Of a stretch of 64,000 bases of DNA, positions 1-64,000 are shown one piece after another. The notes beneath the pieces are model-generated. The model was not told where the DNA came from. It did not search any database and worked only from the letters and a program-made list of their open reading frames with translations. This DNA is from Chloroherpetonaceae bacterium (lineage in GTDB: Bacteria; Bacteroidota; Chlorobiia; Chlorobiales; Thermochlorobacteraceae), in the NCBI GenBank assembly GCA_033763895.1, contig JANRJQ010000010.1, positions 500,146 to 564,145 on the forward strand, in the 5' to 3' direction. Every line of letters starts with the position of its first letter. Within the stretch, counting starts at the first letter, position 1. A program made the translations under genes and the position numbers.

Positions 1-3000
1 ACTGGGTAAAATTTGGGCAAACTCTGCGCTAAATGAAAATTCAGATTCCTCTTTTGTACTGATAAAAGGAAGTGCGTCTATAAGCCTCGTTAAAAACATA
101 GAACGGAAAGAGAACTGGGTATCGAATCCATAGATGCTGTTGACAATTGGTTCATCGCCAATTCGAACTTTATCCGCTAGCGGTCTTTCACTGTATTGAA
201 GAAAAGTTCCGCCAAGTTTGAACCGATCACTAAAAACATACTCCGCTCGTGCGCCGAGAATATTTCTTGCAGCAAGCAAAGCGAGATCATTTTTTTCAAA
301 ACTGACTTCCAGATTTGCGCCCGATGAAAGCAAATCCGGTCTTGTGATTTCAACTTGACCCAATTGATAATCAACTCGGTAGTCTGTCCCCTCCGTTAAC
401 ACATTTCCATTGCTGACAACACGAACACTACCCTCTACGACATTGAAACCTAGTGAAAATACGGATTGAGCACTCCCTTTAACTCTTCCACGAATGTAGT
501 ACTGCTTTGACCCGTTTTGCTGGCGCGCGGCTGCTTGATCTGCCGTATAAATTTCTGAGAATATCAAACGATTCCTAACCGTAGAGTCAGTAATGCCCAA
601 TCGATTAAGTTCCTGTTTAATCGGAACATCAAAGGGTCTCACATAGGGAAAAATGAGTAGCCCTCGCCTTGTATCTAAAGTAAGTGGAACAAAATCAAAT
701 ATTTGATCAGGCGGCTGAATAAGGCCTTGGTTAAAGTTATCAAGACGCGTGAGTGTTAGAAGATTGGTATTATTTCCTTCCAAGGGGAGTGTTTCGCGTT
801 CCGGAGGATTAGACCCTTGATCGATATAGTTGATTTTAAGTTCAAACCCCTCTCGCTGAATATCTCTTGAGCCTAAAGAGTAAATATTTTTTAACATCAT
901 TGCCCACGAAGCCGTATCGCGATTGAATAGCTGAGCGGGTTTAATCATTTTAAGAAGCAATCTCCCTCTAGCAGGAATTGACGCATCGTTGGAGAAGTTA
1001 CCGATTCGAATAGGATCAACGCCGGGCGTAGAACTTGCAAATTCTAATGCCACAGCGATAACATCACCATCCGCAAGGCTCTGACGCACAGAGATATATC
1101 CTAAGGTTCGGTCAATATCATAATCTTGACCTTCTACGAGAAGCTTGAATTCCCCAGCAAAACCCTCTCCTGCGATCACCGGCGGCGTGCTCTCGGTTTG
1201 TAGCCTTAATGCTTCTAAATATTGTTCTGCATTTGAAAATCCATCAGGTAGTTTCCCTCGGTATTCCGCAGTTGGGAAGTTATATCGCCCGCCTCCAAAG
1301 GTTTTTTCAAAACTGTAATTTTCATCGCCATAATTAAAAAGAGCAACGGCTGAGCGTCGGTTGGCTTCTGCTTCCATTCCTTGCGCACTTGAACGCCAAA
1401 CCTCTACACGGGTTAACTGTCTTCCACCCTCACCGGTAATTAATGCAGGTCCGTCGCTTCTATTTGCATTTATGACTATCGCAAAGGCTGTATCCCAACT
1501 TGTGGAGTGAAATCGTGTTAGAAAAAAGTGTTTGAGATAATCATAATCTGCGGCTAAAATATTGAGATTGAGGGTTTGTCCGCCCCCCACAATCGGGATG
1601 CGGTCTGAGCGACCGCGTTGCTGAGAGAGCACAGTTTGTAGCGAAAGTCCCGCAAATTGAAGTTGTGTTTTTATTCCAAATAATGCTTGGTTACTTCCAA
1701 TTAGTGAGGTAGGAATTGAAAGTGAAACGTTTCCGGCTTCGATGGATTGAACAATATCATCTTCATATCCTTTATATCGAATTTTGATTTGATTTTCAAA
1801 TTGAAACGGGCGCTGTGTATTCCAATCGGCAGAGATCAAAAGTTTATCACCTATGGCTCCGGCAAGGTTTAATTGCACTTGTTGGTCGAATGAAGGGTCA
1901 CTTCGATTTGCTGTGCCTGCGGCGATTCGAATAGGATCTTCACTATCTTCCATTTGAAGTCCGGCGCGGATATCAACATTCCCCGCAACTTGAACACTTA
2001 CAGTGGGTGGACCGAAAAGCGTTGAAAAGATGGAACTCTCACCTCCGGGTACATAAATGCTAATTCGTGTGATTTTATTAAATACCTCTGAAAGTGCATC
2101 ACGAGCCTGACCGCCGCTCCTCGATTTGATAATTTCTCTAAAATTATTTTGAATCGCAATTTTTAATCGAAGTGAATCATACTCTTCGAATGGCAGAATC
2201 AAAGGTGGCCTAAGGTTGAAATTCCCCGCTGTTTCAGTAATAATGACAAATCTTCCGGTAGAATCAAGTATCGCATTTCGAGTAATTCCAACTCGAGGAA
2301 CATAGAGTGGATAGTTTTTCGGATCTGAAATAGGAAAAAGGGGTGAATCTTTTTTTCTATAACGAAATTGTTCTAAACGAGCGGTGCTATCAGTCGGGAA
2401 AGCGGTAAGAGAGTCAAGTTTCGTTGAAAATGTGCGTTTCGTTGTATCAGGTTTCTGAGTGGGTTGGGCTATTTGATTCGCTTTTGCAGAATCGGAAATT
2501 TCTTCTTCGTTTGTTAATTCAGTTCCTTCTTCAAAAAACGCTTCTGAAATATTAGAACGTGCCTTGATGTTTCGATTAGCATAAAGTATTTGAGAAACAT
2601 TCGACACTGAATTTTCGACACTTGCAAATAGTTGTGAGTCATACATTTCCCAATTTCGTTTGAAAAGAGAGCTCTCCTGTGCGCTCCGAATTGTTTTTCC
2701 TGAGGATTGAAAGAATCGCTTAAAGCTTTTTATAAAAGTGGCGGAAAGAGGCAATTTCCCGGTTGGGGATTTTTCTTGAGATGGCTTTGACGATTCTTTT
2801 TTCGTTTGTTCAAGTGCCTGTTCAAGATTTGAAGCGAATATGATAGGGGATACTTGATAAAAATTTTGAAAACGCTCGTGACGCCATCGAGGGTGTTTCA
2901 AGCTATCATCAGTTTGAATGAATTGACTTCGCAAGCTATCCTCATTACTTTTGAAAGGAGAGTGAAACGGAGCTTTTTCTTTTGAATCGGAACTTGGCAG

Positions 3001-3291
3001 AGAGCTTTTGATTTCAATGCCATTTTTTGAAATATTCCCTGTGTTACTTCGGTGAATGCTGGCTGTTGGGTTTGTTTTTGGAAATGACCTTTCCGGTTGA
3101 AATGAAATCTGTTTTGATTCGTTCATTTCAAAAAGATTGGTAACACTTCTGCTATCGAAAAATTTCGACAAAAAGACCGCCGAAGAGATGGTAAAAAATC
3201 CCATCAAATAAATTAGGGGAGAAGAGAATAAAATCCCCCAAACACTTCGAGCAGAGTGAACGCTTTTATAAAAAAATTTTATTGGCTTCAA
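1..3291 (-). CDS. sprA: SprA-family outer-membrane translocon, N-terminal part (gene runs off the window start)
   Basis: The minus frame is open from about 3291 to base 1 without a stop, so at least 1097 residues are present and the C-terminus lies outside the window. The N-terminus has one hydrophobic signal segment (around residues 18-45), followed by a low-complexity Ser/Lys/Glu-rich linker. Then comes the beta-rich region typical of SprA, with stretches such as YPLYVPRVGI, RISIYVPGG, LLISADWNTQRPF and LLKMIKPAQLFNRDTASW. In Bacteroidota SprA (Sov) is the outer-membrane channel of the type IX secretion system. No ATG lies at the natural start; TTG at 3291 follows an in-frame TAA directly and precedes the hydrophobic segment, while ATG at 3204 would cut into that segment. 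The family is clear; the start is uncertain. Confidence 0.85.
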   Translation of the reverse strand, partial: MKPIKFFYKSVHSARSVWGILFSSPLIYLMGFFTISSAVFLSKFFDSRSVTNLFEMNESKQISFQPERSFPKTNPTASIHRSNTGNISKNGIEIKSSLPSSDSKEKAPFHSPFKSNEDSLRSQFIQTDDSLKHPRWRHERFQNFYQVSPIIFASNLEQALEQTKKESSKPSQEKSPTGKLPLSATFIKSFKRFFQSSGKTIRSAQESSLFKRNWEMYDSQLFASVENSVSNVSQILYANRNIKARSNISEAFFEEGTELTNEEEISDSAKANQIAQPTQKPDTTKRTFSTKLDSLTAFPTDSTARLEQFRYRKKDSPLFPISDPKNYPLYVPRVGITRNAILDSTGRFVIITETAGNFNLRPPLILPFEEYDSLRLKIAIQNNFREIIKSRSGGQARDALSEVFNKITRISIYVPGGESSIFSTLFGPPTVSVQVAGNVDIRAGLQMEDSEDPIRIAAGTANRSDPSFDQQVQLNLAGAIGDKLLISADWNTQRPFQFENQIKIRYKGYEDDIVQSIEAGNVSLSIPTSLIGSNQALFGIKTQLQFAGLSLQTVLSQQRGRSDRIPIVGGGQTLNLNILAADYDYLKHFFLTRFHSTSWDTAFAIVINANRSDGPALITGEGGRQLTRVEVWRSSAQGMEAEANRRSAVALFNYGDENYSFEKTFGGGRYNFPTAEYRGKLPDGFSNAEQYLEALRLQTESTPPVIAGEGFAGEFKLLVEGQDYDIDRTLGYISVRQSLADGDVIAVALEFASSTPGVDPIRIGNFSNDASIPARGRLLLKMIKPAQLFNRDTASWAMMLKNIYSLGSRDIQREGFELKINYIDQGSNPPERETLPLEGNNTNLLTLTRLDNFNQGLIQPPDQIFDFVPLTLDTRRGLLIFPYVRPFDVPIKQELNRLGITDSTVRNRLIFSEIYTADQAAARQQNGSKQYYIRGRVKGSAQSVFSLGFNVVEGSVRVVSNGNVLTEGTDYRVDYQLGQVEITRPDLLSSGANLEVSFEKNDLALLAARNILGARAEYVFSDRFKLGGTFLQYSERPLADKVRIGDEPIVNSIYGFDTQFSFRSMFLTRLIDALPFISTKEESEFSFSAEFAQILPS

Positions 3292-3406
3292 TGATTAAAC
3301 CTAAAACGCAGAATGAAACAAACAACTGATAAATCAGTGCGTGAATGTTAAATGTGAACCTGTTAGAGTTGCTTCATGCAGAAAAATTAGTAGCAGTAAA
3401 GGAGAT

Positions 3407-4312
3407 TTATGGTTTCAACGATTTAAGATATTCTTTAATTCGATTCAAGCGGTCGATATCGCTTAACATTTGCGGCTTGAGTTGCGAGGCCTTCAAAAAG
3501 ACTGAATAGGCCTCCTGATCTTTTCCCCAATCTAAGTAAAGAAGCCCTAATTCAAAGTGATGACGAAGCCCACTCGGAGAAATCTTAATAGCTTTGTTAT
3601 AAGCGTTTTCAGCCTCGATGTATCCGCCTTCAGGCAAGCCGCCCAAAAATACATTTGCAAGTTGCCGCTCTAACCAACTCACATTTCCCAAAGCACGATG
3701 AAATGACCCTAAAATTGAATAGGCTACATCATCGTTTGGATTTAACTGAATGGCTTTTTCAACATACTGCTTAATTTCGACCGAGAATTTCACCTTATCT
3801 CTGCTTCCACGATACATAGCTAAATTTCCTAAGGCGGCAGAAAGCCAAGTGTAACACTTTGATGAAATGTTTTGCTGTGTCACACTTTGACGCGCATATT
3901 CTGTTGCTTTGATGTAATAAACTTCACGATCTTTCTCTTCCGTAACATCGCCGGTACAAACAAAAACGCGAGCCAACCGCCAAAGGATTTCAGGATTCGT
4001 TGGTTCAATAGATAAAGCTTTTTCATAAATAGAAATGGCTGATGGATATTCCATCGCTTCAAATTTATCATCCCCAGAATTAATCAACTCAGTAATAGAG
4101 ATTGCTTTTGAACTATCCTCAATGGAGTGTGAGCTAACCGTTTGTAAGGATTTTGGGTGTAAGGATGAAGAAATCAAACGCTCTTTAATCCTGTCTTTTA
4201 CAAAAAAAAGGCGATCACTTGCGGTTAGTTGAATTGCAAAAAAAGCAATGATGAAAAAGATGGGAAACTTCTTAATGGGTAAGAATGAAATAAAAACGGT
4301 CAATTGTTTCAA
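3407..4312 (-). CDS. TPR-repeat protein with N-terminal membrane anchor
   Basis: This 301-residue protein starts with a hydrophobic segment (about residues 15-30) that could be a signal peptide or anchor. After a polar linker come TPR-like helical repeats: one near residues 75-120 (AMEYPSAISIYEKALSIEP), one near 190-225 (KAIQLNPNDDVAYSILGSFH), and a pair near 235-290 (AYNKAIKISPSG, AYSVFLKASQLKPQ). It probably works in the periplasm as a protein-binding scaffold. The frame has no ATG near its start, so it appears to use TTG at 4312, as its neighbour sprA seems to. It lies 42 bases after the diguanylate cyclase gene and 115 bases before sprA, all on one strand, so an operon is possible. The partner protein is unknown. 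Confidence 0.75.
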   Translation of the reverse strand: MKQLTVFISFLPIKKFPIFFIIAFFAIQLTASDRLFFVKDRIKERLISSSLHPKSLQTVSSHSIEDSSKAISITELINSGDDKFEAMEYPSAISIYEKALSIEPTNPEILWRLARVFVCTGDVTEEKDREVYYIKATEYARQSVTQQNISSKCYTWLSAALGNLAMYRGSRDKVKFSVEIKQYVEKAIQLNPNDDVAYSILGSFHRALGNVSWLERQLANVFLGGLPEGGYIEAENAYNKAIKISPSGLRHHFELGLLYLDWGKDQEAYSVFLKASQLKPQMLSDIDRLNRIKEYLKSLKP

Positions 4313-4354
4313 AGGAATAAATTTGACGAATTAGCGAAGAGTGATAAACACAAA

Positions 4355-5281
4355 TCAAGCACTTTGTTGGAATTTTCCGCTTTTTTTGGCTTGTTTCATT
4401 TCATACATATCTTTATCGGCACGCTCAATCATGTTTTCGTAAGATTCTTCACTCCCGCAAATTCCAACACTTATTGATAACTCACAAGGAAATTGACCTT
4501 TCTGATTAAACTGCTCTAATTTTTTATGGATTCTTGAGAAGGTGAGATTCGCTTGTTCCTTATCGGTTTCAGGCATGACAACCACAAATTCATCGCCGCC
4601 GACTCTACCAATGATATCCGAGTTTCGTAACTGCTGAAGCAATACTTCACTGATACTCACAAGTGCGAAATCGCCCATCTTATGACCATACTTGTCATTA
4701 ATCTGCTTGAATTTATCAACATCTATCAACGCAACAGAAATCGGGCGCTTGTAACGGCGGGCACTCGTAATTTCATGATCATAAAGATCATTAAATCGAT
4801 GGCGATTGAAAACACCCGTCAGAAAATCTTTATTGGCGCGCTCTTCTAATTGCTGCTGAAGCTCAATATTGAGCATTTCAAATTTGTGCTTTTCCATTAC
4901 TTGATCAATGGTAATGTGAAGCGCTTTATAATATTCACCGGTTTTGATAACATAATCCTTCGCTCCGGCTTTCATAATCTCAACCGCCACGGCCTCTGAA
5001 CCCAAACCTGTGATGACTACAATCGGGAGGTGTCGATTGAGAAGTTGAATTTGCCGTAAAATATTTAGTCCGTTGGTACCCGGAAGATTGTAATCCAGCA
5101 AAATTAAATTGAACCGCGACGGATTTTCTTTAACGAATGCAATTGCTTGCTCGCCGGTTTCTGCAATATCAACTGCGTATTTAAGTTTAGAATTCAAATG
5201 GTTCCTGACTAAAAATCCGTGATCTTTATTGTCTTCAACAAGTAAAATCTTGATCGTTTCGTTTTGGGATGTCGTCGGCAT
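4355..5281 (-). CDS. Response regulator with GGDEF diguanylate cyclase domain
   Basis: The 308-residue protein has a receiver domain (about residues 10-125) with acidic residues in LLVEDN, phosphoacceptor D63 in LILLDYNLPG and conserved K113. A helical linker leads to a GGDEF domain (about 150-305) with an intact signature GGDEF at 228-232. An RNSD motif at 219-222, five residues before the signature, matches the RxxD inhibitory site that binds cyclic di-GMP. It should therefore make cyclic di-GMP when phosphorylated and be product-inhibited. No cognate kinase is adjacent. It is the first gene of the minus-strand group leading to the TPR gene and sprA. No EAL or HD-GYP phosphodiesterase is visible in the window. 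Confidence 0.93.
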   Translation of the reverse strand: MPTTSQNETIKILLVEDNKDHGFLVRNHLNSKLKYAVDIAETGEQAIAFVKENPSRFNLILLDYNLPGTNGLNILRQIQLLNRHLPIVVITGLGSEAVAVEIMKAGAKDYVIKTGEYYKALHITIDQVMEKHKFEMLNIELQQQLEERANKDFLTGVFNRHRFNDLYDHEITSARRYKRPISVALIDVDKFKQINDKYGHKMGDFALVSISEVLLQQLRNSDIIGRVGGDEFVVVMPETDKEQANLTFSRIHKKLEQFNQKGQFPCELSISVGICGSEESYENMIERADKDMYEMKQAKKSGKFQQSA

Positions 5282-5446
5282 AAAAATGAATATGGCTAAC
5301 GTTTCAATATTTTATTAATTATCTCATCTACAACCAATATAAGGCTTCTTATTTAATGGGCAATAACTGTTGCCTTCAGCTGACCAAACTTTATTTAGCG
5401 TTGTATTTTTATCAATTCTTTTTGATCGATGGATAATTATCAACGA

Positions 5447-5478
5447 TTTGAATATTGGAAGAGGCTGGCGTATTTTTG
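5447..5478 (+). promoter_or_regulatory. Bacteroidota-type promoter of lpxC-fabZ
   Basis: TTTG at 5447-5450 is followed after 20 bases by TATTTTTG at 5471-5478, matching the Bacteroidota sigma-factor consensus (TTTG ... TAnnTTTG). Transcription would start near 5485, leaving a leader of about 60 bases before the ATG at 5545. Confidence 0.6.
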
Positions 5479-5544
5479 CCCCCTTGTTTAAAAAGGACAA
5501 AGCCTATTACTTGATTGAAACGAATTAGAGGATAAACCAAAGAA

Positions 5545-6957
5545 ATGCTCAATTATCAGAGAACCATTAAAGGAGATATTTCAATTTATGGCACAGGTCT
5601 TCATACCGGCCAAGATTGCAGGATTACATTTAAGCCGGCGCCTGAAGATTACGGTTATCGTTTCGTAAGAGCGGATTTACCAAATTCTCCTGAAATCCCT
5701 GCTGATATTGATCATGTGGTCGATATTCGAAGAGGAACAACCATTGCTTTGGGTGACGCAAAAGTACATACTACTGAGCATGTTCTCTCTGCACTTTATG
5801 GTCTTCAAATTGATAACTGTCGGATTGAGCTTACAGGACCTGAGCCGCCCGTTTGTGACGGCAGTTCAAAAGCCTTTGTTGATGCTCTTCTCTCCGTGGG
5901 TTTTGAAAATCAATCAAGCCCAAGAAATTATTTGGTCATCGATGAAACCATTCAGTACAGCAATCCTGAAAAGCAAATTGATATTGTTGCTCTGCCACTT
6001 GATGACTTTAGAATGACTGTAATGGTCGATTATAATAATCCGGCTTTGGGCTCACAGCACACCGGTCTTTTTAATATGGAAAAGGAATTTGCGACACAAT
6101 TTGCTCCTGCTCGTACTTTCTGTTTCCTTTCTGAAGTTCAAGATTTGGCCAATCAAGGCCTAATTAAAGGCGGCGATGTCGATAATGCCGTCGTTATCGT
6201 GGATCGCAAAATGAACCCTGATGAACTTGATGACTTGGCAAAAAAGATTTCACGCAATGGCGCTCGCTTGGAAATTGGGGCAAATGGAATATTGAACAAT
6301 CGTGAACTTCGGTTTCCTAACGAACCTGCAAGACATAAGTTAGTTGATTTACTTGGCGACTTGGCCCTAATTGGAATGCCGGTCAAAGCGCAAATTCTTG
6401 CTGCTCGCCCGGGTCATGCTGCGAATGTTGAGTTTGTCCGAAAGTTGCGAAAGCTCGTTGATCGAAATAAACTGGCTCGAAAATTTCAGCACGAAAAGAA
6501 AGCAGGCGTTGTTTTTGATCCCATCGCGGTTCAAAAAATCTTACCCCATCGTTACCCGTTTTTACTGATTGATAAGATTACCGAATTCAAACTCGATGAA
6601 AAAATTGTGGCAATCAAAAATGTCACTTTCAATGAGCCGTTCTTTCAAGGGCACTTCCCAAATAATCCAGTTATGCCGGGTGTATTAATTTTAGAGGCTA
6701 TGGCACAATCCGGCGGAATCATGTTGCTTAATGGCAATGAAAATATGGATCAGAAATTGGTTTACTTTATGGGAATAGATAAAGCGCGTTTCAGAAAACC
6801 AGTGCTTCCCGGTGATACGCTCGTCATTGAATCGGTTATGAAAAGCCGAAGACGAAGTGTTTGTCAATTTACTTCTCAAGTTTTTGTGAGAGGTGAATTG
6901 GTATGTGAAGCAGAATTAATGGCAACTGTGGTTGACCGAAAAGAGACAAATACTTAA
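5545..6957 (+). CDS. lpxC-fabZ: Bifunctional LpxC-FabZ: UDP-3-O-acyl-GlcNAc deacetylase / (3R)-hydroxyacyl-ACP dehydratase
   Basis: This 470-residue fusion carries two enzymes. Residues 1 to about 310 are LpxC, which catalyses the committed zinc-dependent deacetylation of lipid A synthesis; zinc-binding His79 lies in TTEHVLSAL, and further motifs are RHKLVDLLGDL and GHAANVEF. From about 325 to the end is FabZ, the hot-dog fold dehydratase of fatty acid elongation, with LPHRYPFLLID and the catalytic GHFPNNPVMPG followed by EAMAQ. The fusion is known from Bacteroidota and Chlorobiota and couples lipid A and fatty acid synthesis, which compete for the same hydroxyacyl-ACP pool. A good promoter lies upstream, and the OmpA-like gene follows after 44 bases and may be cotranscribed. 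The protein is cytoplasmic. Confidence 0.97.
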   Translation: MLNYQRTIKGDISIYGTGLHTGQDCRITFKPAPEDYGYRFVRADLPNSPEIPADIDHVVDIRRGTTIALGDAKVHTTEHVLSALYGLQIDNCRIELTGPEPPVCDGSSKAFVDALLSVGFENQSSPRNYLVIDETIQYSNPEKQIDIVALPLDDFRMTVMVDYNNPALGSQHTGLFNMEKEFATQFAPARTFCFLSEVQDLANQGLIKGGDVDNAVVIVDRKMNPDELDDLAKKISRNGARLEIGANGILNNRELRFPNEPARHKLVDLLGDLALIGMPVKAQILAARPGHAANVEFVRKLRKLVDRNKLARKFQHEKKAGVVFDPIAVQKILPHRYPFLLIDKITEFKLDEKIVAIKNVTFNEPFFQGHFPNNPVMPGVLILEAMAQSGGIMLLNGNENMDQKLVYFMGIDKARFRKPVLPGDTLVIESVMKSRRRSVCQFTSQVFVRGELVCEAELMATVVDRKETNT

Positions 6958-7001
6958 TCTCCAAAAGGCTTATAAATATCGGTTTTATCAATTGCAGCGC
7001 A

Positions 7002-8570
7002 ATGATTCAGTTCTTTAGAAAATCTTTTTTGTTGATCATCATTTTTGTCTTCGGGTTAGTTTCGAACCCGATCTTGGCTCAAGTGCAAAATGAAGATTCA
7101 GTTTTTACCCGTTGGAGCCTTGGATTTTGGGGTGGAATGAACAATACCTTTAACACCTATTCAAATGGAATTGGCCCCCACGCCGGGTTGAGATTGCGTT
7201 ATAACATTAACCCAATGGTTTCACTTGGCGTTGCCGGAATGCTTTATCGTACCGGACAATCAGAAAAGGATTACGGCACTGAAATTGGAAAATTAGAAGC
7301 TGTTGGTTCAAGCAATGTTGCGATTAATATTTTTTCGAGATTTCAGTTTGAACCTACTTCCATCATAAACCCATATGTTCTCCTTGGCGGTACGATTCAT
7401 TTTCCCAATTTGATTAATCCACCTGCAAATATTGCGCTTCGCGGGGGGAGCATTACAGGTTCGCTTAAAGTTTCGTATCTGGATTCAGCACCCATACTCG
7501 GGTTGCATACCGGAATTGGCACCGAAATTTTCCTTTCTAAAAAAGTTGCTCTTGACATCGGAATCGGATATCAACATCTTTTTGGAAATCGGCTGGCCTT
7601 TATTGGCTTTTCACAAATATCAAGTGGAGGAGTACCGCTTGAATTTGACCAAAGAGAGACCGGATTTTTGACGATAAATCTCGGATTCTCTTTTCATTTA
7701 GGTGCATCAGGAAAACAAAAATCTGCTGAGATTCCAATCACCATCATACAAATTCCGCCTCCATCAATAAATATTCAAGTAAGCCCTGCAATTGCAGAAA
7801 GAGGCTCGGAAGTAGCAATTTCTTGGATTTGCACGAATGCAGATAGCGTATCCTTAAATGGTGTTTTTGTTTCGATTGAAGGTCAAAGAGTTGATGTGTT
7901 AAATCAATCCACTTCCTATGAAATCGTAGCTTATGGGAAGGGTGGCATTGTTTCAAAACGAGAAGAGGTAAAAATATCTGAAGCACCTCTACCGGCAATT
8001 GCGTTTATTGTTAAACCTGACACCATTCTTCTAGGAGAGACTGTTTCATTAGCTTGGAATACAAATGAAGCTGAGGAAATCACCTTAAATGGATTAACTG
8101 TGGCAAAAAGCGGTAATCAAATAAATAATCCTATTCGAAGCCTAACTTTCACGCTCACCGCTTCAGGAAAAGGTGGAACGGTGAAAAAAAGCCAATCGGT
8201 GTATGTCCGTTCATTAAAGGAATTGACGAATTCTGAAAAAGTGATCCTGCCATTTACATTTAATCTTGGCGAATCAACGCTTGATTCGCTTGAGTTCTTT
8301 AAGTTGGATGAAATTGCAAATCAATTAAAAGAAGATTCAACAATTAAAATTGAAATCTCTGTCCAAGTTGACGCATTGGCAAATCGAAGAATAGCCGAAA
8401 AGCTTAGCCTCGAAAGAGCACAAACCATTCAGAATTATTTATTGGCGAGAGGCATCTTGCAAGATCAAGTAACACTCAGAATTCAAACTGATAGAGAATC
8501 TGCTGCAACTCTAGAAACCAATACCGGCAAATCGGTTCAACGAAAAGTAGAAATCAAAGTATTGAAGTAA
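7002..8570 (+). CDS. Outer-membrane protein: beta barrel, two Ig-like domains, OmpA C-terminal domain
   Basis: The 522-residue protein has a signal peptide (about residues 1-27, ending PILAQ) and a glycine- and aromatic-rich region to about 235 that reads like an eight-stranded outer-membrane barrel. Two tandem repeats of about 80 residues follow (about 250-325 and 335-405). Both share the pattern V.P....G....I/L.W.....D/E.I/V.LNG and end in a GKGG motif, so they look like Ig-like domains. The end (about 415-522) is an OmpA-type peptidoglycan-binding domain with the VDA acidic site and LSLERAQTIQNYL helix. It likely ties the outer membrane to the cell wall. It follows lpxC-fabZ closely; a specific function is unknown. 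Confidence 0.8.
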   Translation: MIQFFRKSFLLIIIFVFGLVSNPILAQVQNEDSVFTRWSLGFWGGMNNTFNTYSNGIGPHAGLRLRYNINPMVSLGVAGMLYRTGQSEKDYGTEIGKLEAVGSSNVAINIFSRFQFEPTSIINPYVLLGGTIHFPNLINPPANIALRGGSITGSLKVSYLDSAPILGLHTGIGTEIFLSKKVALDIGIGYQHLFGNRLAFIGFSQISSGGVPLEFDQRETGFLTINLGFSFHLGASGKQKSAEIPITIIQIPPPSINIQVSPAIAERGSEVAISWICTNADSVSLNGVFVSIEGQRVDVLNQSTSYEIVAYGKGGIVSKREEVKISEAPLPAIAFIVKPDTILLGETVSLAWNTNEAEEITLNGLTVAKSGNQINNPIRSLTFTLTASGKGGTVKKSQSVYVRSLKELTNSEKVILPFTFNLGESTLDSLEFFKLDEIANQLKEDSTIKIEISVQVDALANRRIAEKLSLERAQTIQNYLLARGILQDQVTLRIQTDRESAATLETNTGKSVQRKVEIKVLK

Positions 8571-8615
8571 ATCAAAGATCTCGGGTTAACCGCAGTCACA
8601 ATAAAGGAATCATCT

Positions 8616-9101
8616 ATGTTTAGAGTCGGAATTGGAATTGATACACATCAATTGGTGGAGGGAAGAAAGTTGATTATTGGGGGCGTTGAAATCCCGCATG
8701 AAAGGGGGCTGCTTGGTCATAGCGATGCTGATGTGCTTCTTCATGCCATTTGCGATGCGCTCTTGGGTGCCGCAGCGTTGGGAGATATAGGAAAGCACTT
8801 CCCAAATAATAACCCGGCCTATAAAGACATTGATAGTATGCTCCTTACCAAAAAAGTGAAAAGACTACTTGAAAATCAGGGGTATAAACCTGTAAATATT
8901 GACGCTATGCTCTTATTGGAAGCGCCAAAAATTGCTCCCTTTATTCTTCAAATGAGAAAAAATATCTCGAAAGCACTTGAATTAGAACTTGATGCTGTTT
9001 CAGTAAAAGCAACAACCAACGAGACCTTGGGTTATGTTGGAAGAAAAGAAGGGGCAACAGCACATGCTGTCTGTTTAATTGAAAAAATATCTGCGAAGTG
9101 A
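8616..9101 (+). CDS. ispF: 2-C-methyl-D-erythritol 2,4-cyclodiphosphate synthase
   Basis: IspF cyclises CDP-methylerythritol phosphate in the non-mevalonate isoprenoid pathway. The 161-residue length is typical. Metal-binding Asp and His are visible in GIGIDTHQL near the start, and the second metal site in [20 protein letters not shown]. The substrate loop DIGKHFPN and the C-terminal [16 protein letters not shown] are also conserved. A purine-rich AAAGGA at 8603-8608 serves as ribosome binding site. It sits 45 bases after the OmpA-like gene and before the tRNA gene; no other gene of this pathway is in the window. Confidence 0.97.
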
Positions 9102-9132
9102 AAAATAAGGTGAAGAAATTTTGCACAATTTC

Positions 9133-9163
9133 TTGCGCATCCCTCAATTTCCATTTATCTTTG
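9133..9163 (+). promoter_or_regulatory. Bacteroidota-type promoter of tRNA-Leu
   Basis: TTG at 9133-9135 and TATCTTTG at 9156-9163 are separated by 20 bases and match TTTG...TAnnTTTG. Transcription would start near 9170, about 32 bases before the mature tRNA. Confidence 0.6.
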
Positions 9164-9201
9164 TGACCTTTTAATTTAGAGCCGTTAAATTGAAAAAATT
9201 T

Positions 9202-9290
9202 GCAGAAGTGGCGGAACTGGTAGACGCACAGGACTTAAAATCCTGTGTCCAGTAATGGACGTGCGGGTTCGATTCCCGCCTTCTGCACCA
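9202..9290 (+). tRNA. tRNA-Leu (anticodon UAA), CCA encoded
   Basis: The acceptor stem GCAGAAG (9202-9208) pairs with CTTCTGC (9280-9286), followed by discriminator A and encoded CCA at 9288-9290. The D region has GGCGGAACTGGTAGACGC, the anticodon stem CAGGA/TCCTG encloses loop CTTAAAA with anticodon TAA, and the T arm contains GGTTCGATTCC. A variable arm of about 14 bases marks it as class II, as expected for leucine. Confidence 0.97.
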
Positions 9291-9317
9291 AAATCCCTTC
9301 ACTTCCTTTCAATTCAT

Positions 9318-9335
9318 TTTCGAAGTTTTTCGAAA
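9318..9335 (+). repeat. Short perfect hairpin downstream of tRNA-Leu
   Basis: TTTCGAA (9318-9324) and TTCGAAA (9329-9335) form a perfect 7-base inverted repeat around GTTT. No T-tract follows, so it is not a typical intrinsic terminator. It could mark the tRNA 3' trailer or be chance in an A/T-rich spacer. Confidence 0.35.
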
Positions 9336-9382
9336 CCAAGAGTCATCAATCGAATCGTCATTAGAATTAAATTAGTACAGAA

Positions 9383-10384
9383 ATGAGTCATACCGTGACC
9401 TTGCTTGCCGGCGACGGCATCGGCCCCGAAATCACCAAATCCGTTTTGAGAATCATAGAAGCTTCAGGCGTAAAAATAAATTGGGAGCAACATCTTGCCG
9501 GAAAACTGGCTGTTGAAAAGTATGGCGATGCCCTTCCTGATGCGGTTTTGGAATCGATTAAACGAAATAAAGTTGCCTTAAAAGGGCCGCTGACAACCGA
9601 GGTTGGAAAGGGCTTTAAATCGGTTAATGTACAACTTAGAAAATCTTTAAATCTGTATTCTAACCTTCGTCCAGTTAAGTCTATTCCCGGAACAAGAGCA
9701 CGCTACACCAATGTTGATATCGTGGTTGTTCGAGAAAATACAGAAAGCCTCTATGCCGGAATCGAAAATGAAATCGCGCCCGGCGTCGTCCAAGCATCAA
9801 AAATTATTACCAAAGATGCTTCAACAAGAATCGCAAAATTTGCGTTTGACTATGCTGCAAAAAATGGTAGAAAAAAGGTAACCGCCGTTCATAAAGCCAA
9901 CATTATGAAACTCGCCGATGGTCTCTTTTTGAAATGCTGCCAAGAAATAGCAAAGGATTATCCTTCGATCCAATACAATGAGGTGATTGTCGATAATTGC
10001 TGCATGCAACTTGTCACAAACCCGCTCCAATTCGATGTGATGGTAATGGAAAATTTATATGGCGATATCGTCTCCGATCTTTGTGCCGGGCTTGTGGGCG
10101 GTCTTGGTGTTGTACCGGGAGCAAATATCGGTACCGAAGCCAGTGTTTTTGAAGCGGTTCACGGTTCTGCGCCAGATATAGCAGGGAAGGGAATTGCCAA
10201 TCCAACTGCAATGCTTCTTTCTGCCTTGATGATGCTTGAGCACTTAGGCGAAACAACCGCCGCTCAAAAAATTATGAACTCGGTTTACCGTGTACTTGGT
10301 GAAGGTAAAGTGGTAACACAGGATTTAAGAGGTACTGCAACAACTGAAGAATTTACCAACGAAATCATTCGATTCCTGATCTAA
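9383..10384 (+). CDS. Isocitrate/isopropylmalate dehydrogenase family protein, probably NAD-dependent isocitrate dehydrogenase
   Basis: This beta-decarboxylating dehydrogenase has 333 residues, the length of the short NAD-type enzymes. Family motifs are [11 protein letters not shown] at the N-terminus, the substrate loop [18 protein letters not shown], the region [12 protein letters not shown], the metal site around [10 protein letters not shown], and [21 protein letters not shown]. The serine in the SVNVQLR loop and the NLYSN region resemble isocitrate dehydrogenases of the mitochondrial IDH3 type rather than LeuB. It would convert isocitrate to 2-oxoglutarate in the citric acid cycle. No leucine-pathway gene is nearby, which supports this choice, but homoisocitrate-type activity cannot be excluded by eye. 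Confidence 0.85.
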
Positions 10385-10471
10385 ATACATCAGTACATAG
10401 ATGATTTTTAGGGTTTGAAGTGAATGCGCTTTCCTGAATGTGAAAGTGGAGAATTTGATGAAGTGTAGTGA

Positions 10472-11347
10472 ATGAAAAACGCGATTCGTGTCTTAAAAAT
10501 ATTTGCCAAAAAATTTACAAGCAGCGATAGTGCCGGCCTTGCTGCAGAAATGTCCTACAGTTTAATTCTTTCCCTTTTTCCACTTCTTTTACTTTTTGTT
10601 TCAATATTAAGTATGTGGCAATCTCCCGGTGCGATTGCCTCCCTCTCACGCGTATTGGGGGCAATTCTTCCACCCGATATTCATCAACCAATCGATAAAA
10701 CTATTCAATCCATACTTCGAGAATCCGATAAAAGCTTACTTACTTTAAGTTTGATTTTCTCACTCTTTTCAATATTTACCGTGTTTAATGTAGTGATTAA
10801 AGCAATGGAAAGAATCTATGAAGTAAAGCAACGCCTAAAATTTTTTTCAAGAATTCGAATCTCTATCGAGTTAGGTCTGATTATTGGCATTTCATTTCTC
10901 ATCGTGTTTAATCTTCTCATTTTTGGGTATGAAGTCGAAGAATTTTTAGTGAATGAATGGAAATGGTTGTGGGCAAAGACAGCTTTTCAAATCATAAAAT
11001 TCCCGATTGCTTTCTTGGTAATGGTTTACTCCGCCCTTATGGTCTATAAATTTTCATTGCGAGTAGGTCAAAAATTAGAATGCGTAATTCCCGGTGCTTT
11101 TGTGATGGCGTTGCTTTGGACAGTGTTGAACGCCAATTTTGGTCTTTATCTGCAATATCAAAGGTTTGGAACATACACTCAATTTGTTAAACTCATAGTA
11201 CTTCCACTTTGGATGTACGCCAATGCGATGGTTTTTTTGATTGGGGCTCATATCAATTGGATGTTTTACACCAATATTCTTCAACCTGAAATGTTTAAGC
11301 GAAAAAAAGTACCTCGAACATCACGAACAGCAAGAACAAATTCATAA
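10472..11347 (+). CDS. YihY/BrkB-family integral membrane protein
   Basis: The 291-residue protein shows the YihY/UPF0761 pattern: an amphipathic N-terminus with SSDSAGLAAEMSYS, then six hydrophobic segments (about residues 30-55, 85-110, 130-155, 175-198, 205-230, 243-265), and LPLWMYANAMVFLIGAHINW near the end. Members were once called ribonuclease BN, which is now considered wrong; BrkB was linked to serum resistance in Bordetella, and the molecular function is unknown. It stands alone, 87 bases after the isocitrate dehydrogenase gene. The C-terminus is short and basic. Confidence 0.9.
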   Translation: MKNAIRVLKIFAKKFTSSDSAGLAAEMSYSLILSLFPLLLLFVSILSMWQSPGAIASLSRVLGAILPPDIHQPIDKTIQSILRESDKSLLTLSLIFSLFSIFTVFNVVIKAMERIYEVKQRLKFFSRIRISIELGLIIGISFLIVFNLLIFGYEVEEFLVNEWKWLWAKTAFQIIKFPIAFLVMVYSALMVYKFSLRVGQKLECVIPGAFVMALLWTVLNANFGLYLQYQRFGTYTQFVKLIVLPLWMYANAMVFLIGAHINWMFYTNILQPEMFKRKKVPRTSRTARTNS

Positions 11348-11403
11348 GTCATTTCTCATAAAATCAAATTCGTCATATTTCTTGACCCATTTTCTACTTC
11401 GAT

Positions 11404-13116
11404 ATGAAACGGCTACCAATTAGTTTATTTCTTCTCTTACTTTGCACTACCCAAGCATTGACCCAAGAGATTTCAATTCCGCTTCAAGGAAATTGGAAAT
11501 TCAAGGTTGGAATCAATGCGGAGGCGCTGCAACCAAACTTTAATGATTCACTTTGGGCGACAATCAATGTTCCTGAAACTTGGGATACTCAAAATGGATT
11601 TATTGGATTTAATGGCCTTGCTCTATATCGAAAGACCGTTTTAATACCAAATGAAGCAAAAGGAAAGATTCTTTATTTAGCCTTGGGAAGAATTGGCGGG
11701 ACCGATGAAGTGTATTGGAATGGGAGAAAGATCGGGTTTACTGGCAGCGTGAAAGAACTCGATTACTTTACCGAGCGAATTTATCCCATTCCGGATTCGC
11801 TTATCCGCTATGGGGAGTCGAATCGACTTGCAGTGCGTGTCTTTACGAATGAATCAGGTGGAGGGATTTACCAAGGTGTTGGCAAGAATCGTGATGTTGT
11901 AGGGATTTACACCAAAACGGCACTTCGAATGGCCACACGTGAACCCTCGCAAAAAGCACAAACAAATCAACGAGAATTGATTTTTGGAATAATAAAAATG
12001 ATGGATCAAGCCCTTCAAAAAAAACAACTCCAACTTTATTTCGATTTCCTTTCCGATGATTATTTCAACAGTGGCACAAACAAAGAAGAACAAAAACTTT
12101 TCGCTCAGGGCCTTGCCGTGTCGTTGCAAAAGTACCGGCTCTCGTATCGCGATTTCGAAGTTTATCAGGTTTCTGACTCCGTTTGGATTGCTGACTACGA
12201 CACCGAGCTCGATCTAGATAGTACTTCCCTCAATGGCTTTTATATGACCGGGCATGATGAGCGGTTCTTCAAAAAAGAAGGCAATACTATTCGCGAAATT
12301 GGAAATCAATCCCGCTTTTTTGAAATTTCCATCCGCTCAGCTTATATGCGAGGGCTAGTGAAAACTTTGATTTATTTGCCGCCTTCGTATCAAAAAAATC
12401 AATCGTGGCTTTATCCAGTACTTTATCTTCTTCATCCACAAAATGCCACCCCCGAAGTGTTTCGAGATGCTCGCTTTGATATAATTGCCGATTCATTAAC
12501 TGCAAATGGAAAAATGTCAGAAATGGTGGTTGTGATGCCTTCAGATAATGGTAGTTTATTCACAACACCAAAAGATTCATCTCGCTCTTTTGAATACTTT
12601 CTATTTGAAGAACTCACCGATTTTATTTCGAACGACTACCGCATCTCTCCCAAAAAAGATTTTCATGCCATCAGCGGGATTTCGTGGGGAGCAACCGCGG
12701 CGTTTTTTTCAGCTCTTAAATTAAAAAGCGGTCAGGAGTATTTTTCATCAGTCTCCGGTGTAATGCCACAACCGAACCGCCGTTTCACAAAACGAGAGAT
12801 TGATGGTGATAGTGCGGGATATTGGGATACATATAATTCTGTAAGGCTTGCCCTCAACTCAAAGTCAATGGCGATTAAAGGGGCTAAATATCTTTTCGTT
12901 TCACCTAAAACCGATTCATACACCAAATCAACAGATGCCTTGCAACAAGCACTCTTAAAGCGAGGCGCATCTTCTAAATTTATCGTGAAACCGGGCACAG
13001 CGTCATTTGATTTTTGGGTTAATGAATTGGGAACTGTTTTAGAATTTCACACCCAAAATTTCAAAGATGCAACCAAAAAAAATGCCTCGAAAACATTTCC
13101 CAAAAAGAATCAGTAA
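11404..13116 (+). CDS. Secreted esterase: sugar-binding-type jelly roll, NTF2-like middle, esterase D-type hydrolase
   Basis: The 570-residue protein begins with a signal peptide (about 1-20). Residues 25-170 resemble the galactose-binding-like N-terminal domain of GH2 glycosidases (LQGNWKFKVG, LALGRIGGTDEVYWNGRKIG, NRLAVRVF). Residues about 190-315 look like an NTF2/SnoaL fold (LYFDFLSDDYF ... VWIADYDTELDL). Residues about 320-550 form a Fes/esterase D-type alpha/beta hydrolase, with the nucleophile elbow GISWG (Ser427) and YPVLYLLHPQ before it. No glycosidase catalytic domain is present. It probably cleaves an ester on a polysaccharide, siderophore or similar compound outside the cell; the substrate is unknown. 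It stands alone between yihY and the convergent yceI. Confidence 0.7.
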   Translation: MKRLPISLFLLLLCTTQALTQEISIPLQGNWKFKVGINAEALQPNFNDSLWATINVPETWDTQNGFIGFNGLALYRKTVLIPNEAKGKILYLALGRIGGTDEVYWNGRKIGFTGSVKELDYFTERIYPIPDSLIRYGESNRLAVRVFTNESGGGIYQGVGKNRDVVGIYTKTALRMATREPSQKAQTNQRELIFGIIKMMDQALQKKQLQLYFDFLSDDYFNSGTNKEEQKLFAQGLAVSLQKYRLSYRDFEVYQVSDSVWIADYDTELDLDSTSLNGFYMTGHDERFFKKEGNTIREIGNQSRFFEISIRSAYMRGLVKTLIYLPPSYQKNQSWLYPVLYLLHPQNATPEVFRDARFDIIADSLTANGKMSEMVVVMPSDNGSLFTTPKDSSRSFEYFLFEELTDFISNDYRISPKKDFHAISGISWGATAAFFSALKLKSGQEYFSSVSGVMPQPNRRFTKREIDGDSAGYWDTYNSVRLALNSKSMAIKGAKYLFVSPKTDSYTKSTDALQQALLKRGASSKFIVKPGTASFDFWVNELGTVLEFHTQNFKDATKKNASKTFPKKNQ

Positions 13117-13176
13117 TTGGTTTAGAGCCAGCTTCATTATTCAAAGTTCTGATGAAACGAATTCAGTTTTTGTTTA

Positions 13177-13213
13177 AAATAAAAAAAGGGGTTTATGCCC
13201 CTTTTTTTATTTA
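13177..13213. terminator. Bidirectional intrinsic terminator between esterase and yceI
   Basis: An A-tract, the stem GGGG/CCCC extended by A/T pairs around TTTATG, and a T-tract form a symmetric hairpin that can end transcription of the esterase gene (plus) and yceI (minus). Confidence 0.8.
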
Positions 13214-13230
13214 TGTCTAATTCAATTTGC

Positions 13231-13824
13231 TTACGCTTTCTTTGTCAATTCAATGGTGCCGGAAATGATTACTTCATCGCCAACAACAGTGCCGCCGTTG
13301 TCTAAAGCTTTGCTCCACTTGACGCCAAATTCTTGACGGTTAATTTTGCCGGTGAGTTTGAACGCAGCGACCATCATTCCCCAAGGATTTTTTACGCTCC
13401 CTTTGAATTCAACATCAAGGGTAACGGTTTTAGTAACCCCGTGCATTGTTAAATCGCCGGTGAGTTTATAATTCTTGCCAGAGACAAGTTTCATTTCTTT
13501 ACTTTTGAAAGTAATCTTTGGGAATTTTTCAACATCAAAAAAATCGGCACCTTTCAAATGACCGTCACGCTTTGGATCTTCGGTATTAACGCTTGCCGCA
13601 TCAATGGTGAGTTCAACGGTTGCGTCTGAGAAATCTTCTTTTTTTCCGGTGAGAGAACCTTCAAACTTCGTGAATTTTCCGGTTGCCTCGGAAATCATTA
13701 AATGCGTGACTGAAAAGCCAATCGTGGAGTGGCTGGCATCAATGATCCATTTATCTTGTGCTGAAACATTGCTTGCAAATGCCACAAAGAAAGCGAGAGA
13801 TAAAAATGAAATCAACTTTTTCAT
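13231..13824 (-). CDS. yceI: YceI-family periplasmic protein
   Basis: The 197-residue protein has a clear signal peptide (FLSLAFFVAFASNVSAQ) and the YceI lipocalin-like fold. Typical motifs are WIIDASHSTIGFSVTHLMIS at the mature N-terminus, GSLTGK, DAASVNTEDPKRDGHLKGADFFDVEKFP (read in pieces), LTGDLTMHGVTK and ALDNGGTVVGDEV at the end. YceI proteins bind long isoprenoid chains such as polyprenyl lipids in a hydrophobic tunnel; some respond to base or osmotic stress. A well-formed promoter and an inverted repeat lie just upstream. Confidence 0.95.
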   Translation of the reverse strand: MKKLISFLSLAFFVAFASNVSAQDKWIIDASHSTIGFSVTHLMISEATGKFTKFEGSLTGKKEDFSDATVELTIDAASVNTEDPKRDGHLKGADFFDVEKFPKITFKSKEMKLVSGKNYKLTGDLTMHGVTKTVTLDVEFKGSVKNPWGMMVAAFKLTGKINRQEFGVKWSKALDNGGTVVGDEVIISGTIELTKKA

Positions 13825-13851
13825 AAGTAGTGATATTTAGTGAAAAAAATA

Positions 13852-13865
13852 TGTGTTACAACACA
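13852..13865. promoter_or_regulatory. Inverted repeat (candidate operator) at the yceI transcription start
   Basis: TGTGTT (13852-13857) and AACACA (13860-13865) are perfect inverted arms around two bases. The repeat lies directly downstream of the -7 element on the minus strand, over the predicted start of yceI transcription, as expected for a repressor site. Confidence 0.4.
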
Positions 13866-13895
13866 CAAATATAACATAATTTTTCATTGTTCAAA
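13866..13895 (-). promoter_or_regulatory. Bacteroidota-type promoter of yceI
   Basis: On the minus strand TTTG (13895-13892) is followed after 18 bases by TATATTTG (13873-13866), a full match to TAnnTTTG. The predicted transcript leader is about 35 bases. Confidence 0.6.
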
Positions 13896-13912
13896 ATAAA
13901 AAGTAAAGATTC

Positions 13913-14758
13913 ATGAAAAATATTACGATTGTAACCGGAGCGAATTCCGGAATTGGGTTTGAGACGGCAAAAGCACTTGCGAAAGATGAAAGAACGCTTT
14001 TCCTAATTTGCCGAACAGAAGAAAAAGCGAATATTGCCGCTGAAAAAATTAAGGCTGCGCTTCAAGGTGAATTGAACGCTGATATCCTTGGCTTTGCGTG
14101 CGATTTTTCAAGTCAGAAGCAAATTCGTGCATTGGCCGAGAAAATCAAATCCAAAGCGGAAAGTGTTTCAATTTTGGTCAATAATGCAGGCGCAATATTT
14201 CCGAATCGGGAACTAACCGAAGACGGGTTGGAAAAAACATTTGCGGTCAATCATCTTGGGTATTTTTTGCTGACCTTGCTTTTGGAAAGGGAACTTAAAC
14301 AGTTAGAGAGGTCTCGCGTGGTTTCTGTTGCCTCTGAAGCTTCGCGTGTTGGAGTTTTGGAATTTGAAGATCTCTCTTTAGAAAAAAGCTTTTCTTCGAT
14401 AAGAGCGTATGGCCAATCAAAACTAATGAACATTTTATTTGCCTTTGCCTTGGCTCGAAAATGGAAAGAGAATGGCGTGACTTCAACCGTCATGCACCCG
14501 GGCGGTGTCAATACAGGGTTTGGAGAGGGAGATTTTGGACTGGTGGGTTCGCTGTTTAAGTTGGCGAAACCGTTTTTTCGTACACCGGAAAAAGGCGCCG
14601 AAACAGTCATTTGGCTTGCAAAATCTGCTGAAGTTGAAGGAATTAGTGGAAAGTATTTCCAAGATTTGAAAGAAATTCAGCCAATTTCAATGGCTAAGGA
14701 TATCGCATTGCAAGAGAAACTATGGGAACTCTCGTTAGAACTCGTCAAATTGAAGTAG
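13913..14758 (+). CDS. Short-chain dehydrogenase/reductase
   Basis: The 281-residue protein is a classical Rossmann-fold SDR. It has the nucleotide-binding TGANSGIG at residues 7-14, the structural NNAG near residue 90, the catalytic Ser in SVASEASRVG, and YGQSK as the YxxxK pair. The pattern MHPGGVNTGFG is common in retinol dehydrogenase/WW-oxidoreductase-like members that act on lipid or polyketide carbonyls. A substrate cannot be named. It is transcribed divergently from yceI with only 88 bases between, so the two may share regulation. Confidence 0.85.
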   Translation: MKNITIVTGANSGIGFETAKALAKDERTLFLICRTEEKANIAAEKIKAALQGELNADILGFACDFSSQKQIRALAEKIKSKAESVSILVNNAGAIFPNRELTEDGLEKTFAVNHLGYFLLTLLLERELKQLERSRVVSVASEASRVGVLEFEDLSLEKSFSSIRAYGQSKLMNILFAFALARKWKENGVTSTVMHPGGVNTGFGEGDFGLVGSLFKLAKPFFRTPEKGAETVIWLAKSAEVEGISGKYFQDLKEIQPISMAKDIALQEKLWELSLELVKLK

Positions 14759-15106
14759 AATTCACCTCGAACTGATCAGGTTTAAAGACGCGTTTCAACT
14801 GATTGTTTATCGAAAAGTGGTTGTTTTATGGCTGTTTTTTAGTTAAATTTAAGGCTATGTTTGGCTTTTCAGTGCAAGCGAAAAGTACAAGTAATGTTTA
14901 ATTTCATTTCGAAGAAACAGCATGTTAAGTGTAAAATAATGGATGGTTTAATCCTTAACAGTGTCTGTGTTTCGTTTAATCTCTGCCTTTTTCCCTCCTG
15001 AAAATAAATATTCTTTGTTAGAAAAGCATTGATATTGAAACGCTCAAAACTGAGAAGTTAGGTCTCATCAACGAGGTGGAAAGCCGTAAGTATTTAATCA
15101 TCGAAA
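14759..15106. other. 348-base intergenic region before glgA
   Basis: No protein or RNA gene was recognised. TATGTTTG at 14856-14863 fits the TAnnTTTG element on the plus strand, but no TTG lies at the proper distance. If it is used, glgA has a leader of about 240 bases. I saw no strong hairpin or known riboswitch pattern. Confidence 0.4.
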
Positions 15107-16588
15107 ATGGCAAAAAAGTTAAAAATTTTATTTGTTTCGGGCGAAGTTGCACCGTTTGCAAAAACGGGTGGGCTTGCAGATGTGATGGGGTCTTTACCTC
15201 AGGCGGTAGAGCATCACGGGAATGAATCTCGAATCATGATGCCTAAATATGGCATGATTAATGATCGCAAGTTCCGCCTTCATGATGTGCTCCGGCTGAA
15301 AGATATCCCTGTCATGATATCAGAAAGAACCGAACTGCTTAATGTTAAAGTCACAGCGCTTCCCAGCAGCAAAATCCAAACCTATTTCCTTTATCATGAA
15401 GGATATTTCAAGCGAGATGGACTCTATGTGAACCCAGCCAATAAGAAGGATTACCCCGATAACGATGAGCGATTTATTTTCTTTAATCGCGCAGTTCTTG
15501 AAACCCTGAAAACCCTCGGTTGGCGTCCGGATATTATTCATTGTAACGATTGGATGTGTGGTCTTATCCCTGCTTATCTGAAGTTGATATACAAAGACGA
15601 CCCATTTTTCAAAGGGATTAAAACCGTCTTTACGATTCATAACATCGCCTATCAAGGAGCCTTTAGCAAATCAGCATTGCAAAAGTCAGGGTTGCCTGAA
15701 GAGGAATTTCATCCTGAGGGACTTGAGTTTTACGACAGCTTCAATTTCATGAAGATTGCCCTCGTTTATGCCGATACAATAACCACGGTGTCTGAGAAAT
15801 ACGGGGAAGAAATACGACTTTCCGATGACAAGAACTTGCATAGCGGTATGAATGGAATCCTTCAAAAACGCAAAAAGGATTTTGTCGGGATTTTGAATGG
15901 GATTGATGAAAATGTTTGGAATCCGAAAAAGGATGAATTCATTGAGAAAAAGTATGGGAAAGAGGATCTCTCAGGAAAGCTTGAAAATAAACAATCATTG
16001 CTGAAAAAATTGAAGATGCCTTACAACCCGTCAACTCCGGTGGTTGGTATTATTTCGCGACTTGTAGAGCAAAAAGGGGTTGATTTAATAATGGAAGGGT
16101 TTGATAAACTCCTCAATCTTGATGCGCAGTATGTTCTATTAGGCACAGGTCAAAAGGAATTTGAAGATTTCTTTAGAAACGCGGCTAAGAAAAATCCGGA
16201 TAAATTTTTTGCTTCAATTTCCTTTAACGAAGAATTGGCACACCAAATTGAAGCCGGGGCAGATATCTTCTTAATGCCCAGCAAATATGAGCCGTGCGGG
16301 ATGAATCAAATGTTCAGCTTAAAGTATGGTACGGTACCAGTGGTTAGAGCAACCGGCGGGCTTTATGATACCGTAAAGCCATTTAAGAATGGAAAAGGTA
16401 ATGGCTTTGTTTTTGAAAAATACACCGCCTCTGAGATGATAAAATGTTTGAAAGAAGCTATCGATGCGTTTAAGGACCAAAAAAATTGGTCGAAAATCAT
16501 TCAAAATGGAATGGAAACGGATGTTTCTTGGACGACATCCGGCGCGCGATATACTGAAATCTATTCAAAACTCTACGAATCAAAATAA
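15107..16588 (+). CDS. glgA: Glycogen synthase (ADP-glucose type)
   Basis: This GT5 glycogen synthase of 493 residues transfers glucose from ADP-glucose to alpha-1,4-glucan. The N-terminal GT-B half has the diagnostic ADP-binding KTGGLADVMGSLP at about residues 20-32. Further motifs are TIHNIAYQG, the nucleotide region GIISRLVEQKG in the C-terminal half, and MPSKYEPCGMNQMFSLKYGTVP with the conserved glutamate and cysteine. The ending near WTTSGARYTEIY is normal, so the gene is complete. It starts a plus-strand cluster with gmhB (9 bases after), a lipoprotein and a glycosyltransferase; no glgB or glgC is near. Confidence 0.97.
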   Translation: MAKKLKILFVSGEVAPFAKTGGLADVMGSLPQAVEHHGNESRIMMPKYGMINDRKFRLHDVLRLKDIPVMISERTELLNVKVTALPSSKIQTYFLYHEGYFKRDGLYVNPANKKDYPDNDERFIFFNRAVLETLKTLGWRPDIIHCNDWMCGLIPAYLKLIYKDDPFFKGIKTVFTIHNIAYQGAFSKSALQKSGLPEEEFHPEGLEFYDSFNFMKIALVYADTITTVSEKYGEEIRLSDDKNLHSGMNGILQKRKKDFVGILNGIDENVWNPKKDEFIEKKYGKEDLSGKLENKQSLLKKLKMPYNPSTPVVGIISRLVEQKGVDLIMEGFDKLLNLDAQYVLLGTGQKEFEDFFRNAAKKNPDKFFASISFNEELAHQIEAGADIFLMPSKYEPCGMNQMFSLKYGTVPVVRATGGLYDTVKPFKNGKGNGFVFEKYTASEMIKCLKEAIDAFKDQKNWSKIIQNGMETDVSWTTSGARYTEIYSKLYESK

Positions 16589-16597
16589 ACGATAGAG

Positions 16598-17209
16598 TTG
16601 ACGAAAAAAAGTGCCTTGTTTCTTGATCGTGATGGGACGATAATCGAAGATCAGATTGGGGGATATATTCGTACAATTGAACAGGTAACCTTAATCCCTG
16701 AAGCAGCAGCTTCAATTGCTCAAGCTAAAAGTGCCGGCTTCTTAATTGTAGTGGTTTCAAATCAGTCAGGGATTGCTAAGGGTATTGTTTCAAAAGCCAA
16801 AGTGGACGAAATTAATGCCTACATGCAATCTGAATTGAAAAAAGGTGGCGGAGAGGCACATAGAATTTATTACGCACCATACCACCCTGAATATCCAAAG
16901 GTTGAATTTGAAGCATATAAAAGTTGGAGAAAACCTGAAACCGGTATGATTGAACAGGCGGTTCTGGATTTTCAAAAAGAGGATGTCGATATCGATTTAA
17001 GTTCCTCCTATTTTATAGGCGATAAGCAAATTGATATTGAATGTGGCAAAAAAGCCAAAGTCAAAACAATTTTAGTCAAAACAGGATACTCAGAATTTGA
17101 GGCTTGTGTAAAGAATAACACCCTTCCGGATTTTGTTGCTGAGAACCTTGCGGAAGGGATTCGTAATTTTGTTTTGATTTCCAACAATGCTTTTCACGGG
17201 AATGATTAA
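16598..17209 (+). CDS. gmhB: D-glycero-manno-heptose 1,7-bisphosphate 7-phosphatase
   Basis: The 203-residue HAD-family enzyme removes the 7-phosphate during synthesis of the ADP-heptose or GDP-heptose precursor. The DxD motif sits in ALFLDRDGTI at the start, the second motif in VVVSNQSGIAKG, and the third in YFIGDKQIDIECGKKA. The four-cysteine zinc loop of E. coli GmhB is not obvious: the segment YAPYHPEYPK has the fitting position but no cysteines. The start is TTG at 16598; no ATG lies before the DRDGT motif. The gene ends by overlapping the next start by 8 bases, so translation is probably coupled. A histidinol-phosphatase-like role is less likely. Confidence 0.88.
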   Translation: MTKKSALFLDRDGTIIEDQIGGYIRTIEQVTLIPEAAASIAQAKSAGFLIVVVSNQSGIAKGIVSKAKVDEINAYMQSELKKGGGEAHRIYYAPYHPEYPKVEFEAYKSWRKPETGMIEQAVLDFQKEDVDIDLSSSYFIGDKQIDIECGKKAKVKTILVKTGYSEFEACVKNNTLPDFVAENLAEGIRNFVLISNNAFHGND

Positions 17210-18449
17210 TCTTAAGACATATAAAACCTTGTACACAGAATTTATCTTTACTTCCTCCTTCTTGCGAAACCCATTTTTCAAATACACCATAAGTTCTTTC
17301 ATCCTTTTGGCAATCTGTTTATTGACGGCCTCATGTGGGGAGGAATCGGCGAACTTTTCAGGATTAAGTGAAAATTTTATTACCCCAAGCAACTTAAAAT
17401 CAATTGAGATTGATTCTGTTGAAATTGAAAATTATCAAACCTCAAACTACAGTTCAGCGACAACCCTACCAACGCTGGGAAGTTTAGATCTTCCCGAAGG
17501 GAGACAGATAACATTTACTGCCTACTATAATTTTGATTATCCTGATACTACTTTTAGTGCATTAAATATTCAAAGTGTTGAATCAGGAGAATTGCAATAT
17601 CGGGTTTCTTCCGGAAGTGTAAATAATGCGTCGCTTTCCGTTGATGCATTTCGAGTTACTCAAATTTGGAAGGACAGTTCGCTTTTCATTTCAAAACAAC
17701 TCCCTCTCGGTAGTAAGATTTTCTCGCATGCGGTTTCACCTACGGATACGAGCCTTACAAGCATTGCATTGCCGATTGGGTTTGTAAATGCGGTAATCGA
17801 TGCAGCAAAGAAAGGGCGTGTTTTTTTAAGAGACAGTAGCGAAATCGGGATTGCGCTTCGAACCATTTCCGGAAAAAATTTAATCAATATTTCCCGATCC
17901 AATATATTCTTAAAGATTAACTTGAACATTCAAACATCAAGTGGAATTGAGCGGAGGGTTATTACGCTTAATTCTACTGCTAGTGGAAATGCACTTGAGA
18001 GGAATTTTGTTTCCTTTAGCAACAATGCGCCTTTTATACAGGCTTCAACAGGAGATTACTCCCGCTTAAAATTTAATCTTACAGCAATTCCAAAAACTGC
18101 GGAAGTTGTTAGCGCTGAGCTGTCGTTTCATAGAGATACCCTTTACTTCGCATTTCCTACAAGTTCTTCATTAGGGTTAAACTTAAATTATGCTGATTCT
18201 GCAAGGGTAATCGGAAGAAGATTTGCCTCATTTTCGCTTTTCCCTGATTCAGCAGCTCGTTATAGGGTTTCAATAACGCCTATAAGCCAGATTGTATTTG
18301 AATGGGTTCGGCGCCCGGAGCAAAATTTGGGATTCATTGTAACGCCTTTTATCGATGGCGGGTCGCCTTTTTTATGGAAGTTGTATGGGAATGATGCAGC
18401 CACTTCTTTAAAACCTCGTTTGAAAGTGATTTACATTTCAAAAGATTAA
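17202..18449 (+). CDS. Lipoprotein of unknown function
   Basis: Read from ATG 17202, the protein of about 415 residues has a basic leader and hydrophobic stretch ending in the lipobox LTASC, then an acidic, serine-rich mature part. The rest is beta-rich with many short strands and several S/T-rich loops; two regions (around residues 215-290 and 300-400) resemble carbohydrate-binding or DNRLRE-like jelly-roll modules, ending in a LKPRLKVIYI strand. This resemblance is weak. The start overlaps the end of gmhB by 8 bases and a glycosyltransferase gene follows after 12 bases, so it is likely an envelope protein in one operon. A specific job cannot be given. Confidence 0.65.
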   Translation: MINLKTYKTLYTEFIFTSSFLRNPFFKYTISSFILLAICLLTASCGEESANFSGLSENFITPSNLKSIEIDSVEIENYQTSNYSSATTLPTLGSLDLPEGRQITFTAYYNFDYPDTTFSALNIQSVESGELQYRVSSGSVNNASLSVDAFRVTQIWKDSSLFISKQLPLGSKIFSHAVSPTDTSLTSIALPIGFVNAVIDAAKKGRVFLRDSSEIGIALRTISGKNLINISRSNIFLKINLNIQTSSGIERRVITLNSTASGNALERNFVSFSNNAPFIQASTGDYSRLKFNLTAIPKTAEVVSAELSFHRDTLYFAFPTSSSLGLNLNYADSARVIGRRFASFSLFPDSAARYRVSITPISQIVFEWVRRPEQNLGFIVTPFIDGGSPFLWKLYGNDAATSLKPRLKVIYISKD

Positions 18450-18461
18450 ACCCCTGCATCA

Positions 18462-19439
18462 ATGGCAAGTGAACACCAGCCTGATATCTCGTATGTTATT
18501 CCACTTTATAATGAGTCGGAATCGTTGCCGGAATTAATTGATCAGATTAAAGATGCGCTGACGAAAAGTAATCTCGCAACTTTATTTGGACGAAAGCCTC
18601 AAATTGAAATCCTTTTGATTAACGATGGTTCTTCCGATGGTTCCGATAAAGTCGCCAAACAATTAATCCAAAAAAATCCGGAGATTAAACTTATTTCCTT
18701 TAGAAGAAACTATGGCAAATCGGCAGCTTTAGATGCGGGATTCAAAGAAGCAAAAGGAAGATATGTGATTACGATGGACGCCGATTTGCAAGACAGCCCT
18801 TATGAAACCGAACCTCTTATTAGAAAGGTAGAAGAAGGCTTTGACCTTGTCAGCGGTTGGAAACAAAAGAGATTTGATCCACTGAGCAAAACAATCCCCT
18901 CTAAACTGTTCAACTTTGTGACTTCCCGTCTTGCTGGAATTCCGATTCATGATTTTAATTGTGGTTTAAAAATTTACCGAAACGATGTGGTAAAGTCTGT
19001 TCATGTTTATGGGGAAATGCATCGATATATCCCTGTGCTTGCGAAATGGAATGGCTTTACTGTATCAGAGCTTGTGGTTGAGCATCGTGCAAGAAAATAT
19101 GGTTCAACTAAATTTGGAATCAGCCGATTTTTTTATGGTTTTCTTGACCTGCTTACCGTCCTTTTTATTACCAAATACATGAAGCGGCCGATGCACTTTT
19201 TTGGTGTATTCGGCATTATCTGCACATTTAGTGGATCTGCCTTAGGATTGTATCTGACCATCGAAAAGCTTTTTTATGATGCCTATTTAAGCAATCGGCC
19301 GATGCTTTTTCTCTCAGTGCTACTCATTATTTTAGGAGTTCAACTCTTTATGGGTGGTTTGTTGGGAGAAATGATTACAAAATCTTATCACCGCGTGGAA
19401 TCGTATTTGATCAAAGAAAGAATCAATTTTGAAAATTGA
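18462..19439 (+). CDS. Family 2 glycosyltransferase, DPM1/GtrB-like, membrane bound
   Basis: The 325-residue enzyme has a GT-A domain (about residues 8-230) with SYVIPLYNESESLP, NDGSSDGSD, and the metal-binding TMDADLQD. Two C-terminal transmembrane helices follow (about 245-268 and 280-305). This matches dolichol- or undecaprenyl-phosphate sugar transferases such as GtrB and DPM1, which load a sugar on the lipid carrier at the inner membrane. It is the last gene of the glgA-gmhB-lipoprotein group. The sugar and the later acceptor are unknown. The protein appears complete. Confidence 0.9.
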   Translation: MASEHQPDISYVIPLYNESESLPELIDQIKDALTKSNLATLFGRKPQIEILLINDGSSDGSDKVAKQLIQKNPEIKLISFRRNYGKSAALDAGFKEAKGRYVITMDADLQDSPYETEPLIRKVEEGFDLVSGWKQKRFDPLSKTIPSKLFNFVTSRLAGIPIHDFNCGLKIYRNDVVKSVHVYGEMHRYIPVLAKWNGFTVSELVVEHRARKYGSTKFGISRFFYGFLDLLTVLFITKYMKRPMHFFGVFGIICTFSGSALGLYLTIEKLFYDAYLSNRPMLFLSVLLIILGVQLFMGGLLGEMITKSYHRVESYLIKERINFEN

Positions 19440-19518
19440 TTCCATTTACTCCCTTCCTCCGTTCTTCATAAATTGAATTTTTATTCATTTCCCGATGACT
19501 GATAATTTCAAATTGAAT

Positions 19519-22386
19519 ATGAAACGACTGCTTCTAAGGCTGTTTGTTAGCTTTTTTTCTCTTTCCCTCTCCACACCTGCCCTATGCCAAATCGAATTGA
19601 TGGAGCTTTTGGAAGAAAAGCCGGATAAAAACGCGATGCAAGAATGGTCATTTATTTCAAGTTCAACTTGCGGTATAAATTCATTTAAGAGCAAGTATCC
19701 AAATGCAAATGGCCGAGGGGTACTCATTTTTATTTTGGATACGGGTGTTGATATGGGAATCCAAGGGCTGCGTCAGTTGCCAAATGGAAAACCAAAAGTT
19801 GTTGCAGCGTATGATTTTTCTAGTTCTGGAGACATCGCACTAATGAGTTACACGGTTCCGGTTTCAGGAGACATCATTCATGAAGGAAAGCCCTTTAAAA
19901 GTCTTCAAAAGCTTCTAAGGCTATCACAAAACGAGAAAGTGTATTTAGGGCTCTATGACGAAAAGAGAAGACAAAATGCTGATGTTTCAGATTTAGATCT
20001 TGATGGAAAAAGTGAAAGTGTCTTTGGTATTGCAGTGGTTGAAACCAAAGAGGGACCGAGATTTTCAATCGATACCAATGGGGATCACAGTTTTGAAGAC
20101 GAGGTTATACTCGCCAATTATTCTCAGGGTCTTAAGTCGGTTTCGATTAAGCCTATTCCCAAAGATCAAACCCCGCTGATGCAACTTGCAATCGAGGTAA
20201 ATATTAAGAATCTGGTTGCTTCAATTCATGCAGATGACGGGGCGCACGGCTCTCACTGCGCCGGTATCGCCGCAGGTTTTAACATTTTCGGCTCCGATTC
20301 TACAAATGGATTTGATGGAATTGCGCCGGAATCTGAACTGATAAGTCTTAAAATCAGCGAAGGGAACATTGGCGAGCTTTCTACAACCGGAAGCATTTTA
20401 AGCGCGTTTCAATTTGCCGCATCTATCTCTGACACAAGTGAAAAGCCGGTGGTTGTCAATATGAGTTTTGGTGTGCCGTCGGTTTTTGAAGGAAACGCAG
20501 TGATGGAAGAAATCTTAGATACGATGATATTGAATCACCCCAATCTCTATGTTTGTCTTTCTAACAGCAACGAAGGGCCCGGCCTTTCAACGACAGGGTT
20601 ACCCTCAGGCTCATGCGAAGCAATTTCAGTGGGAGCTTTTTTACCAAGCGAAGTTTCAAGAGATGTCTTGGCAAATGAGATTCCTGAAGGAAAAATATGG
20701 GGTTTCAGCAGCAGGGGAGGTGAGTATGCGAAACCGGATGTGCTTGCACCGGGAACAGCGTTTTCAACCGTGCCACCTCATACCATTTCACCCTTGATGA
20801 GTGGAACGAGTATGGCTTCGCCGTATGTCGCAGGATCAATAGCGCTTTTACTATCACAATTAAGAGCCGAGGGTTTCAACACACGGGATTTTCCACAACG
20901 CGTTATCAAAAAAGCATTAATAGAATCGGCTACACCTCTAAAGAGATATTCGTTTCTTGATGCCGGTGCGGGTTTAATGAATTTGCCAAAGGCATACGAA
21001 TTATTGAAGACGATGGCAAAATTCAAGACGCAGCGAGACATTATTTCCTATGACATTCAATTTATCCAAGCGTCCACTACGCCAGAACAAAAAGTACGAG
21101 CGGGGTACTATCGCCAAGGGTTTTTTCCCGAAGAGGAATTGGTAAGTGTAATGCCAAAATTTCCTTTGACCGAAGAAAGTCTTAAACGAAATACATTTTC
21201 AAGATTTATTGAGTTACAAAGTTCAAGTGATTGGGTTTATCCCGTTCAAAAACGATTGCTCGTAACAGGCGTTACAGGTGCAGATATCGCCTTAAAGTTT
21301 AGGAAAGAAAAGCTATCAAAACCGGGGATATACACGGCAATAATCAAAGCGTTTGCTGTAGATTCTAAAAAGGGACGAAAGAATCTTTATTCGGAATTTG
21401 AATTGCGAATTACGGTGGTTATCCCTTATCCAATGGGGCAAAATGGAAAAATTGAGTTGAAACAACTTCAAGTAAACGAAGGTGAAACTAAACGATATTT
21501 TGTTTCCATTCCCCCATATACGCCGTCTTTTCAAGTAAGTGTGAAAGGAAAGAAGGAAAAAAAGGCGAGTTGTATGGCGGTCTTATGCGCACCGGAAGGT
21601 AAGGTATTGAAATCAATGTATCTTTCATCCGGCGAAAATAGTGTTGAAGAACTGATATCAGCAAATGATCATACCGGAGGAGTTTATGAAATTGTTTTGA
21701 CAGGGAGCGAAACTGCTAAAAGGGAAACCTCTGAAATTGAGTTAACTATTCAAACGGAACCGATTTCAATTGAATTTACTGCATTTGGCGAAAGGCGAGG
21801 GAAGATTTCTCTCTACAATCGAGGCATAGATAGAGAGCCAATAACACTTTCAGTAAAAGAAATTGGTGCTTCGAGAACTTGGATAGATACCGTATTTGCA
21901 ACAGAAGAGAAAAGTCGAAGGAGAATACCCATAACACTAAAGCCTTCAACGAAAAGTATTTCTGTAAGTTTAGAGTTAAGTTTGAAAGACTACAACAAGA
22001 ATACAGATATTGCAATTGCCTTTACAGATAGCAACGGTAGAAGAATAGAATATCAAACGGTTGGGAATTTATACACAACGATTAAGACATACAATCCCTA
22101 TTCTGAGGGAGGAACAATCTGGCTTGAGATTTATTATGGCTTTGCAATAAAAAGTGAGAGCGAAGTCGCAATCTTGAAACTTACAGAAACTCAATTCTCA
22201 CTTCCAAAGGAAGTAGAAATGAATCGATTGTTTTTGAATTTACTTCCAAATTCTCTTCAAGAAGAAGAAATCAAAAGTGATATGAATTCCAATTTTAGCG
22301 AGATCTACAAGAAATTGATTCAAGTTCGAGTAGTTGGAAAGAAAGGTGGCGCAATTCGAATTCAAAAAAATTTTTTATTACCCTAA
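19519..22386 (+). CDS. Secreted subtilisin-like (S8) protease, tripeptidyl-peptidase II-like
   Basis: I use ATG 19519 because it opens a clean signal peptide ending PALCQ; an ATG at 19495 adds eight residues. Counted from 19495, the catalytic triad is Asp82 (FILDTGVD), His254 (GAHGSHCAGIAAG) and Ser439 (SGTSMASP), with oxyanion Asn359. About 170 residues separate Asp and His, instead of about 35 in plain subtilisins; this insertion is a mark of tripeptidyl-peptidase II-type subtilases. The long C-terminal part (about 520-963) is beta-rich, like the TPPII accessory domains. It probably degrades peptides in the periplasm or outside. It is followed directly by bshB1. Confidence 0.87.
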   Translation: MKRLLLRLFVSFFSLSLSTPALCQIELMELLEEKPDKNAMQEWSFISSSTCGINSFKSKYPNANGRGVLIFILDTGVDMGIQGLRQLPNGKPKVVAAYDFSSSGDIALMSYTVPVSGDIIHEGKPFKSLQKLLRLSQNEKVYLGLYDEKRRQNADVSDLDLDGKSESVFGIAVVETKEGPRFSIDTNGDHSFEDEVILANYSQGLKSVSIKPIPKDQTPLMQLAIEVNIKNLVASIHADDGAHGSHCAGIAAGFNIFGSDSTNGFDGIAPESELISLKISEGNIGELSTTGSILSAFQFAASISDTSEKPVVVNMSFGVPSVFEGNAVMEEILDTMILNHPNLYVCLSNSNEGPGLSTTGLPSGSCEAISVGAFLPSEVSRDVLANEIPEGKIWGFSSRGGEYAKPDVLAPGTAFSTVPPHTISPLMSGTSMASPYVAGSIALLLSQLRAEGFNTRDFPQRVIKKALIESATPLKRYSFLDAGAGLMNLPKAYELLKTMAKFKTQRDIISYDIQFIQASTTPEQKVRAGYYRQGFFPEEELVSVMPKFPLTEESLKRNTFSRFIELQSSSDWVYPVQKRLLVTGVTGADIALKFRKEKLSKPGIYTAIIKAFAVDSKKGRKNLYSEFELRITVVIPYPMGQNGKIELKQLQVNEGETKRYFVSIPPYTPSFQVSVKGKKEKKASCMAVLCAPEGKVLKSMYLSSGENSVEELISANDHTGGVYEIVLTGSETAKRETSEIELTIQTEPISIEFTAFGERRGKISLYNRGIDREPITLSVKEIGASRTWIDTVFATEEKSRRRIPITLKPSTKSISVSLELSLKDYNKNTDIAIAFTDSNGRRIEYQTVGNLYTTIKTYNPYSEGGTIWLEIYYGFAIKSESEVAILKLTETQFSLPKEVEMNRLFLNLLPNSLQEEEIKSDMNSNFSEIYKKLIQVRVVGKKGGAIRIQKNFLLP

Positions 22387-22532
22387 TGTTACGAAAGATT
22401 GGAATCGAAATCCCGTTAAAGAAAGGAAACCCGACAAAAGAACTTGGGCAACAAAGCTCAAAACAAATTGATATTGGGGAAAATCTCAATAGGAAGAAAT
22501 CAAAGAAAAAAAGTCTCCAATTAACAGAGTCT

Positions 22533-23261
22533 ATGACGCTGCACGAAAGTGTTTATGCCTTGGCGTTTGGAGCTCACCCCGATGATGTTGAAATTTCCTG
22601 TGGTGCAATCTTACACAAAATTATTCGGGAAGGGAAAACCGTTGCCGTTTGCGATCTAACCGAGGGTGAAATGGGAACGCGTGGCACAGTTGAAAAGCGA
22701 TACATAGAGTCAGCGGAGGCATCAAAAATTATTGGATACAAAACCCGTTTGAATTTAAACTTAGGCGATGCAACCTTTGAAGTCAATACAGAAAACCGAG
22801 AAAAGTTGGTCAAGATGATTCGGCACTTTCGACCCCACATCGTTTTCGCCCCGCAGGTTCGGGAGAGGCATCCCGATCATGAACGCGCAGCTGGATTGAT
22901 CAAGGATGCTTGTTTTTATGCAGGACTGAAAAAAATTGAAACGGTTTTTCAGGGGCAACCTCAAGCAAGGCATCGGCCGCAATATCTCTTCCATTATCTC
23001 CAAGATCATTTTGAGATTCCACATCTTATTGTTGATATTTCAGAGGAATTCGAAGTTGGTATGAATGCTATTCTTGCCTTTGAATCGCAATTTTATTCAC
23101 CCCTCTCGCATGAACCAGAAACCTTTATCAGTAGAAAATCCTTTTTGGAGAGTCTTGAGGCAAGAGCAAAAACTTTAGGGGAAGTTATCGGGGTTAAGTA
23201 TGGTCAAGGGCTGCTTTATGGTAAACCTTTAGGAATTAGTCACTTTAGCCGAGTGTTTTAA
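22533..23261 (+). CDS. bshB1: N-acetylglucosaminyl-malate deacetylase of bacillithiol synthesis
   Basis: BshB1 removes the acetyl group from GlcNAc-malate in the second step of bacillithiol synthesis. Zinc-binding motifs of the LmbE/PIG-L fold are present: AHPDDVE near the start and RERHPDHERA in the middle, with LTEGEMGTRGT and HYLQDHFEIPH typical of the BshB1 subgroup. The C-terminal YGKPLGISHF is also characteristic. The frame is open upstream to ATG 22386, overlapping the protease stop, but those 49 lysine-rich residues have no family counterpart, so I prefer ATG 22533. BshA and BshC are not in the window. Confidence 0.92.
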   Translation: MTLHESVYALAFGAHPDDVEISCGAILHKIIREGKTVAVCDLTEGEMGTRGTVEKRYIESAEASKIIGYKTRLNLNLGDATFEVNTENREKLVKMIRHFRPHIVFAPQVRERHPDHERAAGLIKDACFYAGLKKIETVFQGQPQARHRPQYLFHYLQDHFEIPHLIVDISEEFEVGMNAILAFESQFYSPLSHEPETFISRKSFLESLEARAKTLGEVIGVKYGQGLLYGKPLGISHFSRVF

Positions 23262-23296
23262 TCGATCTAACGAGCAAACTTTACCTTAGTGCCGTT

Positions 23297-25012
23297 ATGG
23301 CTCATTCACAAAAAGAGAATTACTCATCCTGCTTTGGCGTTATTCTCATTCTATTTTTCTTTGTTTTTTTACAATCTCAGTCATTAGCTCAAACCCAAGA
23401 TGATCTCTTTAGGATGGGAAAGGAGGAATTTGAGCGAAAAAACTTTTCAAAAGCACTTACCTATTTTTTAAGTGTTTATAAAACTTCCTCTCAAACCAAA
23501 GGCTTAAACGAAGCACTCGGTGAAACCTACATTGCCCTTGAAAGAGCGTTCGATGCAATACCTTATTTGACTAATGCCCTTCGTGAGTCTCCCGAAAACG
23601 CGTCTCTTTACTTCAACCTTTCTTTGTGCTACGAGCTTACTTTTCAGGAAAGGGAATCAATTGTAGCGCTAAAGGAAGGACTGAAGCTTGACTCTGCAAA
23701 TACCGGTGCTTTGATTCGCTTAGCCAATCTAGAAATGAGAGTTGGCAATCATCAAGAGTCGCGTCATGCGTTGGAAACACTTATTCAGAGATTGAAACAA
23801 ACTGCAAAAGTGAAACCCGATTCTGCAGAAGTTTTTCTAAATCTTGGAATGGGTTATTTGCTTTTTGGGGAGTGGGAAGAAGTTGAACATGCGCTTTCTG
23901 TTTTGGAAAGATTAGGTAGCCCACTTGTTTCTGAACTAAAGTCTTTTATCGACTCTCAATTGAAACAAACAGGCCCAGAGGTCAAAGAAATCAAATTGAT
24001 GATTCGAAAAAAGCCAAAGGACGCGGAATTATATCGAAAGCTTGGCGGGGTTTTGCTCTATACAAAGCAATATGAGCAAGCTGAAGATGCCTTTAAGAAA
24101 GCGGTTGAATTAGATTCTCTGAATGCGGCATCCTATCGTTCACTTGCTTATTTATACTTAAGAACCAAGCGATATCGGGATGCGGAGCAAATGTTTGAGC
24201 AAAGTACTCGATTAACACCAAGTGACTCGCCCGAAATTCTCGGTCTCCTTGCGCATTTAGGACATACGAGGCTCAATATTTCTAAAATCAAGGAAGCACT
24301 CCAAGCTTTTCAGTATGCGCTAACACTCGCTGAAAACATGAATCCAAAAGATGTTGGTAAATTTACTACAGAGCTCGCTTACATCTATTTTGGAATTGCT
24401 GTTGGGCGTTATAATAATGAACAAATCAATGAAGTGAAATGGGTCGCGAATCCATTTTCATTTCGAATTGAAAGTTTGGAAAATCGAACTTTTAGCATAT
24501 TCCCACCCCATTTGAGAAGATTTGAACCAATCCTTGCCTCACTTTCCGATGCCTTGCGGTTGAAGAATGACTTTGCTGAGGCCTATGCCTTCAAGGGTGT
24601 CGTTCAACTTCACTTAGGGGATAATGCTGCAGCAGCAAACGCATATCGAGAAGCAATAAAAATCAAGCCGGATTTTGCCGAAGCCTATGCCGGACTTGGC
24701 GCGTGTATTTCAAGAATGGGAAATGATGATGCCGCAATCGCGTTAATTCTCAATGCCATTGCTCAAAAAAAGGATTATGCAGATGCTTACGCCTTACTGG
24801 CAAAGCTTTATGAACGGCGAAATCGAATTAAAGAAGCAATAAGTACTTACGAAAAACTTTTAGAATTTGAGCCCAACAATGAAAAAGCCCATTTTGATGT
24901 TGGACTCTTGTATGGAAAAGTAGGCAACTCTCAAATGTTGCTCAAACATTACTATATCTTGCAAAAATTAAAATCGCCATTAGCTGAAAGGCTTTACAGA
25001 GCTAAGAATTAA
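23297..25012 (+). CDS. Periplasmic TPR-repeat protein
   Basis: The 571-residue protein has a signal peptide (hydrophobic residues about 11-31, ending SLAQ) and then TPR units through most of its length. Examples are near residues 36-70 (GKEEFERKNFSKALTYFLSV), 75-140, 235-300 (AEDAFKKAVELDSLNAASY) and 420-555 (AAANAYREAIKIKPDFAEAY). The middle (about 345-400) is less regular. It has no visible enzyme motif and likely scaffolds other envelope proteins. It lies 35 bases after bshB1 and 12 bases before the M14 peptidase gene, so these are likely cotranscribed. Confidence 0.85.
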   Translation: MAHSQKENYSSCFGVILILFFFVFLQSQSLAQTQDDLFRMGKEEFERKNFSKALTYFLSVYKTSSQTKGLNEALGETYIALERAFDAIPYLTNALRESPENASLYFNLSLCYELTFQERESIVALKEGLKLDSANTGALIRLANLEMRVGNHQESRHALETLIQRLKQTAKVKPDSAEVFLNLGMGYLLFGEWEEVEHALSVLERLGSPLVSELKSFIDSQLKQTGPEVKEIKLMIRKKPKDAELYRKLGGVLLYTKQYEQAEDAFKKAVELDSLNAASYRSLAYLYLRTKRYRDAEQMFEQSTRLTPSDSPEILGLLAHLGHTRLNISKIKEALQAFQYALTLAENMNPKDVGKFTTELAYIYFGIAVGRYNNEQINEVKWVANPFSFRIESLENRTFSIFPPHLRRFEPILASLSDALRLKNDFAEAYAFKGVVQLHLGDNAAAANAYREAIKIKPDFAEAYAGLGACISRMGNDDAAIALILNAIAQKKDYADAYALLAKLYERRNRIKEAISTYEKLLEFEPNNEKAHFDVGLLYGKVGNSQMLLKHYYILQKLKSPLAERLYRAKN

Positions 25013-25024
25013 AATCAAGAGACA

Positions 25025-26809
25025 ATGACAAGTAAGAAAGCAAAAACAAATCAGAGAAAATCACCCGCCCTTTTAACCGTTGCTGAAAAAACGAACTACA
25101 CCGCAACGTCGAGATTTGCAGATGTGGAAACTTTTCTTTTTGAATTGAAATCCCTTTGCCCACAAATGAGCTTGACCACTTTTGGGTCAACAACTGAAGG
25201 GCGACCTCTCTACCTTGCTGTTTTTTCGAATACCAATGTGAGAACCCCAATTGATGCAATAAAATCAGGTAAGCCAATTGTACTTCTTCAAAATAATATC
25301 CACGCCGGCGAGGTTTGCCCGAAAGAAGCTTCAATGATACTCATGAGAGACATCGCATTCGGAAACTTAAATGAGCTTTTGGAAAAACTTGTCATTCTTG
25401 TTGTTCCGGTTTACAATGCAGACGGCAACGAGCGAATAAGCGAAGCCAATCGCCTTTCACAAATAGGGCCTGAAAATGGTGTTGGGATTCGGACAAATGC
25501 CATCGGGCTGGATTTGAATCGTGACTACATGAAAATTGAAGCGAAAGAAACATTGCACCTTATTCGCGATCTTTATGTGGCGTGGCAACCGGATGTCATC
25601 GTTGATGGTCATACCACAGATGGCTCAAGGCACGGTTATGATTTGACTTACGGCTTTCCTCAGAATCCAAACGCGAATAAAGGACTTATTGAGTTTACTC
25701 GAGATATCATGCTTCCTGAGGTATCAGAAAAAATTAAAAAGGATACTGGGATTGATATGTTTTTTTATGCCGATTTCGTGGATTTCAAAAATCCAAGTGC
25801 CGGTTGGGCAACCTACTCCCATCATGCTCGTTACGGCGCAGCCTATGGCGGATTGCAAAATCGAATTTCAATTTTGATGGAAACCTACTCTTATGTTTCT
25901 TTTAAAAAGCGTGTGGTGGCTGCGTATCATTTTATGCGAGAGTGTTTGGAATATTCAGCACGCAATGACAGGAAAATTCGTGACATTGTTTCAAGAGCAG
26001 AGCGAGACGCCGTGAGGAGAGGTGAGAATTATGATGAAAATTTGAATCGGATAGGGATTGAAATCAAGAAAGTTGCTTTTGATAAAAAAGTCTCCGTTAT
26101 CGGCTATGAAATTGCCGAGCGTAAAAATCCTGATGGAAGTGTACGATATGAAGCGACTAAGAAAAAGAAAGTTTACGAAGCGCCTTATTTCGGGAAGTAT
26201 GAAATGACGAAAACCGTCACTCGGCCACTGGGTTACTTTATCCCCAAAGCAGAAAGAAGAATTGTTGAAAAGTTGCTTCTGCACGGGATTGTTGTAGAAA
26301 CTTTACTGAGAGAGTTTCGCATTAAATGTGAATTTTATGACGTTAAATCCGTAAAGGCATCTGAACAATGTTTTCAAGCACACCGCGAGGTTACTGTTGA
26401 AGTAGAACGCAAACCAATAACGCTCACATTAAACAAAGATGACTTTTATGTTCCAATGAATCAAGTATCCTCACATGTTGTAGCAGGTCTTTTGGAACCA
26501 GATTCCGACGACAGTCTCGCACATTGGAATTATTTTGATAATTACTTGACCGGAAAACTTCGTTTTGAAAAGGATTTCGTTACCGAGTACGAATACAACC
26601 TCATTGACCTCCCCCGAACAAAAGAGATTTATGAAAAATTGATTGATAAAAATCCATCGTTAAACGAAGAGCGAAAGAAAGAAGAGAAGATGAAATTTTT
26701 CTGGACAGCCGTTGGATATGGAAATGAATTCAATAACATTATTCCTGTTTACCGTCAGATAGAAAAAAAAGTAATTCCCTCGATGCTTTTTAATCATGAA
26801 AAGAACTAA
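25025..26809 (+). CDS. M14-family zinc carboxypeptidase
   Basis: The 594-residue protein has the M14 signature. Zinc ligands are His93 and Glu96 in NIHAGEVC and His196 in VDGHTTDGS; the substrate arginine lies in LDLNRD (163-167), and the catalytic Glu286 in ILMETYSY. The catalytic domain spans about residues 30-330. The rest (about 340-594) is a beta-rich accessory part with no known motif. The start MTSKKAKTNQ has no signal peptide and no upstream alternative is visible, which is unusual for this group; it may act in the cytosol. The next gene starts 14 bases before its stop. Confidence 0.88.
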   Translation: MTSKKAKTNQRKSPALLTVAEKTNYTATSRFADVETFLFELKSLCPQMSLTTFGSTTEGRPLYLAVFSNTNVRTPIDAIKSGKPIVLLQNNIHAGEVCPKEASMILMRDIAFGNLNELLEKLVILVVPVYNADGNERISEANRLSQIGPENGVGIRTNAIGLDLNRDYMKIEAKETLHLIRDLYVAWQPDVIVDGHTTDGSRHGYDLTYGFPQNPNANKGLIEFTRDIMLPEVSEKIKKDTGIDMFFYADFVDFKNPSAGWATYSHHARYGAAYGGLQNRISILMETYSYVSFKKRVVAAYHFMRECLEYSARNDRKIRDIVSRAERDAVRRGENYDENLNRIGIEIKKVAFDKKVSVIGYEIAERKNPDGSVRYEATKKKKVYEAPYFGKYEMTKTVTRPLGYFIPKAERRIVEKLLLHGIVVETLLREFRIKCEFYDVKSVKASEQCFQAHREVTVEVERKPITLTLNKDDFYVPMNQVSSHVVAGLLEPDSDDSLAHWNYFDNYLTGKLRFEKDFVTEYEYNLIDLPRTKEIYEKLIDKNPSLNEERKKEEKMKFFWTAVGYGNEFNNIIPVYRQIEKKVIPSMLFNHEKN

Positions 26810-27701
26810 AGAAATGAGAAGGCATTGTTTGATGCGAAGTTCGATTCATTTTTCATTTTGGGTTTCAAACCTCACCTTCTGGGTAGGTTTGTTTTTATGT
26901 TCAGCATTGGTTTACGCGCAGCCCTTTAAGCTAAAGAAGGTGAATCATGTAATACGAATTTCAAACCTTAATTCTTACCCTGATTTTCGTTTTTTTGTTT
27001 TTTACCCTCAATCTGAACTGATGCAAAGTGGAGATGAAATATCCTTTGATGCAACGGGTTCTGTCATTCGTAAAAAGCCATTGCCTTTTGAATTGATAGA
27101 AGATGGCTTAGTGTATTCTTTTGGCGATATAGTTTATGCGCCTAATCCTCTTCCTTTATCTGAAGATTCATTACTTGCAATTTGGAGAAATTTTGAAATA
27201 GGCACTGAAAATGTTGAGAACATCAAGAAACTGTTTCAATCACAACTCCCATTTTTATCGGAGCCGAATACACAAGCAGCAATCATTGATTCGTTGGATG
27301 ACGAAAACCCCGCGATTGCCATCAATGACCTATTTGAGTTACAATGGAGTGAACAAGACAGCACATTTGAATTGGTGCTCCTTTCAAGGCAATATGAATT
27401 TGATGGCGGGAAAAGTCGAATAGCTTCGGAATTAGAATTAGCCTCGGCTCAAAACGCTATGAGAGACGCCGCTCGGCGGAAAATCAAAAGACCAACCGAG
27501 ACCATCTTTAGCGATAGAAATGGAAAACGAAAAGTGATTAACAATATAAATGGCAATAAGCTTATCCAAGAGATTGATGAACCTGAACAAAGTTCACTTT
27601 TGTACATTGCCATCATATTCCCAGTCGTGTTCGGGCTTTTAGGTTGGTATGTTGTGGTTGGAAGAAAGAAGTGGATAGAAAGAAATCGTGGTAGTCTTTA
27701 G
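26796..27701 (+). CDS. Unknown secreted or membrane-anchored protein
   Basis: I do not recognise this 301-residue protein. The N-terminus carries a basic segment and a hydrophobic signal region (about residues 15-42, ending LVYAQ). The mature part is acidic and probably beta-rich (PDFRFFVFYPQSE and similar), with a stretch of charged helix around residues 215-250. A transmembrane helix lies near the C-terminus (about 268-288) before a basic tail. Thus most of the protein should be periplasmic, anchored at the C-terminus. Starts at 26796, 26814 or 26832 are possible; the first overlaps the carboxypeptidase stop by 14 bases, implying translational coupling. Confidence 0.6.
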   Translation: MKRTKEMRRHCLMRSSIHFSFWVSNLTFWVGLFLCSALVYAQPFKLKKVNHVIRISNLNSYPDFRFFVFYPQSELMQSGDEISFDATGSVIRKKPLPFELIEDGLVYSFGDIVYAPNPLPLSEDSLLAIWRNFEIGTENVENIKKLFQSQLPFLSEPNTQAAIIDSLDDENPAIAINDLFELQWSEQDSTFELVLLSRQYEFDGGKSRIASELELASAQNAMRDAARRKIKRPTETIFSDRNGKRKVINNINGNKLIQEIDEPEQSSLLYIAIIFPVVFGLLGWYVVVGRKKWIERNRGSL

Positions 27702-27729
27702 AAATCTAAAGTCAAAATAGATGAGGATT

Positions 27730-28404
27730 TTAAATGCGATCATAAAATGCGCGCTTTGCTTCCGAAATAAACGCTTTTAATTTTTGAGGCGATTTTCGAC
27801 CGGGAAGCTCTTCAACGCCGCTCGATACATCAACCCCGTCTGGTTTGAGAGTCAAAATCAAATCATACACATTTTGAGGCGTGAGACCTCCAGCAAGAAT
27901 CACCTTACAGGTTTTTTCAAATGACTTGATTCCATAGATTATCTTTTTTGCATCAACCAAAGGAATCGAATCGCCTGTTCCGCCAAAAGCAGTTGGTGAA
28001 AACGAATCAATCAAGAATGTATTGCAGTTCAACTGTTCTAAAATTTTTTTTGCAATTGGCTTGATTTCCTCTGAAGTGCCTCTTAGTGCGGGAAGAATAG
28101 GTAGCTTGAATGCACGGAGCAAAAAGAGATTATCGGAAGAAAAAAAATTATGATGGTGAAATTGCGCGTGGGTTAGGCCGGTTTCATACAGCAATTTTTG
28201 AATTTCAGGAATAGAATGTTGGACAAAAACACCAACTTTTGCAATTCTTTCGGGAAGAGCGTTAATAATAGGTTCAATGTTATTCGGTGAAATATATCGT
28301 GGGCTTTGAGCGTAGCAGATAAAACCGATTGCATCAGCCCCACATTCGATTGCATGTTCTGCATCCGAAAGATTTGTAACACCACATATTTTAACTTGAA
28401 ACAT
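27730..28404 (-). CDS. trpF: Phosphoribosylanthranilate isomerase
   Basis: TrpF isomerises N-(5-phosphoribosyl)anthranilate to the ribulose form in tryptophan synthesis. The 224-residue TIM barrel has the N-terminal VKICGVTN with the catalytic cysteine, ADAIGFICYAQSPRYIS, the aspartate strand FLIDSF and the phosphate site near VILAGGLTPQNV and GVDVSSGVEE. No other trp gene is near. It is the last gene of the def-pyrE-trpF run (9-12 bases behind pyrE) and ends 28 bases from the convergent membrane protein gene. Confidence 0.96.
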   Translation of the reverse strand: MFQVKICGVTNLSDAEHAIECGADAIGFICYAQSPRYISPNNIEPIINALPERIAKVGVFVQHSIPEIQKLLYETGLTHAQFHHHNFFSSDNLFLLRAFKLPILPALRGTSEEIKPIAKKILEQLNCNTFLIDSFSPTAFGGTGDSIPLVDAKKIIYGIKSFEKTCKVILAGGLTPQNVYDLILTLKPDGVDVSSGVEELPGRKSPQKLKAFISEAKRAFYDRI

Positions 28405-28413
28405 CGTTTGGGG

Positions 28414-29001
28414 TTACGAGACAGGTTTAACTCGGCTTCCGGGTTTCATTGCGGGGATTCTAGCCAAGCTTTCTGGTATTGAATCGTGAGGGTAAGCAAC
28501 CACATTCATTTTTAATAACGAATACTGATCTTTGGATAACACGACTGCACCGTTGCTACGATCAACTATAAAACCAACTCCAGCAACGATTCCGCCATAT
28601 TCTTCCACGAGTTTCATCACTTCGCGAACCGAGCCGCCGGTGGTAACCACATCTTCAACCACCAAAACGCGTTCTCTTTCTTGAATTTCAAATCCTCTTC
28701 TGAACTTCATCATTCCCTCCGTTCGCTCGGCAAATATGGTTCTTTTGCCAAGTTGTCTCCCCACTTCAGTTCCAACAACCACGCCTCCCAAAGCCGGAGA
28801 AGCCACAACATCAATTCCTTTTTCAAGAAAATGAGAAGCAATTGGTGTGCACAAAAGCGTGAGATAATTTGGATACTGAAGCACTTTTGCACATTGAAAA
28901 TAATTCGGGCTATGCAATCCTGAGGATAAGATAAAATGCCCTTCAAGCAGAGCACCGGTTTTTCTGAAAATCTCGAGAACTTCTGACTCGGAAGGCAACA
29001 T
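28414..29001 (-). CDS. pyrE: Orotate phosphoribosyltransferase
   Basis: PyrE joins orotate and PRPP to OMP in pyrimidine synthesis. The 195-residue protein has the PRPP-binding VLVVEDVVTTGGS near residue 110 and the region SGLHSPNYFQCAK, typical of the PyrE N-terminus, with ALGGVVVGTEVGRQLG in the core. I use ATG 29001; a TTG one codon earlier is also open. The length and the C-terminus (IPESLARIPAMKPGSRV) fit the roughly 190-residue class. It sits between def and trpF. Confidence 0.96.
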   Translation of the reverse strand: MLPSESEVLEIFRKTGALLEGHFILSSGLHSPNYFQCAKVLQYPNYLTLLCTPIASHFLEKGIDVVASPALGGVVVGTEVGRQLGKRTIFAERTEGMMKFRRGFEIQERERVLVVEDVVTTGGSVREVMKLVEEYGGIVAGVGFIVDRSNGAVVLSKDQYSLLKMNVVAYPHDSIPESLARIPAMKPGSRVKPVS

Positions 29002-29030
29002 CAATTTGTAAGTTAAAATTGAAAAAGAAT

Positions 29031-29585
29031 TTACACAGTCAGTGACTTTTCCGCTAATACATATTCTGCTTCTGCATCACCACGCAGGATTGCTTCAAGT
29101 TCATCTTTATGGGCTTTCTTCAATTTTGAATCGAGCTTTTCAACAAAGAGTTCACCATTCAAGTGATCCAGTTCGTGTTGAATCACGCGCGAAACCAACC
29201 CATCAAATTCTTCGATATGCTCATTAAAATTTTCATCACGATATTTGAGCTTAATTCGATCGGGCCGTGTGACGGTTTCACGAACACCCGGAATTGAGAG
29301 ACAGCCTTCTTCCATTGTAAATAATCCGTCTGCTTCTAAGATTTGTGGATTAATAAATACCATTGGTGGAATTTCTTCATACTTTTCAATGATCGAGACA
29401 TCGATAACAAGCAAACGAATAGAAACCCCGACTTGAGGGGCAGCTAAGCCGATTCCACTTGCTTGTTCCATTGTCTCAAACATATCCGTGATAAGTTTGC
29501 GGGTTTTTGCATCAACCCCTTTCAAGGGTTTAGCTGTCTTTTTTAAGACTTGATCGCCGTAGGTATAAATCGGAAGAATAGCCAT
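29031..29585 (-). CDS. def: Peptide deformylase
   Basis: Def removes the formyl group from nascent proteins. All three family motifs are present in 184 residues: GIGLAAPQVG, EEGCLSIPG with the metal-binding cysteine, and QHELDHLNG with the HExxH metal and catalytic residues. The C-terminal tail is short. The gene opens the def-pyrE-trpF group 184 bases after dnaB on the same strand. A candidate -7 element (TAACTTTG, minus strand, 29615-29608) sits about 23 bases before the ATG, but no matching upstream element was seen. Confidence 0.97.
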   Translation of the reverse strand: MAILPIYTYGDQVLKKTAKPLKGVDAKTRKLITDMFETMEQASGIGLAAPQVGVSIRLLVIDVSIIEKYEEIPPMVFINPQILEADGLFTMEEGCLSIPGVRETVTRPDRIKLKYRDENFNEHIEEFDGLVSRVIQHELDHLNGELFVEKLDSKLKKAHKDELEAILRGDAEAEYVLAEKSLTV

Positions 29586-29607
29586 AAAGAGTATAAATTA
29601 AATTTCT

Positions 29608-29615
29608 CAAAGTTA
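29608..29615 (-). promoter_or_regulatory. Candidate -7 element for def-pyrE-trpF
   Basis: TAACTTTG on the minus strand fits TAnnTTTG and would give a leader of about 15-18 bases for def. No TTG is placed 19-21 bases upstream, so the call is weak. Confidence 0.3.
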
Positions 29616-29769
29616 TTGAAGTCGATGAAATAATCATTGGTTCAAAAGACCTAAAATCGGTTTCGAAACTCAATAGGTGTCACGAAAAAAATCACTGTTT
29701 CCATTTTCTAAAAGTTAATCAATATTAACAGCCTTCGATTGCGAAGCGTTCTTTCGTTTGGTTCTAGTG

Positions 29770-31350
29770 TTAAAATGGCGCGTCATCCGGATTTAATCGA
29801 TTGTCAGGTAGCATTGGAGGTGTGCTTTGAATGATATCTTCAGCGGCTCGAGCTGATTTGAGTTCATCACGAGGGGAGAAATCGGATTTTGAATAGACGG
29901 AGGAAAGCGATTCAAATCGGCCGAACTGCCGCAGAAACTTCAATTTGACTTCACCGACCGGTCCATTGCGTTGCTTGAGAATATCAATGACAATGATGTC
30001 TTTGGTGGAACTACCGTCGGCGAAGGCTTGCATACCGTAGCTTTCGGGGCGAGAAAGCGCAATCACGACATCGGCATCTTGTTCGATACTCCCCGATTCG
30101 CGAAGGTCGGAGAGAAGCGGCTTCTTATCGCCTCCACGCTGCTCGATTGATCGATTGAGCTGTGCAAGTGCAATGACCGGAATTTCAAGTTCCTTTGCAA
30201 GTGCTTTAAGAGAACGAGAAATCTGCGCAATTTCTTGCTCCCGATTTGCTTTGTTATCCTTGACAGGTGTAACAAGTTGAAGATAGTCGATGATAATCAT
30301 CCCAATCTTCTTCTCCATTTTCATTCGGCGTGCTTTAGCAGCCATCTCGATTATTGAAATTCCGGGCGTATCATCGATATAAATTTCAGATTGTGAAAGT
30401 TTATCGATTTGTCCAGCGATTCGAGTCATATCGGCTGAAGATAACCGTGCGGTGCGAACAAGGGTTTGGTCGGTCATTGTTTCAGCACACAGCATTCTTT
30501 GAACAAGCTGCACTTCCGACATTTCGAGGCTAAAAAATAGCACAGGTTCTTTGCGTTCTACGGCAGCATTACGAGCAAATGCAAGCGCGAGTGCCGTTTT
30601 ACCCGTTGATGGGCGAGCGGCAATGATAATCATATCGGAGCGCTGAAAACCCGCCGTTAGGTTGTCAAGGTCTCTGAAACCCGAAGCCACACCGGTGTAA
30701 GTTTCCTTCCGTTTCTGTAAGTCTTCAATTTGCTTTACAACGACTTTCAGCAAAGTTTTCAAATCGGAAGCTTTCTTGCGAATCCCTGCCTGAGAAATCT
30801 TAAATACTTGTTGAGAGGCCTGTTCTATAAGATCAAAAACATCAAGCGATTGTTCGTATGCAACTTTTGCGATTTGAGAGGAGGTAACAATTAAGCTTCT
30901 GTAAAGATATTTTTCTTTTACGATGATGGCATAGTACTCTACATTAGCAGCCGTTGCGACTTTATTTGAAAGTTCGGCTAAGTAATAATAGCCTCCAATT
31001 CGTTCTAATTCTTCGCTACGCTTGAGCTCATCGCTTAGTGTGATGAGGTCAATGGCTTCACGGCGAGTATATAATCGAAGCATTGCTTTGTAAATGGTGT
31101 CATGCTTGATCTCATAAAAGATTCGATCTTCATTGTCGCCAAAAACATTGATAACCCGCTCAATGGCATCGCCTTGAATGAGAATACAACCTAAAACTTC
31201 TTGTTCAATATCAATGGCCGCCGGTGGCACACGCCCTTCCTTTGACCAATCGATATCTTCGCGAAACATTCCTCGCCGCGATTTCAAGAGTTTATCCAAC
31301 GGAAAGTTGGCACTCATATCTTGACTTTTATCGATAAATCCTTCTGACAT
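29770..31350 (-). CDS. dnaB: Replicative DNA helicase DnaB
   Basis: The 526-residue helicase unwinds DNA at the replication fork. The N-terminal domain (about 40-150) begins PPAAIDIEQEVLGCIL, as in typical DnaB; the linker region is near 185-210. The RecA-like domain has Walker A ARPSTGKTALAL, LFFSLEMSEVQLVQRML, Walker B MIIIDYLQLV and motif LADLRESGSIEQDADVV-like residues near the end (LLSDLRESGS). No intein or insertion is seen. It is preceded by the uracil-DNA glycosylase gene on the same strand (81 bases apart), which places a replication and a repair gene together. Confidence 0.97.
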   Translation of the reverse strand: MSEGFIDKSQDMSANFPLDKLLKSRRGMFREDIDWSKEGRVPPAAIDIEQEVLGCILIQGDAIERVINVFGDNEDRIFYEIKHDTIYKAMLRLYTRREAIDLITLSDELKRSEELERIGGYYYLAELSNKVATAANVEYYAIIVKEKYLYRSLIVTSSQIAKVAYEQSLDVFDLIEQASQQVFKISQAGIRKKASDLKTLLKVVVKQIEDLQKRKETYTGVASGFRDLDNLTAGFQRSDMIIIAARPSTGKTALALAFARNAAVERKEPVLFFSLEMSEVQLVQRMLCAETMTDQTLVRTARLSSADMTRIAGQIDKLSQSEIYIDDTPGISIIEMAAKARRMKMEKKIGMIIIDYLQLVTPVKDNKANREQEIAQISRSLKALAKELEIPVIALAQLNRSIEQRGGDKKPLLSDLRESGSIEQDADVVIALSRPESYGMQAFADGSSTKDIIVIDILKQRNGPVGEVKLKFLRQFGRFESLSSVYSKSDFSPRDELKSARAAEDIIQSTPPMLPDNRLNPDDAPF

Positions 31351-31431
31351 TCCTGCTTATCCATTCAATTTTAGACATCACTTCCACTAAAAATTCGAAC
31401 TACGCTTAAAAAGAACCCCCTTCTTTTAGAA

Positions 31432-32067
31432 TTAAAGGGCAGCATATTTTTCGTCATAAATTTTTCTTAAATACTTCATGTCCTCCCAACAAAGAGGTTT
31501 CCAATTGGGGTTGCGGAGCAACGCCGCGGGATGAAAGGTTACAATGACATCGAGCTCTTTCCAACGATGGATTTTTCCACGCATTGAAGACATAGAATGT
31601 GTGTTTTCCAAAAGCGTATTCGCAGATACTTTTCCCAAACACAAAATTATTTTTGGGCGGATTATTTCAATTTGACGAAAGAGGTGAGGAATACATGCGG
31701 CGATTTCATCTCGCTCAGGGTTTCGATTTTCCGGAGGGCGCGATTTAACAATATTTGCAATGTAAACATCACTTCTTTGGAAGCCTATGGACTCAAGTAT
31801 TTTATTCAAAAGCTGTCCTGAACGCCCAACAAAAGGTTTCCCTTGTTCGTCTTCGTCAGCGCCCGGAGCTTCACCAATCACAAGCAATTTTGCATTTTCA
31901 TTTCCATCACCAAATACATAATTCTTTCGTGTTGCCCCTAACCGACATTTTTGGCAATACTTTGTGGCTTCATAAAGCTCTTGAAGCGTTTGATACTTTG
32001 AAAACTCACTGTTTGACCCTTTTGAAGAAGGCTCAGGAACTAAACCGAATAAATCTATCTCTGACAT
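31432..32067 (-). CDS. Family 4 uracil-DNA glycosylase (iron-sulfur type)
   Basis: The enzyme removes uracil from DNA. Of about 211 residues from ATG 32067 (TTG 32079 is also open), the first part has the cysteine pair CQKCRLG, which with later cysteines (AACIPHL, ILCLGK) binds a 4Fe-4S cluster. Motif GEAPGADEDEQGKPFVGRSGQLL in pieces and VTFHPAALLRNP are diagnostic of the family 4 group, often found in thermophiles and in many bacteria. It is the first gene of a minus-strand run with dnaB. A terminator-like hairpin lies in its leader. Confidence 0.92.
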   Translation of the reverse strand: MSEIDLFGLVPEPSSKGSNSEFSKYQTLQELYEATKYCQKCRLGATRKNYVFGDGNENAKLLVIGEAPGADEDEQGKPFVGRSGQLLNKILESIGFQRSDVYIANIVKSRPPENRNPERDEIAACIPHLFRQIEIIRPKIILCLGKVSANTLLENTHSMSSMRGKIHRWKELDVIVTFHPAALLRNPNWKPLCWEDMKYLRKIYDEKYAAL

Positions 32068-32106
32068 GAATGACAACAATTTCTAAATCATAGGAGAAAG
32101 AGGATG

Positions 32107-32129
32107 AAAAAAGCCGCGATATCAGCGGC
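32107..32129 (-). terminator. Intrinsic terminator-like hairpin in the leader of the udg gene
   Basis: On the minus strand GCCGC, a 7-base loop TGATATC, GCGGC and six T residues form a textbook small terminator. It lies 40 bases upstream of the udg start and no minus-strand gene precedes it for over 2 kb, so it may be an attenuator or the end of a short RNA. Confidence 0.5.
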
Positions 32130-32214
32130 ATATTGGAAAGATAGCCTATTTGAGGAAAAATTTAGAATTCTTTTTCTTTATCAAAACAAAAGAAGAAAGT
32201 CGTTCCAAATTTTC

Positions 32215-32222
32215 TAAATTTG
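32215..32222 (+). promoter_or_regulatory. Candidate -7 element for nuoJ
   Basis: TAAATTTG fits TAnnTTTG and lies 49 bases before the nuoJ ATG. The upstream TTG element is missing, so this is tentative. Confidence 0.3.
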
Positions 32223-32270
32223 CGACTTCTTGATTAAAGTTAAATAAGTTACTCAAATTCGAAGTCATCG

Positions 32271-32807
32271 ATGGATTTGCTATCAGTTTCCTTTTTACTG
32301 TTTGCCTATTTAGGAGCACAAGTTATTGTCGCTACGATTGGAACAGTTTGGGCAAAAAACCCCGTTACAAGCGCACTTTTTTTGGTACTTAACTTCTTTT
32401 CGCTCGGTGGGCTTTACCTATTGCTCGAGGCACAATTCATTGCTGTTGTTCAGGTTATTGTTTATGCCGGTGCAATTATGGTTCTCTTTTTATTTACCAT
32501 AATGCTTCTAAATTTAAATGATGATCGATCGTTAAGAGAAAAGTTTGACCTGAAAAAGGGGTTTGCCGTACTTCTTTCGATTTCATTGCTCCTTGAGCTT
32601 GGGTATATTCTTTCATTAAAGATTACTTTACCGAAGTCTCCTGATCCTTTGTTAGGTTCTCAACTAGGGGAGGCAAAAACAATCGGAAAAGCGTTACTAA
32701 CAGATTTTTTATTTCCATTTGAGGTGATTTCTGTTCTATTACTTCTCGCCGTGATTGGGGCAATCGTCTTATCAAAGAAAAATTTTCCTGAAGAAATCAC
32801 GCCATAA
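32271..32807 (+). CDS. nuoJ: NADH-quinone oxidoreductase subunit J (isolated gene)
   Basis: The 178-residue protein has five hydrophobic segments and the NuoJ pattern: KNPVTSALFLVLNFFSLGGLYLLLEAQFIAVVQVIVYAGAIMVLFLFTIMLLN, read in overlapping pieces, is the family hallmark, with the broken helix TM3 containing YAGAIMVL. It would be part of the membrane arm of complex I, next to NuoK and NuoN. The length is normal. What is odd is that no other nuo gene is in the window: nuoK usually follows nuoJ, but here a lipoprotein gene follows after about 60 bases. It could be a displaced subunit gene or an extra copy. Confidence 0.93.
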   Translation: MDLLSVSFLLFAYLGAQVIVATIGTVWAKNPVTSALFLVLNFFSLGGLYLLLEAQFIAVVQVIVYAGAIMVLFLFTIMLLNLNDDRSLREKFDLKKGFAVLLSISLLLELGYILSLKITLPKSPDPLLGSQLGEAKTIGKALLTDFLFPFEVISVLLLLAVIGAIVLSKKNFPEEITP

Positions 32808-32870
32808 AATATTTTTATGCGATATCGGGATTAAGCTAATTTTATATACTAAATCAACATTTTGATTCAA

Positions 32871-33449
32871 ATGCGCGTACTTACTTTTTTGTCATTCGTG
32901 AGTCTAATTGCCATTGCCTCTGCTTGCGGGCCAAATGCCGTACAAAAGAAATTGATTGAACAAATCACCATTGTTCAAAAATCGCTTGAAGATAACTTGA
33001 CTGCTTTAGAAGCAAATTCAGAGTACTTAGTCAAAGAGCAAGCTGAATTTGAGGCTACCGGTAAAACGCTTCGTAAGAAACTAGGAAAAGCAGATTCACT
33101 TTACTCTGTTTTGCTTAAGGCTCACGGAAAAGTAGCGGAAGGTCTTAAAGAAAAAACCGATAAACTGAAAAGCATTAATGATGAATACAAGTCGTTCGTT
33201 GAGAAACTAAATGCGCCGGTTAGTTTTACATTTGATGTACGTGAAATTGAAAAGGATTACGCGCTTCTCAAAACTGAGCAAGAGAAACTTTCTGAAGAAG
33301 CAAAACCCGCAATGTCTGAGCACGAAAGGCTTGAGGAGCAAATGAAAGCCCGATTATTAGAAATCGAAACATCTTTGGCTTCAGTCAATTCCCCGGTGTC
33401 GAATGCGGCTTCGGCCAAATCGTCCGCACCAAAGAAGACAAAACCGTAA
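32871..33449 (+). CDS. Coiled-coil lipoprotein of unknown function
   Basis: Read from ATG 32871 the protein has about 192 residues: a hydrophobic leader ending in the lipobox AIASAC, then a long helical region with heptad-like spacing (VQKKLIEQITIVQKSLEDNL and on to about residue 150), broken once at APVSFTFDV. The C-terminal tail is rich in Ser, Ala, Pro and Lys. It is likely an outer-membrane or periplasmic-face lipoprotein with an extended coiled coil, similar in shape to Lpp-like or YgdI-like proteins, but no family was recognised. It follows nuoJ by 63 bases. Confidence 0.65.
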   Translation: MRVLTFLSFVSLIAIASACGPNAVQKKLIEQITIVQKSLEDNLTALEANSEYLVKEQAEFEATGKTLRKKLGKADSLYSVLLKAHGKVAEGLKEKTDKLKSINDEYKSFVEKLNAPVSFTFDVREIEKDYALLKTEQEKLSEEAKPAMSEHERLEEQMKARLLEIETSLASVNSPVSNAASAKSSAPKKTKP

Positions 33450-33585
33450 AACAAAGCGGAAAAATTGTCTTTTTTCTTGCAAATTGTCTTTGGCAGAGAT
33501 TAATCAGGTTTAATCGCAAAATATGCGGATTTCTTCCGTATAGGCGGTTTCTCCCTTGAAAACAGCTTTCTGGGAGGAAGCAAGT

Positions 33586-34572
33586 ATGAATGTATTAGTA
33601 ACCGGTGCTTCCGGATTTATTGGAGCAAATGTTGCTCGCAAACTCGTTGAAAAAAAGTTTCCCGTTACACTTCTTGTTAGAGAAAAATCAAATCTCCAAG
33701 CAGTTGATGATATTTTAGACAAGGTTACCCTTCGCTACGGCGATGTGACCGACCGTAAATCGATTTTTGAAGCGATGGAGGGGATAACCAATGTTTATCA
33801 TTGTGCAGGAAAAGCACATATCGGCGGAGGAAAAGATAGACAGCTATATGCAATCAATGTTGAAGGGACTCGAAATGTCTTAGAAGCAGCTATGCATGAA
33901 GAAGTCAAAAAAGTGGTTTATACCAGTTCTGTTTCTGCAATTGGAATAACCGGAACTAAAGAGCCGGCCGATGAAAATCAAGATTGGAACTTGGATGAAC
34001 TCAATGTCACTTACTTCAAAACCAAACACTTGGCAGAAAACGAAGTAAAAGTCGCGGTTGATCAAGGGTTGGATTGTGTTATTGTGAATCCAAGCTATGT
34101 TTTTGGTGAGTGGGATGTCAATTTTAATGCAGGTCGGTTAATTAAGGATTTATACTTTCATAAGATTCCGGTTTATCCTACCGGTGGCATCAATGTGGCT
34201 GATGTACAAAATGTCGTAAACGGTCATTTAGTTGCAATGGAAGGGGGCTTAAAAGGAGAGCGATATATTCTTGGAGGAGAGAATCTTACCTATAAAGAAG
34301 TATTTGATACCATTTGCAGAATAGTGAAAGCGCCTCGTGTTTGGCTACCACTATACAAAAGCTTGGTTCGTTTGTTTGTAAATCTCACGGCCGATATGAG
34401 AATCCACAGAAAGATTAGTGCGCTTGCAAATCGCGAAATTTTGGAATCCTCTTCAAAATATTTTTATTACTCATCCAAAAAGGCCTACTCTACACTCGCT
34501 TATCAACGCACACCGTTTGATGAAAGTATCTTTAGGACTTTTAATTGGTATAAAGAAAAAGGATTGTTGTAG
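33586..34572 (+). CDS. NAD-dependent epimerase/dehydratase (dihydroflavonol reductase-like)
   Basis: From ATG 33586 the extended SDR has about 328 residues. The NAD(P)-binding GASGFIGANV is at residues 7-16, the catalytic YFKTK gives YxxxK, and the substrate region begins at VNPSYVFGEWD. The layout resembles dihydroflavonol-4-reductase-like proteins and the hopanoid-associated sugar epimerase HpnA, but no hopanoid gene is adjacent, so the substrate is open. GGGAGG about 9 bases upstream is a good ribosome binding site and decides this start over an in-frame TTG at 33556. A terminator follows. Confidence 0.85.
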   Translation: MNVLVTGASGFIGANVARKLVEKKFPVTLLVREKSNLQAVDDILDKVTLRYGDVTDRKSIFEAMEGITNVYHCAGKAHIGGGKDRQLYAINVEGTRNVLEAAMHEEVKKVVYTSSVSAIGITGTKEPADENQDWNLDELNVTYFKTKHLAENEVKVAVDQGLDCVIVNPSYVFGEWDVNFNAGRLIKDLYFHKIPVYPTGGINVADVQNVVNGHLVAMEGGLKGERYILGGENLTYKEVFDTICRIVKAPRVWLPLYKSLVRLFVNLTADMRIHRKISALANREILESSSKYFYYSSKKAYSTLAYQRTPFDESIFRTFNWYKEKGLL

Positions 34573-34603
34573 ATGAATTTAACCATTTTCAAAAGTCTCT
34601 TCT

Positions 34604-34633
34604 AAAAGCCTTTGCCTCACAAAGGCTTTTTTA
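34604..34633. terminator. Intrinsic terminator between epimerase and penicillin acylase-family genes
   Basis: AAAAGCCTTTG (34604-34614) pairs with CAAAGGCTTTT (34620-34630) around CCTCA, with a following T-tract. It can serve both convergent genes. Confidence 0.85.
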
Positions 34634-34639
34634 TTTTCC

Positions 34640-37246
34640 TTATTCCTCTTTTGGAATAAGGAATGTGCTTGGGTAATCGGTATCAAATATCAGAAGGGGG
34701 TTTGTTGGAACGGATTTTAACTTTCCCTGAAGCCAAAGCGGCATCTGGTCTCTGTAATATTTGCTTAACGGGTGACCTGAGTTTCCGCCCGGAATAATCG
34801 AGAAATAAGAATCCGTTATGCTGAAATCGATGACCCTTCTTCCACTTGCCCCTAATGATTGTGAAGCAGAAAGTAAGGTGTTTTGAATTGGTAAGGGTTC
34901 AGAAAATCGATATTCACCGTTATTGATGGTAGTTGAATGACCACCGGTTTCAAAAGGTCCGATGTTAAAGATATTCTCGGGGGCTTTGCTTGAATTTTTC
35001 TTTCGAAGGCTCGATCCAAGAAGATGTGGAAGGGTGAGTTTATGAATTTTTCCCCATCGCCATTCTGTTTCATCAGTGCCTAAGTTTTTTTTCAAAATCA
35101 AAACGGCTTCAGAGAAACTTTTTCGAATAATATCATCTCTCGTTTCTAAGGCAGCGGTTTGACGATTATCGAACAAAGGGTGAAATGTCACTTGATCAAC
35201 CGCAACACTATCAATAACGATTGAAGTTACCGTTGAATCTTTCATCATTCGTTGAATCACCCGAATCGGTGCGTTCACTAAGGCGAGATATTCAGAAAGG
35301 AGTTCATCGCCCAATTCGTCTTGAAAAGTATTGATAAGGAGTTGTCTATAAAATTGGGCATAGATTGTTGCTGCGATAGATGTTTGTTCAAATCCAAAAT
35401 GCCAATTTTTGAGATACTCGAAAGCGGTTTGAGTAGATGGGTCAAGAGTGGATTCGACCGCACGCAAAACATAAGGAATGAGCTCTTTTGCGGAAGGAGA
35501 AATGAGGTCGTTTTGAATATTTTGGAATTCTTCTGTTGAAAAATCATGTTGCGAATTCAAAAGTTCTGCAATGCGTTCGGCTCGGCTTGAGGGCTCCCAA
35601 AGTGAAGAGATGTAGTATGGATAATTGCTCTTGGTTGGTTTCTGATTTGCAGTAACAATTAACCCTGAATTTGGGTTATAAATATGAGGCAAGTTTGAAA
35701 AGGGAATAGATCCTTGCCAAGCGTCGATTGGGTTTGTGGCACTTCGCAATCGAAAACCCACTTGGTCTGTTCTTATCGGAATAATCCCTGCAGCTTGATA
35801 ACCAATATTGCCGGAAGAATCGGCATAAACAAAATTTTGAGCAGGCATTCCAAAAGTTGTAAGAGCAGATTTGAAGTCATTCCAATCTGAAGACTTCATA
35901 ATTCTATAAAGTGATCCGATTTCATCGGTTAATGTAGACCCTGTCCAAAGCATCGAAATCATATAATTATCAAGAATTGGGGATTGTAGGGTAGGGTTCA
36001 TTGAATTTCTTTCAGGTCTGAAGGTTACTCCGTTTGAAGTGATAAAATATCGATGCGAGATACTCGCCGCATTTTTGATTTTAATTTCTTCAACAATCTC
36101 TTGAGTTAGAAGTGGATTCTTGAATTCACTTGGGTCGAGATGAAGAAAAAAGTCGCAATCATCTGCCATTAAATTGGTCATTCCCCAAGCTATCGAAGGT
36201 GTTTTCCCAAATATGATTGTAGGGATTCCGGGCAAAGAAAAACCGGCAACATTGATTTTTGAGTTTGGCGAATAGAGATGCATCTCATACCACCGCGCCG
36301 GAGCGGTAAATCCTAAATGCGGGTCGTTGGCAAGCATTGCTTTTCCAGATTTTGACTTCGAAGGGCTCACGACCCACGCATTACTTCCCAAATGAGAACC
36401 AAAACTGCCAAAAAGAAGCCTGAATTCGGTATCAATTTTTTTTAACTCAATGAGTTGAGAAATCACTTTTGACTTTTGAAAAGCAGGTCGTTTTTTTGAT
36501 TTGTTATTTGTCGAATCAAATAATGAAACAACTTGGGCGGTTTGTAAAGAATCAAGAATTGAATTGCGATAATCTTCATACTCGGGGTAAAATAGCATTG
36601 CTGATTTTACCCCAAGTTTAGAGGCAATTTCAGCTAAAACAATATCAATGTGCCAACTGAGATTCAACTCCCAACCCATTAATCGAAGAATTTCAAGGGT
36701 ATTTTGCGGTCTCCAATATTCAGGTGTATAACCTAATAGTTCAAATTCTAAAGGTAGGCGCTCTTCACCGGAATGAATTTTTTGAAGGTAAGCATTTACT
36801 CCATCGCAATAAGCCTGAATGATGCGTCGAGTCGATTCTTTAAGTGGGCTTGAACGAGAAAACCACAAGGAATCAGCAATTCGTCTTAACCCCACCGTCC
36901 TAAAAAATTTATCAAGCGAAACCGTTTCTTCTCCATAGATTTCAGAGAGTCTTCCTTCTGAGGCCATTCGTTGAGATTCCATTTGCCATAGGCGTTCACG
37001 GGCGTGAGTGAAACCTTGCGAAAAAAACAAATCATGTTCAGAATCGGCAAGTATATGTGCAACTGCGAAGTCGTCGTAAGTAATTTGAACGGTGGATTCA
37101 AGCTCTCCTTTATTGATCTCGAAGCGGGAGGAATAATCATGAACCGAGCTTTTCATGATACGTATGAAAAACCAAGTCATTGAAATTAAAAGAAGGACTG
37201 CCGTAAGGGTTATGCCATTAAAGAGTTGTTTTCGGGCGCGCTGCAT
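34640..37246 (-). CDS. Penicillin acylase-family (Ntn) amidase
   Basis: The 868-residue precursor has an N-terminal membrane segment (about residues 12-31) and the layout of S45 enzymes: alpha part, linker, and a beta part that starts at the autocatalytic Ser. The cleavage site reads GSHLGSNAWVV, so Ser289 (counted from the alternative start one codon earlier) becomes the nucleophile. NDPHLG and GLPGIPTIIFGKTPSIAWG follow, as in acyl-homoserine lactone acylases and penicillin G acylase. It cleaves amide-linked acyl groups in the periplasm; the natural substrate is unknown. It is separated from the upstream response regulator by a terminator. Quorum quenching is one possibility only. Confidence 0.9.
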   Translation of the reverse strand: MQRARKQLFNGITLTAVLLLISMTWFFIRIMKSSVHDYSSRFEINKGELESTVQITYDDFAVAHILADSEHDLFFSQGFTHARERLWQMESQRMASEGRLSEIYGEETVSLDKFFRTVGLRRIADSLWFSRSSPLKESTRRIIQAYCDGVNAYLQKIHSGEERLPLEFELLGYTPEYWRPQNTLEILRLMGWELNLSWHIDIVLAEIASKLGVKSAMLFYPEYEDYRNSILDSLQTAQVVSLFDSTNNKSKKRPAFQKSKVISQLIELKKIDTEFRLLFGSFGSHLGSNAWVVSPSKSKSGKAMLANDPHLGFTAPARWYEMHLYSPNSKINVAGFSLPGIPTIIFGKTPSIAWGMTNLMADDCDFFLHLDPSEFKNPLLTQEIVEEIKIKNAASISHRYFITSNGVTFRPERNSMNPTLQSPILDNYMISMLWTGSTLTDEIGSLYRIMKSSDWNDFKSALTTFGMPAQNFVYADSSGNIGYQAAGIIPIRTDQVGFRLRSATNPIDAWQGSIPFSNLPHIYNPNSGLIVTANQKPTKSNYPYYISSLWEPSSRAERIAELLNSQHDFSTEEFQNIQNDLISPSAKELIPYVLRAVESTLDPSTQTAFEYLKNWHFGFEQTSIAATIYAQFYRQLLINTFQDELGDELLSEYLALVNAPIRVIQRMMKDSTVTSIVIDSVAVDQVTFHPLFDNRQTAALETRDDIIRKSFSEAVLILKKNLGTDETEWRWGKIHKLTLPHLLGSSLRKKNSSKAPENIFNIGPFETGGHSTTINNGEYRFSEPLPIQNTLLSASQSLGASGRRVIDFSITDSYFSIIPGGNSGHPLSKYYRDQMPLWLQGKLKSVPTNPLLIFDTDYPSTFLIPKEE

Positions 37247-37250
37247 CAAG

Positions 37251-37280
37251 AAAAAAGTAAAGCCTGAGAATTCTCAGGCT
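37251..37280 (-). terminator. Perfect 20-base palindromic terminator of the kinase/response-regulator operon
   Basis: AGCCTGAGAATTCTCAGGCT (37261-37280) is a perfect palindrome and is followed on the minus strand by TTACTTTTTT. It ends the two-gene signalling operon and lies immediately before the start of the acylase gene. Confidence 0.75.
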
Positions 37281-37293
37281 GTGAATGAGTGAA

Positions 37294-38004
37294 TTAGGCA
37301 ACAAGCAAGATTTTACTTGGCTTCGAATTTCTAAGCGATTCAAGGGCATCTAATCCGGTAAGACCATTATACGCCACGCTTTTGAGTTTTCCTTTATCGT
37401 ATTTGAGCATGCCTTCATAATTTTTTTCTGAGGTAAAATGTATCGAAGCGGTTTGCTTGCTGAAAACCATATAAGCCATTGCTTGAGAGAGTGAATCAAA
37501 CTGTTGTGATGCCAAAGAAGAACTGCGTTCCACAGCAGATTTCATTGCCGGTTGAGGTGCAATTACGGTAGGAATTGAATCTTGAACAACGGGTGGTGGT
37601 AATTCTTCCAAAGTGGGTGTCGACGAAGTTTGTTTAATATTCAAATATTCCTTTACCAAATTTCGTAATTGATTGACATCAGGCGGTTTCAAGAGGTATG
37701 AACTCGCGCCAAGGGCTAAAGCTGCCATAATCAACTCTTTATCTGAAAGCCCACTGCAAACAATTGTGGTTGGTAACAATTGCCCCGATTGCTCTACAGC
37801 CTCTAAAAATTCAATGCCATTCATCTCAGGCATGAGCATATCTAGGAGCAATAGATTATATGAACCGACTCGTAGTTTCTCTAATCCTTCTGTGCCATCG
37901 TAACAACTCGTAAATACAAGTTCGGAAGAGACTTTTCCGAGCGCTGCTTTATAAATGAGGTGAGCGCCGCTATCGTCGTCGATGATTAATATTTGCTTTG
38001 ACAT
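37294..38004 (-). CDS. Response regulator with a DUF4388/PATAN-like C-terminal domain
   Basis: From ATG 38004 the protein has about 236 residues (a GTG three codons earlier is open). A receiver domain (1-125) carries the acidic IIDDD and phosphoacceptor D55 in LLLLDMLMPE, with the lysine in YLLKPP. After a Pro/Thr-rich linker, about residues 165-236 hold a small domain with MLKYDKGKLKSVAYNGLTGLDALESL, reminiscent of PATAN/DUF4388 domains that mediate protein contacts in two-component systems. There is no DNA-binding domain. It lies 25-35 bases after the hybrid kinase gene and is its likely partner. Confidence 0.8.
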   Translation of the reverse strand: MSKQILIIDDDSGAHLIYKAALGKVSSELVFTSCYDGTEGLEKLRVGSYNLLLLDMLMPEMNGIEFLEAVEQSGQLLPTTIVCSGLSDKELIMAALALGASSYLLKPPDVNQLRNLVKEYLNIKQTSSTPTLEELPPPVVQDSIPTVIAPQPAMKSAVERSSSLASQQFDSLSQAMAYMVFSKQTASIHFTSEKNYEGMLKYDKGKLKSVAYNGLTGLDALESLRNSKPSKILLVA

Positions 38005-38038
38005 TGTATTCACGTGATTGACTGTAATATAAAAAGTT

Positions 38039-41000
38039 TTAATTGCTTTGTTTTATTTGCAAAAGTTTCTGCAAAGAAGATTCGTAAGCAGGCTCAAGTG
38101 CATGAATAAGAAGTTCACATTCGCTTAGATTCTCATGTTGTGCATTCACTTCAATTTTATGGGCGAAATCGCCGAGTTTTGCCGCTCCGATATTCAAGCT
38201 TGTTCCTTTGAGTGCATGTGCTGCTTTTCTTAATAGCGGTGCATTAGATTCAGAATAAAGCAGTTTAACCTTTTGAATTTGTTGTGGGACTTGTTGAATA
38301 AACAAATCGATTAATTCATTGAGTAAAGTGCCGTTACCTACTGATGGTAGGGATTGAAGCATTTCTATCGTTGATAGATTGAGAATATTTTCTTCAACCG
38401 AAATTTCAAATATTGAATGATGATGAGCCGGGGAAGGTGAACGTCCGCTTTGAATTACTGCCGCCCAATATTCGATCATTGCAGAAACTGTGTCGATCGT
38501 GATAGGTTTAGCAAGGAAATCTTTCATTCCGGCTTGAAAGCAATTATCGCGATCTGTTTGAGTTGAATTCGCTGTCATTGCAAGTATAACCGGCACTTTC
38601 TCCGAAGGAAATCGCTTAAGTATTTCTCTTGTTGCTTGAAGTCCGTCCATTTCGGGCATTTGAATATCCATAAAAACAATGTCATAATACCTTTGGTCAA
38701 ACAAATGCAGTGCTTCGATCCCATTAGTAGCCACATCGGCATCATATCCTAATTTCTTTAGGATACCAAGTATCACCCGTTGATTGATGGCATAATCTTC
38801 AGCAACCAGAATCGAAATGTCATGTTTCTTATACGGATAGGTTCCTTCAATGGCAATTGGGCGAGCGGCATTGGCAGAAGAGAGAACCTTTTGAAGCGCT
38901 AAAAGTGTTTTTGAATGTCGTACTGGTTTGACCAAAACAAAATCAAAGATGTTCATTTTTGAAACTGCATCAAACGATTGTTGAAAGCACAGTACCCCTA
39001 ATCGAGTCCCTGTTTCTCGTGCTTGATGAAGATAGGCTATTTCTTCTGCTGAAATCGGTTTATCTGAAAGCGAAAGAATAATAACATCGGGATGATTTCC
39101 CTTTTGGGTTGTCAAAATAACCTCCGAAAGTGAGATGTTAGGTATTACCGATAGACCTTCGTTAAGTAGAAATTGATTTGACGCTTGTAATGCCATTGGT
39201 CGTTCATCTACCCAATAAATTTTAAGTTGAAGACCAAATGCATCAAAGTATCTAGCTTTTTCTTGTGTGTTTTGACTTTGCGCCGATTGAATTTGCAGTG
39301 GAACCGAGAAGGTAAAAATCGATCCTTTACCTACTTCACTGGAAACTGAGATTTTCCCTTTCATAAGCTCAATCAATTGGGAGGATAAAGCAAGCCCTAA
39401 ACCCATTCCTGAATAACGGCGGTTAAAGGCTCCTTCGAGTTGAGAAAACGGTTTGAACAACTTTTCAGCGAGTGGATTTGAAATACCAATGCCTGTATCA
39501 TGAACTTCAAATTCAAGTGTGATTTGCTCATGAGAGGCCTCTAACGGTCGAACACGAATGTGTACTTCACCTGTTTCAGTAAATTTCACTGCATTTGAAA
39601 CGATATTGCTTAACACTTGACGGATACGAATTCCATCACCAATGAGAATCGGAGGAATGGTGGGATCAATTGAATAGGAAATGTCTAAACTTTTTACAGA
39701 GGCTTTCAAAGAATGTTGTTCAATTGAACTGATGATGGATTCTTCCACATTAAACGGTTGGGGTTCAAGTTTTACTATACTTGCCTCAAGTTGTGAAAAG
39801 TCAAGAATATCATTAATCAATGAAAGAAGACTTTGCCCGCTGAACTGAATATTTTCAAGATACTGTTTTTGTTCGTTTGAAAGGGGAGTTTGTGTAAGAA
39901 GGCTTGTCATGCCGATAACTCCATTTAAGGGAGTTCGTAATTCGTGGCTAATTGTTGCAATGAATTCTGATTTTGCTTTACTGGCAAGTTCTGCCGCTTG
40001 CTTAGCCGATTCAAGTTGAAGTTCAAATTCCTTTCGCTCCGTGATATCAGTATGAGAGCCGGCAATTCGATAAACATTCCCATTGGCATCCCAAACACCA
40101 ACACCTCGGCTATATACCCACCGATAGCTCCCGTCTTTATGTCGAAATCGGAATTCAACTTGATATTGATTTGTCTCTCGTCGGATGTAACTATTTAGCG
40201 CTTTAACAACACGCTTTTTATCTTCTGGGTGAATCAAACTTTCCCAAACCGAGAAAGTATTTCCCAATTCATGATCGGCATAGCCAATCATTTGTTTCCA
40301 ACGAGAAGAGTAATACACTTTATCATTTTGGAGATCCCAGTCCCAGATTCCATCGTTAGAGCCTTCCACCGCCAAAGCGTAACGTTCATTTGCTTCTTGC
40401 TCTCGCAGTTCAAGCATCCGTTCAGTAGTGATGTCATTGATAATTCCGATGGTGCCGATGGTTTCGCCTTCATCGTTTTTAAGAGCAGAGAGATTCAGCA
40501 TAATCACAAGTTCTGTCCCATCGATTTTACGTTGTTCCAAAATGCCTTTCCAATTTCCATTGGTTGAAAGCGAATTGATGATTTTTGAACTGACTTCAGC
40601 AGTCAATTGAATTCTCAGAGCTTCAGAGAGTGTTTTCCCGATGGCTTGTTCCGCGCTTAGTTCAAAAATCTTTTCGGCGCTTTTATTCCAACCTCTGATG
40701 ATAAAACTGATATCGGTAGCCACGATAGCTTCATCAACATTTTCTAAAATGGTTGAATTGTATAACGCGGTTTCATAAGCCAAAACATATTCGCTGACAT
40801 CGCGAATAACACACAAAATCACCAACGGCTTACCTAGGGAATCGCGCATGAAAATTCGATCCCGATTCCGTAAATACCTGATGACCCCACTTGATGTTCT
40901 GATTCGATAATCAAGTTCGTGAAAAGGTTTTGCAAGTGCAGCCGGTACGGAACGAAGAAACTCAAAGTGTCTTAAAACCTTGTTGAAGTCTTCCCTTAAA

Positions 41001-41494
41001 ACAATCTGACGATAAAATGATTGCAGAAAATTCTCTTTTGGGTCGATGTCTTGTTCAAGAAAAAATTGAAGAACTTCGTTCGAGTAAATTATTCGATCAC
41101 TTTGAATATCATACAGCAAAATTGATGCGGGAAGTGATGCGAGAACTTGATTGGCTCGCTCGACACTGTCAATCGTTTTACTAATGACCCCTGTTTCAAG
41201 TTTTTCGATGCTCGACCAATCTTCACTATTCTGAAGCGAGAAAAGATTTTGAGAGCCCAGATCACTCTCTACCTTTGAGCCTCTTAACAAAACAGTATAA
41301 ATTCCAATGAGCGCCAAAATTACGGATGAGCCCAAGGCAAAAACTTCAAAAAGAAAGTCGCCTAAAATGATGTATAAAAAAGTGAAGAGAAGAGCTGTTA
41401 AGGATAAAAACAAAATAAAAGCATAGGGAATTATCTGCTTCCAATTGTTGAACAAAGGGGTTTGTACGCTTTTATCTGTGTTTAATGTTGGCAT
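38039..41494 (-). CDS. Hybrid sensor histidine kinase with receiver and Hpt domains (BarA-like)
   Basis: The 1151-residue protein has two transmembrane helices (about 22-44 and 48-70), three PAS domains (about 108-235, 245-360, 368-490), then HisKA with His517 in SHELRTPLNGV. The ATPase domain (about 615-735) has NAVKFTETG, DTGIGIS and GMGLGLALS. Next come a receiver-like domain without the phospho-aspartate (about 755-872; IILSLSDKP where Asp would be), a normal receiver (about 892-1010) with D943 and K996, and an Hpt domain with His1093 (AAHALKGTS). It is the membrane-bound start of a phosphorelay that may end in the adjacent regulator. Confidence 0.93.
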   Translation of the reverse strand: MPTLNTDKSVQTPLFNNWKQIIPYAFILFLSLTALLFTFLYIILGDFLFEVFALGSSVILALIGIYTVLLRGSKVESDLGSQNLFSLQNSEDWSSIEKLETGVISKTIDSVERANQVLASLPASILLYDIQSDRIIYSNEVLQFFLEQDIDPKENFLQSFYRQIVLREDFNKVLRHFEFLRSVPAALAKPFHELDYRIRTSSGVIRYLRNRDRIFMRDSLGKPLVILCVIRDVSEYVLAYETALYNSTILENVDEAIVATDISFIIRGWNKSAEKIFELSAEQAIGKTLSEALRIQLTAEVSSKIINSLSTNGNWKGILEQRKIDGTELVIMLNLSALKNDEGETIGTIGIINDITTERMLELREQEANERYALAVEGSNDGIWDWDLQNDKVYYSSRWKQMIGYADHELGNTFSVWESLIHPEDKKRVVKALNSYIRRETNQYQVEFRFRHKDGSYRWVYSRGVGVWDANGNVYRIAGSHTDITERKEFELQLESAKQAAELASKAKSEFIATISHELRTPLNGVIGMTSLLTQTPLSNEQKQYLENIQFSGQSLLSLINDILDFSQLEASIVKLEPQPFNVEESIISSIEQHSLKASVKSLDISYSIDPTIPPILIGDGIRIRQVLSNIVSNAVKFTETGEVHIRVRPLEASHEQITLEFEVHDTGIGISNPLAEKLFKPFSQLEGAFNRRYSGMGLGLALSSQLIELMKGKISVSSEVGKGSIFTFSVPLQIQSAQSQNTQEKARYFDAFGLQLKIYWVDERPMALQASNQFLLNEGLSVIPNISLSEVILTTQKGNHPDVIILSLSDKPISAEEIAYLHQARETGTRLGVLCFQQSFDAVSKMNIFDFVLVKPVRHSKTLLALQKVLSSANAARPIAIEGTYPYKKHDISILVAEDYAINQRVILGILKKLGYDADVATNGIEALHLFDQRYYDIVFMDIQMPEMDGLQATREILKRFPSEKVPVILAMTANSTQTDRDNCFQAGMKDFLAKPITIDTVSAMIEYWAAVIQSGRSPSPAHHHSIFEISVEENILNLSTIEMLQSLPSVGNGTLLNELIDLFIQQVPQQIQKVKLLYSESNAPLLRKAAHALKGTSLNIGAAKLGDFAHKIEVNAQHENLSECELLIHALEPAYESSLQKLLQIKQSN

Positions 41495-41691
41495 TTATCC
41501 TCGAAGGAAATTCAAAAATACTTATCGGAAAAAATTACCCATAAGTTGAATCCGATTAAGAGTGGAAAGTACAAAACCATTTATTCTTGCATGAAATATT
41601 TTGGTATCTAACAAAAATATAATGACTCAAAAAGATATTTACATCATTAATTGAGGTTAAAAGCTAACTTTATCGTTTCAAAAAAAACGCG

Positions 41692-42333
41692 ATGCTTATC
41701 AGTTTTGAAGGATTAGACGCTTCAGGAAAATCGACTCAACTGAAGTTATTAGAAAGCCATCTGAAATCGATAGGCAAGGATTCACTTTGCTTACGAGAGC
41801 CCGGCGGAATTCTTTTAGGTGAGGAAATCAGAAATATTTTATTGCATCATCAAGAGGAAATCCATCCTACGGCAGAATTGCTACTATTTTTCGCAAGTCG
41901 AGCAGAATTGATTGAACGGCGAATTCGACCTGCTTTATTGCGCGGGGAAATCGTCATCCTTGATCGGTTTTATGATTCTACCATTGCTTATCAAGGTTTT
42001 GGAAGAGGAATTGACCTTAAAATTATTGAGCAGTTGATTTCTATTGTCACACAAGGTTTAGAGCCAAATCATACTTTTTATCTTGATATTTCGCCAGAAG
42101 CAGCGTTCCAACGTAAAACACAACTTGTCGAGTCAAACCAATTCGCTAACCAAGACCGGGGCAATCAACTCGACCGAATGGAACGCTCAGGATTAGAATT
42201 CTTTCGGAAAGTTCAAGAAGGGTATCACTATGTGGCAAAGAAATTTCATCATAGGGTGGTAACCTTGAATGCAGAAGAGAACATAGAATCCCTTCATAAA
42301 AAAATCGTTTCACAATTGTTCCCTAATATCTAA
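41692..42333 (+). CDS. tmk: Thymidylate kinase
   Basis: Tmk phosphorylates dTMP to dTDP. The 213-residue protein begins with the P-loop FEGLDASGKST, has LREPGG for dTMP binding, LDRFYDSTIAYQG with the DRY-like motif, and the lid region around DRMERSG. Residues are typical of bacterial TMK. The gene is probably cotranscribed with purK, which follows after 22 bases. An A-rich stretch in front of the start has no clear Shine-Dalgarno sequence, as is common in Bacteroidota. Confidence 0.96.
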   Translation: MLISFEGLDASGKSTQLKLLESHLKSIGKDSLCLREPGGILLGEEIRNILLHHQEEIHPTAELLLFFASRAELIERRIRPALLRGEIVILDRFYDSTIAYQGFGRGIDLKIIEQLISIVTQGLEPNHTFYLDISPEAAFQRKTQLVESNQFANQDRGNQLDRMERSGLEFFRKVQEGYHYVAKKFHHRVVTLNAEENIESLHKKIVSQLFPNI

Positions 42334-42355
42334 ACCAAAACAAACAGTTTACTCG

Positions 42356-43501
42356 ATGGATTTTTCTAAAGAAATAGTGATCGGAATTTTAGGTGGCGGG
42401 CAGCTCGCTAAAATGAGTGCTCAAGCTGCGCAAAAACTTGGTTTTTCGGTGATCATTTTTGAGCAAGACGCCAATGCTCCAGCAGTGAAAATCACTCACA
42501 ATGCCGTTATCGGACAAGTCTCTGATAAAGAGGCAATTAAGCGGTTTGTCGATAAAGCCTCAGTGATTACGCTCGAAAATGAATTTATCAGTTACGAGGT
42601 TTTAGAATACATTGAATCGTTAGGAAAACCGGTCAATCCGGGAGCTGCAACGCTTAGAATTATTCAGGACAAACTTTTACAAAAAGACCATCTGAAAAAT
42701 GCCGGATTGCCGGTAGTTGAATTTGCGTCCATTGAGTCGCTTCAAGACGCAATTCGTTTTGGCCGAGAAAACGGTTATCCATTTTTATTGAAATCTCGAA
42801 AAGGCGGTTATGATGGTTATGGAAATCGAACGATTCACAGCGAAAATCAAATTGCAATTTCACTCACAGAGCTTGGCTTCCCTGAAAAGGGAATTTTGGC
42901 TGAAGCGTTTGTGAAATTTCAATCAGAACTTGCGGTAATGGTGGCAAGAAGCAAAAGTGAAAAAGCGGTTGCATATCCCGTGGTTGAAACGATTCATGAA
43001 AACCACATATGTAAGTTGGTAAAAGCGCCGGCAATTTTTGACGAAGAATTTTTGTGGGGAGCCAGCGATTTAGCTAGAGCGGCTGTTGAATCTGTGAGAG
43101 GAATCGGAATGTTTGGCGTGGAAATGTTTTATACTGAAACCGGATCCTTGTTGATCAATGAAATGGCGCCTCGCCCACATAATTCTGGTCATTACAGCAT
43201 TGAAGCTTGCACAACCTCACAATTTGAAAATCATATTCGTGCTGTTTTAGATCTCCCGATTGGCGAAGCCACGATGCGAGTCCCTGCTGCCGTTATGATC
43301 AATATTTTAGGCAAAAGAAATGCCGCCGTTTCTATGGAGACCATTCAAGCAGCGTTATCAAATAAAAACACCTCGCTTCACATTTATGGAAAGCCGGAGT
43401 CGAGAATTGGACGAAAAATGGGTCATATCACTGCGACAGGGCTCGATTTCAAGGAGTGTTTGAAAGCTGTAACAGAAGCAGAGCAAAAAATTGTTCTCTA
43501 A
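42356..43501 (+). CDS. purK: 5-(carboxyamino)imidazole ribonucleotide synthase
   Basis: PurK uses ATP and bicarbonate to make N5-CAIR from AIR in purine synthesis. The 381-residue ATP-grasp protein has the N-terminal GILGGGQLAKM, the ATP-grasp core with KSRKGGYDGYGN, EAFVKFQSELAVMVAR and the metal site NEMAPRPHNSGHYSIEAC. The C-terminus is GRKMGHITATG. The partner PurE is not in the window. It lies 22 bases after tmk and ends 20 bases from the convergent ankyrin gene; no terminator is visible between them. Confidence 0.97.
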   Translation: MDFSKEIVIGILGGGQLAKMSAQAAQKLGFSVIIFEQDANAPAVKITHNAVIGQVSDKEAIKRFVDKASVITLENEFISYEVLEYIESLGKPVNPGAATLRIIQDKLLQKDHLKNAGLPVVEFASIESLQDAIRFGRENGYPFLLKSRKGGYDGYGNRTIHSENQIAISLTELGFPEKGILAEAFVKFQSELAVMVARSKSEKAVAYPVVETIHENHICKLVKAPAIFDEEFLWGASDLARAAVESVRGIGMFGVEMFYTETGSLLINEMAPRPHNSGHYSIEACTTSQFENHIRAVLDLPIGEATMRVPAAVMINILGKRNAAVSMETIQAALSNKNTSLHIYGKPESRIGRKMGHITATGLDFKECLKAVTEAEQKIVL

Positions 43502-43521
43502 ATTGCTCAACAATTTCTTGT

Positions 43522-44199
43522 TTATTTGACTGCCCCTAAGCTCTTAAAAAGTTCAATAATTTCATCGGCTCCTTTATGAGCGGCAAGCATTAAGGCTGTG
43601 AATCCCCGCTGATCGACGGCATTGATATCAGCCCCCTTTTCAGTTAGGAGCTTCACCATTTCTGTTTTTCCTGCTAAAGCTGCAAACATTAAGGGCGTTA
43701 CCCCGATTTTGTTTCTGGCATTGATATCAGCCCCCTTTTCAAGGAGTAGCCGAGCTATCTTTTGATTTCCTTTTAAAGCGGCTCCCATCAGTGCCGTGTT
43801 ACCAAGCCCATCGGGTAAATCAACCTCAGCACCACTTTCAAGCAATAAGATTAGAACATCATCACTTGCAGTATAAGCGGCAATGATAAGCGGTGTAAAG
43901 CCTTTAGCATTCTTTTCGTTAACCTTTATGCCCTTTTCCAAAAACCCTTTAACTCCTTGACGATCATTTACTCGAGCGGCTGAAAAAATATCAATATGAA
44001 TCGAAGGTGAGGTAGAGGGTGGTTTCGGGATTGACTGAGCTATGATTACTTGTGATTGAAAATCTATACCAATGGTTAAAAGAATTACGGTGTGGAGCAT
44101 GAAAATAAACTTATCAGATAATCCTACACGCAAAATCTCACGACCGCCGAAGCCCAAATAAAGCAAAGTGAAAATCTTAAGAATCGATTGCATCTTCAT
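43522..44199 (-). CDS. Ankyrin-repeat protein, secreted or membrane anchored
   Basis: The protein has 225 residues from ATG 44199. Residues about 34-55 form a hydrophobic signal-like segment ending IIAQS; a start at ATG 44100 would make this an ordinary signal peptide, so the true start may be there. The rest holds about five 33-residue ankyrin repeats, such as NAKGFTPLIIAAYTASDDVLILLLESGAEVD and NKIGVTPLMFAALAGKTEMVKLL in pieces. Such proteins bind other proteins, probably in the periplasm. Two repeats share a 25-base identical stretch, suggesting recent repeat duplication or correction. Confidence 0.85.
   Translation of the reverse strand: MKMQSILKIFTLLYLGFGGREILRVGLSDKFIFMLHTVILLTIGIDFQSQVIIAQSIPKPPSTSPSIHIDIFSAARVNDRQGVKGFLEKGIKVNEKNAKGFTPLIIAAYTASDDVLILLLESGAEVDLPDGLGNTALMGAALKGNQKIARLLLEKGADINARNKIGVTPLMFAALAGKTEMVKLLTEKGADINAVDQRGFTALMLAAHKGADEIIELFKSLGAVK
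43618..43741. repeat. Direct repeat of 25 identical bases inside the ankyrin gene
   Basis: Positions 43618-43642 and 43717-43741 are identical (core GATATCAGCCCCC) and start exactly 99 bases, or one 33-codon ankyrin repeat, apart. Confidence 0.85.
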
Positions 44200-44558
44200 A
44201 ACATTTAGAATGTTTTCGAGATTAATGCTTCAAAATTGAACGAAAAAAGTTATAGTCAAAATCGAACTTTCTTATAAATGGTTAGATTTTATCTATGTTT
44301 CGATGTTGATAATTCCCATTTCAAAGTTGATACTTTTTCACGGGCTTAATCTGTAGAAAAGAAACAAGTTATTCATATACATATTGTGACATCAAGAGAA
44401 GGAATCAATCAAAAAAACCTTTGGATTACCATCTTGAAAGAGTAATTTTGATTGTTCACATTAAGGGCTCGGCATATGAATTGGAACTACATCGCCGATT
44501 TTCTATGAAAACAAAGGAAGTTTCAATGGCTTCCTAACATTCGTGAAAGGAGTAAATT
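44200..44558. other. 359-base intergenic region with the universal stress promoter
   Basis: This divergent spacer holds a plus-strand promoter (44420-44450) and a ribosome binding site AAAGGAG (44546-44552). I saw no gene in it and no clear minus-strand promoter for the ankyrin gene. Confidence 0.5.
44420..44450 (+). promoter_or_regulatory. Bacteroidota-type promoter of the universal stress protein gene
   Basis: TTTG (44420-44423), 19 bases, TAATTTTG (44443-44450) match the consensus fully. The leader would be about 100 bases and contains GGAAG/CTTCC arms near 44516-44534. Confidence 0.65.
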
Positions 44559-45017
44559 ATGTTTGCGTTCAAAAACATTCTGTGCCCCGTTGATTACTCG
44601 GATGCCTCTAAAAGTGCCGTTCGTTACGCTGTAGAACTGGCAGAACCTCTCAAAGCTGAAATCCACTTACTCAGCGTGATTCCTCATATTCCTGTTGGTC
44701 CCGATATGAGCGTGCCATACATCCCTACTGAACCACACGAAATCGAGGCGGCGTATGAAGATTTGAATAAGTTAAAGAAGGAGCTTATTCCTGATTCGAT
44801 TAAAACAATGCTATCTGTGATTAGTGGCGACATATCACAAACCATACTTCAAGTTGCTGAAAAGGATCATTCTAATATCATTGTAATGGGATCGAATGGT
44901 CGTACCGGACTTTCTCGCTTAATTCTTGGAAGTGTAAGTGAAGCCGTTGTAAGAAAAGCGAATGTACCTGTTTTGGTGACCAAATCAGTCGAAAAGGAAG
45001 AGCTTATTGATCATTAA
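44559..45017 (+). CDS. Universal stress protein (ATP-binding type)
   Basis: The 152-residue UspA-fold protein has the N-terminal ILCPVDYSDASKSAVRYA and the ATP-binding signature GSNGRTGLSRLILGS (Gx2Gx9GS), ending VRKANVPVLV. It likely binds ATP and acts in stress survival; no partner is indicated. A strong ribosome binding site AAAGGAG sits 6 bases before the ATG and a consensus promoter lies about 110 bases upstream, so it is probably expressed alone. A terminator follows. Confidence 0.95.
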   Translation: MFAFKNILCPVDYSDASKSAVRYAVELAEPLKAEIHLLSVIPHIPVGPDMSVPYIPTEPHEIEAAYEDLNKLKKELIPDSIKTMLSVISGDISQTILQVAEKDHSNIIVMGSNGRTGLSRLILGSVSEAVVRKANVPVLVTKSVEKEELIDH

Positions 45018-45063
45018 AATCAAAGTTTACCCGATGTAGGGTTAATTCAATTGAGGTTTTGCG

Positions 45064-45095
45064 AAAAAGCCGGTGAAGAGCCGGCTTTTTATTTT
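45064..45095. terminator. Bidirectional terminator between universal stress gene and glcF-like gene
   Basis: AAAAAGCCGG (45064-45073) pairs with CCGGCTTTTT (45081-45090) around TGAAGAG, flanked by A- and T-tracts on both sides. Confidence 0.9.
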
Positions 45096-46405
45096 TTCTT
45101 TAAGCCCATTAATAAAGCTTCAGAGATGTGAATCGCTTTTGTTTTTAGATGATATTTCTGAATTCCATACCTTAACTGCAATAGACAACCCGGATTAGCT
45201 GTTGTGACATAATCAAGATTAAGAGCTCGCAGTGCATTTATTTTGCGTTCAAGAAGTTGCTCCGAGCGGAGTGACTCTGTGAGATTATAGATTCCTGCAC
45301 TTCCACAACACTCCGGAGAAGAAAGTTCAATAAGATTCTCAAATACGAGGCTTAATAATTGCCTTGGTTCCTTTTTGATTTTTTGCCCGTGCTCCAAATG
45401 ACAAGCATCTTGGTAAGCAATTCTCTCTTTCAGTTTAGGCAATTGAGGTGAAAAACCTGTTTGGAATAAAAATTCAGAGAGATCATATACTTTAGGATTT
45501 CTTGGAGTTATTTCGGCTCCTTCGCGCGTGGAGTTCATTTTATCCAAAGAATGTTTTAACCACGAGCCACAGCCCGCAGAATTAACGATCAACGGAATCC
45601 CTTCGCTCGATAATTTGAAAATTTTTTGAGCGAGCTGTTTGCCCTCTTCTCCAAAGCCATTATGCGCATGAAGTGCACCGCAACACAAGCTTTCGCGGGA
45701 AATAATGACCTCAAAACCGTGGGATTGAAGCAACTGAAGCGTGGCAAGATGTTCTTGATAAAACGCGTGATTCATGATGCAGCCGGTAAATAGACGAACT
45801 TTATTGGGGTTGGAACTTTTGGGAACATCCGTTTTGACAGATTGATGAAAAGGTTGTTCTGAAAATTTTGGAGAAAGATTCCACGAGCGCATAAGGGAAA
45901 GAGGAAGATGGCGACTTAAGGAGGTTTCTTGTAGAAAAAAAAGAATTTTAGAAAAAACGGTAAGTAGCCAAGGGGTTGCAATTATTTTAAGCCCCAAAGC
46001 AATAAGAATAGATTTAAGTTTTTGTTGTTTCATTTCTTCACTTTGAAGCAAGTTTTTTGCGGCCTCAAAAATTGATTCATATTCAACCCCTGCGGGGCAA
46101 GCCGTTTGGCAGGCTAAACATCCTAAACAGCTATGAATACTCTCCGATATTTCGTTCGAAAGTTGAATTGCTTCGGAATTTGGCTCAAGTAGGTTAGCCG
46201 AATGAATATCGCTTGATTGCTCGTAAAGAAGCCGTGTTAATTGAATTCTTCCTCGCGGAGAGTACTTTTCGAGTGGATCCAACGAATAAGTGGGGCAATG
46301 AGGAAGGCAAAATCCGCATTGCATACAGTTCAATAAAGTATTATCGGTAAGTGATGCAAGCGCATGAGGATTCGCATTGGAGAGAGATTTCACTTCAGTT
46401 GTCAT
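45089..46405 (-). CDS. glcF: Glycolate oxidase iron-sulfur subunit-like protein (GlcF type)
   Basis: From ATG 46405 the protein has about 438 residues. Two 4Fe-4S motifs, CMQCGFCLPHCPTY and CLGCLACQTACPAG, are followed by two CCG domains (CIMNHAF...CCGALHAHNG and DACHLEHGQ...ECCGSAGIYN) that typically bind a further cofactor or interact with a flavoprotein. GlcF transfers electrons from the flavin subunits GlcD/GlcE in glycolate oxidation. No GlcD or GlcE gene is in the window, so the substrate (glycolate or lactate) is inferred only. An upstream in-frame ATG at 46483 adds 26 residues without resemblance. Confidence 0.85.
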   Translation of the reverse strand: MTTEVKSLSNANPHALASLTDNTLLNCMQCGFCLPHCPTYSLDPLEKYSPRGRIQLTRLLYEQSSDIHSANLLEPNSEAIQLSNEISESIHSCLGCLACQTACPAGVEYESIFEAAKNLLQSEEMKQQKLKSILIALGLKIIATPWLLTVFSKILFFLQETSLSRHLPLSLMRSWNLSPKFSEQPFHQSVKTDVPKSSNPNKVRLFTGCIMNHAFYQEHLATLQLLQSHGFEVIISRESLCCGALHAHNGFGEEGKQLAQKIFKLSSEGIPLIVNSAGCGSWLKHSLDKMNSTREGAEITPRNPKVYDLSEFLFQTGFSPQLPKLKERIAYQDACHLEHGQKIKKEPRQLLSLVFENLIELSSPECCGSAGIYNLTESLRSEQLLERKINALRALNLDYVTTANPGCLLQLRYGIQKYHLKTKAIHISEALLMGLKKK

Positions 46406-46535
46406 AATAAATAAATTATAGTTTTCTCTATGATAATGATTTTCAAACGTTGAAAAATTGGGGTGAATCAATAAATGTGTCAAGGTGTTATCTTTCGCTT
46501 AAGAAACATAATACCAAACGTTAACAAAAGCCTCG

Positions 46536-47513
46536 GTGAAACCATCAACATTGCCGTTACTGCCAATTAAATTTTTTTTGTTTTTTGCTACAAGTCTTCC
46601 TTTTTATAGTTATTGCTTTTCGCAGGTTCGTCAAGAAATATTAGTTGTGCAATCCATAAAAAAAAATGGAAGTACAGTTAAGCCAATTGACAATCACGCT
46701 TCCAGTATGGGTTTTGATTCAACAAACTTAGAGGGTGTTGGACAAAATCAAAAATTTACTTTATGGAGTGAATCGAGTTTAGGGATTCGTGATATTGGTA
46801 TGGCAGTGAAAGAACCATTCCATATCACTGAAAAAGGATGGATGAAGCTTGGCGGGGTATTAACTATTACCGGATTAGCTTTTTTAGTTGATAATGATAT
46901 TAGGGGAATTTTGCAGCGTAATCATACACCCACCGTAGATAATTTTTTTCAAATTGGTGAGCGTTACGGTAGCCCTGTAATTCCTTTGTCTGTTTCAACG
47001 CTAATGTTTTCGGGAGGATTGATTTTTCAAAATGAATGGTCAACCTCAACCGGTCGAATGGCGTTAGAAGCAGTTGCAATCAGCGGAATTACATCGTTTT
47101 TTCTTAAAAGCATTATTGCACGGTCTCGTCCGGTGACGAATCAAGGCGCGTTTCATTTCAATCGGCCATCATTTGCATTTGTTTCTGATCAAGATGCATT
47201 TCCTTCCGGTCATACTACGGTTGCTTTTGCGCTTTCTACTGTTTTTAGCAGAAGAATCCAGAATGTTTGGGCATCAATTGGCTTATATACCCTTGCATCG
47301 ATGACTGCTCTAAACCGAATGTATGACGATCGGCATTGGCTTTCAGATACAATTCTTGGTGCTTTTATTGGGATTGCCGTGGCGAATTTTATCGTCGATA
47401 TTAATGAACCTAACGAATATAAGATTAACGACCTCGATTCAAATCCATTGCCTCCAAAAGTTTCATTAGGGTTTACGCCGAATGGCACAATGGGCTTGCA
47501 AATTAATTTTTGA
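46536..47513 (+). CDS. PAP2-superfamily phosphatase
   Basis: The 325-residue protein begins at GTG 46536 with a hydrophobic leader (ends YCFSQ). The phosphatase motifs are KSIIARSRP, PSGHTT (about residue 230) and DDRHWLSDTILG with the catalytic His and Asp. Hydrophobic segments flank the motifs. It may act on lipid phosphates such as undecaprenyl pyrophosphate or phosphatidate in the envelope. The C-terminal residues look like a beta strand ending in Phe, so an outer-membrane location is possible. The end overlaps or abuts the CCA-adding enzyme gene, so the two are likely cotranscribed. Confidence 0.85.
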   Translation: MKPSTLPLLPIKFFLFFATSLPFYSYCFSQVRQEILVVQSIKKNGSTVKPIDNHASSMGFDSTNLEGVGQNQKFTLWSESSLGIRDIGMAVKEPFHITEKGWMKLGGVLTITGLAFLVDNDIRGILQRNHTPTVDNFFQIGERYGSPVIPLSVSTLMFSGGLIFQNEWSTSTGRMALEAVAISGITSFFLKSIIARSRPVTNQGAFHFNRPSFAFVSDQDAFPSGHTTVAFALSTVFSRRIQNVWASIGLYTLASMTALNRMYDDRHWLSDTILGAFIGIAVANFIVDINEPNEYKINDLDSNPLPPKVSLGFTPNGTMGLQINF

Positions 47514-47518
47514 GAAAA

Positions 47519-49000
47519 ATGGTCAGTGAAAAAATTTTGCACTCCGCAGTTCAAATCGCCATCTTAAAATCGCTCTCTGAACTTGCATATCAAAAAGGGT
47601 TACCCATTTATGCTGTCGGCGGTTTTGTACGTGATATTTACCTCAATCGGTCATGTAAGGACATTGACATAATGGTCATTGGGGAACCGATTGCTTTTGC
47701 AGAAGAGGCAAGAAAGTTACTGAACGGTTGGGGCTTTGCCGTATTTGAACGATTTAGAACTGCTCGTTTTATCACGCGTGACTCCGTATTGGGTGAAATT
47801 AATCTGGAATTTGTTGGAGCAAGAAAAGAAAGTTACAACCACGATTCCCGTAAGCCAATTACAGAAGTCGGTACTTTAGAAGATGATCTCTCCCGCCGCG
47901 ATTTCACCATCAACGCATTGGCAATATCACTTTCAGAGGAGAATTTTGGTGAAGTGATCGATCTCTTTAATGGCTTTAGCGATTTACAAAATCGACGGTT
48001 AAAAACACCGCTTGACCCGAAGTCAACTTTTTCCGATGATCCACTTCGAATGATGCGTGCGGCAAGATTTGCTTCACAATTAAATTTCTCAATTGACCCT
48101 GCAGCCTTGGATGCAATGAGCGAAATGCATGAGCGATTGAAAATTGTTTCGCAAGAGAGGGTTACTGATGAGTTTATTAAGATTATGAAATCTCAAGTTC
48201 CATCGGTGGGAATTGACATCCTCTATAAAACGAAATTGCTTGGGGTCTTCTTTCCTGAGCTTCCTGTAATGGCTGGCGTTGAGCAAGTCGATGGGCTAGG
48301 CCACAAAGATACTTTTTATCATACCTTAAAGGTCTTGGATAACGCAGCCGCAATGAGCGACGATCTATGGCTAAGAATGAGCGCACTCTTGCATGATATC
48401 GCTAAACCAAAAACAAAAAAATTTACGCCGGGTCGAGGATGGTCATTTCACGGGCATGATGCTTTGGGTGCTAATATGATACCAAAGGTTTTTCGAAGAA
48501 TGAAGTTTCCGATGGAACATGTGGATTTTGTTCAAAAGATGGTCAGGCTTCATCTGCGCCCAATCCCATTATCAAGGGAGGAAATCTCTGATGCGGCGAT
48601 TCGTCGATTGATTTTTGATGCTGGGGAGCATTTGGAGCAATTAATGACGCTTTGCAAAGCAGATGTGACAAGTAAGAACCCAAAAAAAGTTCAACGAATC
48701 ATATCTAATTTTGCAAAGGTTCAAGAAAAGATTTCTCAGGTTAGGGAAAAGGACTTACTCTCACAATGGCGGCCGCCAATCAGTGGAAATGATATTATGT
48801 CTTTGTTTAACTTACCTGAAGGAAGAGAAGTGGGATTGCTTAAAAAGGCAGTTGAAAATGCTATTATTGACGGGTTGATTCCGCACGAGCACGACGCGGC
48901 AATCGAATTTGTGAAGGAGCGTTACCGCCAAATGCAATTGGAAAATTCCGGCGAAAAAAAATTGCCCAATCAAGTTGCAAAATCCAAAGGGCAGTCATAA
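47519..49000 (+). CDS. CCA tRNA nucleotidyltransferase/poly(A) polymerase family protein with HD domain
   Basis: From ATG 47519 (a TTG at 47510 is also open) the protein has 493 residues. The nucleotidyltransferase domain has GGFVRDIYL and catalytic DIDIMV, then RRDFTINALA and the RNA-binding region DPLRMMRAARFA. An HD domain follows with HTLKVLDNAA and LLHDIAKPKT. It would repair or add CCA ends to tRNAs; the window's tRNA-Leu already encodes CCA. Splitting of CCA- and A-adding functions cannot be judged by eye. It begins 5 bases after the PAP2 stop, as part of one transcript. Confidence 0.92.
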   Translation: MVSEKILHSAVQIAILKSLSELAYQKGLPIYAVGGFVRDIYLNRSCKDIDIMVIGEPIAFAEEARKLLNGWGFAVFERFRTARFITRDSVLGEINLEFVGARKESYNHDSRKPITEVGTLEDDLSRRDFTINALAISLSEENFGEVIDLFNGFSDLQNRRLKTPLDPKSTFSDDPLRMMRAARFASQLNFSIDPAALDAMSEMHERLKIVSQERVTDEFIKIMKSQVPSVGIDILYKTKLLGVFFPELPVMAGVEQVDGLGHKDTFYHTLKVLDNAAAMSDDLWLRMSALLHDIAKPKTKKFTPGRGWSFHGHDALGANMIPKVFRRMKFPMEHVDFVQKMVRLHLRPIPLSREEISDAAIRRLIFDAGEHLEQLMTLCKADVTSKNPKKVQRIISNFAKVQEKISQVREKDLLSQWRPPISGNDIMSLFNLPEGREVGLLKKAVENAIIDGLIPHEHDAAIEFVKERYRQMQLENSGEKKLPNQVAKSKGQS

Positions 49001-49033
49001 TCGGCTTTAATTGATTCATAGATCAAAGGTATC

Positions 49034-51139
49034 ATGCAGGTAAACAGCATCGAAATAAATCGAAGAAAAGGTTTTGGAATCGTATTCATGTACTTGGTGA
49101 TTTTTGTCTTCAGTCAAATAGGTTGCAATGAAGAGAAAAAAGCAATTACCCCAAGAAGAGAATCGGATTCCATATTCTCCGTGGCAATGAGACATGAATT
49201 TAAGAGTGACTATGATTCAGCTTTAACAAGTTATCAGCAGTTATTACAGAGAGATTCGACTTCTCAAATTGCAGGGATGGCACTTCTTCGTTCCGGCGAT
49301 ATACACCAGCGTTTTGGTCGATGGGAAAAGGCCGAAGAAGCTTTTGGCAAAACAATTTATTTCTCAGAAATACGCCCGATGTCTTTATGGGCTCGCGCTT
49401 CGCTCATTTTTCGAATTCGTCCTACACAAGTTCCTGATTCGCTCATCAATGAGCTCATTTATAATTCAACGATGAATGATACGGCTCAATTCATTTTAGG
49501 AAAAGCCTATTACTTGAAAGAAAAATATGTGGAGTCGGAAAAATCATTTTCGGCCATTCGAGATGTTCGTCAATTGATTTACCTCAGGGCATTGATCTAT
49601 CAAATTCTCATTGCACAGCGTCAGCAAAATCAATCGGCTTTCAATAAATATGTCAGTGCCTTCAAAGCCGGCTGTACCGGTCAATCACTTCAGACGGTTT
49701 TTTTGAATCGTCAGGATGCTTTTTATCAACAAATCAATGAAATCGTTGAAGAGGGGTCGGAAATCGCTCAGATTCGTGAAAGCCTGATTTCCCTTGTGCG
49801 ATACGCGAAAGGAGCTGGTGCGGGAGAGTATAAGCCTTATCAAGCTTGGTTTGAACTTTATGAAGAAACCCTTACTCGAACGCAAACTGCAGATTCAAAG
49901 CGGGCGCAAATGGTTTTTGAAAAAAATAATTTTGAGATTGGCGTTTTAATGTCGCTGATAAACTCGGGTCTTAATTCTTCTTATAACACCGAGGAAAGAA
50001 TTCGATTTTTAATTGAAGCACTAAAAATAGAGGAAGAATATCGCGGGTTTCCATTGCCGCTCCTCTTCAGAAATCAAGTGGAGAGAGCGCATCAAATTTT
50101 ACCCGAACTCTTGATTGAAAAAGCCCAGCAATTAGAATCATTTGAAATTGCTGAGCGGATTAAGATGGTCAAATTGCGGCAAAGTATAACGAACAATCTC
50201 CCCTATAAAATCAGGCTTGAAAGTAAAAATTCAATTCCGGGAGTTGATGAGTTAGTTTCATTTATCAAACAAGAAGAGCGGCTTTCTCATTTGGTTAGGT
50301 TGGAACAAGAATCGTTTTTGATTGAAGATGATCGTGATCGAGAAGTAAAGCTAACAGCGCTACAACCGACAATCGATCAAGAAAGAAATGCTTATTTCGA
50401 ACAGCTGAATAAAATTAAAAATATTACGCTCTCTTTGGGGGAAGTTCTTTTACCAACGCCGATGACCGTCGCTCGTTTGAAATCTAACCTAGAGGCAGAT
50501 GAAATCTATATTGATTTTTACTTTGGAGATAAACGCTCAAGAGCCATCTTAATTTCAAAAAATTCGATTGAAATTTACCCGCTTGAAATCACGAAAAAAA
50601 GATTGAATGACCTGCTTGAATCTGTCACTTGGGAAGACATTTCATCGAGAACTTTTCAATTGAAATCGAACCGCCACCCTGAAGCCCATCTTAGATTAAA
50701 TAACCTTTTTCAAAAAATTATTCAACGCGTTGAAAAAGAAAAACGATTGATTTACTCAACCAACGTCATGATTCAAATTGGATTATTTGGCAGTAATGAT
50801 TTTCTACAGTATAAAATGCCGATTTCATTCGTGAATTCTGCGGCTCAAGTCTCTGAGGAATTTAGACCAATTTCGGGCTCTCCAATAATGATAATTTCGG
50901 AAGATAAGGTTGAATCTTCATTCCCAATGATTCTCATCTTAAAGCAACGCGTTATTCTTGAAATGGATGTAAAGTATATTCGAAACGAATCGAAAAATGA
51001 GCCTTCTTTTGTTCGTGGCTATTCACCCAATCGTTTTGAAACGGTTGGAAGAGTTTCAGAACTATTTTATGAACAACTTCCTGCTGCAAGAAAAAATGAA
51101 AGCCGTGATTGGTTTAACTATCTTTCATTTGGAAATTAA
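49034..51139 (+). CDS. TPR lipoprotein with degenerate CHAT-like C-terminal domain
   Basis: The 701-residue protein begins with a hydrophobic leader ending in QIGC (Cys31), a weak lipobox. TPR-like helices cover about 50-260, then further helical segments to about 460. From about residue 470 the order resembles a CHAT (caspase-like) domain: VARLKSNLEADEIYIDFYFGDKRSRAILISK in pieces, then LIYSTNVMIQIGLF and SFVNSAAQVSE, matching the early strands. The usual catalytic His and Cys segments are not visible and the protein ends early, so it is probably inactive. The next gene starts 3 bases after its stop, indicating tight coupling. The CHAT match is by eye only. Confidence 0.5.
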   Translation: MQVNSIEINRRKGFGIVFMYLVIFVFSQIGCNEEKKAITPRRESDSIFSVAMRHEFKSDYDSALTSYQQLLQRDSTSQIAGMALLRSGDIHQRFGRWEKAEEAFGKTIYFSEIRPMSLWARASLIFRIRPTQVPDSLINELIYNSTMNDTAQFILGKAYYLKEKYVESEKSFSAIRDVRQLIYLRALIYQILIAQRQQNQSAFNKYVSAFKAGCTGQSLQTVFLNRQDAFYQQINEIVEEGSEIAQIRESLISLVRYAKGAGAGEYKPYQAWFELYEETLTRTQTADSKRAQMVFEKNNFEIGVLMSLINSGLNSSYNTEERIRFLIEALKIEEEYRGFPLPLLFRNQVERAHQILPELLIEKAQQLESFEIAERIKMVKLRQSITNNLPYKIRLESKNSIPGVDELVSFIKQEERLSHLVRLEQESFLIEDDRDREVKLTALQPTIDQERNAYFEQLNKIKNITLSLGEVLLPTPMTVARLKSNLEADEIYIDFYFGDKRSRAILISKNSIEIYPLEITKKRLNDLLESVTWEDISSRTFQLKSNRHPEAHLRLNNLFQKIIQRVEKEKRLIYSTNVMIQIGLFGSNDFLQYKMPISFVNSAAQVSEEFRPISGSPIMIISEDKVESSFPMILILKQRVILEMDVKYIRNESKNEPSFVRGYSPNRFETVGRVSELFYEQLPAARKNESRDWFNYLSFGN

Positions 51140-51142
51140 CCG

Positions 51143-53446
51143 ATGAAGAAGCCCCTCGCTTCTCTTCATTTGCCTCTCCAACTCTGCTCCTTTGGTTTGG
51201 GGGTTGCACTTACTCAGGTTTCACTTCTGAAAGATTTAGGATATGAAAGTGCGTTGATTTCCGGGCTAATACTCCCTTTAATTCACGGCTATTATTGGTT
51301 AGAAAAATCAAAAAGAGATTCTGAAGCAATCGACTTAAGTCATTATAGAATCAAATTATTAAATATTAGCCTTTCGTTTCTGCTTGTTCCCTTAGTGAAT
51401 TTTATTCTCACACTTGGTCAACAGTGCAACTTCATCGAAGGCCTTATTTGGTACATACTGGGTGCGGGTTTGGGAAGCGTTTTTTCGGTTTCACTTGCTA
51501 CAGTAATTAGCCAATTAAAGTTAAAGTATCCACGGTTAAGTTTTACAACTATTGTTTTTTTTCTATTACTCATAGATCCACTTTGGCGATTTTGGTTAAC
51601 CCCACAAATTTTTTTCTTTAATCATTTCTTCGGTTTTTTTGCAGGCTCTATTTATGATGAAGCAATAAGCCTTGAGCCTCGATATTTCTTATTTCGATTT
51701 GAAACGCTTCTTTGGTCAATCGCATTAATTTCCTTTGCGTTTCGAAATCTCGCAAAAAGGAACATTTTCTTTTCGTTGCTCTTTTCGCTCTTAGCCTTTG
51801 GAATCAGATTATTTCATGAGCCGATTAACCTTTCAAGTTCACATCTCGCAATTGAAAATCAGCTTTCTAAAGTCACCCCAACTGAGAACTGGTATGTTCC
51901 GAAATCAGTAAATCAAATTGAAAAAGAAAGAATACGAGTACGAATACAGCGTGAAATTAGAAGTCTTCAAAAGGTTTTGAACATAAATTCAGTTCATAAC
52001 TACAGGATTTATGTCTATGCCGACGCAGAAGAAAAGAAACGGTTTACAGGTGCAGAAGAAACAGAATTTACCAAGATTTGGCGTGGTGAAATTCATATCA
52101 CATTACAAGGGTTTGATCGAACGATTCGTCACGAGTTGGTTCATCTGATGATGGGAGAGGTCGGAATCAATGGAATTGGGATTTCAGCAAGTATCGGGCT
52201 TATTGAGGGAATTGCGGTTGCATTTGAAACACCCTCTGAAGAATGGACGAATGAAGAGCTTTCAGCGGCGTTATTAAAATTTAGCCTTGCTCCCGCATCA
52301 ATGGAATCTTTACTGAGTGCTCAAGGATTCTGGGGAGGGTTAAGTTCTACAAGCTATACTTTGATGGGCTCTTTTGTAAAGTTTTTAATCGAGAAATATG
52401 GTATCGAAAAGTTTAAGTCGGTTTATGCTTGGGCAAATTTTGATGAAGTGTATGGAAAAACACATCAAGCGCTCCTTACCGAATGGATCCAATATCTAAG
52501 TTCCATTCAATTTCCTTCGGAGCTTGAGTCATATCTAAGATATGTATTTGAACGTCAAAGTGTATTCCAAGCGCGATGCCCACACCAAATCGCGCGCAAA
52601 TTAAAAGAAGCCCGTTCGCTTTCAGCTAAAAAAGAGTTTGACAAAGCAACTCGATTATTTGAAGAAGTTATTGCGCTCTCCGGGCGAAGCAGAAATGCGG
52701 CAGTTCAAGGGTTATTAAGCAATGAACTTCGGAGAATAACAAGCGCCATTTCCGTAGATTCGGCAATTGAGTCTCTTTTAGATTATGAAAGCAACCTACA
52801 ATCGCGTGGGATTCGGAATCAATTTGAACAATGTTTTCTGAAAGTAGAGCCCCTAACCTTCAACCAAAAAAAGCAAGAAGCAATCCAATATCAGCTTGCT
52901 TCGTCAATGCTTTGGAGCGGCGTTGGAACGAAAGAAAAAATTGATTCGCTTTTTGAGCTAGTTTACAATCAACATCTCTCATCGTCGTTCGACATTGCTT
53001 CAATCATAGGAAAAGAGATCAATCAACGGTTAGGTTCTCAACCGTGGATGAACCCTTTTATCAAAGACTTTCAAAAATTGCATTCTTATCAATCCAGAGT
53101 GAAAGAAATTTCCGATACAACGGCTTTTGATTTTGAAACAGAAGTCATTTTACGAATCGCTCTTGAGCGAAGAAATCTGCTTCGAGCTGATACGTTGAAT
53201 TCATTTCCCTCATTCCTAGACAATCGTTTTGAAAGCGGCTTAGATTTATTGAACTCTCCTTTTAGGGCAATGATTAAAATGGAATGGTTTCGATTAAAAT
53301 TTGAACAAGCTCTAAAAAGCGGGCAGATGGATATTATTGACCAAGCCGGTAATGCCTATACAAATGCAACATCTCAACATCCCACGCAACTGGCCAAACG
53401 GCGTTGGATTCGTCATCATCTTGATTTGTATCAGACAGGCAATTAA
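51143..53446 (+). CDS. Multi-pass membrane protein with gluzincin-type metallopeptidase domain and helical C-terminus
   Basis: The 767-residue protein has about six transmembrane helices (roughly 15-30, 38-52, 73-92, 100-123, 134-152, 187-222). A soluble domain follows with zinc motif HELVH (330-334) and LIEGIAVAFE, where Glu355 would be the third ligand, 21 residues later, as in peptidase MA/gluzincins. Helical repeats of TPR type (from about 480; AKKEFDKATRLFEEVIAL) fill the rest. It looks like a membrane-bound protease with a protein-binding tail. It starts 3 bases after the CHAT-like lipoprotein gene, so the two are probably one unit. No known family was named with certainty. Confidence 0.7.
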   Translation: MKKPLASLHLPLQLCSFGLGVALTQVSLLKDLGYESALISGLILPLIHGYYWLEKSKRDSEAIDLSHYRIKLLNISLSFLLVPLVNFILTLGQQCNFIEGLIWYILGAGLGSVFSVSLATVISQLKLKYPRLSFTTIVFFLLLIDPLWRFWLTPQIFFFNHFFGFFAGSIYDEAISLEPRYFLFRFETLLWSIALISFAFRNLAKRNIFFSLLFSLLAFGIRLFHEPINLSSSHLAIENQLSKVTPTENWYVPKSVNQIEKERIRVRIQREIRSLQKVLNINSVHNYRIYVYADAEEKKRFTGAEETEFTKIWRGEIHITLQGFDRTIRHELVHLMMGEVGINGIGISASIGLIEGIAVAFETPSEEWTNEELSAALLKFSLAPASMESLLSAQGFWGGLSSTSYTLMGSFVKFLIEKYGIEKFKSVYAWANFDEVYGKTHQALLTEWIQYLSSIQFPSELESYLRYVFERQSVFQARCPHQIARKLKEARSLSAKKEFDKATRLFEEVIALSGRSRNAAVQGLLSNELRRITSAISVDSAIESLLDYESNLQSRGIRNQFEQCFLKVEPLTFNQKKQEAIQYQLASSMLWSGVGTKEKIDSLFELVYNQHLSSSFDIASIIGKEINQRLGSQPWMNPFIKDFQKLHSYQSRVKEISDTTAFDFETEVILRIALERRNLLRADTLNSFPSFLDNRFESGLDLLNSPFRAMIKMEWFRLKFEQALKSGQMDIIDQAGNAYTNATSQHPTQLAKRRWIRHHLDLYQTGN

Positions 53447-53544
53447 GCTGCAAAATAATTATCAAGTTAAGCCGTTTTTTTATCCTTTGGGTTTCATGCC
53501 CCTTTTCTAAATTGTATAGCAAGAACTTTGAACACTTATCCAAT

Positions 53545-54702
53545 ATGACAATGAATTTCAATTACACCGAAGAGCAGCTCATGATTCAAGAGACAGCTCG
53601 CACATTTGCACAGAACGAAATTAAAGACGCCATAGAGCGAGATGAAAAAAGCGAATTCCCATACGAAATATGTATGAAGCTCGCTGAACTTGGTTTTCTT
53701 GGCATGACCGCACCTGTTGAATATGATGGTGGTGGTATGGATACTGTAAGCTATGTCCTTGCAATGGAAGAGATTTCAAAGGCCGATGCCTCTGTAGGCG
53801 TGATTCTTTCAGTCAATAACTCTTTGGTTTGCTGGGCAATTAATGAATATGGCACTCCCGAGCAGAAAGAGAAATTTCTACGTCCGCTTGCAAAAGGATT
53901 AAAAGACGGAAAACTTTGCATCGGTGCTTTTTGCCTTTCCGAACCAAATGCAGGAAGCGATGCAACCGCACAAACTACAACTGCGATTCAAGACGGCGAT
54001 TTCTATGTTTTGAATGGAATCAAAAATTGGATTACCAACGGCACTACATCCGAGTATTACCTTGTGATGGCGATGACCGATAAAAGCAAGGGTTCGCGCG
54101 GAATCAGTTGCTTCATTGTTGAACGTGGAACACCCGGATTTGAAATCCTCAAGAAAGAAAAGAAAATGGGTATTCGCTCAAGTGATACCTGTTCGTTAGG
54201 CTTTACCGATTGCCGTATATCAAAAGAGAATCTTTTGGGTGCAGAAGGAGAAGGATTCAAGATTGCGATGAGAACACTTGATGGCGGCCGTATCGGAATC
54301 GCTTCGCAAGCATTGGGAATCGCGGCGGCATCGCTTGAACGCTCCATCAAATATGCCAAAGAGCGTCATTCTTTCGGAAAAATGATTATCGATCATCAAG
54401 CTATTCAATTTAAGCTTGCCAATATGGCAACAGAGCTTGATGCGGCAAGATTGCTCACGATTCAAGCGGCGTCACTGAAAGATCAGCATTTGCCCTACTC
54501 TCGCGCTGCAGCAATGGCAAAACTCTATGCATCCAAAATTTCAGTAAAGGCTGCACTTGAAGCGATACAGATTCACGGCGGATATGGGTATGTGCAAGAG
54601 TATGAAGTGGAACGCTATTTAAGAGATGCAAAAATTACAGAGATTTATGAAGGAACTTCAGAGGTTCAGCATATTGTCATTGCAAGAGATCTTTTGAAAT
54701 AG
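53545..54702 (+). CDS. Acyl-CoA dehydrogenase (short-chain/butyryl type)
   Basis: From ATG 53545 the flavoprotein has 385 residues. Motifs are CIGAFCLSEPNAGSDA, NGIKNWITNG, the FAD-binding RHSFGKMIIDHQAIQFKLA and the catalytic glutamate in IYEGTSEVQ near the C-terminus. It oxidises acyl-CoA to enoyl-CoA and passes electrons to an electron-transfer flavoprotein. Both SCAD-like residues and length fit butyryl-CoA dehydrogenase, although substrate chain length is not proven. No other beta-oxidation gene is adjacent. It stands alone; an upstream in-frame ATG at 53512 precedes residues unlike the family. Confidence 0.95.
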   Translation: MTMNFNYTEEQLMIQETARTFAQNEIKDAIERDEKSEFPYEICMKLAELGFLGMTAPVEYDGGGMDTVSYVLAMEEISKADASVGVILSVNNSLVCWAINEYGTPEQKEKFLRPLAKGLKDGKLCIGAFCLSEPNAGSDATAQTTTAIQDGDFYVLNGIKNWITNGTTSEYYLVMAMTDKSKGSRGISCFIVERGTPGFEILKKEKKMGIRSSDTCSLGFTDCRISKENLLGAEGEGFKIAMRTLDGGRIGIASQALGIAAASLERSIKYAKERHSFGKMIIDHQAIQFKLANMATELDAARLLTIQAASLKDQHLPYSRAAAMAKLYASKISVKAALEAIQIHGGYGYVQEYEVERYLRDAKITEIYEGTSEVQHIVIARDLLK

Positions 54703-54713
54703 AATGAGTTTGT

Positions 54714-54730
54714 GATAGAATGATTCTATC
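54714..54730. repeat. Perfect 8-base inverted repeat after the acyl-CoA dehydrogenase gene
   Basis: GATAGAAT (54714-54721) and ATTCTATC (54723-54730) are perfect arms around one base. No T-tract follows, so it is not a standard terminator; it may be an operator for the lipoprotein gene or a 3' end structure. Confidence 0.35.
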
Positions 54731-54848
54731 CCGATAGATTTAACCTATAATTAAACAGGTTTGATTTTATTTTGTAAAGGATAAAAATTTTGATTCGTGA
54801 TTTAAAATGAACGCTGTTATGAAACATAAGCTCTAACCTTCAATCTCT

Positions 54849-55940
54849 ATGAGAAAAGCATTTTTCACTCTTCTTTCAACCTTTTTCATAATTATTTTTA
54901 TATCCTCCTGTGACTCGCTTGATTCAAATGGCGATGACATCAACTCGGACATTCCTCAAGACCCGGGGGGAAATCTTCCTCAGACCACAATTAACAACCT
55001 GAGACCTTCAGGGATTTTCGAAAGAACTGCGAATAACGAGAGGCGAATTCGTATTTCTTTAATTGGACTGATTGATCCGGTTACTGCTCAACCGATTGAG
55101 CTTGTAGGGAATTCAACGGTTTTTGTAGCAGAAAACGATGTCATAAAAGGGTTAAAAGTTACTAAGGTCGGGAATGATAATACGCTTGCTTCAGATTTGG
55201 TTTTTGTGGTTGATAATTCAGGTAGTATGGGTCAAGAAGCCGATAGTATTGCATTAAAAATTATTGATTTCACAAATCTTCTAACAAGTCAAGGGATTAA
55301 CCTTCGGGTAGGTTGTGTCGGATATTCGGGAAATGTTACCGGTGCAATTAATCTAACGAATGCGACCGGTCTTGAATCCTATTTGAAGAGACCTTCCCGA
55401 ACGGGGACTTCTCGAACTGTTGGTTTTACAGGCACGGATTCAGCAAGATTTCAAACAACTGCATCAACATTTTCTTCCGGTGTAGGAGGTGAAAATGGAA
55501 TTGTTGGAATTCGTTTTGCTGATTCACTCTTTTCTTGGAGAACAGGGGCGCAACGGATATATATCAACTTTACAGACGAACCCACCCAACCCGGAAGTCG
55601 GCCGTGGTTTTCAACAAACGGGTTTCTTCAAAGTTGGCAACTAAACCGAGGAACAATTCATACTGTATGGAGTAATGGAGATACCACGCTTTTTGGTACA
55701 GAATCTGCCTCTCGTGAAAAACCTTGGCGTTTATCCAACGGAACAGGCGGAACAATTAAATGGGTAAGTTCAAATGCAAACGGATTAAACTTGACCACGT
55801 TGCCTGTTACTGGTGCTGTACTAAATAGCTATTTGATTGAATTTATAAGCACAAATCCCAATGACTCCAATACAGTAAAAATTATTGTCAAAAATGGAAC
55901 CACGTCTGATGGGCAATCGGTGTTTCGTGTTAAGTATTAG
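54849..55940 (+). CDS. Lipoprotein with von Willebrand factor A domain
   Basis: The 363-residue protein has a lipoprotein leader ending ISSC (Cys21) and an acidic Asn/Pro/Gly-rich linker to about residue 50. A short beta part precedes the vWA domain starting at LASDLVFVVDNSGSMG, whose metal-ion site DNSGS (122-126) is intact. The vWA region runs to about 300 with FTDEPTQPGSR holding the later aspartate, and a small beta domain follows. It may bind proteins on the outer surface with a metal ion. A terminator follows the gene. It is the first of three consecutive lipoprotein genes. Confidence 0.85.
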   Translation: MRKAFFTLLSTFFIIIFISSCDSLDSNGDDINSDIPQDPGGNLPQTTINNLRPSGIFERTANNERRIRISLIGLIDPVTAQPIELVGNSTVFVAENDVIKGLKVTKVGNDNTLASDLVFVVDNSGSMGQEADSIALKIIDFTNLLTSQGINLRVGCVGYSGNVTGAINLTNATGLESYLKRPSRTGTSRTVGFTGTDSARFQTTASTFSSGVGGENGIVGIRFADSLFSWRTGAQRIYINFTDEPTQPGSRPWFSTNGFLQSWQLNRGTIHTVWSNGDTTLFGTESASREKPWRLSNGTGGTIKWVSSNANGLNLTTLPVTGAVLNSYLIEFISTNPNDSNTVKIIVKNGTTSDGQSVFRVKY

Positions 55941-55980
55941 AAATGATTAATAGAAGAAGTTGAATGATTTCAAATAGAGG

Positions 55981-56004
55981 GGGGCGAAAGCCCCTTATTT
56001 TTTC
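55981..56004 (+). terminator. Intrinsic terminator after the vWA lipoprotein gene
   Basis: GGGGC (55981-55985), GAAA tetraloop and GCCCC (55990-55994) are followed by TTATTTTTT. Confidence 0.85.
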
Positions 56005-56051
56005 AATTTCGCACGCTAAAGGTTAAATTTATATAACCAAATTATCTACCT

Positions 56052-56342
56052 ATGAAACACCTACCGCGTTTTACCTTCGTTCTTATCATCTCATTCTTAC
56101 TGTGCTTAACATCTTGCACAACGACTTTGCCCGTTGCTTACACGGGGAATCCGATTGGAACAAAAGTTGGAAAAACAATCAATACCAGATATTGTTTCTT
56201 TTTTTTCTCAAATCCGAATTTCAGTGTCCTTAGCGCAGCCAAAGAAGCGGGGATTACAAAAATTTCAAGTGTGGAGATTTCTGAAACAACTGCCTTCTTA
56301 GGTTTCATTCAAACTTACACCCTAATCGTAACAGGAGAATAA
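56052..56342 (+). CDS. TRL-like small lipoprotein
   Basis: The 96-residue protein has a hydrophobic leader ending LTSC (Cys22) and a short mature part: GNPIGTKVGKT, NFSVLSAAKEAGITKISSVE and a final TLIVTGE strand. This matches the TRL-like family of small bacterial lipoproteins (named after a tRNA-associated locus), whose function is unknown; in this family the AAK.AGI..I..V pattern is usual. No tRNA gene is close here. The next lipoprotein gene starts 2 bases after the stop, so they form a small operon. Confidence 0.75.
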   Translation: MKHLPRFTFVLIISFLLCLTSCTTTLPVAYTGNPIGTKVGKTINTRYCFFFFSNPNFSVLSAAKEAGITKISSVEISETTAFLGFIQTYTLIVTGE

Positions 56343-56344
56343 CA

Positions 56345-56863
56345 ATGAAAAGCATTTATTTTTTGGGAATGTTTGTGGTAATTACCCTCTTTGAGTCATG
56401 CACGACTAATAGCTACAAATACCTCTCCCATAAAGGACTTGTGAGTCATTATCATGATCTACCACTCTATAAATTCGAAACTACTCAAAAACTAATCTTA
56501 GATATTACAGTTTTAGAAACCGATACTCTAAATGTTACTTTTCATTTCTCGTTAGACAATGTCAATTCATCACAGTTTAAGTTTCTTAATGCAACATCAA
56601 AGGTTTCAACAAGTAATGCAATTGATTCCGCTAAAAGCAAAAGTTTTACTTTCTCTGATTTAAAGATTATTTATTTAGACTTAAAGAATAATATGGTTCG
56701 TTATGAAGCAAAAATGAGCGAATCAGATTTTCTACAATGGATTCAATTAAACTCCTGTTCGATTTCTTTAAGTTCAAATACTTATAGTTCAGTCTATTAT
56801 CCAGAGTTTAGATTTATAAATGGAGTGAACTTAATCAAGGAAAGTTTTCGGCATAAACTTTAG
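56345..56863 (+). CDS. Small lipoprotein of unknown function
   Basis: I do not recognise this 172-residue protein. The leader ends FESC (Cys19). The mature part is rich in Ser, Thr, Asn and Leu, with alternating strands such as LILDITVLETDTLNVTFHFS (about 45-66), and no known motif. It begins 2 bases after the TRL-like gene and is followed by a bidirectional terminator, so the two are likely one transcript. Codon use does not look different from its neighbours by eye. Confidence 0.65.
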   Translation: MKSIYFLGMFVVITLFESCTTNSYKYLSHKGLVSHYHDLPLYKFETTQKLILDITVLETDTLNVTFHFSLDNVNSSQFKFLNATSKVSTSNAIDSAKSKSFTFSDLKIIYLDLKNNMVRYEAKMSESDFLQWIQLNSCSISLSSNTYSSVYYPEFRFINGVNLIKESFRHKL

Positions 56864-56882
56864 TATGTGTTTAGAGTATAAA

Positions 56883-56910
56883 AGGGCTTGAACAAGCCCT
56901 CTTCTTTTAT
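56883..56910. terminator. Terminator between lipoprotein and RND genes
   Basis: AGGGCTTG (56883-56890) and CAAGCCCT (56893-56900) form a hairpin, with CTTCTTTT on the plus side and A-rich DNA on the minus side. It can end both convergent transcripts. Confidence 0.7.
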
Positions 56911-56911
56911 C

Positions 56912-59900
56912 CTATCGTTTTTCGATTTCAGGTGGAAGAAGTTGATACATCACCGGCGTAACAAGTCGAGCAAGAAGGGTGGATGAAATCAAGCCGCCGA
57001 TGATAACAATGGCAAGCGGTGAATAAAGCCCGGAACCTTCAATTGCGATGGGAATTAAACCGCCAATCGCTGTCGCGCTTGTGAGTAAAACAGGTACGAA
57101 ACGTATCTCGCCCGCTTTTTGAATTGCCTCCATTAATTCTGTCCCTTCTGCCCGAAGTTGATTGGTAAAATCGACCAATAAAATCGAGGTTTTGATTTCA
57201 ATCCCCATTAGCGCAATAAATCCAATCACCGCAGTAAATGAAAGTGTATAGCCGGTAAGGAGCAAGCCGAGCATTCCGCCTACAACACCAAGCGGAACAA
57301 CGCTAAACACGATTAATGTGCTTCTGAAACTTCCAAATTCCAAAACCAAAACCGCAAAGATGCCAAAGGTTGCAATAAGTATGATTGAACCGAATCCGCC
57401 GAAACTCTCTTCGCGGCTCTCGATTTCGCCGGCTGCCGTGAATGTATAACCCTCTGGAAATCGGTAGGCATTGAGCTCTTTAAGAATTTCCTTCGTAATC
57501 CGGTCAGTATTGAACCCTGTTTTTACATAGGATGTTATGGTAACAACTCGATCTTCATTAAAGTGATTAATCTTCGTGGGTGAAGAAACAAACGAAATGC
57601 TTGCCACTTGACGAAGTGGAATCATTGCACCATTAACTGATGCAACATGCAAGTGATCCAACACCTCAAGGGTCGGTTTACGCTCTCTTGGCAATGTTAA
57701 TCGCAAGTCCATTTCATCGCCATTGCTTTCACGAACTTTTCCTAGCGAGAGACCGGCAATGGCCATTCGCACATTTTTTTCAAGTTCTGCAATCGGAACG
57801 CCCAGCAAACCTGCTTTTTGATGATCAATATCAATCTTAAGGTCTGTCTTTGAAACTTGAACCGGATTATTAATGTAAATTGTCCCTTCAACAGAGGCAA
57901 TGATTTGTTCAACTTGCTCTGCCATTTTTTTAAGGGTATCAAGGTTTTCCCCTTTGACACGAATCGCGATTGGTGCATCGATGGGCGGTCCGTTTTCAAA
58001 TTCCTTTAATTCAATTTTCACTCCGCTGTAAGCATTAAATTGAACTCTTAAAGAATCAAAAAAGCGTACGGTTTTAACCTCATGATAATGTTTAACTTCA
58101 GCGAAGATTTCAGCAACATTATTCTTTTCCTCTCGCGGAAAGACATTGTAATAAATCCTTGGGTTTCCCTTACCAATGTTGGTGTTCATCCAAGCCACTT
58201 CCCCCGATTCTCGCAATACTTTTTCGACATATTCAGCCGCCCGATTGGTTTCTACAAGGTTTGTTCCGTCCGGGGCTTCGATGGTTATTAGGAACTGTGG
58301 AATTCCTGCTTTGGGGAACAAACTAAATCCGATAATTGGAATGGTTGTCAGGCTCAAAAGAAACACGCCTAAAGCAAGAAGAAGCGTTTGTTTCGGATGC
58401 TTTAACGCCCATTGAAGAATTCTTGCATAAGACCACTCAATGAAGCGGGTTAGTAATTGCAAAAAGCGGTTCCCGTGTTCACCTTCATCGATTAAGATTC
58501 GACTTGAAAGAAAGGGAACAATTGTAAGGGATACAATCAGCGATGCAAAAACCGTGACGACCACGGCAACCGGCATACTTCGAATGTACTGTCCGGGGTT
58601 TCCGGGTAAAAACACTAAAGGCAAAAATGCAAAAATTAGAGTTGCGGTTGCGCCTATAACTGCCACATTGATTTGCTTTGTTGCTTCTATCGCTGCTGAA
58701 ATAGGCTTGTAACCCATTCGTAAAAATCGCGAAGTATTTTCAACAACCACAATTGAATCATCGACTAAGAGCCCTAACGCAATCACAAAGCCAACGATCG
58801 AAAGTTGATTAATATTGTATCCAAAAAGATCAAGCATAAAAACGCCCATTAAAAGCGAAAGCGGAATAGAAACCATCACCACAAGTGACGCGCGAATCCC
58901 AAGCGGCAACAGTGTAATAAGCACCAGTAAAATGGCAATCACGAAATCTCGATTTAACCCTCCAAGCCGGTGTGCAACATTTTTTGCTTGATCAAACCCT
59001 TGCTCTAATTCAATTTGTGACGGTAACTCTTTTCGAAACGAGGTCACTACTTCTTCAATCGATTCCCGAACTGTAAAAATATTTTGCCCACTCTTAAGTG
59101 AAGCAGTGACAAAAATTGCACGCTTTTCATTGAATCTTGCAAAGTAGTTCTGCTCTTCAGGAATTAATTCAATGGCTGCAATGTCTTTCAAACGAACGAT
59201 GTTACCGCCATAAGCTCCGACAACCGTTTGCTCTACTTCACTTTTTGATCGGTAATTGCCGCTTGTTTTTACATTGAATTTCTTTTTTCCAATGTCAATA
59301 CTACCTGCTGGAATATTGGCGTTTTCGGATTGAATGGATTGGATCACTTGATTAAGTGAAAGCTTTATCGCAACCAGTTTTGAAATATCAATCGAAATTC
59401 TAACCTCTTGTTTCGGGACAGCATGAATTTCCGATTCCTTTACTCCGCCAATGTTTCCGAGCGATTTCTTTAAATCCTTTCCGAAAGATTCAAGTAACTT
59501 GTAAGAGGCATCTTCCGAAACCAAAGCAAATTGGATAATGCTGACATCGGTAGGAGAAATTTTTCTTACCTCAAGACTATATAAATCTTGTGGTAAACTT
59601 GGGCGAATAACATTTAGCTCTCGCAGGATTTCATCATATTTCTCCTCCGGATCTTCACCGGAATTGAATTCAACACGAATGATTGCAAGCCCATCCTCAA
59701 TGTCTGTTTTGATTGATTTGATATTATCAAGGGTACTGATTTTTTCCTCAATTGGATCAACAACAATCTCCTCAATATCTGAAGGGCTTGCACCCGGATA
59801 TATTGCAGTAATCACTGATCCTGCAAAGGTGATTTGTGGATCTTCTGACCTCGAGATGTTGATGAACGAATTGATTCCAATAGCCATCAATGCAAGAAAA

Positions 59901-59950
59901 ACAATGATGGTAAATTGATATCGCTTCACCGAAAATTCAATGATGTTCAT
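56912..59950 (-). CDS. RND efflux transporter permease subunit
   Basis: This inner-membrane pump protein of 1012 residues begins MNIIEFSVKRY and has twelve membrane helices in two halves with large periplasmic loops. In TM4, VIALGLLVDDSIVVVENT holds the two aspartates of the proton relay. YPGASPSDIEEIVVDPIEE is the usual first loop motif. The C-terminal part has GIEIKTSILLVDF. Relation to the AcrB/HAE1 branch or other RND branches is not settled by eye. It is the last gene of the five-gene operon, 22 bases behind the fusion protein gene. Confidence 0.94.
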   Translation of the reverse strand: MNIIEFSVKRYQFTIIVFLALMAIGINSFINISRSEDPQITFAGSVITAIYPGASPSDIEEIVVDPIEEKISTLDNIKSIKTDIEDGLAIIRVEFNSGEDPEEKYDEILRELNVIRPSLPQDLYSLEVRKISPTDVSIIQFALVSEDASYKLLESFGKDLKKSLGNIGGVKESEIHAVPKQEVRISIDISKLVAIKLSLNQVIQSIQSENANIPAGSIDIGKKKFNVKTSGNYRSKSEVEQTVVGAYGGNIVRLKDIAAIELIPEEQNYFARFNEKRAIFVTASLKSGQNIFTVRESIEEVVTSFRKELPSQIELEQGFDQAKNVAHRLGGLNRDFVIAILLVLITLLPLGIRASLVVMVSIPLSLLMGVFMLDLFGYNINQLSIVGFVIALGLLVDDSIVVVENTSRFLRMGYKPISAAIEATKQINVAVIGATATLIFAFLPLVFLPGNPGQYIRSMPVAVVVTVFASLIVSLTIVPFLSSRILIDEGEHGNRFLQLLTRFIEWSYARILQWALKHPKQTLLLALGVFLLSLTTIPIIGFSLFPKAGIPQFLITIEAPDGTNLVETNRAAEYVEKVLRESGEVAWMNTNIGKGNPRIYYNVFPREEKNNVAEIFAEVKHYHEVKTVRFFDSLRVQFNAYSGVKIELKEFENGPPIDAPIAIRVKGENLDTLKKMAEQVEQIIASVEGTIYINNPVQVSKTDLKIDIDHQKAGLLGVPIAELEKNVRMAIAGLSLGKVRESNGDEMDLRLTLPRERKPTLEVLDHLHVASVNGAMIPLRQVASISFVSSPTKINHFNEDRVVTITSYVKTGFNTDRITKEILKELNAYRFPEGYTFTAAGEIESREESFGGFGSIILIATFGIFAVLVLEFGSFRSTLIVFSVVPLGVVGGMLGLLLTGYTLSFTAVIGFIALMGIEIKTSILLVDFTNQLRAEGTELMEAIQKAGEIRFVPVLLTSATAIGGLIPIAIEGSGLYSPLAIVIIGGLISSTLLARLVTPVMYQLLPPEIEKR

Positions 59951-59972
59951 TGCTGTATTTTATTTGGTAGGT

Positions 59973-61115
59973 TTATTGGGTCTGTGCGATTTCTGCGCCA
60001 TCCTTTAGATATGGTGCGCCCTCTGTAATGACTTCCGAAACAGACTCCGGAAAATTGATAATGGCCAGCTTTTCATGATGAATAAACGCAAATTGAACTT
60101 GTATTTTTTTTGCCTTTAATGAGTTTGAGTCCTTGGAAAATACAAAGCCACTTTTACCATCTCCTTCAAGAAAAGCTTCGATTGGAATGAGGGCATATGT
60201 TTTTTGCGGCGTTGGATAGATGGTTACCTTTGCGACAAGGCCGGAAAGCACGCGTTCAGGTGAGGTCAAAAGCCGTAATTCTGTCTCGAAGGTTCCTGTG
60301 CCTTGCGATGCAGTGCCTGAAATTTGACTAATGACGGCTTTACTTATTAAATCGGGATACCCTTCCAAAGTGACTTCAGCGCGGTCTCCAACGCGAACAC
60401 GAACGGCTTCTACGCCTGAAAGCCCAACCTTAACCACATACCCTTGCGAGTAATTTGATAATTGAAGGATAGGCATACCGGCATTGACCAATTCATTTTC
60501 TTCTGAATACTTTTTGAGAACTTTCCCGGAAGTCGGTGCCTTAATAGAGGCAAATTGTTGGTTAAAGGAGGCAATGGTATAATTCGATTTTGCTACCTCA
60601 AATCCGGTTGTTGCGTCTTGTAATTGCTCAAGTGTTGCCACCTTATCGGCATATAAATTCTTTACCCTAGTCAAATCACGTTCGGCTTTTTCCAATCCAT
60701 TTTTAGCTTTAATTACCTCAGCATTGATTTCGGATAAATTCAGTGTCGCGAGAAGTTGCCCTTTTTGCACCGTCATTCCTTCACGAACAAAAATCTTTTC
60801 GACAATCCCCCCAATCTTAAATGAGAGTCTCGATTCCTCCTTTGCCATTACCAAACCGGTGCATTTAATCGGTTCAGCAATCTGTAAACGCTCGACGGGC
60901 GCTGTTGTAACTTGAATCGGCTTTTGTGCTTCTTCATTTCTTACGGTGTTTTTACATCCATTTGCAAAAATGATAAGTGAAAGCACAGCGATACAAAAAA
61001 ATGTTAATGTCTTGTAAGCCGAAGTGTTTACAAAGAGCGGCTTTTCAAGCTGTAAGAGAAGCCGCAACGGTTCTTTTCTAATACGATTCATAGGTTGAAT
61101 TTTATTTTTAATCAT
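59973..61115 (-). CDS. RND periplasmic adaptor (membrane fusion) lipoprotein
   Basis: The 380-residue adaptor has a long N-terminal leader and hydrophobic stretch with the lipobox-like IFANGC near residue 55. The barrel-sandwich hybrid lipoyl half is marked by LSFKIGGIVEKIFVREGMTVQKGQLLA (in pieces). A short coiled coil follows (about 135-180), then SIKAPTSGKVLKKY, and a beta-barrel region. It links the permease to the TolC protein across the periplasm. A start at ATG 61091 would shorten the leader. It sits 19-20 bases after the TolC-family gene. Confidence 0.93.
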   Translation of the reverse strand: MIKNKIQPMNRIRKEPLRLLLQLEKPLFVNTSAYKTLTFFCIAVLSLIIFANGCKNTVRNEEAQKPIQVTTAPVERLQIAEPIKCTGLVMAKEESRLSFKIGGIVEKIFVREGMTVQKGQLLATLNLSEINAEVIKAKNGLEKAERDLTRVKNLYADKVATLEQLQDATTGFEVAKSNYTIASFNQQFASIKAPTSGKVLKKYSEENELVNAGMPILQLSNYSQGYVVKVGLSGVEAVRVRVGDRAEVTLEGYPDLISKAVISQISGTASQGTGTFETELRLLTSPERVLSGLVAKVTIYPTPQKTYALIPIEAFLEGDGKSGFVFSKDSNSLKAKKIQVQFAFIHHEKLAIINFPESVSEVITEGAPYLKDGAEIAQTQ

Positions 61116-61134
61116 TGGTAACAGACACGAAAAT

Positions 61135-62520
61135 TTATTTTTTGAGAAACAGAGTCAAAGGAAATGATGCGGTCGCCCGTTCCAGTTCTGCATCTTTGAT
61201 TACCGCGTCGTAGCGGGTAATAATGGCATTGATGGCAGCATTCGTCATCGATGTTTGTGAATCAAGATATTCGACAAGTGACGCTTGACCTTGGGCGTAT
61301 TTTTTAGCAAGAATTTGAAAAGAGGCGTCGCTCGCTTTCTTTCGTGCATCTGAGACAGATATTAAACTTTGAGCTAATTGTACTTCCTCAAAGAGGGTGC
61401 GAACTTGCAGTTCAATTTGTCGTTTTAATTCTGCTTCTTTGAGCCGAAGTCGATTGGTTTCGATTACGGCTTGTTCAGTTTTTGCTTGATCTTGAAAACC
61501 ATTAAAGATGTTCCATTGCATCACCAAAGAAATGGTGGCAAAATCTTGATTAAAATTGAAATCATACCGATTCCCTTGAAATCCATAATCAATCCCAAGC
61601 GATAAAGTTGGTAGAAAATCTGAGCGGTAAATTGATTCAACTTTTTCAGAGGCTTGAATGCCTTTTGAAATCACGGTGAATTCCTCTCGTTTAGATGACA
61701 ATTGTATGGCGTAATCAAGCGCAGCGAACGCAGTATCAACTTCTTGGAGCTCGAGCGATTCGTCGGAATTGATTAAGATGGTGGCATGCAACTCCCGATT
61801 CAAAAGAAAATTGAAATACTCCTTTGCCGAGGTATTCAAGCGTTCTGCTTCCGCTTTTTTTTGCCTAAAGTCTGCAAGCTCGGCAAGAGCGCGATATTCC
61901 GCATCTGCTGTGACTTTTTCATTTTTTACTAAGCTCTGACTGACCCGAAGGTTTTCTTCTAAAAGTGGAAGTGTTTTTTGGTAAAGGTTGATCAATTGAT
62001 TTGATTTTGCATAACTGTAATAGGCAATTTTGATGGAAAGAATTAAGTCGCGCGCTTTTGCTTCAGTATCAGCTTCGGCACTTTCGCGAAGCCGCTCTTT
62101 GATTTGGTAATTGAAAAGAACTTTCGGTTGAAAAATTGGCTGTCTGATTTGAACAGTGGTTTCACGTTGTAACGGTAATCGAATATCCAAATCGGTTGGA
62201 AATGCATTTGAGGAAGTGACTTGATTTAACGCAGCATAAGCGGGATTAATAAATGCACCTAAATTGATAACATTCCCATAAAGCTCGGTTGCACGAGCGT
62301 TTAAGGATATTGAAGGAAGGAACGCTCCGCCTGCTTCTTTAGATGCAAATGAGGATTTCTCAGCTAAAAGCTGCTGTTGTCTGAATGAGAGATTTTGCGA
62401 CAGGCCCTCTTTAAGATAGTCTTCAAGCTTTTGGGCAAATAAATGATTCGCAAATAGTGTGGCCGACACAATTGCGATGAAGGAAATCAAGTTTTTATTC
62501 CGGTGACGAATTCGGTTCAT
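61135..62520 (-). CDS. TolC-family outer-membrane efflux protein
   Basis: From ATG 62520 (GTG 62526 is also open) the protein has about 461 residues. A signal peptide ends NHLFAQ. Two structural repeats of long helices are visible, with NINPAYAALNQ-like strand regions near residue 95 and SLGIDYGFQGNRYDFNFNQDFATISLVMQWNIF (in pieces) near residues 310-345. This is the outer-membrane channel of the tripartite pump. It follows the SDR gene by about 11 bases and precedes the adaptor gene, so one operon is clear. Confidence 0.93.
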   Translation of the reverse strand: MNRIRHRNKNLISFIAIVSATLFANHLFAQKLEDYLKEGLSQNLSFRQQQLLAEKSSFASKEAGGAFLPSISLNARATELYGNVINLGAFINPAYAALNQVTSSNAFPTDLDIRLPLQRETTVQIRQPIFQPKVLFNYQIKERLRESAEADTEAKARDLILSIKIAYYSYAKSNQLINLYQKTLPLLEENLRVSQSLVKNEKVTADAEYRALAELADFRQKKAEAERLNTSAKEYFNFLLNRELHATILINSDESLELQEVDTAFAALDYAIQLSSKREEFTVISKGIQASEKVESIYRSDFLPTLSLGIDYGFQGNRYDFNFNQDFATISLVMQWNIFNGFQDQAKTEQAVIETNRLRLKEAELKRQIELQVRTLFEEVQLAQSLISVSDARKKASDASFQILAKKYAQGQASLVEYLDSQTSMTNAAINAIITRYDAVIKDAELERATASFPLTLFLKK

Positions 62521-62531
62521 AATCACTCCAT

Positions 62532-63392
62532 TTATTTATGTGTAGATGTTCTGGTTTCTTTTGTCATTTCGCCCATTACGGCTTTCATGATTCGGATTTT
62601 CCCCCATCTTGGTACGCTACTTAAACCAAGCATTAACACCTTGGATAGCCACCCGGGATGAACCGTGCTTGCTTTTCCAAGAGATTTCAAAATGGAAGTG
62701 GCGACACTCTCGGCTTCGAGCGCGTTTGTCATCGTCATTTTTGCACGAGGTCCGAAACCGGTCTTGACCGGTCCCGGTGCGGCAACGAGTACATCAACAT
62801 GAAAAGGCTTCAATTCTAAGGCTAATGCCTCACCAAGAGACTGGATATAAGCTTTGGTTGCGGCATAATGAGCCGCAAAAGGAACGCCTTGAAACCCAAC
62901 AAGAGAGCCCAGCAAAATGATACCCCCTCTTCTTTTCATGCTAAAACGATGGGAAAAATAATGGGCAAGTGTTAGCGTTGCATTGCAATTCAAAGCAAGC
63001 ATTTCGCGTTCATCATTTAATGAGGCATTTCGGAATTCACCGGAAGTACCAAATCCTGCGTTGAGAACGGCAAGTCCAAATTCATCGGAGGTTCCAGTTA
63101 TGGCACTATTATCCTGTTCAATTTTTTCGATTTTATACTTGAGTGCTTCCAAGTCCGCTTCTTTGGTTAAGTCAGCTTGAAATGGAATAGCTTGGACTTT
63201 GAAATCAACTGCGAAGTGATAAGCAAGTAACTTTAGTTTATCATTGTTTCTTGCCACCAAGAGAAGATTAAAACCAAGCGCAGCTAAGTGTTTTGAAATT
63301 GATTCTCCGATTCCCGAAGATGCGCCGGTGACCAATGCCCATTTACCATAACGATTTATAAAACGGTTTTTTTCTTTATTGCTGTAGTTCAT
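62532..63392 (-). CDS. Short-chain dehydrogenase in the efflux operon
   Basis: The 286-residue SDR has TGASSGIGESI for cofactor binding, VLNAGFGTSGEF, the catalytic Ser in LLGSLVGFQGVP and YAATK as YxxxK, with VLVAAPGPVKTGFG. It lies within the efflux operon, 12 bases after the DUF2147 gene and 11 bases before the TolC gene. It may modify a lipid or a pump substrate, but the reaction is unknown. Such genes are not standard parts of RND operons. Confidence 0.85.
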   Translation of the reverse strand: MNYSNKEKNRFINRYGKWALVTGASSGIGESISKHLAALGFNLLLVARNNDKLKLLAYHFAVDFKVQAIPFQADLTKEADLEALKYKIEKIEQDNSAITGTSDEFGLAVLNAGFGTSGEFRNASLNDEREMLALNCNATLTLAHYFSHRFSMKRRGGIILLGSLVGFQGVPFAAHYAATKAYIQSLGEALALELKPFHVDVLVAAPGPVKTGFGPRAKMTMTNALEAESVATSILKSLGKASTVHPGWLSKVLMLGLSSVPRWGKIRIMKAVMGEMTKETRTSTHK

Positions 63393-63404
63393 CGTATTGA
63401 AGAT

Positions 63405-63860
63405 TTAATTTTTTTCGGTAGAAATCACTCGCGTCCATTTTTCGCTTCGTCCAAAAAGTGATATGCCGATATAACCACGGACATTCAGCACATTTTCTTT
63501 TTCAAGGGTTAAGATGCATTTGTAGTCATTTCCGTCTTGTGGGTCATAAATTTTTCCACCTCGCCATTCATTGTCTTCGTCATATTTGAAACCTCTTAAA
63601 ATGGTAAGCCCTAAGCGTGGACGAGAGCGAAGAGATGGGTCAGGGTTTTTCGTGTCCAATGTGTCTTCGCCCGGTGCAGGAACCCCCCAAATAACCGTTC
63701 CTTCGAAAGTTCCATCGGCAACTTTTTTGATTTCTATTTTGGCGTTCTTTTTTGCGGTCAACCAAACCCCGCAAAGGGCATCGCTTTCTTGGGCAATTAA
63801 AGATTGACCCAATCCTATGGTGAGTAAAAGAAACCCAAGTAAAATCTGTTTGTAAGTCAT
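63405..63860 (-). CDS. DUF2147-family secreted protein
   Basis: The 151-residue protein has a signal peptide ending SLIAQ and the DUF2147 pattern: LCGVWLTAKKNAKIEIKK near the start, GKIYDPQDGNDYKCILTLEKENVLNVRGYIGISLFGRSEKWTR (in pieces) at the end. The family is lipocalin-like, periplasmic, and of unknown function. It is the first gene of the operon with the SDR and the RND pump. A -7-like TACATTTG (63948-63941, minus strand) lies upstream, without a proper partner. Confidence 0.88.
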   Translation of the reverse strand: MTYKQILLGFLLLTIGLGQSLIAQESDALCGVWLTAKKNAKIEIKKVADGTFEGTVIWGVPAPGEDTLDTKNPDPSLRSRPRLGLTILRGFKYDEDNEWRGGKIYDPQDGNDYKCILTLEKENVLNVRGYIGISLFGRSEKWTRVISTEKN

Positions 63861-63940
63861 TTCTAATCTTAATTTGAAGTTTTTTTAAGTCTTGTAAGAA
63901 AATTGAACGATGTTTAATTATAGTGTAAAGTGAAGTCCAT

Positions 63941-63948
63941 CAAATGTA
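63941..63948 (-). promoter_or_regulatory. Candidate -7 element of the efflux operon
   Basis: TACATTTG on the minus strand fits TAnnTTTG, about 80 bases before the DUF2147 start. No TTG is seen at the right distance. Confidence 0.3.
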
Positions 63949-64000
63949 CGAGTGTAATCTAATTTGGATGTTTTGTTTTGAATAAACGGTTCAAATTTCG

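Follow-up and report, generated by a model that had tools for sequence, protein, structure and literature searches.

A predicted TPR lipoprotein of CHAT protease descent is encoded next to a putative membrane metallopeptidase in Chlorobiales

In the genome of a Chloroherpetonaceae bacterium two large genes follow each other on the same strand with only 3 bases between them, and the question is what the product of the first (P1), a predicted TPR lipoprotein with a protease-like C-terminal part, has to do with the product of the second (P2), a predicted membrane metallopeptidase. Both lie in the stretch of 64,000 nucleotides that was analyzed as a whole and is here called the window. A sequence-only reading had recognized the two open reading frames and their spacing, which were confirmed (Table 1), and had seen in their products a dead protease-like sensor beside an active membrane protease. 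The CHAT ancestry of P1, the loss of its catalytic dyad, the intact active-site residues of P2 and the adjacency of the genes in Chlorobiales have held up, whereas an obligate P1-P2 pair has not, each gene being found also alone; the terms "sensor" and "signalling or quality-control pair", which were used then, should be taken as interpretations.

Table 1. Positions of P1, P2 and their parts in the window
Feature	Position	Strand	Description
P1	49034..51139	+	701-aa predicted lipoprotein; TPR domain followed by a catalytically dead CHAT-like C-terminus
P1 lipobox-type Cys31 (IGC)	49124..49126	+	Invariant in the 13-member family alignment; lipidation site predicted from the sequence motif
P1 TPR region, about residues 57–209	49202..49660	+	TPR matches, model
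P1 CHAT-like core, about residues 474–613	50453..50872	+	Homologous to the front half of TPR-CHAT proteins
P1 short tail, residues 614–701	50873..51136	+	Where CHAT proteases have His and Cys; low model confidence
P2	51143..53446	+	767-aa membrane metallopeptidase (predicted), unnamed family; 7 TM, peptidase MA, TPR tail
P2 seven-helix membrane domain, residues 10–222	51170..51808	+	Model; conserved N160, G168, Y171, D172 and R185 around the helix 5–6 loop
P2 Cys95	51425..51427	+	Probable disulfide partner of Cys479
P2 peptidase domain, residues 240–478	51860..52576	+	Above the PF13485 (Pfam) cut-off when searched as an isolated domain
P2 HELVH zinc-binding motif, residues 330–334	52130..52144	+	H330, E331 and H334 invariant in 72 homologues
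P2 Glu355 (EGxA motif)	52205..52207	+	Presumed third zinc ligand; invariant in 72 homologues
P2 Cys479	52577..52579	+	Probable disulfide partner of Cys95
P2 helical-repeat (TPR-like) C-terminal tail, residues 480–766	52580..53440	+	Model

P1 begins with a hydrophobic leader that ends in Cys31 and, as had been proposed, can be regarded as a lipid-anchored TPR protein: TPR matches and the lipobox-type cysteine together predict a TPR lipoprotein, the lipid anchor being likewise a prediction. The structure model of P1 was built from only seven sequences and is unreliable in its C-terminal part. In Foldseek the whole model matched mostly TPRs, from many unrelated TPR proteins; the matches to the TPR of LbcA (8sxf_C) and to others are unspecific.

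The last third of P1 had been described as CHAT-like and devoid of visible His and Cys, and the lack of a structural match to CHAT domains had been named as what would speak against this description. Homology to the front half of CHAT was found both by profile search and by hhalign. The P1-family profile finds, through its positions ~430–607 (about 175 positions in consistent order), TPR proteins of about 900–1130 aa from other Bacteroidota; PF12770 (CHAT) matches the three of these that were tested with E-values of 1e-53 to 3e-68. The homology of P1 to the front half of the TPR-CHAT proteases covers residues ~440–613, with best domain E-values of about 1e-12 to 4e-14. In hhalign, P1 aligned with CHAT over 235 columns at a probability of 98.8 (E = 7e-17, valid for a single comparison), and with a single CHAT protein at a probability of 97.1. 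The common stretch consists of a helical linker and the early strands up to the P1 motif P-x-HLLG...YL...SYL-S-A, which aligns to LPFEAL...YLIE...Y-PS of CHAT proteins. In the P1 model, strands are found at residues 490–497, 502–508, 512–517 and 571–576, and the model is poor past residue 609.

One could object that the tail of P1 is an unrelated alpha/beta domain merely resembling CHAT, and that there is no pseudo-protease at all. Indeed, PF12770 matches neither P1 nor is it among the Pfam families reported for 13 homologues, the tail is modelled with low confidence, and against CHAT the last 60–70 residues do not rise above shuffled controls. The profile E-values over some 175 positions in order and hhalign probabilities of 97–99 nevertheless make this very improbable. 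PF12770 had no match in the genome of the window, and a PDB profile search with the C-terminal part of P1 yielded no relative.

How much of the protease has been lost is apparent from what follows the common motif. In the six CHAT proteins measured, 234–258 residues follow it, and the catalytic residues lie at +92 to +123 (His) and +142 to +170 (Cys), whereas the tails of 24 distinct P1 proteins are 92–105 residues long (median 102.5) and contain no conserved His or Cys, the commonest His column being His in 10 of the 24. The dyad is therefore lost throughout the family. Judged by its length, the tail of the window's P1 (residues 614–701) is too short to contain the catalytic Cys, and the catalytic segment was most likely lost in the common ancestor of the P1 family, not just in the window's genome. 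That the P1 tail descends from CHAT and has lost the dyad is, in our opinion, almost certain. Two observations concern the sequence of the tail itself. Its last ~60 residues (LLWKP...W..SSYG) look by eye like the end of CHAT (SLW.V...YWAPF..G), a resemblance that hhalign did not support, scoring it at 9.7 versus 10.3 ± 2.2 for 60 column-shuffled controls. And the P1 of the window is unusually diverged, since it is without the family motif P-x-HLLG (it reads VMIQIGLFG at about residues 573–588, window 50750–50800) and has the lowest family-profile score among the complete members.

In the TPR-CHAT proteases (PF12770; Csx29/TPR-CHAT of Craspase), too, a TPR region precedes the part to which P1 is homologous. 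The protease region of Csx29 contains a pseudo-caspase CHAT1 ahead of an active CHAT2 (PMC10028731); P1 keeps roughly what precedes the catalytic His and Cys, and its domain may correspond to the CHAT1-like module. P1 differs from the TPR-CHAT proteases in that it is a predicted lipoprotein and lacks the His-Cys dyad, about 140 residues around it and a PF12770 match. Unlike for Craspase, no association with CRISPR or PADLOC-listed defence genes was seen for P1. A defence-system function of P1-P2 was considered and rejected, neither protein having a match in PADLOC.

P2 had been read as a protein with six membrane helices; the AlphaFold2 model (ten sequences, mean pLDDT 79.8, pTM 0.79) has seven at the N-terminus, at residues 10–25, 33–53, 65–90, 97–124, 130–152, 179–199 and 206–222. 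The other features read from the sequence, HELVH with a third Glu and the helical-repeat tail, were found again, the latter in the structure model. The proposed relationship of the domain to peptidase MA also stood: residues 240–478 alone score 32.9 bits with PF13485 (cut-off 32.4), the full-length query with 29.8 staying just below. In 72 homologues, one of them from Myxococcota, H330, E331, H334, E355, G356, W313, G303, Y405, G168 and D172 are invariant, and N160, Y171 and R185 each vary in at most five. By its motifs P2 belongs to the peptidase MA superfamily (gluzincin-like), HExxH and the downstream Glu being present in 72 of 72, and it is very probably an active metalloprotease. With PF13485 (Peptidase_MA_2) P2 shares HExxH and the downstream Glu of EGxA, to which it adds the seven-helix membrane domain, a conserved cysteine pair and the TPR-like tail. 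Site-2 proteases (S2P) are likewise polytopic intramembrane metalloproteases with HExxH, but theirs sits inside a transmembrane helix, while in the P2 model HELVH lies in a domain past the last membrane helix. For P2, no full-length family turned up in Pfam or NCBIfam and no sequence relative in the PDB, where a profile search with its peptidase domain was likewise negative. In Foldseek the best PDB match of the whole model was LTA4 hydrolase with a probability of 0.90 yet an E-value of 0.17, which is not significant, and the tail resembled NlpI (6iqq) weakly.

Cys95 and Cys479 of P2 occur together in 71 of the 72 homologues and are both missing in the remaining one (L163:3057-5339), whose sequence contains no cysteine whatsoever. 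A disulfide between the two is therefore probable and would tie the helix 3–4 loop to the end of the peptidase domain. Lys/Arg counts of the loops (positive-inside) speak for an N-terminus in the cytoplasm and a peptidase domain that probably faces the periplasm; the cysteine pair with its joint loss also fits an oxidizing compartment.

Conservation of the neighbourhood in related genomes had been named as a further test of the pairing. Both genes were found in eight Chlorobiales genomes and in seven of these, across three families, they adjoin, P1 before P2, either separated by 3–15 bases or overlapping by 11–32 bases; in the eighth they are 1.16 Mb apart. This is far beyond chance, although between these genomes P1 is only 14–20% identical (P2, 33–37%). 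It should be noted, however, that each gene is also widespread alone, so that neither requires the other everywhere, and the link is not obligate. Full-length P1 occurs, within the sample, only in Chlorobiales, and about 50 Chlorobiaceae genomes, most of those of this family, have it without P2, the large family with P1 alone being taken here to be Chlorobiaceae. Matches to P2 were present, mostly in single copy, in 108 of the 296 sampled genomes of the phylum Bacteroidota (69 of 139 genera); a full-length relative was also found on a Myxococcota contig. Besides the Thermochlorobacter-type genomes, about 95 from other Bacteroidota have P2 without P1. A search of genome contigs with the single P2 sequence returned nothing, and an alignment-based search returned nine loci. 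A pair conserved throughout the phylum was rejected, P2 elsewhere adjoining murA, cca-like or other genes.

What might the two proteins do together? We propose that P1 and P2 would be made together as periplasmic proteins, P2 as an inner-membrane zinc protease of the peptidase MA superfamily, facing the periplasm, whose peptidase domain would be braced by a disulfide and followed by a TPR-like tail, and P1 as a lipid-anchored TPR protein descended from a TPR-CHAT protease but no longer containing the catalytic part of CHAT. The TPR and pseudo-CHAT surfaces of P1 could bind envelope substrates or P2, and P1 would control what P2 cuts. There are precedents for such an arrangement: LbcA is a TPR lipoprotein adaptor that binds and feeds the periplasmic protease CtpA in Pseudomonas (PMC8764530), as NlpI does with Prc in E. 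coli (PMC5686067). What P1-P2 would have in common with these is the association of a TPR lipoprotein with a protease in the periplasm. CtpA and Prc, however, belong to the carboxyl-terminal processing serine proteases, whereas P2 is a predicted membrane zinc metallopeptidase, and P1 has, unlike LbcA and NlpI, a pseudo-CHAT domain, its link to P2 being suggested here by adjacency. Kept adjacency, a common predicted compartment and the LbcA/NlpI precedent support the adaptor model; it is weakened by the separate occurrence of P1 and P2 and by the TPR-like tail of P2, with which P2 may need no adaptor. We therefore suggest only tentatively, at a little under an even chance, that P1 is a dead TPR-CHAT lipoprotein acting as adaptor or regulator of the P2 metalloprotease.

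It is also quite conceivable, if somewhat doubtful, that P1 and P2 are functionally unrelated, P2 acting as an envelope protease and P1 as a TPR scaffold lipoprotein, each on its own, and that their adjacency is a gene order inherited from the Chlorobiales ancestor and kept in some lineages. Synteny alone can indeed produce a common neighbourhood. This would agree with the absence of P1 from Thermochlorobacter-type genomes and from most Bacteroidota genomes that carry P2, with most Chlorobiaceae having P1 only, and also with the age of the gene order around P1, which is upstream of miaB-bchG-like genes in Chlorobiaceae as in locus L029. It does not readily explain why the overlapping or nearly overlapping arrangement was retained where the flanking genes otherwise differ, and why the two genes stayed paired despite diverging at such unequal rates. 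A third possibility is that P1 is not an adaptor of P2 but its substrate or inhibitory cap, cleaved or released upon a stress signal. Enzymes are often inhibited or capped by pseudoenzymes, and P1 diverges much faster than P2; P1 is, however, kept in genomes without P2, and we consider this possibility improbable.

The wider neighbourhood adds some observations, for which the names of murA and the cca-like gene were assigned by reading sequences. Outside Chlorobiales (loci L096-L115 and L127-L166 of the unnamed P2 family), 23 of 60 loci have murA a short distance upstream of P2, and 16–18 of 60 have a CCA-adding-enzyme-like gene after it. In the window a CCA-adding-enzyme-like gene lies before P1 (47510–49000); with its homologue following P2 in many other loci (murA-P2-cca), it may be left over from an older arrangement. 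Behind P1, several Chlorobiaceae have a RodZ-like gene and then a cysteine desulfurase-like gene (L040:9474-9899, L045:6356-7390), the RodZ-like genes encoding HTH_25 and in L045 also RodZ_C. Near the Myxococcota homologue of P2 a second HExxH protein is encoded on the minus strand (L055:6957-9455), with HEMTH and a downstream EEGLAE. On the basis of the neighbours murA and rodZ and of analogy, a link of P1-P2 to cell-wall homeostasis is possible.

In the open-access texts searched nothing pertinent was found on a CHAT pseudoenzyme or on Peptidase_MA_2/PF13485, nor was a description of the P2 family found. If the adaptor model is extended, a TPR-CHAT protease would have lost its catalytic half, become a lipoprotein and now work with P2, catalysis of the caspase type having been replaced by that of a metalloprotease in a two-gene envelope system, and the P2 family would constitute a class, unnamed so far, of envelope metalloproteases with seven membrane helices and a disulfide brace; we regard this whole scenario as rather unlikely. 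Should P1 and P2 be partners, they would represent a TPR lipoprotein-protease system put together from other parts than LbcA-CtpA and NlpI-Prc, and P1 would be an example of a CHAT protease pared down to a module that binds but does not catalyze. Independent of any partnership, the P2 family is a widespread and strongly conserved putative membrane protease of Bacteroidota without a curated full-length name, and, present in about a third of the sampled genomes of this phylum, it is of broader relevance than its pairing with P1.
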